Below, piece after piece: positions 1-64,000 of a DNA stretch of 64,000 nt (position 1 is the first letter of the stretch; every line of letters begins with the position of its first letter). Below the pieces are notes generated by a model. It saw only the letters and a program-made list of their open reading frames with translations. It was not told where the DNA came from and ran no database searches. Origin of the DNA: Rhododendron vialii (Eukaryota > Streptophyta > Magnoliopsida > Ericales > Ericaceae); assembly GCF_030253575.1 (NCBI RefSeq), contig NC_080559.1, forward strand, positions 34,343,501 to 34,407,500. Direction: 5' to 3'. The position numbers were made by a program, and so were the translations under genes.

Positions 1-550
1 AAGTGATTCGTTGATACTGGATGATGATAGCTACATGATTGATTCGTATATTTATTTAGATGTTGAGATTTTGGTACATGGGAGAAGGGAGAATGGCGAG
101 AACACAGATGATCCCGATTAGGGTTTTGCTGTGGGAGAATGGAAATGATGATGATGATCGAGATTAGGGTGTGCTTTGGGAGAATGAAGATGATCGAGAT
201 CGAGATTAGGGTTGGGTTTGGCAGGTTTGGTCGAGATCGCCTCTGGGGGTCGGAGATTAGGGTTAAGGAGATGAATGGTTGAAATGAGGATAAATTAGGT
301 CTGTGGAAGTATATATATGTAAGGGCAATTTGGTCTTTCCATTAATTCCGTCCAACAGCGTTACCCCCTCCAAATGGAAACTTTGCTCAAGGGGTTTGGC
401 CGTAGGCAAAATTCTATTAGGGGGTGAGTGAGACAAACGGGAATAGTTCGAGGGGTGTCTCAGTATTTAACCCTTGAAACAACAACAAAGGAGGAAAAAA
501 CATAGAAAGTTGGCACTTCATATTTTGATAACCACACTTCAATATTTGTC
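1..550. repeat. Gene-free repeat-rich stretch with TTAGGG-like motifs
   Basis: No credible coding region is visible. Between about 110 and 270 the motif GATTAGGGT recurs at irregular spacing (near 116, 160, 203 and 253), alternating with GGGAGAATG and GATCGAGAT, so this looks like a short degenerate tandem array. The block from about 390 to 475 is a direct copy of 3203-3288. Nothing else was recognised. Confidence 0.45.
390..475 (+). repeat. Direct repeat, copy 1 (partner at 3203-3288)
   Basis: About 85 bp, starting near CCGTAGGC and continuing through TTCTATTAGGGGG to TTAACCCTTG, recurs in the same orientation near 3203-3288 with a handful of differences. Between the two copies lie a MITE, a detached dioxygenase exon and a GRF zinc-finger relic. 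The copies could be the ends of one composite element, or two independent insertions of one dispersed repeat. No matching target-site duplication was identified. Confidence 0.6.
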
Positions 551-553
551 TTA

Positions 554-897
554 GGCCATCCACAGTGGTATAATCAAATGTTAATTATTTTTAAAGTTAA
601 CAATGTTTGTGCAAAAGATGGCTCACAATGGTATAATCAAACTTAGCAACATCCTTAAAAATAATCAAATTTTAGGTTTTGGATAACCAAAACTAGCAAC
701 ATTTTTCAATAATCAAAAGCATTTTTAAGCTTTGGATAACCAATTTTAGGCTGTGGACCCCTTAGTTTGATTATGGACTAGAAACGACCATTGTGAACCT
801 CAACATTGGTAAGCTTAACAATCTCTTAAATGAATAATCAAAAGCTGATGTGTCAACTTTTGGTTATCCATTTTTGATTATACCATTGTGGATGGCC
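554..897. mobile_element. Tourist/PIF-Harbinger-like MITE
   Basis: A 344-bp non-coding element with inverted termini. The left end reads GGCCATCCACAGTGGTATAA and the right end is its near-exact reverse complement. Both ends are flanked by the trinucleotide TTA (551-553 and 898-900), the target duplication typical of PIF/Harbinger elements. The interior is AT-rich and repeats short motifs such as TTTGGATAACC and AATAATCAAA. There is no ORF, so it would depend on a transposase from elsewhere. Confidence 0.75.
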
Positions 898-1530
898 TTA
901 GTGATCATATCATGAATTGTTGGGATTTTGGTGTATTTGTAAAACTTTGTGAATGTGGCTAGACCAAGTATTAGTGTATATTCACTAGTTGTTAGTCTAT
1001 ATTCACTCATTCTAGTGTAATACCCAAGAAGAGGTATTAGTGAATATTCACTAGTTTCCCTTTTGCTACTCATCGACTAAAACGTGTTCCTAAAATCTCT
1101 GATGATTGATTATAAAATCTATCCTTATTTAGTGTAGTAATTGAACTGATTTGATTTTCTTTCCAAAAACCAAATCCTTAGACGCTCCTTCTCCATCTAT
1201 ATATTCAGACGTTCAGAATCATTGAAGAAATGGAAAAAAACAACTCTCTCTTCCACCCCTAAAAATGTTTCCTAAGTTTAAGCAATAGTTCGATTGTGCG
1301 TTTTGTTTTCGGTTTTCTTCTGTGCAGAGAAGGCCAAGTAGAGGTGGTGTATTCTGGGCTGTTTTATCCTGAGGACGGCGTGGCATTCAAATTATGAACA
1401 CTAAATTAATTGTGAGAATTCACGAGATAGTTAAGCCGAACAACTCAACTAATACAATACAAGAGATAAGCCCATTATAGGGTAGAAACAAAGAAAGAAA
1501 GGAAAAGCTCAAGGAAAAAACACTCACATA

Positions 1531-1724
1531 CAGATGTAGTGACTAACCGGGAGAGGGAGAAGATATCTGTCGTTATATTCAAGAGGCCGGAACCAGAGAA
1601 AGAGATCGAACCTGTTGATGTGGATGAGAAAAGACCAAGAAGAAAGTGAAGAATTATGCTGCTACATATTAACTACGCATGCTTTCAGAAAGGGCTGGTA
1701 GCACTTGATACTGCGAAAATTTAA
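1531..1724 (+). pseudogene. Detached last-exon fragment of a 2OG-Fe(II) dioxygenase
   Basis: This plus-strand stretch matches the final exon of the intact dioxygenase gene at 5295-8268, from the VVTNREREK motif to the terminal codons. Relative to that exon it lacks about 6 bp after the GTTGAT of the acidic segment and about 7 bp in the KRPRLYKK segment. The second loss breaks the frame and gives an early stop. The upstream exons are absent. It lies in inverted orientation to, and about 3.6 kb from, the parent-like exon, so it is a duplicated and decayed fragment. It shares the lysine in place of the usual arginine of the RxS motif. Confidence 0.8.
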
Positions 1725-2222
1725 TTTTTTTTACGTAAAGAAATCATATGACTTTGGAAAGTATGATCAGAAAAAATAGAAAAATGTAACTTTTTGAGCC
1801 ACGTGGTTAGAATAAGGGTTAGCAGATAAGTTGGTATGGGGCGTTACAATTGCAGCCTTTATTAAAAAAACAATTTGCATTTGTTATTTTGTGTCAACCT
1901 TTTTGGATTATTAATTCATATTGACCGGAAGAATCTAAAGATTTTATAACCAAACTAATTCTTTGTTGAATTTTCCAGTTTTGCCTAGTTTATTTGGCCA
2001 GTGTTTCCCAAATTTTTGTCCTAATTTTTGTCCTCATTTTTTCGAGCTTTAGATGGCCTTTTTTTTTTCATATTTGCTGACTCGGGGCAAAATAAAATCA
2101 CCATTACTACCATTTTACCATTTCAAGTTCCATTACCAACAGGAGTTACAAGTACCATACTTAGCTACATTTTACAAAAAGATGCAACATTGTCCAAAAC
2201 AAAGTACTTAATAAACTACAAG

Positions 2223-3190
2223 CTAAGGTAATGCTAACATCTTCTTCTTCAACATTCCTTTACCCCCCAAACAAACAAAAATCCCTATGCCAAGTAAAAG
2301 TACCGCCATTGCAGTCAACACATTCACCAGTTTTTTACCATACTCAACCTCCTCCTTCAACCTCTTCCTCAAGCCCACATTCTTTGCTTCGACCTCTTCC
2401 ACCTTCACCCTCAACTGCACATTGTTTGCTTCCACTTGTTCCATCTTCACCCTCAAATCCTCCATCTCCACCCTCAAATCCACCATCTCCAATTCATTCC
2501 AATCTTCCTTGTTCTTGTATTGTTCCATTTTCAGTGCAAAACCATCCTCCATCTCCTTCAAATTTCTGTTCATGCAATTCATCTTCATTACAAACCATTC
2601 CTCCCTCTCTTTTAGCTTTGCAATTTTGGCCCTCAAATCAACATTTTCCTTTTGCAAATCATCGTTCTTCTTCACCATCCAGTTCCCAAAATCCTTCCCT
2701 CTCTCACATGTGGGCGGGTCAACCCAGTCAAAGAACTAACAACCTTCATCATCCTAAAAACCAAAAAATTACATTTTTATCCAATAAATTAAAATTAAAT
2801 ATGAATAAAAAAAATGATAACAGAATTGAAAATATCATAAAAATTAAGTAAAATACAAGTCTAAAAACCAAACACAAGTATTTATATCCCTTAATACATT
2901 AAAATTTATGGGTTAAGGGTTATGAGAAAGTAGAAATGGGGAGGAACATATAGTCAATCACCCTAAAAACCCAAAATAAAAAAATTTCAATCTAATTTTA
3001 TTATGAAAAATTCAAATTCAAATTTAAATCTATTGGGTGCGAATCAAATGGGAAACAAAATTAGAGGGAGATGAGACCGATTTTAAATATACTGGCCTTC
3101 TTGTAGTTCACACATCCTAGGAATCTCCTACCCACGTTTGGTTCAGTTAGGGCTGTTCTTAGTGGAGCCCTAACTCCACAACCACTAAGA
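2223..3190 (-). pseudogene. GRF zinc-finger / coiled-coil / TM protein, 5' incomplete
   Basis: Two minus-strand blocks make up this gene. The upstream block (about 3190-3097) reads a GRF-type zinc-ribbon core, with CGVRAP followed by NVGRRFLGC. The downstream block starts after a TTAG acceptor at 2735 with FFDWVDPPTCERG, the conserved second half of GRF fingers. A ~140-residue heptad-rich coiled coil (repeated LRVKVEEVEA-like units) and a C-terminal hydrophobic segment (LTAMAVLLLGIGIFVCL) follow. No in-frame ATG was found before the first cysteine, where a dispersed repeat begins. The donor after the first block is not a clean GT; a GCCAGT donor is possible. Such GRF genes are numerous near plant transposons. 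I call it a relic, although a rearranged functional gene cannot be excluded. Confidence 0.65.
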
Positions 3191-3202
3191 ACTTTTGTCC
3201 CG

Positions 3203-3288
3203 GGGTCTGTCCGTAGGCCAAATTCTATTAGGGGGCGAGCGAGACAAACGAGAATAGTTCGAAGGGTGTCTTGGTAATTAACCCTTGT
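3203..3288 (+). repeat. Direct repeat, copy 2 (partner at 390-475)
   Basis: Same-orientation partner of the repeat at 390-475, sharing CCGTAGGC, TTCTATTAGGGGG and GAATAGTTCGA in order. It abuts the truncated 5' edge of the GRF zinc-finger relic, so the repeat insertion or the rearrangement that brought it here may have removed that gene's start. Confidence 0.6.
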
Positions 3289-3419
3289 TTCAATAGTTGA
3301 ATGGCAAGTCTAAATTGGAGGGAAGTGTTCTAACTAGGTAGGATTTTCAAAAAATGGACAATCAATTAGAACGCAGAGAGTATTATTTTTGTCAGGTATA
3401 AAATAGTAACGCCTGTTTT

Positions 3420-4534
3420 GAGTTTTTTTTTTATCCCCTAAATTATGCACATTTTCTCTACTTAGTCTCTAAATTATCAAGTTGATGATTTCATCCTCTC
3501 AACTATCATACCATTACCTACTTAGTCTAATAGATAATGAAAATTAGAAATTTGGATGAAAAATGTCATGTAAGGCCCTGTTTGGACCCTGTAAAGCAGA
3601 TACTTGATTATGAGAGTCTTAGAGATAAAAATTAATTATGGCTCTTTAGGATAAAATGATCAGAAAAATAAGATATTCACACCGGTTCAAACAAATTGAA
3701 AATTGGAGCACTAAATTTTTTTACAAGGTTAATATATTAGAATCTTACGTGACATGTGACATTTTATAGAAACTAACACATACATGTTTTTTTATTTATT
3801 TATAAAAAGATTGAATTCTTTATATAGAATTTAGCTGACCAAAAAAAAAATATATATAGAATTTAGACTGTTTCTATATTAAAAATATGGTTAAAAATTA
3901 AGCGATCCAATTTTCAATCAGTGTGAACCGGTTCGGAGATATTAATTTTCTGATTACTTTATGCTAAAAGGTTATAGTTAATTTTTTTTGTCTAAAGCTC
4001 TCATAATCAAGTATTTACTCTAAAAGGTCCCATATAAAAAGCAGATATTTAATTCTAATAGCCCTAGAGATAAAAATTAATCATCTTTAGAATAATATGA
4101 TCAGAAAAATAATATCTTCGCACCATTCCAAACGAATTGAAAATTCGAACACTTAATTTTTTTAGGTCTATATACTAAAAAATATGGTTAAAAAATTAAG
4201 TGCTCCAATTTTCAATCTGTTGAAACCAGTGCGAAGGTCTTATTTTTCTGATCATTTTATCTTAAAGGATCATAATTAATTTTTATCTCTAAAACTCTCA
4301 TAATCAAGTATATGCTCTATAGAGTCCCAAACAGACCTTACACGGCATTTTCCGTCCAAATTCCTACAAACAGACCTTACATGGCATTTTCCATCCAAAT
4401 TCCTAACTTCTGTTATCTATTGGACTAAGTAGGTAAATGTATGATAGTTGAGGGGATGAAATCGTCAAATTGATAGTTTAGGGATTAAGTAGAGAAAATG
4501 TGTATAGTTTAGGGGATAAAAAGGAAAAAAACTC
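3420..4534. mobile_element. Nested foldback element, ~1.1 kb
   Basis: The outer arms (about 3420-3600 and 4340-4534) are inverted copies. For example, TATCCCCTAAATTATGCACA on the left pairs with TAGTTTAGGGGATA on the right, and ACTTAGTCTAATAGATAA pairs with TTATCTATTGGACTAAGT. Inside are two further hairpins, 3600-4030 and 4030-4335, built from one unit (around TAAAAATTAATTATG, ATGATCAGAAAAATAA and TTGAAAATT) present four times in alternating orientation. There is no ORF of note. The structure fits a foldback element or MITE that took a second insertion of a related hairpin. Confidence 0.7.
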
Positions 4535-5294
4535 TTGGGTTAATAATCTTGTGATATTACTTTTTATTTTCAATTTTTTCGACTTTGTCGTCAATTTTTG
4601 TGTGTGTGGAATATTGGCTTATCTCGATGAGAGAAATCTAAAAGGTAAAAACTCATTATCAAAAATCTTACAAAGTTCACTAAAGACAAAAATAATCCAA
4701 AACAGATCGACTTTTTGGATCATTTTCGTCTTTATTACGAAACGAATTACTTGGATTAATAATTTTTAAATTGTGATTTTCTTTCGATTGGCTGTAGTAG
4801 TTTGTTTCTTTGCTTTTCAAATGCTAGAGAGAAAAGGATATGAACCAGGTTGAGGATGATGGAGCTCATTCTCAGGAGTTGCATGCAAAATATTTCTTCT
4901 TTTTTCCCCCTTTTTTATTTATGCAATCGTAAGCAACAGACCGTGGCTTCTATTTCTAGCAAGAAGATTTCGTCTAATATTTGATTTATATGTCTTCGGA
5001 TGAATAAAATTGTTACATGAATTAGAATAAAGTCAGTGAATATGATCAAAGAAAGGCCATACTTTTTATCAAGTGGCAACACGAAAAGATGAGTACAACA
5101 AACCAAACTAAATCACACTAGGCCTTGTATTCCAGTCAGCTACAAGGATCATTTTTCTCATTCTTCTCAGCTACATGAATCACACTACGCCCTTCTTATT
5201 CTTATTTTTATTTCGATCTTCTTCTAATTCGCCAATCTTCTTATTTTGTTCAATCTGACTTTCCGAAGCCATATGTTCTCTTTGCATAGAAAAA
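4535..5294. other. Intergenic, no gene recognised
   Basis: AT-rich sequence downstream of the dioxygenase 3' end. Short reading frames are present on both strands, but none has recognisable composition or splice context. It may contain the 3' UTR of the dioxygenase gene. No polyadenylation signal was singled out. Confidence 0.4.
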
Positions 5295-8268
5295 TTAAAT
5301 TTTCAAAGTATCAAGTAGTACCAGCCCTTTCTGAAAGCATTCATAGTTAAGAGCAGAATAATTCTTCACTTTCTTGTATAATCTTGGTCTTTTCTCATCC
5401 ACCAATTGATCAACAGGTTCGATCTCGTTCTCTGGTTCTGGCCTCTTGAACATAACGACAGACATCTTCTCCCTCTCCCGGTTAGTCACTACCCTGTGGG
5501 TTGGGCTCGTGAATGCTCCATTACTCAATATCTGGATACGCATAAAAGGCCAATTCTACCAATGAGTAAAGCTTCTTATCTTCTCTATTAGCGAGACAGA
5601 ATGTGGTTTTTAGGAACGATTTGAGGGGGGAAATCCCCTACTGGAACACAATCTAACAACTACTACTCAACACACTGAATGTGGTGTATGTAGTTGCAAC
5701 ATAACATGTGTTCATATATATAATGTGTACTACGGCCATGCGGTGTTCATTTTCCGCTTTGTACGCCCACACAAGAGAATACAGGAGATGATTTACTGTT
5801 CTACTGTTCTCTAAAGGATTACTAGATGAAAGACTGAGATTAGTGAAGGGCTTAAAAGCGCCTTAGGTATCTGCTATGTATGGGTAAATTGCTTCGTCAA
5901 AAATTGTATCGGGTTTCATTCTTGTAATGTATTGGCTAAAAAAATCCAAGCAATGCTCAGTTCAAACCACATTCCCGTGACGCTTGTGTGCAAATTAGAC
6001 AAAAGAATGTACCTGCATTTGATCACCAAGATTGACAAATAGGGCATGAGGAATTATGGGAACTGTAAGCCACTGGTCCTCTTTCAAAACTTGAAGGCCT
6101 TGTACTTCTTTGTCTTGCAGTAGAACAGTGACCCCTGATCCGTCTGAATGGGGTTTGACCCCGAACACTTGGTCTGGTCTGGTACAAGTTGGGTAGAGGA
6201 TGAATCTCCCTTGCATAACTGATCTGTCTCCAAACTGTTTTGAGAAGCTGCTCACTTCCAATTTGAGTGATTTTGCCATGGCCTTGAATAAAATACCAAC
6301 TACAGAATCGATGTTCATGGCGTATTCATCAATTGTCTCCCTGCAATAACAAGAATCGTAGCTCATGGCCAAATATGAACACAAGTGTATATTTTGTTCG
6401 TTGCATTCATATGAGTATTGGCTTTGTATATAGAAATATATTAGGTCTGCAGATATCTGAGAAGCGTGGGTGAAGTCTATCAATGCGATTTATGTCAGTT
6501 TGTGAAACAGAGTAGCAAATTCTGCGCATCACGTTTACATTGAATTTTTAAGGTTGTGAAGCTGGGCCACTTTGCGCGCACCTCAACTAATTCTAAGGTC
6601 CTAAAAGTTAATGACCGGGGAAACCTCCAGTGGCTCCAAGGTTTGGAATGTTTGGCTTCCGTGGGATTCAAACATGCGACTTCATGGAGGATAAGCACTT
6701 ATTACTTGGGGTTTGCTATATCTAGATCTTGGTTTTGTCAAGTATAAGATTGGGTTTGTCAAGTATAAGAAACTGTTAAGGCTGTTTTATTTTTTTGCCT
6801 TGGGCAAAATTACATAAAACCTGAATGTTTCTCCTTGTCATAGCCAAGATCCAGATGTAAGAGTTTATTGGTGCTGTGTTTGGATCTTCAAACCTATGGA
6901 GAGGAAAAATAACAGTAGAAAAATGTATGAGTGAACATAAGAAAAAATCACCTAAAGTCTTGTGGCTTTTCTGGCCAATATTTGAGATTTCTTTGATCTT
7001 CTGGGTAAATCAACACAGTGAGACGATCACACCAGTCAAGAACTTGTTTTTCTGAGACTAGAGGGTCAAGCCCGTACCCTTGGAGCGCAACGGCTGCTTT
7101 ACCGTATCTTTGCTTTTCCTCGAATGGAAGCTCAAAGAACTTTTTGGTGACTTCCCTTACCTTGTCAAGAAACTGCATTGATATCCCATGCCCTATTACC
7201 TGATACCCATGGTAAAAAAAATGTTGGTGGTTTTTTAAGTATTTTAATATTAAAAATTACTCTTACTATTTACTACAAAGTTAGAAAATGTTGGTGTTAT
7301 ATATTGATGCATGCAGGCGTTTGAGGGGCAGAAGCATAAGCCTATGGCTGAGAGCCTGAGGCAGTGTAGTGTGATCAATGTTATCCTATATATATTGCTC
7401 CATTTTTTTTTATCATCAATATTGTTCTTACAGAGAGATTACCTAGCAAAATGTAAGGGCGTTTTTGTGGCAGAGCTTTGGGTTCTAACCTACTTATGCA
7501 TGGTGGTCCGAGCCAACACGACTTAATAGTCAGGCTGTGTATCCTGGAGGAGACAGGCCATATGAGGAGTTCTACGACATAAGTAGTGGTTCAAGATTCA
7601 ACCAGATAAGACTTGAATCTCCTTAAAGAAAGCGAGATATCCGTGCCTCTGTCCGATAGTTTGTAATTCATTTATTATGGATAATTCATTAATATCCACA
7701 AAGATGTACTTGATGTAAGTGAATATTTGTACTCATTGAGATTTATTAATGAGAATGGATGAGACTGCCATGGAGTAGCATAAAAATCTTGTGTGTTCTT
7801 GTTGTTTAACTGTTGTTTGATTTATTGGCCCAATATTCATTCTTCAAAACAACCAACAAAAACCATCACCCAAATCAAAGCAATTTGATAAGGGAAAAAA
7901 ATCCAGTCGACAAATGATCCAGTGCCATGTGATCATTTACTCTCGGGAAATTTTTAACAAAGTTATTGACAATTTGAAACCTGAAAGCAACCCCACGAGG
8001 ATAGAGCTGATCTGAGCTTGTCCAATTCCTTTTCTGTTTCTTGTATGGATGATTCCTGCAGTGAAGATGGTAATGGTGAAAAGAGACTGATATCAATGGT
8101 GGGGATTGAAGCTAACGGAGGGGAAGTGTCTACGGGACCAAAAGGGGCATCGTCTCTAACGATAAATGGCTGTGGGGGGTCGTCTCCGTTTACGGACATT
8201 TCTTGAACACTCTTGGGCAGTGTCAAGATCATTTTTTCAAGATTGGAAGGAGTTGCAGTTGCAGCCAT
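5295..8268 (-). CDS. 2-oxoglutarate/Fe(II)-dependent dioxygenase, SRG1-like
   Basis: Four exons on the minus strand, 8268-7981, 7199-6952, 6340-6013 and 5531-5295, join to a clean 366-codon frame with GT-AG introns. The start is the ATG opening MAATATPSNLEK. The N-terminal DIOX_N region carries PLASIPTIDIS and SSWGCFQVIGHG. The jelly-roll core shows the Fe(II)-binding H-x-D in VKPHSDGSG (about H243/D245) and the distal histidine in SPTHRVV (about H300). The length is normal for the plant DOXC clade (SRG1, codeine O-demethylase-like), soluble oxidases of specialised and hormone metabolism; the substrate cannot be told. At the usual 2-oxoglutarate-binding RxS position (about residue 310) the sequence reads KMS, lysine for arginine. 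A decayed copy of its last exon lies at 1531-1724. Confidence 0.88.
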
Positions 8269-8765
8269 GTTGGGTTTTGCAAGAGGTGAAGGGAGTGTTG
8301 GAAAGTGGGTTTATTTATGCATAATTGGCCTGAGCAAGTTTGGACGGTTGTAACCAACTAGGGCTAGCTCGGTTGGTCATGACTTTGGCATCTCACAAAG
8401 AGATCAGAGGTTCGAATCTCACCTATAATGGGTTTATCTTTTATATTGGTTGAGTTATGGACTTTGTTGTCTAGTGGATTCTCACAATTGATATAGGATC
8501 CCGAGTTTGTACTTTGTACTTCATATATGATGTAAATGACGTCTTCTATTGATTGAAAAAAGAAGAAGCTTGGCTTGTCACATGTGCGAATCCTGATGGT
8601 TTGTGAAAGGTTGATGATTTAGAAATGGATACGAATATTTTTGTCGGGGTAAATAATTGCAAGAAAACAAGCCCCAACAATGCTTTATACTGGGGAATGT
8701 ACTGGTTTTGGTGGGTGGTCATTTGATTTTGATGAAAGCAAGTTTGGGCTTTTTCTCACATGTTT
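8269..8765. promoter_or_regulatory. Upstream region of the dioxygenase gene
   Basis: Contains the presumptive promoter of the minus-strand dioxygenase. On that strand a TATA-like GCATAAATAAAC lies about 40-50 bp upstream of the ATG (around 8308-8320), close enough that either the 5' UTR is very short or this is not the true TATA box. The stretch 8350-8560 resembles dispersed repeat sequence (GGTTCGAATCTCACC and its surroundings). No gene was recognised. Confidence 0.35.
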
Positions 8766-8959
8766 GGACCTATTAGGTGAGGTGTCAAGTTGCTAATGGA
8801 TGGCCGTACAGCGTGGTGTGAACGGAAGTTTCATGAGAGGACAAAAATGGAGTGTGGTTATTGGAAAAGAGGAGTGTGAAAATCTATTACCATGGTTTAT
8901 ACTCCCTCTGTCTTTATCCCTATTAGGTGAGGTGTCAAGTTGTTAACAGATGGAGAGAG

Positions 8960-9305
8960 ACAACAGTTCCCGACCGAATTTTCAACGCCGCGCCGGGCCC
9001 ATTCCAGCCACCGGACAGCTGATCGGAGCCGACCAAAAATTCTAAAAAAAAAAACCGAATGGGTTCTCGTGAGAATCAATGGCATCCTATGTGTGTAGAT
9101 AGCCGATCTGAACACTCTATTTTTTTTCTACAATGTATACAAAAAAATGGAGTGTTTGGATCGGCCACCTACACACATCGAATGCCGTTGATTCCCGCGA
9201 AAATCCACTCGGTTTTTTTTTTTAGAATTTTTGGTCGGCTCCGATCAGCCGTCCGGTGGCCGGAGTGGGCCCGGCGCGGCATCGGGAATTCGGTCAGGAA
9301 TCCCC
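8960..9305. mobile_element. GC-rich foldback element (family also at 59416-59745)
   Basis: A palindromic element with no ORF. The left arm runs GACCGAATT, GCCGCGCCGGGCCCA, CCACCGGACAGCTGATCGG and CCAAAAATTCT. The right arm mirrors this as AGAATTTTTGGTCGGCTCC, CCGTCCGGTGGCC, TGGGCCCGGCGCGGC and AATTCGGTC. The short loop near 9120-9150 is AT-rich. The arms are more than 150 bp and imperfectly paired. A second member with the same arm motifs occurs about 50 kb away, so this is a dispersed foldback/MITE family and not a local palindrome. Confidence 0.75.
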
Positions 9306-9429
9306 GGTCGGGATTCTCAGACTTTCTGGGCCATACATGACTTGAACGGAAGTTTTGTGAAGAATATTATCTCTTGGTTTATGGTCCCTCCATCTTTGTC
9401 CCTATTAGGTGAGGTGTCAAGTTGCTAAC

Positions 9430-11506
9430 TGTGGGCACACGCCCCAGAAAATTTTATTTATAAAATTGGGTGAGACCCTTTTTCGGAAAAGCGCGGCGAA
9501 ACGCTTCGATTCAGAGTCGTCACTAGGGTTTTGCGGTATACCACCCAAGGAACCGAACTTGAAACGCTTGCCACGTTGTTTGATTTTGAAAAGGCGTAGA
9601 CTGGTCCGTCATCACCTTCGATATCTGAGGTTCGGGAGCCAGGTTACGAGAGGGGAAGGGTTTTATGGCACCCCTCTCGCTCAATCCGAAGATCGGTCTT
9701 TACTCGGGCATTTTATAAAACGTTTGCATTTTTCTCTTATTAATCATTTTTTAGCCAATTAGGGTGGGGAAACAGTTAAAGGGGGATTAAAACTGTAACA
9801 AGTTGTATTTATGTGACAAAATGAGATGGATGCTTATTGAAATAGTATAGATTGAAAACAGACTTCTGTGAGCGTTTTAAACAGACTGGAAAATACTGAT
9901 TCGGAATGATGTACACAAGAGGAAACCTGCATGCACTGGCGATGCCACCGCATGCAGAGATGACCTGCGTACTCCACTTCAAGACTAGCGTGCGCCGGTA
10001 AGTCTAAACCCACAGCTTCTATTCTCAACCCTCTGGGCTCTTGAAAGGACCAGTGCACACCCAGCATAAATCACGCAGTTTATATAGCAACATGTATACA
10101 GTTACAGACAGATGAAATGGCTTTAAGCCATAAAAATAAACAGAACACCCCATAAACAGTGTGGGGAAATAAATAAAGGCCAGGGCTTAACTGCCATGCA
10201 AGGGCCAGCCACTGGGCTTAATCTCACTGTCATACGCCAGTCAAAGAAGGACGTACGCCGGTGACATCTTCTGTCCAGTGCTTGGCTTTGTATCTTCTGG
10301 GCTCTGGAACATGACCAGAAGACTCCCAGAGGCATTCCAAAGCAACATAAATAACATTAAGAAAGTAAAACTAGTAACTTTAACTATGGACAACAATAAA
10401 CTGGTTATTAGGCATGCTCACAGTGATGAATAGACAAGAAATAAAACATAGAACAAAGATCTTGATCCCAGTTCACAACTGGAGTACGCCAGTTGTGAAG
10501 GGCTCCGAACTGGAGTACGCTAGTTCAGAACTGGAGTACTCCAGTTCCAGACAGACTCCAGACAGACCAAGTTTAAAAACTGTACGTAATGCCAAGGACC
10601 GGCGCACGCGTGCTTATGACCGGCACACACCGATTCTAGTCAAAAAAGTTTTTTTTGAAACCTTGCTAACTTTAAGGCCAGGACTGGTATTGATTACCAG
10701 CCTTGACCCTGCCAGCCCCCTCAGGGATCAGAATAGGAAAACAGGTCAAAGGTGTATACCTTTGGTTTTTGAGTTTGATGGTGTGTTTTGAGCTTGAGCT
10801 TGAAGTTTGAGGGATGGATGATGAGTGTTTGGGTGTGGATGATGTATGAAAGGGACCGCTTGCTTACTTTTTCAAGTGGTGAAAGAAGATAAAGCAAGAA
10901 ACCAAAGGAGAGAGATAGAGAAAGAGACTTGGGAACTCTTTTTTTTGTAACCCCTTTTTTTTTTGTGAACCCTTTACAAGGATGAAGAGAGGGGGTATAT
11001 ATAGGAGGAAAGGGAGAGAGAGGGGCTAAGGCCAGTCAAAGGGACTGGTGCCTTAGCCCTTAAGGCTTGCTTCTCATTGGATGAGAGGAAAAGGTGATGG
11101 GATGGGGGTGTAAGAGATGTCCCCTTGCGAAGAATGATTTTTTTGATGGATTAAAAGGTTCTCATGTGCTGTAGACCCCTACCCATGGCTTCTGCATGCT
11201 GAAAAATACAAGTTTGACCAGAGGTTTGACTAGCGTACTCCAGTTCGGGCTTGGTCAACGGTCAAAGTTGACCGATGACTGACACGTGGCAGAGAACCAG
11301 CGCACGCAAGTTGAGTACCGGCGTATGCAAGTTGGGTTTTGTTGAGGCCATTTGGTTATGGTTTAGAGAGTTTGAAAGGGATCTGAAAGGGTTTTGGAAA
11401 GCTCAAGCATATTAACATTTCTGGGGTGTTCTTGATCCGTTTCATCATCGGGGAATCAAATACCGTAAGTAAACTAATTTGGAAAGTCCAAAATAGGTTA
11501 TCTACA
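9430..11506. mobile_element. Solo LTR or LARD-like retroelement, 2.08 kb
   Basis: Begins TGTGGGCACACGCCCC and ends GGTTATCTACA, the TG...CA ends of LTR retrotransposons, flanked by a 5-bp direct duplication CTAAC (9425-9429 and 11507-11511). Joining the flanks restores a unit of the surrounding tandem array. The 5' part (about 9430-9700: GAGTCGTCACTAGGG, GGTTCGGGAGCCAGGTTACG) resembles the long LTRs of plant Ty3/gypsy elements, which is knowledge-based and not checked. There is no gag-pol frame and no second LTR, so it is a solo LTR or a large internally deleted derivative. Around 10480-10560 an AACTGGAGTACGCCAGTT-like palindrome recurs. Confidence 0.68.
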
Positions 11507-11606
11507 CTAACAGATGGCTGGACAACATGGCTTAAACAGAAGTTCCGTGAACAATCTTCACCTACTTTGTTTGGTTGAGGTTTTAGAAAGTTATTTTTGA
11601 GAGTTG

Positions 11607-12410
11607 AATGGTAATGAGTGAAGATAGATAGAGGGAGAAATTTATTGAAAACTGTGTCGAGAGTAAAAGTTACTCTCAAAATGGTGAACCAAGCGGAGTG
11701 AGTATCTCTTGTGAAAGAAAGATGGTTTCTCCAAACTTGATGGCAACAAGTGTCGACTATCGCAAATTGTTGTCCAATTTTAGAAAAATAATTTATTCTG
11801 GCACTTTACTTTTTGACACCATCTGATATTTATTCTTTAGCGTTCAAAATATGCATGATTTGATCACTAAAAAGACAAATATTGAAATGTAGTTATCAAA
11901 ATATGGAGTGTCAGCTTTCTATGTTTTTCCTCCTTCACCGTTCTTTCAATATGTAAACTTTTTGAACAGAGACATAAAGATCAATTATCCAACTTTTCGA
12001 TTGCAACCTCCACAACGGAGTACGTTGGAGCAACATGTTATTTTGGCTACAAAGTCTTGGCTGATACCCAATTAATACAACTAGCTAGATGCACATCACA
12101 ATAACACGGACAAATCAGCAGCCGAGAGACCGTGGGTTTCTCTCGGGATTTTTGGCGAGTCGTGAGTGTGATTAGGTGAGTGTCTTGCTCAACCCACAAT
12201 ACCAGCAACAACCCCCCTTCCTCCTTGTCGCTCTCTGCGCTTGAAATAAGCAGTGGAATGGCCCCTCCCTTTTGGAAGTCCGGGGCCTTAACACAACGTG
12301 CTTCAAGCTTGTTCGCTCTAATAAACCAACACTTCGTATTTCGTAAATCCTCTGGGCCAACTCATTCTCAATTTTTCCTTGAACGTTATTTGTGTATGTG
12401 TTTCATATCC
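11607..12410. other. Intergenic, no gene recognised
   Basis: AT-rich sequence between the split tandem array and the triplicated segment. Short frames exist on both strands but none has a recognisable domain, splice context or compositional signal. No repeat with a partner elsewhere in the window was noticed except possibly short fragments near 11870-11940. Confidence 0.35.
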
Positions 12411-13201
12411 TTGTAATGCTACTGGAACTTCATCAAGGCCAAAGAATTAATACGTTTAGAACCATTTCTTCATTTTTGTTATATGTATAAGAGACTCTTC
12501 TTAATAAAGGAATCGAATGGCTTTAGATTGTTGGGGATTTATTCCACCATAATCATAAAACACTAACAATCAGAAATGGCAAGAAACACAAAAATCATAA
12601 ACTCAAATAATCAAAGATACTACTTAGACAAGTATAGTAGGGAGAAATAGTATGTGAGATGGATGACAGGCACGACATCTATCCTACAGCCGTATTTGTT
12701 TCCTTTCGTATAAGTTCTAACGACTGAATACAATTGCAAGATACAACTCACAAATCTTACAGTTTGTCTCTACGTTACACTATCGGTGGAAAACATGGAT
12801 ACCAAGTATGAATTGAATTGCCCGTATAAAATAAAGGAGATAGAGAAGAGAGAACTTAAAATACATTAAAACCAATGTGGATGGTCCTCTATTATTTATA
12901 GAACTCCAAAAACATTTTTCCAAGAGTCACACCTGCAAAACAGTGGTGGTATGGACACCAAAATTTGGGGTTTTAAATGTATAAGCCTTATCAAGCTTAC
13001 TTCTTAGGATTATCTCGATGATTAAGTAGTTTTGATGTGCTTCGATGAATTGTGGAAAGCCATGTAAATTCTCAAGAACTCTTAAGAAATAAACGAGTAC
13101 CTTAGAGCTGGAATGGAAGTATCGAATGCAACTTAGAATGAGTTAAGAGGGGTGAAAATGTGTTTTAGCCTCAGTGGCTCCGACAATCTTTATATTACAC
13201 T

Positions 13202-13912
13202 ACTTTCGACCAACTTTTTATAAACTAACATCTATTATTTTTATGGTTCGACACAACAATCTTTTAATACGTCGAATACCGTCTTTATCGATATAAAATA
13301 GGTTTCGATTTGGGTTAAAATAAAGGAGATACAAACTTTTTACAGAATGATTACTTTTTTACTCACTAAAGGTAAAATTGTCACATCTTTTTAGGGACAA
13401 ATAACTTTGGATCAAAACTACTTGGGTTAGAAAATAGACTTAACAAGCTTTCTAACGGTTCAAACCTTGCGAAAATCGGAGTTCGAAAGTGTCCGGAGCA
13501 AGATTGGAAAGTTTGACAAATTATGGAGTTCGCGCGCCCCGGGCGCAACAAGATGCGCCTCAGGCGCATTGAAGATCAAAAATTTGTCAAATTTTGCGGC
13601 CTTCTTCTGAACACTTTCGAACTCCGATTTTTACAAAGATTGAACCTTGAGAAAGATTGTTGAGTCTACTTTTTAGCCCAAGTAGTTCGGATCCAATATT
13701 GTTTTTATACCAAATGATATGACTATTTTATCCTTAGTGAGTCAAAAAGTAAATCGTTCTTGTAATTAACGCTGGCATCACCTTCATTTTAAAATGGATA
13801 AAGACCTGTTATATATCGATAAAATGGGTTTTTAAAGTACTAAAAGATAGTAGAATCCAGCCATAAAAATAATGATGTTTTAGTTTATGAAAATTTGGTA
13901 GAAAACAGATCA
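13202..13912. mobile_element. Foldback element inside repeat copy 1
   Basis: A long imperfect inverted repeat. The left arm contains CTTTTTATAAACTAACATC, TTTATCGATATAAAATAGG, TTTTACTCACTAAAGG and AAAATCGGAGTTCGAAAGTG. The right arm carries the complements in reverse order (CACTTTCGAACTCCGATTTT, CCTTAGTGAGTCAAAAAG, ATATCGATAAAATGGG, GTTTATGAAAATTTGGTAG). The centre is GC-rich with small palindromes, GCGCCCCGGGCGC and GCGCCTCAGGCGC. It is non-coding and present at the equivalent place in copies 2 and 3. Confidence 0.7.
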
Positions 13913-14544
13913 CTAAAAAGATCATGTGAGCACTACCACCCCTCCGCCACCAACAATGTTGCCGTAACACAATCGTTCCACCACCATGATCACTTGACCA
14001 CCTACACAACCATCACTTCACCACCTCTACCACCACACTTCCTATCTGCGATATTGGTGGCCAACTGTAATGATCTTAAAACATCCTAAAATATCTCAAT
14101 AGTTAAGAAACGAATCTAACTTCTAGTTCATTTCATCCCAAAAAACAACCACACAAGACACTCATAATACATCTAATTTTATTTATTTATTAATTAAGTC
14201 TAGATTATCCACTACCTAATGAGTTGAGGTTAGTAAAAATGATATACGTAAATTAAATTAAAAGCTATAATGCATAACCAAAAAAAGCATTTGAACGACT
14301 CATTGTTGCCTCAATTGTTGTTCATTTCTTCTTCACTCGATTCCTATTCTTTTTTTAGCATGAGACAGTGGAATCCACAACCCAAATGTGGAAATTGATG
14401 GACTACATGCATGCAATTCATGTGCTATAGAATTCAGGAAATATTCGCCATCCATTATTTCATTTGCTTTTTTATTGCATGTCACTACTTGAGAAGTTAG
14501 GATCGAAGGTGTGTAAAAAAATCCTAACAACAAAAGAAAATCGT

Positions 14545-14872
14545 TTTAGAAGATGTTATGGGCGGTCAGCTTTATGCCAGAGCTTTAGAATCGATTGAAC
14601 ATTTGCTTTTTGATTGTTTGTGGGCGAGAGCAGTGTGGATTGATTCCCATGTGAATCTTGATCGTGGAAGGGGACCTCCTGCACTTAAATGGACATCCCA
14701 AGTGATTGACTCTCGGAAATCTATAAAGGATAGTAAAGAGTTTTTTTTTTTTTGGGAAGTTGCGCATTTTATACCAACCTTAACACAAAAACAAGGGGAG
14801 ATCAACCCACTGTACAAAATCTTTACAAAGGAAACTCGTCACTACAATCTACCAAAAAAACTACAAAATTAA
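14545..14872 (+). pseudogene. LINE zf-RVT fragment, copy 1
   Basis: The translated frame reads ESIEHLLFDCLWARAVW, the C-terminal half of the reverse-transcriptase zinc-binding domain that follows the RT in plant LINEs. The upstream CxxC is lost in this copy (QLYARALES where copy 3 has ALCLVCNGALES). It then runs into low-complexity sequence. It is a truncated, non-functional fragment and belongs with the RNase H-like piece at 15600-16230 across an antisense insertion. Confidence 0.65.
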
Positions 14873-15590
14873 GTACCAAGAACTTTGCTTGAAATATTCC
14901 AGTGACTGCGTAGTCTTTGGTTCACAAGGGAGTGGGGGAAATGCTACCAAGTACATACACGAGGTCTAACATTATCCTCAATACAAGACAGCACTGCATC
15001 AGCCCTTCTGCTTCTACCAGCAAAAACTCATGAGTTCCTTTCCATCCATATCTAGATGGTAGACCCTAGCCACCTAGACTAGCTTCATCAAAAAAGAACT
15101 GAAGCTAGTACCCTTACAATGATCAATAGCCCACATAATTTCTCACTATATATCCCACACCTTCAGATTTCTCTGAATCTGGAATCTGTTAAGGATAACC
15201 TTCAAAATGCTGCTAGAATAGCTACATTCAAAGCACAGGTGTTGCAACGTTACATCACTTTTAGAGCACAACACAAAACCAGGATCAATCGTTATCCCCC
15301 ATCAACAAAGTCTCTCCTTTGTAGCTAACCTCTTCCAGCAAGCTAACCATAAAAAGAACTACCACCTTGAAACACTTTTGGAAAATCGCACCATTGAAGC
15401 CACTGAACTATCCTTCCTCTATGCCGAAGAGCCTCCTAAGTGTGCTTGCTTGGTATTGTATTGGCCAGTAGGGAAATAACCCATATAACTTCATCTTCCC
15501 TGGCCCTTTGAGGTCGAATTGAACTAGGAATTGAATTCTAAATCTGTTGAATCAAGGAGGATCTTGGTCTTGGCCAATTCCATTCTCCAT
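14872..15590 (-). pseudogene. Antisense LINE fragment nested in the plus-strand LINE, copy 1
   Basis: On the minus strand this region encodes, in broken frames, a second zf-RVT-type segment and downstream tail. The intact equivalents in copy 2 read LATKERLCRWG, LCPQSDETLQHLLFECSYS and YHLWMERNSRVFAGR. It separates the plus-strand zinc-binding fragment from the plus-strand RNase H end, so it inserted into that LINE. All three repeat copies share the arrangement. Confidence 0.6.
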
Positions 15591-15599
15591 CCTATTAGT

Positions 15600-16230
15600 A
15601 AAAAGTTGATTGGTCAGGTTGCTTCGATTGGCGATTGCTTGGCATATCTGGAACTCTCGGAATGATTTTATTTTTAAGGGGGTTACTATGAACCCTTTGG
15701 ACACCATGGGCAGAGCTTGGGTAGCCCATATGGAGTTTCTTAATTTCTCAGTGAATCCTTCTGTCCCTATGGCTAACCCTAGCAAAGAGCCTAAAAACTC
15801 TTCGTGAAAGGATCCATACTTTATAATTCTCTCAAAATCAACTGTGATGTTGCTGTGAAGAAAGATGGATTTGCGCGGATGGTGGTGGTAGTTGTGAGGA
15901 ACCATGAGAGGAAGCTGGTGGATGGATTAACCATGTAGGTGAAGTTTGTCTCAAGTTTTTCAAGGGGAGGCTTTGGCAATCAGGTAAGTGTGTTTACTTG
16001 TTAAAGCAATGTGGATCAACCAATCGGTGATAGAATCGGATAACAAGCAGGCGATTATACTTAGCATTTCAGAATTAGTTCCACCTTGGGAAGTAGCAGC
16101 TATAATTATGGATATCGGAGATTTTGCTCAAGAGCAGGGGATTTCTTTCGACTTGGTTAGAAGATCGGTGAATCGGGTGGCACATGAGGTGGCCTCCTTG
16201 GCAAAGACGAGCAAGCTTCCTCTTGACTGA
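15600..16230 (+). pseudogene. LINE RNase H-like end, copy 1
   Basis: Plus-strand frames read LAIAWHIWNSRNDFIFKG, then after frame breaks VIESDNKQAI, PPWEVAAIIMDIGD and RSVNRVAHEVASLAK. These are the typical linker and RVT_3/RNase H-type domain at the C-terminus of plant LINE polyproteins, with the catalytic aspartate context SDNK. A frameshift near 15806 and another near 15945 break the frame. The TCCTCCTTGTTTAGC and GCCTTGAAGGCATGATTGGCGG that follow form the 3' end shared by all copies. The ATGATTGGCGG at 16307 is the empty site for the copy 3 solo LTR. Confidence 0.68.
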
Positions 16231-17307
16231 GGGCTAGGCTAATCCTCCTTGTTTAGCTTTGTCTTTTTTAATCTTTGATAGCTCTTTTTTGTAGCCTTGA
16301 AGGCATGATTGGCGGATTTAAAAAAAAAGAAGGGAAACTAATAGATACTTTCTCTCTCAAAAGCAAACTTTAATGCAAGTCTAGGCTTAGTGGTTTTTGA
16401 TTCATGTACTCCTTTTCGAGAATTTCAATTCAATGAGGATATATATATATATATATATATTTTTTTTTTTTTGCCATTCGTTAAACCTAATGTCGCAAAA
16501 TATCAAGATACATAAAAAAGTAATTCTATTGGCACTTCATCAAGGCCACAAAATACGTTTAGAACCATTTCTACATTTTTGTTATATGTATCAGAGACTC
16601 TTCTTAATAAAAGAATCGAATGGCTTTAGATTGTTGGGGATTTATTCCATCATAATAATAAAACACTAAAAATCAGAAATGGCAAGAAACACTAAAATCA
16701 TGAACTCAAATAATCAAAGATACTACTTAGACAAGTAGCGTAGGGAGAAATAGTCTGTGAGATGGATATGAGGCATGACATCTGTCCTACAGCCATATTT
16801 GCTTCCTTTCGTATAAGTTCTAACGGCTGAATACAATTGCAAGATGCAAGATACAACTCACAAATCTTACAGTTTGTCTCTTCGTTACACTATTGGTTTA
16901 AAACTTTGATGCCAAGTATGAATTGAATTGCCCGTAAAAAATAAAGGAGATAGAGAAGAGAGAACTTAAAATGCATTAAAACCAATATGGATGGTCCTCT
17001 ATTATTTATAGAACTCCAAAAACATTTTTCCAAGAGTCACGCCCACAAAATAGTGCTGGTATGAACACCAAAATTTGGGGTTTTAAATGTATAAGCCCTG
17101 TCAAGCATACTTCTTAGGATTATCCCGATGATTAAGCAGTTTTTATGTGCTTTGATGAATTGTGGAAAGCCTTGTGAATTCTCTAGAACTCTTAAGAAAT
17201 AAAAGAGTACCTTAGAGCTGGAATGGGAGTATCGAATGCAACTTAGAATGAGTTGAGAGGCGTGAAAATGTGTTTTAGCTTCAGTGGCTCCGACAATCTT
17301 TCAATTA

Positions 17308-18058
17308 GTCTACTTTCAACCAACTTTTTATAAACTAAAATCTATTATTTTTATTGTTCTATACAACCATCTTTTAATATGTTGAATAGCCTCTTTATCA
17401 ATAAAAATAGGTTTTGGTCTGGTTTAAAATAAAGGAGAAACAAACGTTTCAAAGAATGCCTTATTTTTTTACTCACTGACGGTAAAATAGTCACATATTT
17501 TTAGTTACAAATAACTTGGGATCAAAACTAATTGGGTTAGAAAATAGACTTAACAAGCTTTATAGCGGTTTAAACCTTGCGAAAATCGGAGTTCGAGAGT
17601 GTCTGGAGCAAGACTTGAAAGTTTGACAAATTATGGAGTTTGAGGTTGGGCGCAGCGCCTGGGCACCATGTCATGCGCCCCGGGCGCAATAAGATGCGCC
17701 TTAGGCGCATTGAATATCAAAAAAATTTAAAATTTTGTGGGCTTCTCCTGAACACTTTCGAACTTTGATTTTCGCAAAATTTGAAACGTTAAAAAGCTTG
17801 TTGAGTGTACTTTTTAACCCAAGTAGTTCGGATACAATATTGTTTGTATACTAAATGATATGACTATTTTACCCTTAATGAGTAGAAAAGTAAATCGTTC
17901 ATGTAATTAACGCTGGCATCACCTTCATTTTAAAATGGATAAAGACCTGTTATATATCGATAAAGAGGGTTTTCAAAGTTTTAAAAGATAGTAGAATCCA
18001 GCCATAAAAATAATGAAGTTTTATTTATGAAAAATTGGTAGAAAACAGACCACTAAAA
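17308..18058. mobile_element. Foldback element inside repeat copy 2
   Basis: Equivalent of the foldback at 13202-13912, with the same arms and a longer GC-rich centre (about 17637-17710) containing GGGCGCAGCGCCTGGGC, GCGCCCCGGGCGC and GCGCCTTAGGCGC. This shows the ancestral loop is about 70 bp. No coding potential. Confidence 0.7.
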
Positions 18059-18654
18059 AGATAATGGGAGCACTACCACCCCTCCGCCACCAACAATGTT
18101 GCCGTAACACAATCTTTCCACCACCATGATCACTTGACCACCTCTACCACCACACTTCCACTCTGCAATAATGGTGGCCAACTGTAATGATCTCAAAACA
18201 TCCTAAAATATCTCGATAGTTAAGAAACGTTTCTAACTTCTTGTCCTTTTCATCCCAAGAAAATACACCGCAACACATTCATAATACATCTAATTTTATT
18301 TATTTATTAATTAAGTCTAGATTATCCACTACCTAGTGAGTTAAGGTTAGCAAAAACGATATACATAAATTAAAAGTTATAATGCTTAACCAGAAAAAGC
18401 ATTTGAACAACTCATTGTTGCCTCTATTGTTGTTCATTTCTTCTTCACTCGATTCCTATTCTTTTTTTAGCATGAGATAGTGGAATCCACAACCCAAATG
18501 TGGAAATTGATGGACTACATCCATGCAATTCATTTGCTATAGGATTCAGGAAATATTCATCGTCCATTATTTCATTTGCTTTTTTATTGCATGTCACTAC
18601 TTGAGAAGTTATGATGAAAGGTGTGTAAAAAAATCCTGGCAACAAAAGAAAATC

Positions 18655-18985
18655 TTTTTAGAAGAAGTTGTGGGCGGCCGGCTTTGTGCCTGGTTTGTAA
18701 TAGAGCTTCAAAATTGATTGACCATTTGCTTTTTGATTATTTGTGGGCGAGAGTGGTGTGTTTTTGTTCCCATGTGAATCTTGATCGTGGAAGGGGGCCT
18801 CCTGCTCTTAAATGGACATATCCCAAGTGATTGACTTGGGGAAATCCATAAAGGGGAGTAAAGAGTTTTTTTTTTTTTTTTTGGGGAAGTTGCGCATTTT
18901 ATACCAACCAACACAAAAACAAGGGGAGATCAACCCAATGTACAAAATCTTTAAAAAGGAAACTCCTCACTACAATTTTCCAAAA
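18655..18985 (+). pseudogene. LINE zf-RVT fragment, copy 2
   Basis: Reads GRPALCLVCNRASKLIDHLLFDYLWARVV, a C-x2-C...H-x3-4-C-type zinc-binding segment with the terminal C changed to Y in LLFDY. It has drifted further than copy 3. It is followed by a T-run and the antisense insertion. Confidence 0.65.
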
Positions 18986-18989
18986 AAAC

Positions 18990-19612
18990 TACAAAATTAA
19001 GTACCAAGAACTTGGCTTGAAATATTCCAAAGACTGCATAATCTTTGGTTCTCAAGGAAGTTGGGGAAATACTCCCAAGTACACAAAGAAAGTCTCATAT
19101 CATCCTTGATACAAGCCAGCACTGCATCCGCCCTTCTGCTTCTACCAGCAAAAACTCGAGAGTTCCTTTCCATCCATAGATGGTAGACCCCAGCCGCCAA
19201 TACTAGCTTGAACAAAAAAGAACCGAAGCTTGTATGCTTACAATGATCAACAGCCCACTTAATTTCACACTATCCCACAACTCTGGATTTCTCAGAATCT
19301 AGAATCTGTTAAGGATAACCTTTCAAATGCTGCTGGAATAGCTACATTCAAATAACAGGTGTTGCAACGTTTCATCACTTTGAGGGCACAACACAAAACT
19401 AGGATCAATTGTCATCCCCCATCTACAAAGTCTCTCCTTTGTAGCTAACTTGGCCCATTGAACTGTCCCTCCTCTGTGCCTAAGAGCCTCCCAAGTGTGC
19501 TTGCTTAGTATTGTATTGGCCAATAGGGGAAATTATCTATATAACTTCATCTTCCCTGGCCCTTCGAGGTCGAATTGAACTAGGAATTGAATTCTGAATC
19601 TGTTGAATCAAG
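18990..19612 (-). pseudogene. Antisense LINE fragment, copy 2 (best preserved)
   Basis: Two adjoining minus-strand frames. The first (19523-19323) reads KHTWEALRHRGG, KLATKERLCRWG and LCPQSDETLQHLLFECSYS, a zf-RVT domain. The second (19215-18997) reads AGVYHLWMERNSRVFAGR, the segment that normally follows it. A frame break lies between them. It is the second LINE lodged in the plus-strand LINE. Confidence 0.65.
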
Positions 19613-19634
19613 GAGGATATTTGTCTTGGCCAAT

Positions 19635-21665
19635 TCTATTCTCCATCCTGATAGTAAAGAGTTGATTGATCAGGTTGCTTCGATTGGCAATTGCTTGGCA
19701 TATCTGAAACTCTCGGAATGATTTTATTTTTAAGGGGGTTACTATAAACCCTTTGGACACCATTGGCAGAGCTTGGGCAGCCCATATGGAGTTTCTTAAT
19801 TTCTTTGTGAATCCTTCTATCTCTATGGCTAACCTTAGCGAAGGGCATAAAAACTCTTCGTGAAAGGATTTAGAATTTATAATTCCCTCAAAATCAACTG
19901 TGATGTTACTGTGGAGAAAGATGGATTTGCAGTGATGGTGGTGGCAGTGGTGAGGAACCATGAGGGGAAGCTGGTGGATGGATTAACCAACCAGGTGAAG
20001 TTTGCATCAAGTTGTTCAAGGGGGAGGCTTTGGCAATCAAGCAAGTGTGTTTACTTGTTAAAGCAATAGGGATCAACTGATAAGCACCCGATAATACAAT
20101 TAAGGGTGTGCTAGTTGTCTAGTTTTAGTTATTTTTTTCGTTAATTTAGTTGTTTTAATTGCTTTTGCTCGTAAAGAAGTTTTGTTTGTATTGTAGGAAT
20201 TTTCCTATTAATAGGAGTTTTTACGGCATAAGGGATGTTAAGAGACGAAAGAGACCTGACGGCTCACCAAGGCAAAGCATGGCCAAGGCGAAAAACAAGA
20301 CTAAGTGCTAGCAGATAGCATCTCGGCATCGATAGAACCTGTGTCATCCCATCGGTACCGAGCCAATCAGCAGAAGCTTTGAAGTATCTCAGCATTGGTA
20401 GAAGAAAGCACATTCAATCGGTACCGAGAGGTTATCCAGGAAGGCAGTTAATGGACTTGGCATCGATTGAATGAAATGTTTCCCATCGATGCCGAGGGCC
20501 TTAGCTTAGCAGCGTAAGGGCGCCATTGCCATCGGTACCGAGAGCCTTAGGAGAATGATTTTTGGATCTCCGGAAGAATATTCTGAGCGCGTACCTTGAA
20601 GTAGAATAGATTTGATTGCCTCATTTTTTGAGATCGAGATCTAGATTTTGAATTGTTCTTGGTTGTTTTTCATTTTCAGCTTTGAATCTTTAATTTTCTG
20701 TCTTAATTAGCTAGTTTTTATTACTTTCGTCTTCATTAAAGTTGTAGCCACTACTCCGATCTATCGTTTAATCTAATTTTCTTCTAGCGTTGTTATTTCA
20801 ATTATGCTAAGTAGATTTTTGCTTGCTCTTATCTTCATAGATATGTGTGAGTAGTTTTCCAAGGTTAGGTCATGCGGTGATTAGCACCTAATGACTCGAG
20901 TAAAAATTACATTTCTCACCAATAAAGTTTGAATTTTTGGTTTGAAAATCGATGTGGGGTTTGGGTTTATTTGTCAAATTGCTAAGGTGTTAACATCCTT
21001 GATCATGTGTAGGTAAGAGCATTGCCTACTTACCACACATGATGCTTGGAGCTCTGTCGCACGAGGCATTTGCTAAATAAATTCTAGAGCTAGCTTGGTA
21101 ATCGAACCATCTTATTTTCCGGTTTGGGAACCTTAATTGAGTTTCTTAAACCGTGTAATTGGGTGAAGAATGTAGTTCAACTCGAGTCGTGGGTGTTAGT
21201 AATTCCTAGACCTAACCTGCTTTTTATCCTAGTTTATTCCCGTTTAATTTAGCCCTTTTACTTTCCACCGCAAACGTAAAACAAAGTTGGCTACCTAAAA
21301 GCTGAAACCCGTGCTTACATCTACAAATCCAACAAAGCCGTATTAATTATTCCCGTGGATACGATCCCGGTCTTCCGGATTATTATGCTTCAATTGACGT
21401 ATTAAGCCCTACGCTTGGGGTATTATTCCTTATATCGGAGCGAACGAAGCATCAACCAATCGGTGATAGAATCGGATAACAAGCAGGCGATTATACTTGG
21501 CATTTCTGAATCAGTTCCCCCACGGGAAGTAGCAGCTATAATTATGGATATCAGAGATTTGGCTCAATAGCAGGGGATTTCTTTCGACTTGGTTAGAAGA
21601 TCAGTGAATCGGGTGGCACATGAGGTGGCCTCCTTGGCAAAGACAAGCAAGCTTCCTCTTGATTG
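19635..21665 (+). pseudogene. LINE RNase H-like end, copy 2, split by solo LTR
   Basis: The plus-strand RNase H-like region resumes near 19640 and is interrupted at 20077/21452 by the solo LTR. It continues with SVIESDNKQAI-type sequence and ends near 21660. There are many frame breaks, including a stop near 21568. Joining 20077 to 21457 recreates the uninterrupted GGATCAACCAATCGG found in copy 1 near 16013-16027. Confidence 0.66.
20078..21451. mobile_element. Solo LTR, 1,374 bp, TSD TCAAC
   Basis: Starts TGATAAGCACCCGATAAT and ends CGGAGCGAACGAAGCA. It is flanked by TCAAC at 20073-20077 and 21452-21456. Copies 1 and 3 of the surrounding repeat lack it and give the empty site directly. The interior has no ORF. 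Near the 3' end CGTGGATACGATCCCGGTCTT resembles a motif common in long LTRs of plant Ty3/gypsy elements (family knowledge, unverified). A motif close to CATCGGTACCGAG occurs four times between about 20350 and 20545. Confidence 0.85.
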
Positions 21666-22706
21666 GAGGGCAAGGCTAATCCTCCTTGTTTAGCATTGTC
21701 TTTTTTAAGCTTTGATAGCTCCTTTTTGTAGCCTTGAAAGCAGGATTGGCGGATTAAAAAAAAAGGAAAACTAATGGATACGCTCTCTCTAAAAAGCAAA
21801 CTTTAATGCTACCCTAATCTTAGTTGTTTTTGATTCATGTCCTCCTTTTTGAGAATTTCAATTCAATTAGGATTTTTTTTTTCTATTCGTTGAACCTAAT
21901 GTCGCAAAATATCAAGATACATAACAAAGTAATACTACTGGAACTTCGTCAATGCCACAGAATACGTTTAGAACCATTTCTCCATTTTTGTTATATGTAT
22001 CATAGACTCTTCTTAATAGAGGAATTGAATGGCTTTAGATTGTTGGGGATTTATTCCATCATAATCATAAAACACTAACAATCAGAAATGGCAAGAAATA
22101 CAAAAATCATGAACTCAAATAATCAAAGATACTACTTAGACAAGTATAGTAGGGAGAAATAGTTTGTGAGATGGATGAGAGGCACGACATCTGTCCTACA
22201 GCCATATTTGCTTCCTTTCGTATAAGTTCTAACGGCTAAACACAATTGCAAGTTACAGCTCACAAATCTTACAGTTTGTCTCTACGTTACACTATCGGTG
22301 GAAAACATGGATGCCAAGTATGAATTGAATTGCCCGTATAAAATAAAGGAGATAGAGAAGAGAGAACGTAAAATGCATTAATACCAATGTAGATGGTCCT
22401 CTATTATTTATAACACTCAAAAAAAAAATTCCCAAGAGTCACGCACGCAAAAGTGGTGGTATGGACACCAAAATTTGGGGTTTTAAACGTATAAGCCCTG
22501 TCAAGCATACTTCTTAGGATTATGCCGATGATTAAGCAGTTTTTATGTGCTTCGATGAATTGTGGAAAGCCTTGTGAATTCTCAAGAACTCTTAAGAAAT
22601 AAAAGAGTACCTTAGAGCTGGAATGGAAGTATCGAATGCAACTTAGAATGAGTAGAGAGGCGTGAATGTGTTTTAGCCTCAGTGGTGCCGACAATCTTTC
22701 AATTAG

Positions 22707-23425
22707 TCTACTTTCGACCAACTTTTTATAAACTAAAATATATAATTTTTATGGTTTGATACAACCTTCTTTTAATACGTCGAATACCCTCTTTATCGAT
22801 ATTAAATAGGTTTCGGTCTAGTTTAATATAAATGAGATACAAACGTTCTAAAGAATGATTTATTTATTTACTCACTGAAGGTAAACTAGTCATATCTTTT
22901 AAGGTACAAATAACTTTGGATCAAAACTATTTGGGTTAGAAAATAGACTTACCAAACTTTCTAACGGTTCAAACCTTGCAAAAATCGGAGTTCGAGAGTG
23001 TCCGAAGCAAGACTTGAAAGTTTGACAAATTATGGAGTTTGAGGTCAGGCGCCGCACCTAGGCACCATTTCATGCGCCCCGGGTGCAATAAGATGCGCCT
23101 CAGGCGCATTGAAGATCAAAAATTTGTTATATTTTACGGGCTTCTCCCGAACACTTCCGAACTCCGATTTTCGCAAAGTTTGAACCGTTAGAAAGCTTGT
23201 TGAATCTACTTTTTAACACAAGTAGTTTGGATCCAATATTATCTGTATACCAAGTGATATGACTATTTTACCCTTAGTGATTCGAAAAGTAAATTGTTCC
23301 TGTAATTAACGCTGGCATCACCTTCATTTTAAAATGGATAAAGACCTATTATATATTAATAAAGAGGGTTTTTAAAGTACTAAAAGATAGTAGAATATGG
23401 CCATAAAAATAAGAAAACAGACCAC
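22707..23425. mobile_element. Foldback element inside repeat copy 3
   Basis: Third copy of the ~0.7-kb foldback, with GC-rich loop around 23038-23110 (GCGCCGCACCTAGGCACC, GCGCCTCAGGCGC). The arm motif AAAATCGGAGTTCGAGAG pairs with CTTCCGAACTCCGATTTT. Confidence 0.7.
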
Positions 23426-24009
23426 TAAAAAGATCATGGGAACACTACCACCCTCCGCCACCAACAATCTTGCCGTAACATAATCCGTCCACCACCATGA
23501 TCACTTCACCACCTCTACCACCACAATTCCACTCTGCGATAATAGTGGCCAACTGTAATGATCTCAAAACATCCTAAAATATCTCAATAGTTTAGAAACG
23601 TATCTAACTTTTTGCTCTTTTCATCCCAAGAAACAACCCCACAAGACACTCAAAACACATCTAATTTTTTTGTTATAAAGTCAAGATTATCTACAACCTA
23701 ATGAGTTGAGGTTAGCAAAAATGATGTACATAAGTTAGAAGCTATAATGCATAACCAGAAAAAGCATTTGAACAACTCATTGTTGCCTCTATTGTTGTTC
23801 ATTTCTTCTTCACTCGATTCCTATTCTTTTTTTAGTATGAGATAGTGGAATTCACAACCCAAATGTGGAAATTGATGGACTACATGCATGCAATTCATGC
23901 GCTATAGGATTCAGGAAATATTCACCATCCATTATTTCGTTTGCTTTTTATTGCATGTCACTACTTGAGAAGTTATGATCGAAGGTGTGTAAAAAATCCT
24001 GACAACAAA

Positions 24010-24342
24010 AAAAAAAATCATTTTAGAAGAGGTTGTGGGCGGTCAGCTTTGTGCCTAGTTTGTAATGGAGCTTTAGAATCGATTGAACATTTGCTTTTTG
24101 ATTGTTTGTGGGCGAGAGCGGTGTGGTTTGGTTCCCATGTGAATCTTGGTCGTGGAAGGGGGCCTCCTGCTCTTAAATGGACATCCCAAGTGATTGACTT
24201 GGAGAAATCTATAAAGGATAGTAAAAAAAAAAAATTTTGGAAAGTCGCGCATTTTATACCAACCAACACAAAAACAAAGGTAGATCAACCCACTGTACAA
24301 AATCTTTACAAAGGAAACTCCTCACTACAATCTGCCCAAAAA
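24010..24342 (+). pseudogene. LINE zf-RVT fragment, copy 3 (best preserved)
   Basis: Reads SALCLVCNGALESIEHLLFDC followed by LWARAVWFGSHVNLGRG, the complete C-x2-C...H-x4-C zinc-binding signature of the LINE zf-RVT domain. It then enters an A/T run and stops making sense before the antisense fragment. The upstream RT domain is absent. Confidence 0.7.
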
Positions 24343-24344
24343 AC

Positions 24345-25060
24345 TACAAAATTAAGTACCAAGAACTTGGCTTGAAATATTCCAGAGACTGCGTAGCCTT
24401 TGGTTCTCGAGGGAGTGGGGGAAATGCTTCCAAGTACACACACGAAGTCTGACATTATCCCCAATACAAGCCAGCACTGCATCAGCCCTTCTGCTTCTAC
24501 CAGCAAAAACTCGAGAGTTCCTTTCCATCCGTAGATGGTAGACCCCAGCCACCAAGACTAGCTTGAACAAAAAAGAACTGCAGCTCATATCCTTAGGATG
24601 ATCAATAGCCCACATAATTTCTCACTATATATCCCACACCTTCAGATTTCTCTGAATCTGGAATCTGTTAAGGATAACCTTCAAAATGCTGCTGGAATAG
24701 CTACATTCAAAGAACAGGTGTTGCAACGTTACATCACTTATAGAGCACAACACAAAACCAGGATCAATCATTGTCCCCCATCAACAAAGTCTCTCCTTTG
24801 TAGCTAACCTCTTCCAGCAAGCTAACCATAAAATGAACGACCACCTTGAAACACTTTTGGAAAACCGCACCATTGAAGCCACTGAACTATCCCTCCTCTG
24901 TGCCTAAGAGCCTCCTAAGTGTGCTTGCTTGGTATTGTATTGGCCAGTAGGGAAATAACCCATATAACTTCATCTTCCCTGGCCTTTCGAGGTCGAATTG
25001 AACTAGGAATTGAATTATGAATCTGTTGAATCAAGGAGGATCTTGGTCTTGGCCAATTCC
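24345..25060 (-). pseudogene. Antisense LINE fragment, copy 3
   Basis: The minus strand reads FKLVLVAGVYHLRMERNSRVF and FAGRSRRADAVLACIGD. Upstream is a degraded zf-RVT-like part (TKERLC-like, around 24800). It has the same orientation and place as in copies 1 and 2. Confidence 0.6.
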
Positions 25061-25084
25061 ATTCTCCATCCTGATAGTAAAGAG

Positions 25085-25710
25085 TTGATTGGTCAGGTTG
25101 CTTCGATTGTCGATTGCTTGGCATATCTGGAACTCTCAGAATGATTTTATTTTTAGGGGGGTTATTATAAATCCTTTGGACACCATGGGCAGAGCTTGGG
25201 CTGCCCATATGGAGTTTCTTAATTTCTTGGTGAATCCTTCTGTCCCTATGGCTAACCTTAGCGAAGGGCCTGAAAACTCTTCTTGGAAGGATCCGAACTT
25301 TATAATTCTCTCAAAATCAAATGTGATGTTGCTATGGAGAAAGATGTATTTGCGGGGATGGTGGCGATAGTGGTGAGGAACCATGAGGGGAAGCTGATGG
25401 ATGGATTAACCAAGCAGGTGAAGTTTGCCTCAAGTTTTTCAAGGGGGAGGCTTTGGCAATCAGGCAAACGTGTTTACTTGTTAAAGCAATGGGGATCAAT
25501 CATGCGGTGATAGAATTGGATAACAAACAGGCGATTATGCTTAGCATTTTTGAATCAGTTCCACCATGGGAAGTAGCAGCTATAATTATGGATATCAGAG
25601 ATTTAGCTCAAGAGCAGGGGATTTCTTTCGACTTGGTTAGAAGATCGGCGAATCGAGTGGTGCATGAGGTGGCCTCCATGGCAAAGACGGGCAAGCTTCC
25701 TCTTGACTGA
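25085..25710 (+). pseudogene. LINE RNase H-like end, copy 3
   Basis: Overlapping plus-strand frames read LSIAWHIWNSQNDFIFRGV, KIKCDVAMEKDVFAGMVA and then AVIELDNKQAIML with RSANRVVHEVASMAKTGK. The catalytic aspartate context NCD is changed to KCD. Frame changes occur near 25285 and 25455-25510. A coding remnant only. Confidence 0.68.
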
Positions 25711-25795
25711 CTGGAGGGCTAACTAATCCTCCTTGTTCAGCTCCTTGTCTTTTTTAAGATTTGATAGTTTTTTTGTGGCCTTGAAGACATGATTG

Positions 25796-26167
25796 CGTTG
25801 GGTCGAGACCCGACCCGAACCACACCTCTACGCACACAAAACAAGCATACGCACACACCCGAGAGATTGAGAGAAAAAATTTCACTATGTATAAATCAAT
25901 ATACAAAGCTAACTAAAAAACTCTCGGAGAACCACAACTGGTTCCACTCCGGGAAGCCACAACCGCCCCCGCACTCTCCTCCCTCTCTCCCTCACGTTGT
26001 GTACTCCCACTCCGGCGGCACTCTCCGGGGAGCCACAACCGGCTCCCCCACCGCACACCACGCTCACATGTCTCTCTCTCTCAATACATACAAGAGAAAA
26101 ACAAAAACAGTTGGTGAAGGAGCGATCCCCTGTGGTTGACACCACACACATGGGAGAAAACCCAACA
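25796..26167. mobile_element. Solo LTR, 372 bp, TSD GATTG
   Basis: Runs from CGTTGGGTCGAGACCC to GAGAAAACCCAACA. The ends are inverted copies (TGTTGGGT expected, first base now C). GATTG flanks both sides (25791-25795 and 26168-26172). Copies 1 and 2 of the surrounding repeat carry the empty site (GATTGGCGGATT near 16309 and 21750). It contains a TATA-like TATGTATAAATC near 25887. No internal region or second LTR. Confidence 0.85.
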
Positions 26168-26303
26168 GATTGGCGGATCCAAAAAAAAACCGTGTATTGA
26201 GGTAAACTAATGTATACGCTCTCTCACAAAAGCAAACTTTTAATGCTAGTCTAGGCTTAGTTGTTTTTTGATTCATGTCCTCCTTTTTGAGAATGTCAAT
26301 TCA

Positions 26304-26932
26304 ACAAAGACGTCGAAGGGTTGCACATGCCTCCGGAGATAGACTTATTCACGGAGCCGCTACAAACAAGCTACTATCGGAGTTGTGTGATTTCAACAAT
26401 TCGTTTCGGCTTTGGACGGTCCAGATTTAAATGAAACTTTTTCAGGGTCTTCGAAAAAATTTCATTAAAATCCGAATTGTCCAAAACACACTAGAGGCTT
26501 GAGTTTTACCGATGTATATAAACAACTATTCACAGAAAGCTGGGCGATTATTTTTTCTCATACCTCCGAACTATTATTTTCTAATCTATGCATTTCCTAT
26601 TTCCAAAGTTTAAAAAAAAAAAAAAAAACATAAATAAATACTCCTATTTGGGCTCACAGCGGAACCCAAGATTTGTGGGTACCACTTAATAACGGTTAAT
26701 CTAACCACACAAAATACACTCCCAAAAATACCCAGTTCAATCGGAGCCACAAACTGCAAACTTCGTGTCAAACCCAACTCCTTATGCTTCTTCGACTCCT
26801 CTCTCTCTCTCTCTCTCGCACACACGCACACAAATAATCTGCCCAACCCATAACAGAAATCAAACGTAACACGCCACATTTCCATCCCCCAGGATTCTTC
26901 TTCTTCTTCAGACAAAGAAACACAGAAAAAGT
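26304..26932 (+). promoter_or_regulatory. Upstream region / presumptive promoter and 5' UTR of the transporter gene
   Basis: Unique sequence between the triplicated repeat and the transporter start codon. It contains an A-run near 26612-26628, a CT microsatellite at about 26800-26818 and a TTCTTCTTCTTC run at about 26896-26907, both common in plant 5' UTRs. No clear TATA box at a fixed distance was chosen. The proximal LTR at 25796-26167 lies about 0.77 kb upstream of the ATG and could have altered regulation. Confidence 0.4.
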
Positions 26933-29900
26933 ATGGCGAAATTCACAGTCAGAGCAGACCACAACTTGTTTTGCCAATCACACTACAACCCATGTCAGAG
27001 CTCTATCTTCAACACTTCTGTCAGCCGCCGTCACTTCCACGTTTTCCCCTCAAGACCTCGCTTGAAATTCGTAGTCCCTTGTAGTATCAAAGAGAAGGAA
27101 AACGTTAAAGATAGCGAGAAAGTCACAGTACCGGTACTGAAAGGGATTCGGGTCGATGAATTGGGAGACGAAATTAGTTCTGAGAAAGTGGGTTTTAATT
27201 GGACTTGGCCGCCGTGGAAGAATCTTCCTCAAAGATACAAAATTATTGGTACAACGTCACTGGCTTTTGTTATTTGTAACATGGACAAGGTAAAGTTTAT
27301 ATTTTTATCTGTTATGCATTTGTTAATTTTGGACTTTTGGGGGTGTCACTTGTCTATGTCTAGTTTCTTTGCATTGCCAAGTGGATGTTGGGTTGCAGCT
27401 AAAATTATGGTAAAACGATAATTACTGAAAAGAACAAGGAACTTCTTGAAAATCAGCTTTTTAAAGTTATTTTTGGAGAAGTTCTGCCAAAGGTATAGCT
27501 TTCAGGAGAGAAGAAAAAGGCGTTAGATAATTCAGTTAAGCTTCATAAACACTCTAGATGGCTACTGCATTTTGGTGCTTACAAAAGAAATTTCGGGTCC
27601 GTCTCTCGTTTAAATTGGTCAAAGGAGCTAACTTGGCCTATAAAGATGTCAAGGGTACCAATGTACGAAAGAAAATAAGAGAATATAGTTGGTTTTGGTT
27701 AACGAAAAAGCGAAGAGTAATGTTAATGACAGCATTGATTGCTGAATTATGGGTGATTGCGATTGGATAAAAGAAAAGAGTAACATAACTAATTGGTTGT
27801 TGGGTTGATTATTATTGTTGTTGTTATTATTTGGATTGAGTTAATAAGGATGTATGTTTCCTTCGGTAGGTGAACTTGAGCATTGCGATAATTCCCATGT
27901 CCCATCAATATGGGTGGAATTCATCGGTGGCTGGACTAGTACAGTCGTCTTTCTTTTGGGGTTACGCATTAAGTCAATTGCCTGGAGGATGGCTTGCGAA
28001 GACATTTGGTGGGAGGTTAGTTCTGCATTGTCCACGATATCTGTAGTTTGATTGCAGTTCTTGAATTTCTAGCTTGGCTACTTTGTTTTTCGCTTGCCAG
28101 CTGATATAGAGGAACTTTCTCAAGTTCTTGGTCATGTTATGAGTTGTAGACGTCATAATAAGAGTGCACAAAGAAGGTGTTGTTGCACATTATCAAGCTG
28201 TAGCCCAATGAAGCCCATGGATTCCCACTATTATATTTCTCATATAGGATATGCTAACCTTGATACGTCTATGAAAAGTGTATTGAAATGTGGGAGGTGT
28301 ACAAGCATTTGTAATTTTTTTGGATTGCATGATTATTTGGTCTGCCGGAACCTCATCCTCTAGGGGTTTAATTTTCGAAGTATGATCCAGACATCACAAT
28401 TAACCAGTCCCCTCTATTGTTGCAGAAAAGTTCTTGAGATTGGAGTCTTGACCTGGTCACTAGCTACAGCACTTGTTCCTGTTCTTGCTGGATTTATGCC
28501 TGGTCTAATTTTGTCAAGGATATTGGTAAAGTTGTAGTTTAAGCCGTTTCCATCAATTTCTGTCATTCTGGTTGAATGCACCATGGCCCTAAGTATTTTT
28601 CATAGATATCGAGGTTTGGTTTGTGCTACTGATATTAGCTGTGCATAGACATGTATAGAATGGTTCATTTTGGTCCCACTTTCTTTTAAGTTGCTCACAT
28701 TACCTCTTAAGGACAAATTTTTTACTTTTTTAGTGTTCTTTGTGGAGATTTGTGATATATTCACAACTGTTTCAGCAGTTCAACCAAGAATTTTGGCACA
28801 ACTCTTCTTATTCGGTTTACTCTTTTGTTAAACATAGGTTGGAATAGGAGAAGGTGTTTCCCCATCAGCTGCCACCGATCTGATTGCCAGGCATGTTTGA
28901 CCTTGAAAAGTATTTTTAGAGGCATGTTTTTCTATGAACTGTGTCAACTTATATTTGGCTAAGATCTTGGTTAATATCTGTAATGTGGTTCTAATACTAG
29001 ATCATTGATTGATTTTTTTGCTTTCCAGTTGTCATAATGTGCTATTCATGAGTTTTTCCTCGAAATTTTTTTTACTGTAATTACAGGTATCTGTAAAACA
29101 TTCGGCATTAGCCATCTTTGTTTTGGTCCTGATCAATAGCGTTAGTCAAGTATTATTCTGTTCCGTAAATGGTTGCCATGGATTGTATGAAGCACCTGGG
29201 TTGATGGTAGGTCTGTTTCCAGCGTTCTATCTGAAAATGTACTAAGATGTTTCTTGCAGAATGTAGGTGGAAATGAATTTTTAACTACAATAATGCCACC
29301 GTAATTGGTTTATTCAACAGAATCAACACTAATATATGTTCAAATCACAAAGCGGCGTAAATTGAGAAGTATGTAGTCAAATTTTGCCCAAATGATGCTT
29401 ACTCCTTTCTTGATCATTTTGATGGTTGGTGACATTATTGGAATTAAATCTGAGGAATAATGGACGAGTTACTTGTGCTTCCATGCTTTCGAAGTTTCAG
29501 GAGTATTTTAAGTTTGTAACGCAATTAATGTCTATAAAGTAAACATGTTTTCAACAATATGTTTCGGGAGTATGGATGGAAGTTTAGTCAAACTTGAATG
29601 TTCTATATCCCTTTGTGATCAGAATCAGCAAAAACATACACATTATAATAACTTTAGATAACAGAGTTTGGGCCTTTTCAGCCGTCAAATATATGGTTTG
29701 TGATTATTGTGATTATTGTCATATTATTGTATATTGTGCTGCTAATGCCACCAAAGTTGTAGAATGCTGTAGGTAATTGTTTTCTTCTTTGATTTTAGAA
29801 AGTTTTTCCTAGTAAGTTTCCATGATTCTCAACGGTTCATGGTAGTTGTTCAAATGCTTTGCAGTTGAGGGAAGAGTTTTTGAAAATATTTTTTCATTTC

Positions 29901-32900
29901 AGACTTTTTTTGGAACGAGATTTTCTTATAAATTCCACTAAATGCTCTAACGCTCATAACTCTGATGGCCTTTTATTTGTTTGCATTTTACTCAAATGCC
30001 AGCAGCATTGTTTTCTTGCTCTCTGTAGTTTCGTTCATTCTTTCATTACCATGCATTCTGTTGGCATTTATGACATTTAGCTTTGTATGCAGGGCAATAC
30101 CATTGGAAGAGCGCTCACGAGCGGTTTCATTTGTTTTTGGTGGTTTAAGTGTCGGAAGCGTCTTAGGGTATGTTTCCACCAGAATTTATTGAGCATATTT
30201 ATCCATGCATTACTTCAGTGCGTTCATGCTCAATCACAATGTTTAAGCAAGGAACACTAATCCCAAGGAGGTCTTCCTGTTCTAACTGGAAAATTGATCT
30301 TCGAGTTGAATGCTTCAACACCAATTTTCGACTTTGCACTTTTACCACCTCTGTGGGAATTGAGGATTGGTGCAAAAGGCCCTTCACGTTAAGGATTCAT
30401 ATGAATTGTCAATACTGGTTGTTCCTATTTGCTGCGGAATTTCCCTGAGAAAATGATTACTAAAATGCCAAATTTCTTGCTTTAACTGATGTTATCCTTG
30501 TATTAATATCCCGTGCAAAAATTACCTTCTGGGTCTCTGTGGGAATATCAAGAAGCTGTGCTCTTACTTTGATTGTAGATTCTTAATTCCAGGTTTACCA
30601 AATTATAGGTATTCTTCTTTTCTACTATTTGTTAGCCATTGCCTATTTTTAACTTGGAGAAATTTTGCAGGCTTCTTTTGGCTCCTCCCCTTATCCAGAA
30701 TTTTGGTTGGGGATCTGTATTCTACCTATTCGGCCTTTTCGGAATAACCTGGTGAGTGGCTGTTACTAGAACTTTTTCTGATGGTACATTATTTTTCTTC
30801 ATATGAATGTTTACTCAGTTATAAAAGAATAATAGCACTCAATGAAATGATAGGCCATTGCTCCTTCCATTTATTTGGATGTAATCTGAAAGCTGCTAGA
30901 AATTTATATTCGAGACTAATTGAGATTTCAATTGGCGATATGAAGGTTTGACTGATTTGTGACTTTCCACTCGTCTCATTGGCCCAAATTCTTGCAGGTT
31001 TTCAGGATTTCAGTTTCTTACAGTTGAAGGACCTCTCTATGGTGCGTCAACTTTTTCATGTAAGTAATCAAAATTTTCATTCCTTTTTTTTTTACACTAC
31101 ACATTTCTTTATTGTTGTGCAAAACTGCTCATTTTATCACAAGCAACGAGTTGGCTACTGATCTAGAGCCTAGAGGTTCATTCAATATCATGGAGTAGGA
31201 GATTTTCATCATGATCAATAATCTAACTCTATGGATTCAGACACTCATTGTCCCTTTTTTGGCTTCAACTTCCTTTTCTTATATTACATCATGCTCTGCT
31301 GGAACTTCTGATGGCATCTAACTACTACAACAACAACAACAACATAACATAACCCATCTAATCCCCAATCATTGGGGGTATGGGCGGGGGATGATTGGAG
31401 ACAGACCTAACCTTTGGCAATATATGCACAGAATGACTGCTCTCAGAATACCACTGAAACAGTGGCCCCCCTAACCTCCAAGAACCGAGGAGCTACAGGG
31501 ACGTTTTGTTGTAGAACCATGCCCCCAAATCAAAGCCAAATGGCATCAGAGAGGGCAGGCCTAGAGACCCAAATCAATTTATGGCATCTAACTACTAGCC
31601 TCTCAAATAACTCACACTTTTTGCCTGATTGCTCTTTTCAAGTACAGAAAGTATCCCCTCCTCACCTTGCTTTTCTGTAAAAGTCTTTTGCATTCTCTAC
31701 ATTTCAATTGTAGAAACATCTTTAGTTATGTTAATAACAAGTTACATGTGTTACTGGTAGGAAGAGCATTTTATAATATCATTGTGAAACTTTCCTTATG
31801 TTTTAATTTTATGATGTATCAACCTAAACGTTGTGGCGTTGCCAATCCGCTCAAAAATGCATCTGGTTTTATTAATACAAAAGTGGTGCTTCGCTTACGT
31901 TCTTGAACCATGAACAAGCTTCCCACAGGATTGGGAATCAAGTTATATGCTTTGTGTCCCCTCTACCATGGACCAAAGAGGTTATACTGCTATGTATGAA
32001 GTTTTCCTGGTGTTCTAACAGAGGAACTTTAAGGCTAAGATTGATATTTCAAAGCGGGACTACCTTTTGCTAGAGATCCTCTCCCGTAGCCATAAATGTA
32101 ACTTTTGATATCTTCACAGGGTCCCAAACCGTATCTGGGAAGAAATCACGGAATCCTTCTTTAGAAGAGTTGGGTGATTCAATCAAGGTATGCTGCAAGT
32201 TTTTCTTCCCGTTTTTTTCCTGATACCTATTCTACATCTTATATTCTGGATGATTATGTGAGAAATGTGTGAAATTGTATATGTTAACTGAATGATGTAA
32301 ACCAAAAAATTTTAAATTTGGATGAATGCTCAATTTGGTGGATAGTGTACGTATTGTTGCTCATTGCCTGCTGGTTTAAGCTTTGGGGACAATTGGTTAT
32401 CATGGTATCCCAGATTTGCTTTCTAGGAGGTCTTGTGCTCTTCTAGTCTATTTGTTTCCATTTGTTCCCAATTACATTTTGTTTCTATCTCTGTGTGTTC
32501 TAGATGGGATTGTGCATGAGTGAAGGTGTTCAATAGCTTGATACAAATTGTTGGCTGTTGGGCTGTTGCCTTTTTCCCTTTTCTATCAGAATCATGTGGT
32601 TATTTGTTTTTAATGCCACCACGAGTGCGTCTGTGCTAGTGGGCAGTTCAAGAAACCTACTTTGATGCAATTTTCGTTTGTTGGGCCTCTCACTTTTTTT
32701 ACTAGCTTCTTGTTTTTGGTTTATTTAAGGATGTTCCATGGAAGGCATTTTTCAAAAGCGAAGCTGTTAGGGCGATGATATATGCTCATTTTTGTGGCAG
32801 TTGGGGTCACTATACTTGTCTGTCTTGGCTGCCTACTTATTTCAGGTACCTTTGTAACTAGCAGCTATTTCCACCTTCCAAATCTTTGAGTGCATAGTAT

Positions 32901-35900
32901 GAACGTATTATTGCCAATTTAATGAAGCCTTTGCATAACAAAAAACAAAACAATTAATGCCATTTATTATATTCTCATGAGAGAGAGAGAGAGAGAGAGA
33001 GAGAGATCAGCAGGGGTATTTCCATGGTTAGTCATGGTTTGAAAATCCTCTGCAATAAAGAATGAAATGAACCATCAGCGCATAAGTTTCCATGAAGGAG
33101 TTTCATTACTAGATCCGATGAAGAGCTAGGCATGGCATTCTGCTGTCCTCTTCAACTACGACTCTATGAGGACCTCAGAAAGCGACTCTTATTGAATCTC
33201 TCTTAAATGTATCAAGTACCCATATTGGACACTCGGCGCTTGAGTGAGAAGGGGATACGTGTGTAATAGGCCAAACATCATACGTAGAAATTCACGTTAT
33301 CATGTAACTACATATAATTTTCAATAATGTGCCCTTTTCCTATGACACATCTTCTTCGACACCTGCATATGCACCTGCACGAGAAGCACTATTTTTGGAA
33401 GTGTTTGGTGATCTCCCCAAGAACATGCTGTCCAATGGTAGTACGAACCTAAAGATTCCAGAAGAGGGCATTAAGAACCTAAGTTGTGATGAGGACCACT
33501 CTGTTGAAAAAGGCCAATATTTCACCTACGGATGTACAGAGTTCAGTTTAATGTTTCTGATGCATTATCTAAAACTTAAGTTATTTTGCATGTACACACA
33601 AAAAATTCGGGTTTAGGGTTTCTTCATCCTGGTTTCAGTTTACAACATTAAGTGTTTGCGTCGGATATATGTAAGTGTTTTTTTTTACATGTGTATTGCA
33701 AGAAGCTTAGTATCCCATTTCTATTTCTCGCAGTGAGGAGCTGAGCCTTAATTTGACGGAAGCTGCATGGGTATGTCTATTATGCATTAATATCCATGGT
33801 TTTCTGTTCCTATACCGCATTATCTAATCTCCAGTAGATAAAATAAGTTCTCCATGGCTCAAGGTTCAGCATGAAGAAGATTTTCTTATAGATGTCTCAC
33901 TTTAATAAGATCAACACATTTTGGGCACAAGAGAACAAGTTTTTGATGTTGAAAAGAAGGGAGTTTTTGATATAAACATTTTGATTTTTTAATACAAGTG
34001 CAAGCATGTTGCGCATATTTTTCTTAACAACTAATCTATTGTGTTTTCTTACTTTGTCTATTTCAGGTTTCTGTGCTACCTCCATTAGCTTCTATTTTTG
34101 TTACCAGCATCGCATCGCAATTCGCCGACAATTTAATTAGCAATGGAGTTGAAACCACTACGGTAGGGAGAATCTGCCTATTTTCTTCACTTTTCAGATG
34201 CCACAAGGAAGAGGGGGGGAAATGTAGGAGTTATACAAATTTACCAATACTTTCTGTCATTTACAGAAACATGACTTTTCCTGTAGATTTCAAATTAGCA
34301 ATGCATTAACTATTATTACCTATGAGCTGTGTAATGTTAAGATTATCAGTCCATGCAAAGTGTGCGTAGTCTTCAGTTTATAGAAAACAAGTGGACAATC
34401 CGAAACTGAGGTCCTTTGGTTGACGCGTGTAATGCTGAATGTCCATTTAAATCACAATTGATGGCCATCTAGGATACTAATTACTGAGATATTTCACTAC
34501 CGACAAACTTAATGGTTGCATCTCTTTCCTAATTTGATATTAATTTTTCATTAGAAAATTTCGAACTTTGAATGTGTCACCTGAATTATAAGATTTGATT
34601 AAAAGTAGTACCCTGATTTTTTGACATCATCCTTTTCCTCGTTGCTTCTATAGAAAGTTCATGGAACTGCCTGAAGTGTCATGCATTGGCTTACACACAC
34701 ACACACACACACACCCTACATAAGATGAACATGGATATAAACTGCAACTTAAATCTGGTTTTTCAATTTATCTTTTCGGCAGTTGATGCCTTACTTTTGT
34801 ACATGCAGGTGCGGAAGATTTGCCAAACAATTTCCTTTCTGTCTCCGGCAACTTGCATGATTCTCGCATCTTTGGATTTAGGATTGCCGCCTTGGGAAGT
34901 GGTGGCGATCCTTACAGGTGGTTTGGCACTCTCAAGCTTTGCCTTATCAGGTACCGAACAAATTGAAAAATTTGCTGTATACGGAGTGCTAAATAACTCG
35001 TAGTATTTCTGTGTCTCAAGACTATCAATCTCATGGATTGTAATGCAGGATTGTATTGTACCCATCAAGATATATCACCCGAATACGCTAGCATACTTTT
35101 GGTACGTAACCATACATACTCCAAAACATTGTATCATGTTCTAGTACTGATTGTTTGCGCATCTTGAAAATTTTTGTGGTCCCTATTGCTTCATATGTTG
35201 TAAGATTATCAAGTCAGGGTATTGTTGAGAAGAAGCTAGAGGAAGAGATAGATTAGTGAAATATGTGTCATAAGCTGTTGGTCAAAAGCCTTGAGATAGG
35301 TTCGTGAAATATGCATAATAGGCTGTGGGTCAAAAGCCTTTGTATACCATAAATCCAGTATAACCTGCAGAGTGGTCAGAAGATGCCAACCCCTATTGGT
35401 TTGCATGGAAACAATTGCAAAATATGAACAATGGCTCCTATATCCACCTATTTTCTTTAGAATTGAATAATTCATCTATTTTCCCTAAAATGTTACGTGC
35501 ATTTCTTTTGGTTTCTGTAATGAGTAGGCTTTCAGACATTTATTCTTGTGTGAAAACTGGATAATATGACTTTCTCTCTTAAATTTTCCCACTCAGGGTA
35601 TCACCAATACAGTTGGGGCTGTACCTGGTATAGTTGGTGTTGCTCTTACCGGTTATCTTCTTGATTCAACTCATTCATGGAGTGTAAGTTCCCTCTTGTA
35701 CTGCCTCTTTAGGCTGCCTGGGTTCCTTTCCTTCCACAAACACTGTATGAATCAGGTATCCATAATCTCCGAGTTCTTACTGATTGTGACTTTTGTTTTC
35801 GTGTAGATGTCACTTTTTGCACCATCAATCTTCTTCTACCTTACCGGTACAATTGTATGGTTGGCTTTTGCAAGCAGTAAACCTCAAAGCTTTTTGGAGG

Positions 35901-35908
35901 GCGATTGA
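26933..35908 (+). CDS. PHT4: Plastid PHT4/ANTR-type anion (phosphate) transporter
   Basis: Fifteen exons: 26933-27289, 27870-28015, 28426-28525, 28838-28890, 30093-30167, 30671-30751, 30998-31041, 32120-32187, 32730-32845, 33734-33770, 34067-34162, 34809-34950, 35049-35101, 35597-35683 and 35807-35908. They sum to 1,557 nt, 518 aa plus stop, with no internal stop. The Ser/Arg-rich N-terminus looks like a chloroplast transit peptide. The MFS body shows CNMDKVNLSIAIIPMSHQ, QSSFFWGYALSQLPGGWLA, ILVGIGEGVSPSAATDL, GSWGHYTCLSWLPTYF and GITNTVGAVPGIVGVALTG. Plant PHT4 proteins carry inorganic phosphate across plastid membranes. It most resembles the ANTR3/PHT4;2 group from memory, but the subgroup is inference. 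All introns are GT-AG except intron 4, which starts GCATGT. Intron 7 holds a SINE. Confidence 0.93.
28891..30092 (+). other. GC-AG intron (intron 4 of the transporter gene)
   Basis: The exon 4 coding sequence ends ATTGCCAG and the next base pair is GC (GCATGTTTGA). The following exon begins after TATGCAG with GGCAATACCATTGG. The join gives the expected IARAIPLEERSRAV, and no alternative GT near the boundary preserves the frame. GC-AG introns are a minor recognised class. The AG before the GC fits the strong exon-side consensus such introns usually have. Confidence 0.82.
31327..31580 (-). mobile_element. SINE in intron 7 of the transporter gene
   Basis: A 254-bp element flanked by a 16-bp direct duplication, ATGGCATCTAACTACT (31311-31326 and 31581-31596). 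On the plus strand it begins ACAACAACAACAACATAACA, so in its own orientation (minus) it ends in a TTG-repeat tail, as in Au-like plant SINEs. It contains CCCCAATCATTGGGGG and GGTTAGGTCTGTCTCC-type sequence on the minus strand. A tRNA-like head is presumed near 31560 but not convincingly identified. Confidence 0.85.
33326..33616 (+). other. Open stretch of unknown origin in intron 9
   Basis: A 95-codon open frame (SYDTSSSTPAYAPAREALF, with LFLEVFGDLPKNML) lies within intron 9 of the transporter gene on the sense strand. It is flanked by intron sequence and has no splice sites that would keep the transporter frame. Composition looks mildly coding-like but no domain is recognised. It could be a gene fragment carried by an unrecognised insertion, or chance. 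Confidence 0.25.
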
Positions 35909-36599
35909 CTTCTATACCAAGCTTTTGATTAATTACCTGGAATGAACCATCAAATCACAAGAAATTTCGCCAAGACTAACAATACTAACGTGATATCTCA
36001 CAACAATGAGCAGATGGTTAACCTCATCACAAACCCTGATATTTTTTCCTTTTCTGGTGTATACGTAGTAAATCAAAGTTTTATTTAACCATTGCTAACT
36101 GTGACATTACGTTGTATATCCTGTCTAGTTGTTCTTGGTTAGCCATCAAACACCAAGAGATTTACATGTAAAACACTGGATTAGAGTCCACATTGTACTT
36201 TATGTTCCCTTGAAATTCTGAAAATTTTACTATCGAGAAAGCACTTTGCTGCTTGAAATAATTTTGCTGTTAAGTATGATGTCCATTGTCATCATGGCTA
36301 TGCTTGCCACTGGGATGATGAGGGTTCATCAACCTGGACCTCGTAGTCATAATCCTTCATCACTGATACTTTGAACAAGGCGTGCTCCTCAAAGAAAATG
36401 TAGTAAAAAAACAACCGCAAGCATGTAGTCGCAATCCTTCACCACCGGTACTTCACACAAGGCATGCTCCTCAGAGAAAATAAAGAACTGCTAGCGTGTC
36501 CATTAAGAATCGGAGGTTACAACAACATCCCATGATATTCTATACTTATTGACCGATCACTCTATGAAACCAGTTTCAGATCCATTTATACCTACCAAC
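35909..36599. other. Convergent intergenic region between two 3' ends
   Basis: Only 691 bp separate the stop codon of the plus-strand transporter from that of the minus-strand heparanase gene. It must contain both 3' UTRs and polyadenylation regions. A short direct repeat is seen at about 36350-36400 and 36425-36485 (CTTCATCACTGATACTTTGA and CTTCACCACCGGTACTTCAC, each followed by an AAGGC(G/A)TGCTCCTCA motif). Confidence 0.5.
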
Positions 36600-39500
36600 C
36601 TACTTACAAGCAGGGAGACCAACATCTGGTATTTGAGCAAAAACAATGGAGAAAGGAGCAACGGTTATGGGGTCCGACGAATTTACAGTTACAGCCTCCA
36701 ATGGAGGTATGTCCCCATATGAATTTAGACCTAAAATTTTCCCATTTAGCAACATAATCTGGCTGTGCAAATCCCCATCTTTTGCTGTTAAATGGTATTC
36801 CTCCCTTTCCATTTCGCCTATCTCGTTTTCTCCTGGTAGAAGAATAATATTTTTACCATTACTATGAATCTTTCTTTTCTGTTGCACTGTAAAGGAACCA
36901 TGGAAGGCTACTTTAGCTTGAACTGTAGTTGCATTGTCGAGGTTGATCAATAACAATGTAATTCCTTGCTGCAAAGTAAAGATGTTAATTAAGATCCTAC
37001 CAAGGGCAATGTTTTACCGAATATTGATGAAAGTTTTGAATTTAACATACGGAATTCTTGGCACAATGAGCGTATGCACGTATCTTCTTTGTCCCAGAAA
37101 AGCTTGTTGATAGAACATTTCTTCCCATCAAGCGGTTCCAGAGAAGTGCACTGCGGCGAAGAAAGTAGAATATCAAGAAAAGTTCAACAGGAAATGGCAG
37201 TGAAATATGAGTGACCATGGTATTCTTCTGTTTTACTTACTATTCACTTCTGTAGTTTTGTTTTCCCTTTTTTTTTTTTTTGTGTTATAAGAAACGAAAA
37301 CGAAACAAGGCCACAAACAGTCTGCGTTTCATTTTGAGCAACTACAATTTTCGAGAATTCTGAAAAATCTAATTTTTCTCCACACATAGAACCAGAGCGC
37401 AATTCCGCCCGGATTTTCTGCAGAAACGAAGGACAGAAAACGAAGATGATCCAGAACATGAAAATCATGAAGTTATCAAGCGAAAGAGAATGCAACTGCC
37501 AACAACGCTACAAAACATAACTTTTTGGGTCTATCAAATGTAAAAACTTCAAAATTGAATAACCTGTAATAGTCTGGATTTGGCACAAACGTAGTAGCAT
37601 TGAGTAGACCATAATTTCCGCCAATCAACGACTGTCTGCAGTATGTTTTCGTATCGAAAGTTGATGCCATGCCAAGCTGATCCAAATACCTGTTTGTTTT
37701 GTGCGATACTCTTATCTCTCATACAGAAAGCATCCAAAGGAAACAAAAGAATTTCATCACAAGAGCCCTTTTGCTTTTAGTTTTCACTTGAACCAATATT
37801 GCCCAATCAGATTTGATTTTTGAAAAATATCTTAAACCATCCCATAAAAAATACGCTGAAAACCTAAAAGGTGGAATCACACACCGTGTTATTTTGAATG
37901 GAAATTGTAAGCTAATCTGCAAATAAGTGGAAACATACTGGGCAGCTATATTACCAGAAACTGAACACAAATGCATTGGTAACAAGATTGCGACCGCTGT
38001 TGTAAGCCCCTCCTGACTCACCCACCCATGCGGTTGCTGAGGTTGTGGAACTCCTTAGAGTGCTTTGGAGTTCGCTAAATGTATTGGCCTCGCGATCAAG
38101 ATTGGATGGATCAAGAATCTTATCAACAAGATGTTCATCAACTCCTATCAATGACACCTATAAGTACACCCATGTAAAACCTAGTCGATGAAACTAGCCT
38201 GTTTAGTAATGTTCTCGTTTTCATTTTTATAAAAAACTAGAAACTTGGGCAGAGAACTATTTCCCAGAACCATTTTGGCAATGTTTTTATGAAAACAACC
38301 ACTTTCCGGGAAACATTAAAAAGAGTCTTCCAAATTTACAAGTACTATTTTTGTAAAAAAAAAAAAATGAAAATGATATAAGAAACCAGTGAGTGTTATC
38401 AAAGTTTTCATTGTCTTTGTGCCTCAAAAGACGAAAAACAGAAATGGGAAACAAGTACCAAACAGAAACAGAACTCAAAACAGCTCATATTCACTCTGTA
38501 AAATTGAAGTACCTGGGCCAAGATTATATATGTGATGAGTAACAACGTCTACTGATTTTGATGTCTTAGCCATGAATTCTTTGAACCATTTTACATCAAA
38601 GAAGCCTCCTGGTGCTATGGTTAATGGCTTAGGTTGTTGATTACTGTAAACCTTTTGCACCAAGTTTTGCAGAGCAATCGTGTCGGAGGCATATTGATCT
38701 GCTGAAACTCTAACCCCGACTCCATTCCCACTTAATTCATTTCCTGGAAAGCAGATAGATATCAAACAAGTGGTGTGAAACTGCAAATATAGAGGCCCTG
38801 AGTTATTCAAAACTGTGTAGCACGTGACACACAAGTTTGACTTGCGGATATTTGGTTAGTGCGTAAGATAGGTTCTTCCATATTATGCAGAAAAGGTACT
38901 TCTAGTTGATAAGTTGCTTTTTTCCATCTACATTCTACGTGTAATCATTTTAAGTAGATAACACAAGCAGGTAGGAATGAATTGCATTCTTAACACAAAT
39001 AAGCATGTAGGAATGAATAGGATTCTTACCAAGCTCCCACCCATACATTGAGTAACCCTTTCCGACAGTGTAACGCATAAGAGATTCAGCATTTGTGGAG
39101 TCCCAAGTTCCTACTGCAGAACCATCAGATCGTATGGTTCTTCCGGTTAGAGCATTTAATCCAAATATAACTAGAGCCCTGGATGCAGGAAATCCTTCAT
39201 TGAACAAGACAAAATTGATGAAAACAATTAAATGTGCTGGGAATTCATAATTACCCGGTTCTCTTAAAGAAGGTATTGAGTTCATCCCATCTGGACAAGG
39301 GGAGACACCCCTTCGTGAAACCGAATAACTCTGAGGTGCTTTTAGAAAACGGAATGCAGGGTTGCTTATGATCTTCATAGATGACCTTGTCTTGCAAAGT
39401 GCCGCCCAATCTAATCTTCAGTGGCGAAAATGCTGCAGCATTATTTACAAGAAAGGAGCTCTCAGGCTACATGTAGGGTTAGATACACCATGTGAGAATA

Positions 39501-40809
39501 TCACTTTGATATGAAATGAAAATGCTGCCATTAATGGAGCAATTGGAGGTATCTGAACAAATGGAGCAATCGGAGGTATCTGAACAAATCCAAACCTTTT
39601 ACCGCACTTAAAAGTATTTTGTTGTTGAGATCCTGCAGAAAAGAATGACAAAACAAATTTCAGAAATTGTTGTGTTCGGTTTTCTTAGTAGTCCACTCTC
39701 ATTAGAACGTAACCTCATAAAGTGAAATAGAGCATGTTTTATCCGCAAACGTCTGAAAACAACAGCTTTCTAGACTAAATTTTCAAGCCAAATCCTAAGA
39801 ATCCATTTGGATGAGTATGGATATCATATGAAGGGGTTTTGCGTTCCCTTTCGACAAAAATATAAGAGGCTTAGCCGCTTAGCTATAGTTGCCTTGTAAA
39901 AATAGAGTAGTAGATGATTCCAAATAGAAGATATGAATTTTTCTTTGGATCATTGAATTACTAATACAATCTTCAACATCAAGGATTCTAATCACCCTTT
40001 CAAATTGTTAATTCAAACCGATCATGACAAAAACTGTCAAACTCGGTGTCAAAATCTATATGTAAGCTATTAAATTGAAATTTGAACAACTCCATCGAGT
40101 AATGACAAATCCCTCCGCTGAAAATACTCATCTATCCAAACAGACACTAAAAGTATTGGTCCAATTGCATAATAACCTCAAACTCTAATGGACAACTCAA
40201 GTAGTTGATCAATTCCTTGTTGGCGTTTAGAGCGGTGTATAGGCTCAGTTTCTGGTCAGCTTTTGGGTTTTTTGTTCTTCACTCTCTTCTACAAATGGGT
40301 GGCATCCCTTGATGCCTTTTCAGTGAACAATATACGAAAAAGAGCAAATCTAAAATTCGTTGTACAATCAATAAGCTAATAATCTTAATGCTTTCAGCAT
40401 ACCAACATTTTTCTTCTTTTCTTTTTTTTTTTGATAAGTAGCATACCAACATAACATACTCAGAGAAAGAACTCAAAGATAATAGTTAACCTTGAAAAAA
40501 GCAGCAAACACTAAAGAGATGCAATTTCAATAGAATATATGAACATGTGTGTAAGTATACCAGATTGAGCAGAGAAGCATGGTCCCAGCTACAAGTCCCA
40601 TAATCGCACTTCTCAGGAGGCCACCAATCCAAGGTAGCACAAATGAAATCACTGTCTATCCTTCCAATGGCACTATTCCCATCTATAAAAACAAACCCTT
40701 CAACAGTAGCTCCGTTCCTTTCCCCATTCTGAGAATTCGCAGACACGAAGCAGAAAGTAAAGAAGCAAACCAAGATACAAAACCCCTTTACCAAAACTAA
40801 AAAACCCAT
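36600..40809 (-). CDS. Heparanase-like protein (GH79 beta-glucuronidase)
   Basis: Eight minus-strand exons: 40809-40561, 39466-39255, 39178-39030, 38743-38513, 38144-37955, 37689-37564, 37150-37051 and 36968-36600. They total 1,626 nt (541 aa plus stop) with GT-AG introns. The second ATG of the open frame is chosen because [17 protein letters not shown] gives a good signal peptide. GH79 hallmarks follow: [40 protein letters not shown] (acid/base Glu about 206), [13 protein letters not shown] (nucleophile Glu about 323) and the C-terminal beta-domain [12 protein letters not shown]. Plant members (AtGUS type) are secreted and thought to trim glucuronic acid from arabinogalactan glycans in the wall. 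Exon 2 begins [13 protein letters not shown], one residue shorter than the usual DL..IL.NAIKAF block, suggesting an acceptor shift. Confidence 0.92.
39534..39587. repeat. 27-bp tandem duplication just upstream of heparanase exon 2
   Basis: The unit ATGGAGCAAT(T/C)GGAGGTATC followed by TGAACAA occurs twice back to back within intron 1, about 70-120 bp before the exon 2 acceptor used in the model. On the coding strand it would read VQIPPIAPF-type sequence, but no frame joins it to the family consensus. Confidence 0.7.
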
Positions 40810-41929
40810 CTTTTGTTTTTTCTTGCAGATGTAAGCCAATTCAAGATCCGTGACTATCCATCTCTTCATATGGAGGATGAAGCCATGAGAGCGTTGGAAT
40901 TGGTATTAGCACCCAAAAGATGGAAGTTGGGTGGGAAGATGCAATCTTTTGTGACTTTATGAAGAAGCGAGGAAACAAAGCAATATGGTTGTGGATAATG
41001 TTAAGATCGGAATGGTGAAAAAGTTGTTGCTAGTGGGCCATTCTACAACCAGAAATGATTCGTGCATAGCAAGCTGTGCACAACAGCTTTTTTCTTCCGC
41101 CTCGGATCGCACAAAGATGATCGGAGCCGCTCATTTTGTTCAAAAAACTAAATTCTGAAGTGATTTTGGGTGTTTTGTTAACGCCTCTAACGATATCGAA
41201 CGAAGCTCATTTTTTACAGAGACCTTAAACGACATATTTTGAACAAAATGAGCGACTCCGATCATCTTTGTGCGATCCGGAGCGAGAGAAAAAGGCTGCT
41301 GCACAGCAGTATGTGCACGTAGCACAGCTCTTCTACAACTCTGGAAAAGAGAGAGATTGCTGAATAAGGGGGGAAATGGAGAGTACTGTGGAGTGTGATG
41401 GCTTTGACAATTGACGCTACCGACAACTTTTTATTGTTCTCGTTCTCGAGTGTAAAAATAAGCATTTCTTTACTCTTTAAATTGAAGTAAGGTACTAAGT
41501 ACTAACATGCGAAGCAATCAATAATTCATGTTAATACAATCTCACACTTCACCGGGGTGACTCCAAAATTTTCATTAGCGGTGACAAAAATATAGAATGC
41601 GTTAGTGACGAAAATTATTTTCCATATGCATCGGGTAGTGTGTGTGTGAGAGAGAGAGACATAAAAATCCAGAAACCAATATCCATCTTTTATTCATTCT
41701 CAATAGCAAAGAAACTTATTTTGCTCCTAAATGCTACCACTCCAGCAACATACTCCTATGAAATAAGACGGCGAAACAAAAGATTCAAGCCTAAAAACTA
41801 ACACCATTACTGTCACTAGCTTTTTGTTCCATTTTTTCATACCAACACAAAATAGAAGGAAACAAAAAACCTCCCCATGCCATGTTCAATTTCCCCCATG
41901 AAGAGATTAGCCATGCACTAGCACGATTA
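40810..41929. other. Intergenic with upstream region of heparanase gene and a foldback
   Basis: Holds the presumptive promoter of the minus-strand heparanase gene (40810 to about 41050), a ~250-bp foldback element, and the 3' flank of the prolamin-like gene (about 41680-41929). No additional coding region was recognised. Confidence 0.45.
41070..41315. mobile_element. Short foldback / MITE-like element
   Basis: The left arm GGATCGCACAAAGATGATCGG with CGCTCATTTTGTTCAAAA is mirrored by TTTTGAACAAAATGAGCG and CCGATCATCTTTGTGCGATC on the right. The outer parts GTGCACAACAGC and GCTGCTGCACAGC also pair. The loop is about 85 bp (CTAAATTCTGAAG through GAGACCTTAAACG). It is non-coding. No target duplication was fixed. 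Confidence 0.72.
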
Positions 41930-42436
41930 TTAATACGTAGGCGGTGGCGGTAGCGGGAGCAGAGGCGACGATTGGTCTTGTCCCATGCAACGGTTCTTAA
42001 GCATAGGGGGGAAAAGGGGGTTGAAGGGGAACATCTTGGGCCAACAAGTATCCGTAACAGCCATGAAAGCCTGACAACATTCTGGGCTAATCTGGATCCG
42101 GCCACTCCTCGTGGAGGCCGCGACTGCTTCAGCACACCCACGAATGCCTCGGAGGGAGTCCCAACAGGCCATGCCAGGTGCGCCCGGCCCACCAACACCC
42201 GGAACGCCCGGGACACCAATACCCGGAATGTCCGGCACACCAATACCCGGAATTCCAGGAGCACCAATACCCGGAATACCTGGAATTCCGGGGGCACCGA
42301 TACCCGGAATACCCGGAATTCCGGGTATTCCGGGGGTACTGATTCCTCCCCAAGTTTGTGCTAGAGTTGCTGCAACCAACATGGACAAACATGATGCGAT
42401 CACTGCAAATGAGTATGCCGCAGTGAACCGAGACAT
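41930..42436 (-). CDS. Prolamin-like (ECA1-type) secreted cysteine-rich protein with PGI repeat
   Basis: Single exon, 168 aa. The chosen ATG gives a signal peptide (YSFAVIASCLSMLVAATLAQ). An upstream in-frame ATG would add 49 residues that destroy it and that overlap the TATA region. Residues about 34-88 are a collagen-like run of PGIPGI, PGIGAPG and PGIGVPG triplets. Residues about 91-150 form the prolamin-like six-cysteine domain: CWDSLRGIRGC, ISPECCQAF, CWPKMFP and LKNRC (Cys 91, 101, 120, 121, 131, 150), with a proline-rich tail. Plant relatives include egg-cell and embryo-sac secreted proteins. The role here is inference; a repeat-bearing N-terminal linker is less usual for the small reproductive members. 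Confidence 0.85.
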   Translation of the reverse strand: MSRFTAAYSFAVIASCLSMLVAATLAQTWGGISTPGIPGIPGIPGIGAPGIPGIPGIGAPGIPGIGVPDIPGIGVPGVPGVGGPGAPGMACWDSLRGIRGCAEAVAASTRSGRIQISPECCQAFMAVTDTCWPKMFPFNPLFPPMLKNRCMGQDQSSPLLPLPPPPTY

Positions 42437-42525
42437 TGTTTGGCTCGAAAGAACGAGTTCTGTGACTTGTTTGAAAATTGAGTGGTGGGAGAAAAGAGTA
42501 AGGAAATTTGGGAGGTGAGGGGTGT

Positions 42526-42536
42526 GTATATATAGG
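42526..42536 (-). promoter_or_regulatory. TATA box of the prolamin-like gene
   Basis: On the minus strand CCTATATATACACACC lies about 95 bp upstream of the chosen ATG, a normal TATA spacing for a plant gene with a short 5' UTR. The left arm of the long inverted repeat starts immediately upstream of it, at about 42534. Confidence 0.65.
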
Positions 42537-42756
42537 GTCGAGAATTGTATGTCCTGTAACGGTTGCTTTCCATTCAAAATCATAGTTATTTCTGGCTTTT
42601 ATTTCGTTTTTATAGGTTATCTTTTTCATATTGTTGTGGATCAATTGTATTGTAATTGCATACAAAGGTTGGAGTTAATGTGGGCTCTTTTTTTCATCAA
42701 GCAGACAATGAAAATCTTTTCAGATTTATTTGTTTTGGTTAATTCAAGGATATATA

Positions 42757-42793
<37 letters not shown>

Positions 42794-43716
42794 ATGGTAA
42801 GTTCATACGGTGATACGGAGGATTTACAATCATGGAAAATCCTATATTGTAGCTTACTTTTAAATGTTGACCAAAATATGAAAATATAGCACATACGATT
42901 TGGTAACATGTAAATCACCTTGGTTAATGTTCTTGTTCCCTATATTCAATTTTTTTAAATTCCGAAAAGAAAATACTATAAAGCTTCAAAAGGAAAATAT
43001 GATATTTTCTTTTCAAAAAAAAAAAAAAATTAAAGATAGGGAACAAGAACATTAACCACAGTTTGAAGCTTTACGGTATTTTCTTTTCGAAATTCAAAAA
43101 AATTGAAGATAGGGAACAAGAACATTAACCACGGTGATTTACAGGTTACCAAATCGTATGTGCCATATTCCCATATTTTGGTCAACCTTTAAATATAAGC
43201 TACAATATAGGATTTTCCATGATTGTAAATCCCCATATCACCGTATGAACATACCATAACTCTCTCTCTCTCTCTCTCCCCTGTCATGCCATAATTCTCC
43301 GTAGTTAACAATCATGCCATAATTCTCTCTAGTTAACAATACAAATGGAGAATTTAGGGGAGGCTTTGCTTTGATAACAATAGGAGGGGAAATTTCTTAA
43401 AACTTGAATCTTTGAAGAAAATATCGTACTTTAATTCTAACATCACAAGGAGCAATTTTGAAAAGCTCCTCAAATGATATAGTCCTCCTTTAAAATCCTT
43501 GAATTAACCAAAACAAATAAATTTGAAAAGATTTTCATTGTCCGCTTGGTAAAAAAAAAAGCCCACGTTAACTCCAACCTTTATATGCAATTACAATACA
43601 ATTGATCCACAACAATAAGAAAAAGATAACCTATAAAAACGAAATAAAAGCAAGAAATAACTATGATTTTGAATGGAAAGCAACCGTTACAGGACATACA
43701 ATTCTCGACCCTACCA
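42534..43716. repeat. ~1.18-kb long inverted repeat (hairpin) over the prolamin-like gene's upstream region
   Basis: The left arm (42534 to about 42990) and right arm (about 43035-43716) are inverted copies. AGGGTCGAGAATTGTATGTC pairs with GACATACAATTCTCGACCCT. TTGTGGATCAATTGTATTG pairs with CAATACAATTGATCCACAA. AATCATGGAAAATCCTATAT pairs with ATATAGGATTTTCCATGATT, and GAACATTAACCA pairs with TGGTTAATGTTC. GA and CT microsatellites (42762-42791 and 43259-43279) sit at mirrored positions. A small internal duplication of GATAGGGAACAAGAACATTA (about 43035 and 43106) lies near the loop. The right arm has about 140 bp with no left counterpart (about 43280-43490). Confidence 0.85.
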
Positions 43717-44200
43717 AGGGATGTCAATCAGATCCGCCCCGCCCCGAATTGGGTGGGTTTTTCAACTCATTTTGCGGGTATAAGGTCGGGGTTAAAATTC
43801 CAAAACCTGACCGGATTCAAGATGGAAGTACCCCGCTCCGAAATTATCCACCCTAACATATATTTATATATATAATTATACTTTTATCATAATTTAATTA
43901 TCATTATACTTAAAATTTAATTTTTACCCTAATATTATTATCATTATACTATTCTTAACTTTATATTTTCACCATTATACTAAACTACCACTTTTTTTTA
44001 TTAACTATTTTCTTTTATTTTGCTTTTAGATTACCAAATTTTTTTAATTTCTTACGGTGCAGGGTGGGTAAACCCGTTCCCCAATCAGGGCGGGAACGGG
44101 GATACCCAAAGAATACCCAATTGGGTTCGGGCCCCGTAATAATTTTCGGGTCGGGGTCAGGTACGCAAAAAAACCGCCCCACACCGTTGCCATTCCTACC
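43717..44200. mobile_element. hAT-like GC-rich MITE
   Basis: Inverted ends AAGGGATGTCAATCAGATCC (left) and the complement of TTGCCATTCCTACC (right, about 44189-44202). These are followed inward by GGGCGGG/CCCCGCC-rich blocks, with an AT-rich centre (about 43855-44045). This resembles the AGGGATGGCAACGGG-type ends of hAT non-autonomous elements. A target duplication could not be settled. It directly abuts the right arm of the long inverted repeat. Confidence 0.55.
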
Positions 44201-45208
44201 GGTTCATACCATCTTCGTTTTCGCCGGACTTTTCTGCTTCCTGAGAAAGTGTGTTCAGAAAACATTCTCAAAACAGTTTTCACTTCGAGTACGAAACAGA
44301 AGACAAAAAACCTACTCTGTTTCAACTAATTTTTCTGAATGCAGAGATTAAGAGACGAACAAAAGAGTCTCTTTCACTCTATTCTGTAACATTAATACCC
44401 CCAAAATTTCTCTTGTTGGGTGTGGGGATGAAGATTCATAGGATCCCCACACCCTACCAAAGAATGGAATGCAGTCACTCTTCTTTAGTTCCTACAGAGA
44501 ACTCCCAGAAGCCTCAGAATTTCAGAGCGCTAAAAAATGCAGAGCTTATATTCATTTTAGCCTATCAGAAACAAACTGGAGGGTTACAATAACTACAGCA
44601 TGAAGAAACAACTATCTGATTGAATCTGAAAGTTCATAATATAAAGCTCAAAGTTGTAGCCCAACGCTATTAGTTGATGACCAATAAGCTGAAGCTACAA
44701 AGTAATGCCCTTTTGGATAATCAACTTTTTTCATTTTGGGACACGGCAAAAGCTGCACCAAACACGCGCACTGATTTGCGAGTTTAAGCCGATCCAAACA
44801 AATAGCTCGTGTTAGGCTACAAACAAGCACCCACTAAAACTTGCTCCATAGAGAAGAGGTACTCATTGAGCACCGCCAAAAACTATCAAACAGCCCTTCC
44901 AAAATACAAGTGCAGATAATAGCATCCCTTCAGCGAAAACTGACAACAAAACATGGCCCTGAATTTCCTTCCTTGGCATAAAAGTAAAACAACTTCACAT
45001 AGAATCCACGCGTTAAATGAAAATCCAGACACGAATAGAGTTCCATAAATACCATAACAACCCTCATGTGAAACTAATAAACAGCAGGGAGTCAAATGTT
45101 CTACTCTACTAAGACAGACAAGCTAAACCTTCTAACTCATACCAGAGTTGCACCCAACAAAAGAAGAGAGGGACGGAAAAAAAACTAACCAAATACCTAC
45201 GGTGATTT
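44201..45208. other. Intergenic / 3' flank of the acidic-protein gene
   Basis: No gene recognised. It probably contains the 3' UTR of the minus-strand acidic-protein gene. A small perfect hairpin, GGGTGTGGGGAT...ATCCCCACACCC, lies at about 44418-44456. Short frames on both strands have no recognisable domain. Confidence 0.4.
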
Positions 45209-47617
45209 TCACTTTTTCTTTTTAGCTGGTGGTTGATCCTCTTCGTCTTCATCTTCCTCCTCTTCTTCGTCTTCCTCATCGCCCTCGTCATCCTCATCAT
45301 CATCTTCTTCGTCCTCATCGTCATTTCCCCCATTCCCATTAGCTGGTGGGCCATCCTCTGGATCTCCCTCTTCATCATCGTCGTCGTCCCCACCTTCGTC
45401 GCCAGAGAAATCTTCATCACCCGCATCATCAACCTCTTCCTCGTCAACGTCTTCGTCATCCTCTTCATCGTCGTCGTCCGTGTCACTAGCATCTTTGTTT
45501 TCAGGACCAGGTTGTTTCCTTCTGTGAAGCTCATCCATGGGAAACCTGCAAATGATATTTCATCAATAAATTTACCTTCCAAATCAGTATGCAGTGGGGG
45601 GAAGAGACACCCAAAGAGAAAAATAATCACCTTTTCCCAGTTAACTGTGGCAGCACATTAACATCACTCAGCAGAGTTCCTGTCTGAAACCTCAGCACAT
45701 GTGAGGATAGAAACAGTACACAAGTGACAAAGCAGTGGATAAGATAATTCAATCTTACACCACCTAATTGAACATTTCCCCACTGTATAGGGTAGGAACA
45801 GTGTACAGAGTAAAAAATCAATCCTAAAAGCACAAAAAGACAAGGCAGCACACTGCAAGACAAAGTCTATAGGTTGATGCTGCAAAACCATTTCAAACAA
45901 GGTTTATAGAACAATGGAATCCCAAAAAATTTCCATATAAAGGAAAGAGAGGATCGGTGAGAACACAGAGAACTTGAAATGTGAAATATCTAAATCGAAA
46001 ACGTACATCATCGAGATGTAATAAATTCAGATGCAAAGGCTAAAGATTAAACAAGCGATCAGAGATTCGGAAACTATCTTGCAGATCCAAGCAGGACAAT
46101 GGACGCAAACGCGAGAAGAGCAGTTAATTAGAAACACTCCCAAGGTGTACAGGAAATAAGTAAATAACTATCACCCATTGTTCGCAAGAAAGGAATGTTA
46201 TATACCAGGAAAGAAAGAAAGAAAGGGAAATTGTGGACCGGGATTACCCCACTGGATTCCGAAATAGTGGGCCTGGGCACCATTAAAGGAAACCATGAAA
46301 CCCCACTTCCCGCAATTAGATCCCAAGATCTTCTAACGGTCAGCGGATCTCACCAGACAAATTTTGATAACTTCCTAGCCCAAATTCCTTGTTGTCAGCC
46401 AAAAGCCTAAAATCATACTCAACGAATGATATTTATTACACTTCCACATATCAGGAAAACCATCAAATGAAAAGACCGTAGACCACAGAGATTGGAGGAA
46501 CCGTCACTTCGTATGCCATGGCAGGAAAGAGATGTCGGAGACTGAGATATTTAAACTAAACCAAACTAGAAACCTAGACTAGAAACTTCTGTAACTATTA
46601 AGAAAATTTATGTGCAAAAAGAATCCTTTTCTAATTATTAAGAAAAACTAATTCTGAAAACAAAATTGAAGGCCACCTGGTTACAGACACAAGAAGCTTG
46701 TACATCAGTCAAAGATTCATAGACAAACCAAATTTGTAAAATAGCCAGGCTTCTGAAGAGAATCCCACACACAAAAAAAAAAAACAGTTTATGCTAACTG
46801 AATGGTCGGTGACTCCAAATAACCTCTCAAGTAGATGCCAACGTTGACAAATCACCAAATAAATAGTTGGAGTCCGACTTTTCTTAAGGTTTTAATGTCA
46901 CAAAGTAGTAGACCACAAAGGGCTTGATGTGTACTACACGAGTATAAAAAGCAAGGAAATAATAGGAGCCAGCCGTAAAAGAACGAATTGAGAAAAAATC
47001 CAACACCCAGATCACAAAAAAACTCATGTTTTTGTGGAAACAAAAGGGGGAACATGTAGCGCAAAAGTTGGGACAGTCAAACCAGATTAAAGGGGGGGGG
47101 GGGGGGGGGGGGGGGGGTGTGTGGAGGACCTGTAGCTTTATTTTTGCAGCTGAACAGTCTCTTCGAATAACCTCCCAGGGAAAATAAAACCCCTAAATTC
47201 TCGTTGACAATCACCAAATTCAAAAATTAATTAACCTAAACAAACGAATAAGTACAAACATCAACTATACATCGTATTTGTAATGTCTAATCGCTGTGTA
47301 TGTGTGTGCGGGCGCAAACAATTGGGAATGGCGAAAAAAAAAACCTAGAAGTAAAACGCTTGACTTCACAAGAAAAGAGTATACAAGTAAATCCCAGTTC
47401 TTCAATTAGCCCTAAGAGCAAGAACAGAGAAAAAATTCGAAAAAGAATCTTGTCTTTTGGCAAACAAAAATCAGAGGGAATATTATACCGCCAGGAGAAA
47501 GCAAGCAAGAGATCTCTGAGCAGCCAAAAGGGTCTCCACCACCACAACCTCCACGATAGAGGACACCACCATCCTCTCCAGAGCAACCACGTCAGAGCTC
47601 AACTTACCCACCTCCAT
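45209..47617 (-). CDS. Small highly acidic (D/E-rich) nuclear-type protein
   Basis: Modelled as three exons, 47617-47489, 45683-45631 and 45545-45209, total 519 nt, 172 aa plus stop, all GT-AG. Exon 1 reads VALERMVVSSIVEVVVVETLLAAQRSLACFLLA-type sequence, exon 2 GTLLSDVNVLPQLTGKR, and exon 3 FPMDELHRRKQPG followed by about 80 residues that are almost all Asp/Glu with GNGGN spacers, ending PPAKKKK. Plant genes of this shape are often annotated as 'VHS3-like' or prothymosin/nucleolin-like because of the acidic run. That name carries no functional evidence. The basic tail suggests nuclear location. Exons 2-3 are firm. Exon 1 is less certain, as it rests on frame continuity and a donor reading GCG|GTATAA. 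Confidence 0.68.
47092..47117 (+). repeat. Poly-G tract of 26 bases in intron 1 of the acidic-protein gene
   Basis: An uninterrupted run of 26 guanines followed by TGTGTGG, in the long first intron. It is C-rich on the gene's coding strand. Such runs are rare in plant genomes and often misassembled. If real, the plus strand can form a G-quadruplex. Confidence 0.9.
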
Positions 47618-47737
47618 TCCACCAAATTAAAGCCCAAGCACCCTGTAAAACGTATAGATACAGAGACAGAATATAAGAGTTACTAACAGAGAAAGAATAG
47701 AACCGAGGGGAAAGAAAGAAGGAGAGCCAATACTCAG

Positions 47738-47741
<4 letters not shown>

Positions 47742-47773
<32 letters not shown>
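47742..47773 (+). repeat. (GA)n microsatellite in the presumptive 5' UTR of the acidic-protein gene
   Basis: About 16 GA units, equal to a CT run on the minus strand, roughly 125-155 bp upstream of the modelled ATG. CT-rich stretches are frequent in plant 5' leaders. Confidence 0.85.
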
Positions 47774-47777
<4 letters not shown>

Positions 47778-47837
47778 GTAGAGCAGTTTGTGGTTAGGGT
47801 TGGTTTTGATGTCGGGACTAACGCGAAAAGGGCTAAT

Positions 47838-47895
47838 AAAGCGGGAAAATTAGGGTTTTTGTATACGTCTGAGGTTTTAGGGTTTTGGTGGGGTG
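47838..47895 (-). promoter_or_regulatory. E2F-like site and telo-box motifs upstream of the acidic-protein gene
   Basis: On the plus strand GCGGGAAAATTAGGGTTTTTG contains TTTCCCGC on the other strand (an E2F consensus) immediately beside AAACCCTAA (telo-box). GGTTTTAGGGTTTTGG near 47873 adds further telo-box-like sequence. In plants these motifs typify genes expressed in dividing cells, such as ribosomal and replication genes. They lie about 225-275 bp upstream of the modelled start codon. Binding is inferred only. Confidence 0.5.
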
Positions 47896-48269
47896 TGAAA
47901 TTGCGATTTTGTCTTGTTGCGGGGTTGGAGTTAATTCTACTCTAGCTTGGACTTTGACTTTGGATATTGTGTGTTTGATTCAGAAAATCATCTTTACGGA
48001 GGTGTTGTATACAAGTATTAATTGTGAGCGATCATAATTGAAAATGAATTTTAATTATTAATTGTGCGAATAGATGATTGAGATTGTGTCGCTCCGTGAA
48101 TAGTTTGTTCACTGAACCTCCGTGAAAAAGACTATCTCGTTTGGATTACTATGGTATCATTTGCTTGGCTTGGATGTTAAAGTTGTCCAAATTCAAAGAC
48201 TTTTTGTTCGGGTTTTTTATGGAAACCCGGCTTTGCTCAGTTGTCAGTAATGTTATGTGGAAAATTAAG

Positions 48270-48530
48270 AAATTCGGGATGCATGCATGTTGGGCCGATC
48301 TTGGTTGTCCATGCCGAGCAATAGACAGCTCAGATTGCAATCCGGGGTGCATGCGTGTTGGGCCGATCTTGGCCGTTCATGCCTAACAATGGACAACTCA
48401 GGTTGTATCTCAGCTGAACAGCAATAGACGACTTAAACTATTCGGCTGAGATGCAATCTAAGTCGTCCATTGCTCGGTATGGACAGTCGAGATCGGCCCA
48501 ACACGCATGCTGTCCATGCACCCCCAGTTT
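48270..48530. repeat. Foldback with a tandemly duplicated left arm
   Basis: Two direct units (about 48276-48343 and 48344-48420) share TGTTGGGCCGATCTTGG, CATGCC and AGACAGCTCAGATTG-like sequence. A third copy in inverted orientation follows (about 48436-48528: GTCGTCCATTGCTCGG, GAGATCGGCCCAACACGCAT). The inner pair AACTATTCGGCTGAGATG / CATCTCAGCTGAA-like forms the stem near 48400-48450. Non-coding. Confidence 0.65.
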
Positions 48531-49461
48531 GGAAATTAGTTCCCAATAAAAGTAAAGTGAAGTGAAGTAAAGAAACTAAAATTAATTTTTCTGTATGTGT
48601 TCTCTTGACAAGAAATCTTGCAGAAAAACAAGAATTCATTCATTTTGACATTTTGGCAAAAATTCATTGTGCAGAAAAGTGTTTCCAAGAGAAAAAGTTA
48701 AAACTGTGGATCTTACAACTTTCTTGATAAATAAATACACACAAAATTTAGAAAAAATAATTCCCTCATACTTTCTTATCCTTTAACTGTATAGGACCTT
48801 GGCCCGGCATGTGGAAAATTAGAATGTATAGAATTCTTTGTAGCGGGTTGATCCCTTTGTTTTTGGCAATTTCAAAAAAAAAACACACGATGCAGTGAGG
48901 ACCTGTTTCGCTTAACTTTTTCTAAAAGTTAACATTTTGTTCTTATTTAAAAAGAATTAGCGCTTGTTGAACTTTTTTATTTTTACCCAAGTATTTTGAT
49001 CAATAACTTTTAAGTTCAAAAAGACAACTCCTTATTTAAAATATTTGGGTAAAAGTACAATTTTTTTACTTTTCCGAGTCGTCTCGTTGAGACAAATCAA
49101 AAAATTCAAAAAAAATTGACACAAAACTAAAAATTTAGAAAAAAATTCAAACACGGACAAAAAAAGAAAAAGCTCAAAAAGCCTAGAGAAATTCAACCTG
49201 AGCCGTGACTGTCACATGCAACGGACAAGCAATTGTGTAGTTGTCTAAAGAGAAAATTCAACAACTCAATTTTGCGCGATGAATTCAGAAAAAATTATTT
49301 CCGATATTTGAGCTGATTTTTCAGATAGTCCTTGGGAAAATATTTTTAGAAAAATAATCGGTTCATATTATTTTTGTGTGACCCGAGATAGGCCTCACAA
49401 AATTGTGTGTTCAAGATCTGTGCCCATGGGTCTCTTTTTTTTTCCACACCAGTCGTTTTCA

Positions 49462-49464
<3 letters not shown>

Positions 49465-49499
<35 letters not shown>
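49465..49499. repeat. (TA)n microsatellite
   Basis: About 17 TA units, immediately after CACAC. No associated gene. Confidence 0.9.
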
Positions 49500-49501
<2 letters not shown>

Positions 49502-51686
49502 CCAATACATTAGCGGGGGTTAACGGGTTGTTAGTAGATTTGTTCACAAACTAGTTTCAGAGGCTATTAATATTCCTAAATCTCAAACGCACACGGGCTC
49601 AAACCCTGGCTTTCCATATTGGAAGAACTAGAATATACCAACTGGGTTAAACCCTGGCACACAAAATGGATTTCGAAACGTTAATTTTGTAAGGAGTGAG
49701 GAGGAATAAAATTTATGGCCCATTGATAGCATAGCACACGGAATAGTTTAGCGATTCTGATAAATTATCCATGAACGGGGCAGGGGTGGGAATTTCCAAC
49801 ATGAAACGAGAACCTGACACAAAGTTAGTGGGTTATGATTGACTATTTCTGACACAGAATACGAATATAACACGACACGATAATACGAAAAAACTAAACA
49901 AATCGGATTAAGGTTGAGAACATTCTGACACCAACACAAGACCATACTACACGGACGATAACAAGAGTGGTCGTTTTTCTTCATTTACATGCTTTGCCAA
50001 TTTATACCATGGTTAAAGAGGATAAATTATTCCGTGCATTTTTGGACAATGTCACGAACATTTGTTTTTTTTAGGAACAGGTTAGAAATTCATTAATTAA
50101 AATGATGAGTACAATCTACCATGTACAAATACAATTATTACAAAGACCTATTACATACAAAGAGACAAATAACACGTCTAAACAAATGAAGGATTCAAGT
50201 CCAACGATAAATTGATCAAACGGTCAGGTGCTAGAGTCGCGTATGTTATTTTTCGATGTCCAGTTGTCACGGTAGTTCCACAATTGACGATGTTTTCCAC
50301 ATAGACCGATCGATGCCAACCTAGCTCGTCCGATGGCACTATGGTGGGTTTTTTTGGGCACCGGTGGTAGAGAGCACTGCGTGCATGGTAAAGCCATATG
50401 CAACTAGACGGTCGAGAAGCCAACTACAACGCAAAATCATAGAGACCCAGTTCGTTTAATAGTTTTGGATTTTGGATTCTAATTATTATCATATTTTTCT
50501 CAAATTATTACTCTAATTTTTTCTTTCTATCTCTCTCCAACTATTACCCATATTTATCTCTACACTCGTTACCTATAAATCCAAATTTCCTCTCTTTATA
50601 CTCGTTACCTATAAATCCATTCCCCATAACGAACGAGGTGAAAGAAAAAACAGAACCACACCGTAATCATGGTTATTGATGAAAAAAAACAGAACCATAC
50701 CTTAACCATGATTATTGAAAGATGAACTGCTGAAAACAAATTAACCACCACCGGAAGCATCTGGCTCTACCATGCACGTACTTGTACCGAAATTCATGCA
50801 TTCAGTTAGACATATGCTTCAAGGGCCACACATCAAGCAGCGGTGTCTACATTGTTGAATCACATATATTTTGTATCTGATTCCATAACCATGCGTGGGA
50901 CATATTTATTCAATGGCGTCGGAGATCGAGGTTGTAGAGGAGGTAGAATCGACGGATCGGGAATCGGCGACGGCTTGGACGGGCGGCGGAGAGGCGGTGA
51001 TCGGGGGAGAAGGGATCGACAGCCTGTGGAACGACGTGTGCACGGCGGCGGGGTTAGGGGATTTGGAGAAGCTGCAGAGATTGGTGGAGTGCGAGGGCTG
51101 CTCCGTGTCCGAGCCCGATGGGCAGGGCGACTACGCCTTGCAATGGGCCGCTCTCTCCGTTCGCCCTGATGAAGCTCAGTACATAATCGAGGTCTTTGAT
51201 TATTTCCGGCTCTTTTTCTTTACTTTTATTTGGTTGAATCGATATTTACTGCTTCTATACGTGGCTCCATGCCCATGTAATTTGTTAGAACATGACTGAA
51301 TGGTAAGTCCGAGGTCGGATATACTGAATAGTTTTTGGGTCTTAATCTAATACTTGCGGTTGGGGCACACCATGTGTGCATGTGGAAATGCAAGTGAAAA
51401 TATTTGGGGAGTGCAAGTGGGTGGGTAGTTTTCGCCGGAGGTGGGGTGGGTGGTTCAGTTTTAGTGATTTTGCAATTTCACCCTTAGGTTAATCATGTTA
51501 CAGTAAAATCAAATGTAAAACTTGGGTTTTTACGAGGACAAAAGTGGAAATCACTTTTGTGACAGCTTAAAAACAGGTCGTACCAAAAGCTCATCTCCCT
51601 TTATAGAGTAGAATAGATAGATATACCGGATGATTTGCTACTTACAAGCTTAAGCTTTTAGGTGGGTCTGAGTTACTATAATTTAT

Positions 51687-51871
51687 CAATGTTCTAAAAA
51701 ATGGCCGCCTAAGCCGATTAGTCCGGTGCTAGGTGGTAGTCCAACGCCTAGATTAGGTAGCCGACTAGTAGGCGTTTAGTCTCTGCCTTGGCACGAGGCC
51801 TCTGACTGGTAGGCACGCCTGGGCACCTCTTTTCCAACCGACTAGCACCTAGCAATGTTTAGAACATTGTA
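51687..51871. mobile_element. MITE-like inverted-end element in intron 1 (TIP1 copy 1)
   Basis: Runs from CAATGTTCTAAAAAATGGCC to AATGTTTAGAACATTG. The ends are inverted (CAATGTTCTAAA / TTTAGAACATTG), with GCCTAGG/CCGACTAG-type GC-rich repeats inside. The same element sits at the matching place in copy 2 (61867-62017), so it predates the gene duplication. Confidence 0.65.
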
Positions 51872-54800
51872 ATTTATTGGGCCCAAGTGATGTGATTTGG
51901 ACTCTGCAGTTACTCCCAGCAGAACTACCAACGTAATTTTTCTCTCATACTTTAGTTATGCCTGAAATACGTTCTCTCCTTTAGGCGGATTATTAGGTAT
52001 CTGGGATTGTTGTTAAGCTGCACTGTTTTGTTGTCTATACTTAAATTTTTTAAAGGTTTTGTTGAGGGGATTTTAATTTCTCCCTTGATCTGTTCATTAA
52101 CCCGGAGAGGTCGGGTTGGTGGTCAAGCTTGGGACATTGGGTTTGCTTCCTCCTAGGGTCTTAGGTTGGAAATATCCTAGGTGCTATCAACTCTTCAAGG
52201 CCATTCTGTATGGGACTTTCTCCCAGCTTTAATTGGATTCCTTGCTAATGGAATTTTGATTGGGTCCCCAGGAGTTAGTCGAGGTGCGTGTAAGCTGTCT
52301 AAGTTATCAAGAAAAAGAAAAAGAAAATACAGATATGTGCAACTGACTTGTAAATATTCTTCCTGTGGAAACTGCCAATGAATACTCTCCGCTGTCTTTC
52401 CCAGCTTAATTTGCAAATGTTTATGGAATTGGTTGTAACTACTGGAAAAATTAAGTGTCTGTGCGTAGTATATTTTACATTGGAGTGGAGTGGTTGCGAC
52501 TTTTCCTGCACTCGTTTTTGCTGCCTCTCTTCTTGCCTGGTTTTGTTATGGAAATAGCTCGGCTTATGAAGAGGAACATTGCTATCATTGATATCCGATC
52601 GTTGTGGGAATGTACGCATTTGGCAGCATGGTGGAGATGTGAATGCGGCGGATCACACTGGGCAAAAGGCACTACACTGGTGTGCAGTGCGGGGTGAAAT
52701 CAAGGTCGGGGAAATTTTACTGCAACAGGGAGCTTGGGTGAATGCTGCCGATATGTATGGGTATCAGGTTAGCGTCCTTTTATCATCCTTTGGATCCCTG
52801 TTTGGTCAGTTGAAGAAAAATATTAATGGAATTTTATTGTCCGTTTGATGACTTTTGAATGGGGTTCTATATACTTCTGTATATCTGTAGAATTTAGGCA
52901 ACATATACTTGTCTCTTTTACTCTGTATGTCACATGTGCAGGGTTCCGAGTCTTGACCTCTTATGTTGGTGTGATTTCTCTCCTTCTAAATCTGTAATTA
53001 TGAATCAAGTAGAGAAGATGTACCAAAGAACTGTATTCTAATGGTTAAAATTAAAAATTGTGAGCTAGAGGGGAAACAAATTATGTTGGTGTCATTTTCT
53101 CTAGGATATAGTTGTTGATGCTTCTTCCCTTCTATGTTCAACGTCATTCCCTTCTATATTCGGCGTTTATTCCAGGTTCCACCCCTTTTCGTTGTTGATG
53201 TCATTGACTTCTGGCTTGATAGAATATCTGCTGGTTAAATATTTGAGTATTCACAATCAAGAAGTATCGGATTCTCTTTCGCCGGTATATTCGTTTCATG
53301 ATTGTATTTGATTTGATTGCAGACAATACATGTGGCAGCACAATATGGTCAGACAGCCTTCCTATATCACGTCGTCACAAAATGGAATGCTGATCCTGAT
53401 GTGCCCAATAACGATGGAAGAAGCCCTTTGCACTGGTATTAGAGAAATTAACCATACAATTTTAGTAAATTATTTATGTATCTACTCATTTAAGCACATC
53501 AATAAATTATACTGTCAGACGTTAGAAATTTATATGTTGGTATATGTTCTTCTAACAATAGATGGAGAAAGAAGCTAATTTAATGGAAGTGGAACTTCAA
53601 ACTTGCCAGTATCTTTGATATTTATTTCCTGTGATCAAATATTATTTGCATGCATGCGGATCCTAGAAGAGTTAGCTTGTGCACTGCAATTTTGTGAAAA
53701 ATAGCTCTTATCCAATGAACTTTCTAGTTTGTTGCTAATCTAGTAGTGAATTAATTATTGGGTTCCTTGGTGATTTGTAGGGCTGCATATAATAAGGGTT
53801 TTGCCGATTGTATACATCTTCTTTTATTTCTGGATGCATATAAGAGGACGCCAGGACAAAGATGGTAACTTCTTTTGCTTGGTCTCAGAGTTCATCCAGT
53901 TTCGAGATCTATATAATTTCAGTTTTGAAGGAGCTAGGTACAGTGATGAATAGTATGAACATGCCTGGTTACATTGGTGGCTCTTACACATGTTTTCACT
54001 TCATAATCCTAGGTTGTACCCCTCTCCATTGGGCTGCTTTTAAGAGGAACTTATAAGCATGCACAGTGTTGGTGCAGGCTGGGAAAAAAAAGGACTTGAT
54101 GGTGACTGAAAACGCCGGTCTTACGCCCGCGCAGGCTGCTTCCGTTAAAAATCACAGACAAGTCGCTTTTTTCCTTGTAGGTATTCCTTAAACAGTTGTT
54201 GAGTATGATTTTATTGTTCTTGAGATAAGAGCACCTTCTCACAGGAGCTAAGGCTTTCGCCACCATGCAATATTGTTTTCAGTGCTTGGGTAATACTTAA
54301 AATCAGAAATGTTATTGGTACACCATGCTAATGGTTGCTTTATACTTTCTTTCTTTTTTATTTCTTCTTCTTCTGCTCTGCCTTACTGATACATAACAGC
54401 TTTCATAAATTATTGGGAAATTAAAGAAGCAGTTCAGAACTTTTATTTCTATTTACTTGTTATTCATCCTTCTGTATTGAGAGAGAAAATATGGAAATGT
54501 TTTAAGCTGTTAGATGGCCTCATTAATGAGGTGTCCTCCTGAGGTTGAAAGATCGAAACAATATTAAGAGAGAATATTAGGAGAGGATCTGAACCCTCTG
54601 GTTGCATCAATAAAAAATCTCCTCTCTCTCTCTGGTCTCAGCTCTTGGTTATCACAGTTGACCAGATATGATTGTGATCAATTGTTTAGACCCATTTACT
54701 GTTATCAGTATTGTAACTTAATGTCAAGAAATTGGAGGATCTCCAATATTCATCTTTTGTTTGGGTTTCCATATTGGAATGAAATACCCAAAGAAGTTGT

Positions 54801-56417
54801 CTGTTTTTAGCGGTGGACTTCAGTGATTATTGGATGTAGACTGTCGACCAAACCATCAGTTTGTGGTTCTTGCTTCTTAAAGAATCTTAATGTGTTTGGT
54901 GCTTGTGTACGCATGATATTAACCTCTGGTGTGAGATAGCTTTTTATGCTCTGTGGATATGTAATGAGCTTCAATTGCTCGTCCTTGGTGTATAATGGAC
55001 TTCTTGCATTTATTATGCAGGAAAATGCTAGGAGATTACTTGACAAACGATGTGATGGCAATAGTCGCCTTGGTTGTCTTTCAAAATTAAGATTCGCACC
55101 ACTTCTTTGGTGTATAATCTTCATGCTACTTGTGGTTTATGTTAATGCAGTCGTCATGGGTATATACACTGATCTTTGCATTTTGGCTTGAGCCAGCGCA
55201 CTTTTGTTTTTGGTTCTATACTAACAGTTATGCTTCTTTCCTTTTGCTGCAGCTTCAAATTTACCGAGATTAAATGCTGGTTTTGCTTTTCTTGCATGGT
55301 TGGGTGTTTTACTAGCAACTGGTGGACTGGTTATGTTTTACAGATGTAGCAGGTATGCTCCATAAACCTTTCGGCAACATGAGATATTTTCAAGTAACAT
55401 TTTGACTGACACTCTTTGTTGCTAGAACAACCTGTGTTCTCAGCAAACATTTGCTTTCGTTTCACCTTTTGTTTTGTTCTTTATTTTCTGAATTTTGAAC
55501 AACTTGATGGGATTTTTGGAATTCTGTGTCGGTGTTCATGAACTGAGAAATGGTTCTTACATGTTCGGTAGCATTCAGACGATAGAAGTCAAGTTTACAC
55601 AACTTATCAAAAATGTCAAGTCAAGAAGTATACAACACAACTATAGAGTGTTCTCTTTCCAATGTTGATTTTAACTCGAAGGGTCAGCTGTAGCGATCTA
55701 TCCACCCATTTCTTTGAGCAGTAATTCATAAAACCATATTGGTTATATGATGTGACTGTGGAAATTGTCAAATTGCTTTGCCTACAAGTGTGGTTGCTTA
55801 AAATTGGATGCAGTGATGCAATAACATTTATAATGTTTCTGAATTGTTTGATTTGCAATAATAGTCCTTTTTGTTTCAACTGGTTAGATTCTTGTTTTTT
55901 ACAGGATTGTTTGTCTTCAATCTTCATGATTGCAATGGACTTCAACTGATCAATAGCGGGACACATATCAGTGTTCTCATTTTTTCCTGTTCACTTTTTT
56001 CATGCCAACATTGACCTCTTGCTGTTCTATTTTAGGTTTCTTCATGTTATCCCTGTGACTTTCAAGTGTTTTTCTTTTCAGATTGTTGCACATTGATCTT
56101 TTCCTGGATAACTGCACCATGTTAGAGTTTTTCAGATCATTGTTCTTCCACTTTAGGTTTCTTCACACACACATTGTTCTCTCTCTGTTGCGTGCTCGCC
56201 CCTAACAGTTACCTGTCTCGGTTCTACTTAGCAATCACTTCTGATGTCATCTTTCATAGTGATGCTCTTGAATTGTTGCAAGCATCTTCTTCCTTGTGTG
56301 CCCTGTATAGTTTGGCTAAGGAAAGAAATCGCAATATTAGCAATTATACCATTACAAGGTTCCCACTATAGTGTTAGTGTTTCATGCCTACATTGTTGCT
56401 TAGACTGATATTGAGAG

Positions 56418-56808
56418 TGTTGGGAATTGTCCCACATTGGTTAATTATCTCCTCCAAAGCTAGTATATGAGCCTGGGCGGCCTCTCCACTCCTTGCCAAT
56501 TGGGTTGAAGTTGGATGCTTTGACATGGTATCAGAGCTAGGTTTTCGGAGGCTTTTCCCCTTTGTTTGTGCCACAGTTGTTCTTTGTTTCATTGTGATCT
56601 GTGTGTTCTGGATCCTTTGTTGACCTCTCAACGTGCAAGCCAGGGGTCACATGTACGGGGGAGTGTTGGAATTGTCCCACATTGGTTAATTATCTCCTCC
56701 AATACTAGTATATGAGTCCCGATAAAAATAAATAAAAAAATACAAGTATATGAGTCTGAGCGACCTCTCCACTCATTGCCAATTGGTTTGGAGTTCCATG
56801 CTTTAACA
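56418..56808 (+). mobile_element. TRIM retroelement, complete, TSD GAGAG
   Basis: Left LTR 56418-56525, TGTTGGGAATTGTCCCACATT to GATGCTTTGACA, followed by the initiator-Met-tRNA primer-binding site TGGTATCAGAGC (56526-56537). A ~125-bp non-coding interior ends in the purine tract GTACGGGGGAG. The right LTR, 56664-56808, starts TGTTGGAATTGTCCCACATT and ends CTTTAACA. GAGAG flanks both sides (56413-56417, 56809-56813). The right LTR carries an extra ~37 bp (CCCGATAAAAATAAATA and a repeat of AGTATATGAGT). There is no coding capacity. It lies in intron 7 of the TIP1-like pseudogene. Confidence 0.92.
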
Positions 56809-58415
56809 GAGAGCCATCACACCATTTAAATATCAGTTTGACGACTTGTGTTTCATCGATGATGGAAGAAGCACTCTGTTTGAATACTTGTCTTCATTCC
56901 ATTTTATATATTTTTCTCTATGTGTGTATATGGATTGATACGTTCTTCCTATTCTTTGATAAGCACTCTGCGTTGCTATAGGTTGCTATCTGAGTAAAGC
57001 ATGCGAGTATGCTTTGTTTTTTGTTATCGTTCTAAATTAGCTTATGGTTATCTTTTTGGTTGGTTTAGCAAAGATCCGGGTTTCATCAGAATGAATGCCC
57101 CTGATATGCAGAACATGAATGATGATGTCAGTTCTTTCCAATTTCTGTTCAATCTGTTGTTTCCTAGATTAGTTTCATTATTCAGACGTCTCTCCCCGTA
57201 ATTTTCTCATCTTCATCTTATTTTTTTGTCTAGCTTAATCCGATATTAGACGTATCTTATTTGACATCACGCATGTACTTTAGAGGTGATTTTCATTCTC
57301 TTCATATATCTATACTCTCTAGGAACCATTAATGAAGATTGCGATGGATAATCCTGCTTTGCTGGCTGGGAATTGGTCTCAGCTCTGTGCAACATGCAAG
57401 GTGCTGTCAATTTTTGCCCTATACATTTATTGCTTGTCTTGTTAACTGCTGTCTAAAGCGGTATATCTTTTCCCTGCCAGATTGTCAGGCCTCTTCGTGC
57501 AAAGCACTGCTCCACCTGTGATAGTTGTGTGGAACAATTTGACCATCATTGCCCTTGGTTGTCTAACTGCATTGGAAAGGTTGAATATGGAATCTACTTT
57601 TTCGCCTGAGTTTGTGTGTACATAGGAAACCTTAGATTACTGCTTTATTTTATAGGCATCAAGGATTACGAGGCTGGACTGAATGATCTGTATCGTCCTT
57701 TTCAACAGTTTGGATGTATTGATTGCTACATGAACTGGATAGTGGATACATCTGTGGCATTGCCTTTTGTGAAAATCACAAACAAATTGTCGCTAAGATG
57801 TGCAGCTTCATCCATTGGTGTTGCTTACAAAATCGAATTTTCTAAGATGGGCCTATAAAATTTGTTTCTAGGCCAACTGGTTTTCCTCCTTTCTTGACAT
57901 ATACGTGTGTGACTGATATTTACAGGATTTCAGTTTCATACATTATTTGTTTTTTCCATGTATGAGTAATAATTTTAGTTAATTTATAAAAAGAACATAG
58001 TTTCCTTCTAATGTTGGCCTGTGTATTAACTTATGATACAGAAAAACAAATGGGATTTCTTCTTGTTTCTCATTCTAGAAGTTTCTGCAATGCTGATTAC
58101 TGGTGCAGTTGCGCTTACAAGTGAGTGTATTTTTCTTGGTTGGTATAATGTTCAGGCCAATTTTTGTAGTCTACTTGCAAGATTTGTGTTTATTATTTTC
58201 GCTCTTTTTTTTCGGATTGTTTTACCTGCTTACGGATGTTAGTTTTTCTTTTCTTCTTCTATTTATGATGCAGGAGTTTTGACCGATCCCTTGGCTCCAT
58301 CTTCCTTTGGAGAATGGTTGAACCATGCTGGTAATCAGTATGTTGATGCCATTTCATTTCTGATTGTGGATTTTTTCCTCTTCTCTGGCGTGGTGGCAGC
58401 CTTGACTTGTATGCA

Positions 58416-59415
58416 AGCCAAATGGTTTTTTTTCTGTCTGTATTCATTTTTTTTTCACAATTGTTTGTTTTTCGTCAAATCTTTTTGGCTTATTTTGTCT
58501 TTATTCAATAAATTATGAGTTTCAATCATTTTTTTTTTTTGACTTTTTCGATTCCTGAGGTCGAGATGAATTAACAATCCACAGAAATTTGACGCAAAAC
58601 TAACAAATGCTATTTTTTTTAATAAAGAAAAAAAATAAGCCACTTAGCTTAATTTAGGCTGAAACATCCCCGGTCTATTTATTTTTTGAATTGGAGAAGA
58701 TATTTATCTCTTATGAATATATAGGCCCAACTCAATTCATATTCCCTTCTCTCTTTTGTTTTCTGCATTTAGGTAAACTAGTATCCAATTATTTTCCTGT
58801 TAGTTCAGTTTTACAAAGTCTTGCTAATTAGTCTTTAACTATATTATTTTTATTACTTGGAATCACTTCACCAATTGCTTGTCAAAATAATCAAAATCAC
58901 TTCACCAGTTAACATGACCAGCCAAGTCAATAAACATACTTTATTCTATGAGATGATCAAAAAGAAAAGAAAAGCCTTATTATTTTCAGAGGAAATGGAG
59001 TAGAGTGTCTTTGGTTCGTAATTAACATTACCAGTCAAGTCAAACGAACATACTTAATTCTTTTCGGAGAAATGGGGCAGAGTGTATTTGGTTCGTACTT
59101 AACCAATTAAATTAACCACTACTCTACCTGTCACTAAACAAGTTCAGAGAGAGAGAGAGAGAGAGAGAGAGAAGTGTTGCTTCTCACTTGTATAGCCCTG
59201 CTAACAACGCAAGACCCAGCCCAAAGTCACGAACCCAATTAAGACACATCAAGGGCCCTTTTCGGTTTGGGTTTTGAAGAAAGTTTTCAAGAGTAACGAG
59301 TAAAGAGATTAATAGAAAAAATTTAATGAGAATCCTGCGCAGAGAATTTGAGACTCCCAAACGAACAAGTCCCTTGTATACGGAAGCGAAAACGATATAC
59401 GTACCGACCACCTCC
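58416..59415. other. Intergenic, no gene recognised
   Basis: The TIP1 homology stops at about 58415 and nothing resembling the missing C-terminal exons follows. AT-rich sequence with an internal near-repeat: GTAGAGTGTCTTTGGTTCGT (about 58999) and GCAGAGTGTATTTGGTTCGT (about 59080), each beside CATTACCAGTCAAGTCAA or similar. A GA microsatellite lies at about 59147-59171. Confidence 0.45.
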
Positions 59416-59745
59416 CACCGAAATCGTATCGACGGCTGCCGGCGGGCCGTCTCCGGCCACCGGACGGCCGATCCGAGCCGTCCAAAAATTCTATAAAAAA
59501 AAACCGAGGGGCCTCAAGCGGGAATCAACGGCATCCGAGATGTGTAGAGTGCTTGATCTGAGCACCATTTTTTCGTGTATATATGTATATAAGTGTATAT
59601 ACACGAAAAAATGGTGCTCCGATCAAGCATCCTATACATCTCGGATGCTGTTGATCCTTGCGAGGGGCCCCTCGGTTTTTTTTTTTTCAAATTTTTGGAC
59701 GGCTCGGATCAGCCGTCCGGTGGCCGTCGGTATGGTTTTGGTGTG
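59416..59745. mobile_element. GC-rich foldback element (second family member)
   Basis: Left arm CGGCCACCGGACGGCCGATC, CGTCCAAAAATTCTATA, AACCGAGGGGCC, TCAACGGCATCCGAGATGTG and TTTTTTCGTGTATATA. The right arm is the mirror image, TATATACACGAAAAAATGG, CATCTCGGATGCTGTTGA, GGCCCCTCGGTTTTT, ATTTTTGGACGGCTCGGATC and CCGTCCGGTGGCC. The loop near 59586-59598 is only a few bases. Arm motifs match the element at 8960-9305. Confidence 0.78.
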
Positions 59746-60019
59746 AGGTGTTCGGTACGGCTAGCATCACTCATCCGGAAGAGCTTGGGCAGCTGCCGAC
59801 AAGCAACATGTGTCGGGTCAGGAACGAGTTATTAAGGGGAGGCACCATGGGCCACCCTGAGGTTCCAGCCTCACGCTAAAAAACTACTGTTTTGCTTCAC
59901 AATCTTTCATCAAATTGAATGACTATTTTTGATGAATTGTTAACTACTGAAAAAGTATATTTTTCCGGGATATCATACATCATTAATCTTAGAACGCGTG
60001 TAGCCTTTCCGGTTTTAAA

Positions 60020-60201
60020 TATACTATCAATTTGTGGATTCGAAGGCAAGCTAATGGGGTTGCCCATCATGTAGCAGCGTTGGCAAAGAGAAGAAATCTT
60101 CCACCCAGTTGGACTGCTTCACCCCCTTTTTCTTTATTTACTATTTTATGTAATGAAATCCCTATGTAGCTTTGTAGACCTTTTCGTCTGATCAAACAAA
60201 A

Positions 60202-60236
<35 letters not shown>
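60020..60236 (+). pseudogene. LINE 3'-end remnant (RNase H C-terminus) with AT tail
   Basis: A plus-strand frame reads RRQANGVAHHVAALAKRRNLP followed by PSWTASPPF, the very end of the RNase H-like domain of plant LINE polyproteins. The stop comes shortly after, then about 70 bp of T-rich 3' UTR and a (TA)n run at 60208-60233. The body of the element is absent, consistent with 5' truncation. Confidence 0.6.
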
Positions 60237-60240
<4 letters not shown>

Positions 60241-61351
60241 GTTGGATGTCGTCTCCAAGTATAAATTCAGGCTCCATCGCTGCTCGGGCCTTCAACACGA
60301 GAAAACAAAAGACAACACAACGAAAATAATTGAAAGAGGGAGAGGTTATTCAGCGCTGTTCGGGCACCACGTCGCGGTGGCCCAAACCTCTCCGCACCAC
60401 ACATTGTTATGGGATCCTCATACTAAGTCTCGGGTCTACAGAAATGTGTGGTTGAGGAGAGACTTGAAACACCACGTGGCGGTACCCTAGAGGCATTGAA
60501 TAAATCTTTGAATACAAGAATGCTAGGTGCACAACCATCCAAATACAATCCCTCACATATACGTGAGTCTCGCGTGTTAAATGTGTGTGAAACCTATGTC
60601 TATGTGAAGAGTTTGTTTGATATTGTGTTCGGATGATTATCTCTCCTTCGAATAGAAGGTTTAGCCGGCATACTTATTTATTTACCTCGGCAAAACCAAT
60701 CATCCTTCTCCATTAATTAGTCCCCTCGTTCCACTAACACCAAAAATTAGCCTTTACTAATCGCGATTTTACGTCACCAAATTTTACCAGATCAAATAAT
60801 TTATTAGGCTGGATGGCAAAAAACCTCCTTCATTGCCAGGCAAGGCTCGGGTTCGAGTTTTGTCAATGATAAGGGAATGAGAAATTTGTTATCTTGCCAT
60901 TCTCTATTTAGGTGATGCTCTGATGACGGTCTGTTCTCACGAACAATAATTAAGGCTCAAACCGGACATTTCACAGCGAGTAGGGAGCCCTTATAGTCAC
61001 GTCCAAGGAGGTTGCTACGCTGATCGATCCCTCCTACCATTTTTCTGATAAAAAAAAAATTTAATAATAATAATTATTATTATAACTATTTTTTAATTGT
61101 AAGAAAATCATAGGAATTCTCTCTCTCTCTCTCTCTGGGATAATCCCTGGTACTCACCTGAGAGTCACGTCTGACTTTTTCCCCAAATCCCATTTCTAGT
61201 CAACACGGACTCTCTCTCTCTCTCTCTATCTCCTTCCAAGAAAAACCCTACCCCTCCAATTACACACACGCTTATACTATACATTGTTGGAACACATATT
61301 TTGTATCGGATTCGAATAACCCATTATTTTCGCGTGGACCGTATTTATTGA
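60237..61351. promoter_or_regulatory. Upstream region of the intact TIP1-like gene
   Basis: No gene recognised. The last 250 bp contain two CT microsatellites (about 61117-61136 and 61210-61228), AAAAACCCTACCC at about 61241-61253 and a short stretch (about 61285-61351) homologous to the copy 1 leader. The CT runs look like a plant 5' UTR or proximal promoter and are absent in front of the pseudogene copy. Confidence 0.45.
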
Positions 61352-61459
61352 ATGGCGTCGGAGATCGAGGTCGTGGAGGAGGTAGAATCGAGGGATCGGG
61401 CGACGGCGCCGGCGCCGGCTTCGACGGGCGGGGGAGAGGCGGCGATCGGGGGAGAAGGG

Positions 61460-61491
<32 letters not shown>

Positions 61492-63957
61492 GGCGGCGTA
61501 CGGGGATTTGGAGAAGCTTCAGAGATTGGTGGAGTGCGAGGGCTGCTCCGTGTCCGAGCCCGATGGGCTGGGCTACTACGCCTTGCAATGGGCCGCTCTC
61601 AACAATCGCACTGCTGCTGCTCAGTACATAATCGAGGTCATTGATTATTTGCGGTTCCTTTTCTTTTCTTTTCTTTTGTTGAATTGATATTTACTGTTTC
61701 TATACCTGACTCTATGCCCATGTAATTTGTTAGACATAGAACACGAGTGAATGGTAAGTCCGAGGTCGGATAGACTGAATAAATGTTGGGTCTTAATATA
61801 ATATATTGGATGATTCACTACTTACAAGCGTAAGCTTTCAGGTGGGTCTAAGTTACTCTATTTATCAATGTTCTAAAAAACGGCCGCCTAGTCTGGTGCG
61901 AGGTGGTGGTCCAACGCCCAGATTAGGCAGCCGACTGGTAGGCGTCGAGTCCCCACCTAGGCACTAGGCATCCGTAGTAGGCGCCCGACTAGCACCTTGC
62001 GATTTTTAGAACATTGTAATTATTGCGCCCAAGTGATGTGATGTGGACTCTGTAGCTACTCCCAGCAGAACTCCCAACATAATTTTTTTCTCATACTTTA
62101 GTTATGCCTGAAATACGTTCTCTCTTTTAGGTGGAGTATTACGTATCTGAGATTGTTGTTAAGCTGCTTTGTTTTGTTGTCTATACTTCAGTGTTTTTTT
62201 AAGGTTTTATTGAGGGGATTTTAATTTCTTCCTTGATCTGTTCATTAACCTGGAGAGGTTGGCTTGGTCGTCAAGCTTTGATTTTGCTTCCTCCTAGGGT
62301 CTCAGGTTGGAAACATCCTAGGTGCTATCAACTCTTCAGGGCCAGTCTATATGGGACGTTCTCCCAGCTTTAATTGGACTACTTGCTAATGGATATTTGG
62401 ATTGGGTCCCCAGGGATTAGTCGAGGTGCGTGTAAGGACCCCAAGTTATCAGGAAAAAGAAAAGAAAATACAGATATGTGCATCTGGCTTGTGAATATTC
62501 TTCCTGCGGAAACTGCCTATGAATACTCCGCTTTTTTTCCCAGTTTAGTTTGCAATTGTTTATGGGATCGGTTGTAACTACTGGACAAATTTAGTGTCTG
62601 TGCATAGTATATTTTGCATTGGAGTGGAGTGGTTGCGAATTTTCCTGCACTCGTTTTTGCTGCCTCTCTTCTTGCCTGGTTTTGTTATGGAAATAGCTCA
62701 GCTTATGTAGAGGAGCATTGGTATTACTGTTATCTGATCGTTGTGGGAATGTACGCATTTGGCAGCATGGTGGAGATGTGAATGCTGCGGATCACACAGG
62801 GCAAACGGCAATACACTGGTGTGCAGTGAGGGGTGCAATCAAGGTCGCAGAAATTTTACTGCAAGAGGGTGCTCGGGTGAATGCTGCCGATATGTATGGG
62901 TATCAGGTTAGTATCCTTTGATCATCCTTTGGATCCCTGTTTGGTCAGTTGACATTTGATGACTTTTTAATGGAGTTCTATACTTCTATATATCTGTAGA
63001 ATTTAGGCAACATATACTCGTCTCCTTTATTCTGTATATGTTATATGTGCAAGGTTCCAAGTCTTGACCTCTTATGTTGGTCTGATTTCTCTCCTACTAA
63101 ATCTGTAATTATGAATCAAGTAGAGAAGATGTACCAAAGAACTGTATTCTAATGGTTAAAATTAAAAATTGTGAACTAGAGGGGAAACAAAGAATGTTGG
63201 TGTCATTTTCTCTAGGATATAGTTGTTGTTGCTTCTTCCCTTATATGTTCGATGTCATTCCCTTCTATATTCGGCGTTTATTCCGGATGCCATCCCTTTT
63301 CGCTATTGATATCATTGACTTCTGGCTTGATAGAATATCTGCTGGTTAAATCTTTGAGTATTCACGACCAAGAAGTATTGGGTTCTCTTTCACTGGTATA
63401 TTAGTTTCATGATTGTATTTGATTTGATTGCAGACAACACATGTGGCAGCACAATATGGTCAGACAGCCTTCCTTTATCACGTCGTCACAAAATGGAATG
63501 CTGATCCTGATGTGCCCGATAACGATGGGAGAAGCCCTTTGCACTGGTATTGAGAAATTAACCGTAAAATTTTAGTAAATTATTTCTGTATCTACTTATG
63601 TAAGCACATGAATAAATTATACCGTCAGACATTGGAAATTTGTATGTTGGTGTAGGTTCTTGTAACACAAGATGGATAAATAAGCTATTTTAATGGAAGT
63701 GGAACTTCAAACTTGCCAGTATCTCTGATATTTATTTCCTGTGATCAAATATAATTTGCATGCATGCTGAACCTAGAAGAGTTAGCTTGTGCACTGCAAT
63801 TTTTGTGAAAAATAGCTCTTATCTAATTGCTATATGTAGTAGTTGAAGTAATTATTGTGTTCCCTGGTGATTTCTAGGGCTGCATATAAGGGTTTTGCCG
63901 ATTGCATACGTCTTCTTTTATTTCTGGATGCATATAGAGGACGCCAGGACAAAGAGG
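61352..63957 (+). CDS. TIP1: TIP1-like ankyrin-repeat DHHC S-acyltransferase, 5' part (runs off window)
   Basis: Exons 61352-61636, 62766-62906, 63434-63546 and 63878-63957 are in frame, with intact GT-AG sites. The final donor precedes the window end, so the rest of the gene lies beyond it. The product begins [12 protein letters not shown]. It has an acidic/Gly-rich leader, then ankyrin repeats: [64 protein letters not shown] and [18 protein letters not shown]. It ends in [11 protein letters not shown], exactly as the plant TIP1/PAT24 family does. These enzymes S-acylate proteins and in Arabidopsis affect root-hair and pollen-tube tip growth. It lacks the lesions of copy 1. The DHHC domain itself is not visible here. 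Confidence 0.88.
61867..62017. mobile_element. MITE-like element in intron 1 (TIP1 copy 2)
   Basis: Starts CAATGTTCTAAAAAACGGCC and ends GATTTTTAGAACATTG, with the same inverted ends and interior as the element at 51687-51871. It is about 35 bp shorter because of internal deletions. Confidence 0.65.
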
Positions 63958-64000
63958 GTAACTTCTTTTGCTTGGTCTCACAGTTCGTCCGGTTTCAACA

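Follow-up and report, generated by a model that had tools for sequence, protein, structure and literature searches.

How did a hairpin of more than a kilobase come to lie against the TATA box of a protein-coding gene, and does it act on that gene? The locus lies in the window, i.e., the whole stretch of 64,000 nucleotides that was analysed (G000:C3:34343501-34407500), and was compared with its own genome of 532,647,506 bases (532.6 Mb) in 13 contigs. The gene beside the hairpin encodes a prolamin-like protein, a family with reproductive roles. Its 168-aa product contains a Prolamin_like domain (PF05617, E 4.2e-14 in Pfam), in agreement with the initial annotation, and the start of the protein resembles a signal peptide as judged by eye. 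In a protein search of the own genome, the gene showed no internal stops. PGIPG-type repeats precede the Prolamin_like domain and were not seen in the one C1 paralogue that was read. The position of the TATA box suggests that transcription of the gene itself begins outside the hairpin arms. The gene and the main parts of the hairpin are as follows.

41930 to 42436, minus strand: prolamin-like protein gene, 168 aa, frame intact
42527 to 42534, minus strand: TATA box TATATATA, about 90 bp from the ATG, read from the sequence
42533 to 42990, plus strand: left arm of the hairpin, read as the native promoter of the prolamin-like gene, 458 nt
43062 to 43713, minus strand: right arm, read as an inverted copy of the promoter without the TATA box or the gene, 652 nt
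43279 to 43494, plus strand: unpaired stretch present in the right arm only, 216 bp, with two repeat units of about 28-30 bp as seen by eye

The best gapped minus-strand self-match of the hairpin region scored 567 bits, and the best self-match among 100 dinucleotide shuffles of 42531-43715 scored 44.6 bits. This confirmed that the upstream region of the gene is duplicated in inverted orientation from the TATA box outward, as had been proposed, and the self-alignment also bore out the mirroring of the GA/CT microsatellites between the arms. The arms pair in an outer block (42533-42751/43495-43713; 219 bp, 9 differences) and an inner block (42773-42990/43062-43278; 217 aligned positions, 15 differences and 1 gap), which together have 24 mismatches in 436 aligned positions (5.5%) and 1 gap, and a centre of 71 bp lies between the two arms. 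The arms had been estimated at about 450-580 bp, which holds for the left arm but not for the right arm, which is longer because of the 216 bp that remain unpaired. Of the TATA box, the left arm includes only the final two bases (42533-42534), where the hairpin has its outer boundary. While the proposed anchoring at the TATA box is correct as to this boundary, only these two bases are common to both arms, and the right copy therefore has no TATA box. The RNA fold of the 1185-nt hairpin stretch was calculated as -734 kcal/mol, a value without a shuffled baseline at more than 1000 nt; on paper, a transcript of the region would pair nearly completely.

To assign the original and the copy, we used a decayed paralogue on C6 (L005), which matches at 72% over 341 bp from the promoter into the signal-peptide region and has a stop in the aligned frame. 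Since this continuity from promoter to gene is found on the left arm only, the left arm is, by this homology, the native promoter and the right arm is its inverted copy. Of the 9 differences of the outer arms, 4 could be polarised by L005 and 5 were set aside as unclear; at all 4 readable differences L005 has the base of the right arm, although these were judged by eye and are a small number. The 216-bp stretch at 43279-43494 had no match in the own-genome search except itself, so that its loss from the live promoter after the duplication seems to be the simpler reading. It is possible that the inverted copy at this locus preserves the promoter in an earlier state.

The nearest intact paralogue (L038, on C1) has 53% protein identity over 79 residues. 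A BLAST comparison of its promoter with the promoter in the hairpin gave no match, and a short similar stretch was seen by eye only. Three consecutive prolamin-like matches lie at G000:C1:5888519-5894144, where the nearest paralogue keeps its TATA box, and the own-genome protein search gave more prolamin-like matches on C4, C10 (two) and C13.

The divergence between the arms is uneven, with 2 differences in the 130 positions next to the TATA box and 22 in the 306 positions further in (p 0.020, for strata that were chosen after the differences had been seen). The low divergence near the TATA box is suggestive of constraint or gene conversion, and we do not rely on it. The 61 bp beside the TATA box (42533-42593/43653-43713) are identical in both arms; the chance of finding no difference among them was 0.03.

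Considering its shape, the hairpin might be a foldback transposon or a MITE whose long terminal repeats landed beside the TATA box. We searched the own genome with the whole hairpin, the inner left arm and the unpaired 216 bp, and the arms were found at this locus only, apart from one 141-bp match on C6 at 76-78% identity. These searches skip very common words, and a positive control was therefore needed. For the control, a hairpin from L027 (one of the sampled stretches), there were 553 first-look candidates, and it was found at 40 other places with 97-98% identity over nearly its full length; the remaining rows were nearly all the same places on the opposite strand (80-87%), with one further place at 91%. 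The hairpin at the TATA box is apparently single-copy.

Hairpins as such are common in this genome. The window contains 8 others (E up to 1e-10, span below 4 kb), and in 200 kb sampled elsewhere, as 20 stretches of 10 kb, an inverted match of at least 350 bits occurs at 7 places in 6 of the 20 stretches when nested hits of one place are counted once. This frequency, together with the large family to which the one tested hairpin (L027) belongs, would suit an origin as a mobile element. However, the own-genome searches gave no further copies of the arms, the left arm is homologous to the promoter of a paralogue (L005), and the hairpin ends have no target duplication, as flanks of 3, 5, 8 and 9 bp differ. 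With neither multiple copies nor a target site duplication, the foldback transposon or MITE was rejected, and we consider this origin very improbable. What is unusual about this feature among the many hairpins is that its arms are made of single-copy promoter DNA.

Several of the other hairpins have relatives. In the sampled stretches, a large complex hairpin element at 3420-4534 has a copy of about 80% identity over 1.1 kb (L018) and partial matches (L014, L015, L020 and L029). The hairpins at 13186-13922, 17287-18071 and 22745-23410 are a related trio of 0.7-0.8 kb with arms that cross-match at 70-79%, and the compact hairpins at 8967-9300 and 59454-59726 are a related pair with CpG observed/expected ratios of 1.38 and 1.32, compared with 0.62 for the window. 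Downstream of the prolamin-like gene, a small hairpin element at 41073-41307 has an 82% copy over 220 bp in L025.

Palindromes are a known assembly hazard, and the hairpin could have been assembled by mistake from a fold-back read. The arms of such an artefact would be near-identical, whereas the present arms have 24 differences in 436 positions, a 216-bp difference in length and a nested copy in the centre. Owing to these differences in divergence, length and centre, an assembly fold-back was rejected as hardly credible.

At its far end, the right arm had been described as stopping exactly where a hAT-like element begins. The element is real, but it is separated from the arm by a short junction.

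43714 to 43715, plus strand: CC junction from the right arm to the hAT-type element, 2 bp
43716 to 44198, plus strand: non-autonomous hAT-type element, 483 bp, no target site duplication

The own-genome search with the element gave 223 first-look candidates, 40 of which were scored, and 42 matches besides itself with 71-84% identity. Among the 42 matches listed, 22 start at query base 18 and none before it, and base 499 or 500 is the last base of 28, as counted by hand. The relatives have common ends of the TAGGGATG type and 8-bp duplications, and we take these ends to mark the element as hAT. Six relatives were fetched, and the target duplication is kept in five of them (6, 6, 7, 7 and 8 of 8 bases), which are all those with both ends readable; the sixth has no canonical right end. 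At the window copy, an 8-bp target duplication was not found, as only 3 of 8 bases match, or 4 of 8 with shifts, and a search of 42400-44300 gave no second occurrence of CCGGTTCA, the 8 bases to the right of the element. Because of this missing duplication and the 2-bp gap, the left flank of the element appears to have been replaced, and the breakpoint is, on this anatomy, at the left end of the element.

The element differs from the majority of its six relatives at 33 of 451 positions (7.3%), within a range of 6.4-9.8% for the seven copies. Compared with about half of 5.5% for each arm, this would make the element older than the duplication if rates were equal, which is doubtful for possibly methylated elements.

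The centre of the hairpin contains two further features.

42964 to 42975, plus strand: 12-bp stretch with a perfect inverted partner at 43003-43014 and a 27-nt loop, a possible fold-back primer
43003 to 43058, plus strand: second, partial inverted copy of left-arm sequence, nested in the centre

The nested copy begins with the 12-bp partner at 43003-43014, and the two features therefore count as one observation. Of the 640 tiles of 100 bp in the window, 10 contain a perfect 12-bp inverted repeat with a short loop, the tile of the hairpin centre among them.

In our best reading, this structure is a one-off, old inverted duplication of the gene's own promoter that arose when a double-strand break was repaired where a resident hAT-type element ends, and we infer the repair pathway and the order of events as follows. 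After a double-strand break at the left end of the resident element, the gene-side end would have been cut back; a short inverted repeat would then have let this end fold over, and the folded end would have primed copying of its own strand back towards the gene. The first copying pass may have stopped after about 44 bp, leaving the nested copy. Following re-annealing, i.e., a template switch, a second pass would have run to the TATA box and made the full right arm, and the free end of the copy would finally have been joined to the hAT end. A nested partial copy in the centre is expected from fold-back copying with template switching. Fold-back copying would also take its template from directly adjacent DNA, as is seen here with the apparently native left arm, and no other genomic source was found. 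Both right-side copies have two bases in common that differ from the left arm, so the nested copy could instead have arisen later, by tandem duplication within the right arm. As the pre-existence of the 12-bp repeat is only assumed, we hold the fold-back origin with evenly balanced confidence.

Fold-back duplication is a known kind of rearrangement, and the hairpin, so read, is a further case of it. Inverted duplications made by fold-back are described in human patients, with a single-copy spacer between short inverted sequences (PMC3907307), and fold-back insertions are described in yeast, with the far end captured by end joining (PMC11724301). The hairpin resembles both in having a spacer between inverted copies, a short inverted sequence at the edge of the spacer and a copy joined to other DNA. 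The size is different in each comparison: the human cases as described in PMC3907307 are large, many with many genes, whereas the hairpin copy is about 650 bp, and the yeast insertions as described in PMC11724301 are mostly 5-34 bp, which argues against a fold-back origin for a copy as long as the present one. In contrast to the human and yeast cases, the hairpin is in a plant, is joined to a transposon end and has an extra copy in its centre, and its short repeat is only presumed to predate the event.

The main rival to the fold-back reading is that alternative transposition of the hAT element, either between sister chromatids or by aberrant excision, made the duplication directly, with the boundary at the TATA box as a former insertion site. 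Such an event would agree with the absence of a target duplication and with the 2-bp distance between the arm boundary and the hAT end, and alternative transposition is reported for Ac/Ds and suggested for Tam3. In the niv-525 allele of the Antirrhinum nivea gene (Coen and Carpenter, 1988), an inverted duplication at the promoter is reportedly tied to the hAT element Tam3. In this link between an inverted duplication at a promoter and a hAT element, the allele is like the present hairpin; by the title of the report, niv-525 inhibits its homologue in trans, whereas nothing such is known for the hairpin. Inverted duplications beside the element are said in PMC3744419 to result from sister-chromatid transposition of Ac, and PMC9909510 attributes a pair of inverted genes in Scutellaria to a Tam3-like event. 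However, no second copy of the gene or the TATA box lies beyond the element in the sequence that was read, the nested central copy is not required by alternative transposition, and the element is diverged (7.3%) with no sign of mobility at that time. Considering both sides, we regard direct production by transposition as possible but rather unlikely.

Whatever its origin, the hairpin had been proposed to yield double-stranded RNA that starts siRNA production and promoter methylation, or to be a young MIR locus. On the basis of the RNA fold, the arms are predicted to pair almost throughout if transcribed from either side. Since transcription of the gene itself probably begins outside the arms, a hairpin RNA would need read-through, possibly from the ORF at 45209-45538, which has an acidic product and lies on the same strand. 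According to a review (PMC12595863), 24-nt siRNA arise from about 486 of the 634 inverted repeats near genes in Arabidopsis, which, as a prior only, makes such RNA plausible here. The hairpin would today be a relic whose likely activity, if any, is to supply 24-nt siRNA that act in cis, in tissues with transcription through it. The Arabidopsis inverted repeats and the one at sunflower HaWRKY6, as reviewed in PMC12595863, also lie just upstream of a gene; about 68% of the gene-near repeats in Arabidopsis are thought there to be transposon-derived, in contrast with the present repeat of the gene's own promoter.

A stronger form of this activity would be an active self-silencing device, in which siRNA from read-through methylate the promoter and restrict expression of the gene. 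The long and nearly complete pairing of a transcript on paper and the ORF that might supply read-through are consistent with it. Among known plant systems, inverted repeats give rise to Smi RNAs that cause methylation of the SP11 promoter in Brassica (PMC8268441), and siRNA also come from a pair of inverted VIM genes with read-through (PMC13213937). As described in PMC8268441, the Smi inverted repeats are like the hairpin in having sequence in common with the control region of a gene, and those of Brassica and A. lyrata act in trans on another allele by means of a 24-nt RNA; for A. lyrata, the match is to an intron with AlSMI1 and to 30 bp before the start with AlSMI2. Unlike Smi, the present repeat is part of the promoter that it matches.

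Against self-silencing, the frame of the gene is intact after 5.5% divergence of the arms, which suggests that the hairpin does not permanently silence the prolamin-like gene. C/T differences between the arms affect 5 of 22 CG sites and 11 of 125 other C sites (p 0.067), and the CpG observed/expected ratios of the arms (0.67 and 0.71) are similar to that of the window. Neither CG decay nor these ratios gave a clear sequence footprint of methylation in the arms. We consider active self-silencing doubtful. More specifically, the hairpin, as a self-targeting promoter repeat retained over a long time, might be a built-in RdDM switch, in which siRNA would keep the promoter methylated and the gene off save in an RdDM-relaxed gametophyte cell, and in which the inverted copy would be an older promoter able to convert the live one; this seems improbable to us.

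The proposal of a young MIR locus was not supported. A MIR gene born by inverted duplication of its target would have arms from the transcribed target, and the arms here lie upstream of the TATA box, from which the start was placed, and are promoter rather than transcript. Since, in addition, no closely matching target was found elsewhere in the genome by searches that are not designed for 21-mers, a MIR gene is unlikely and this candidate was rejected.

At this promoter, the anatomy of the breakpoint, the end of the transposon and the native arm can all be read from the sequence alone. As a natural experiment, the locus would show whether an inverted repeat suffices to draw siRNA and methylation to a gene when it consists of that gene's own promoter and not of a transposon. 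Elsewhere in the window, positions 31502-31603 on the minus strand match the H/ACA snoRNA snoR100 at 54.8 bits.
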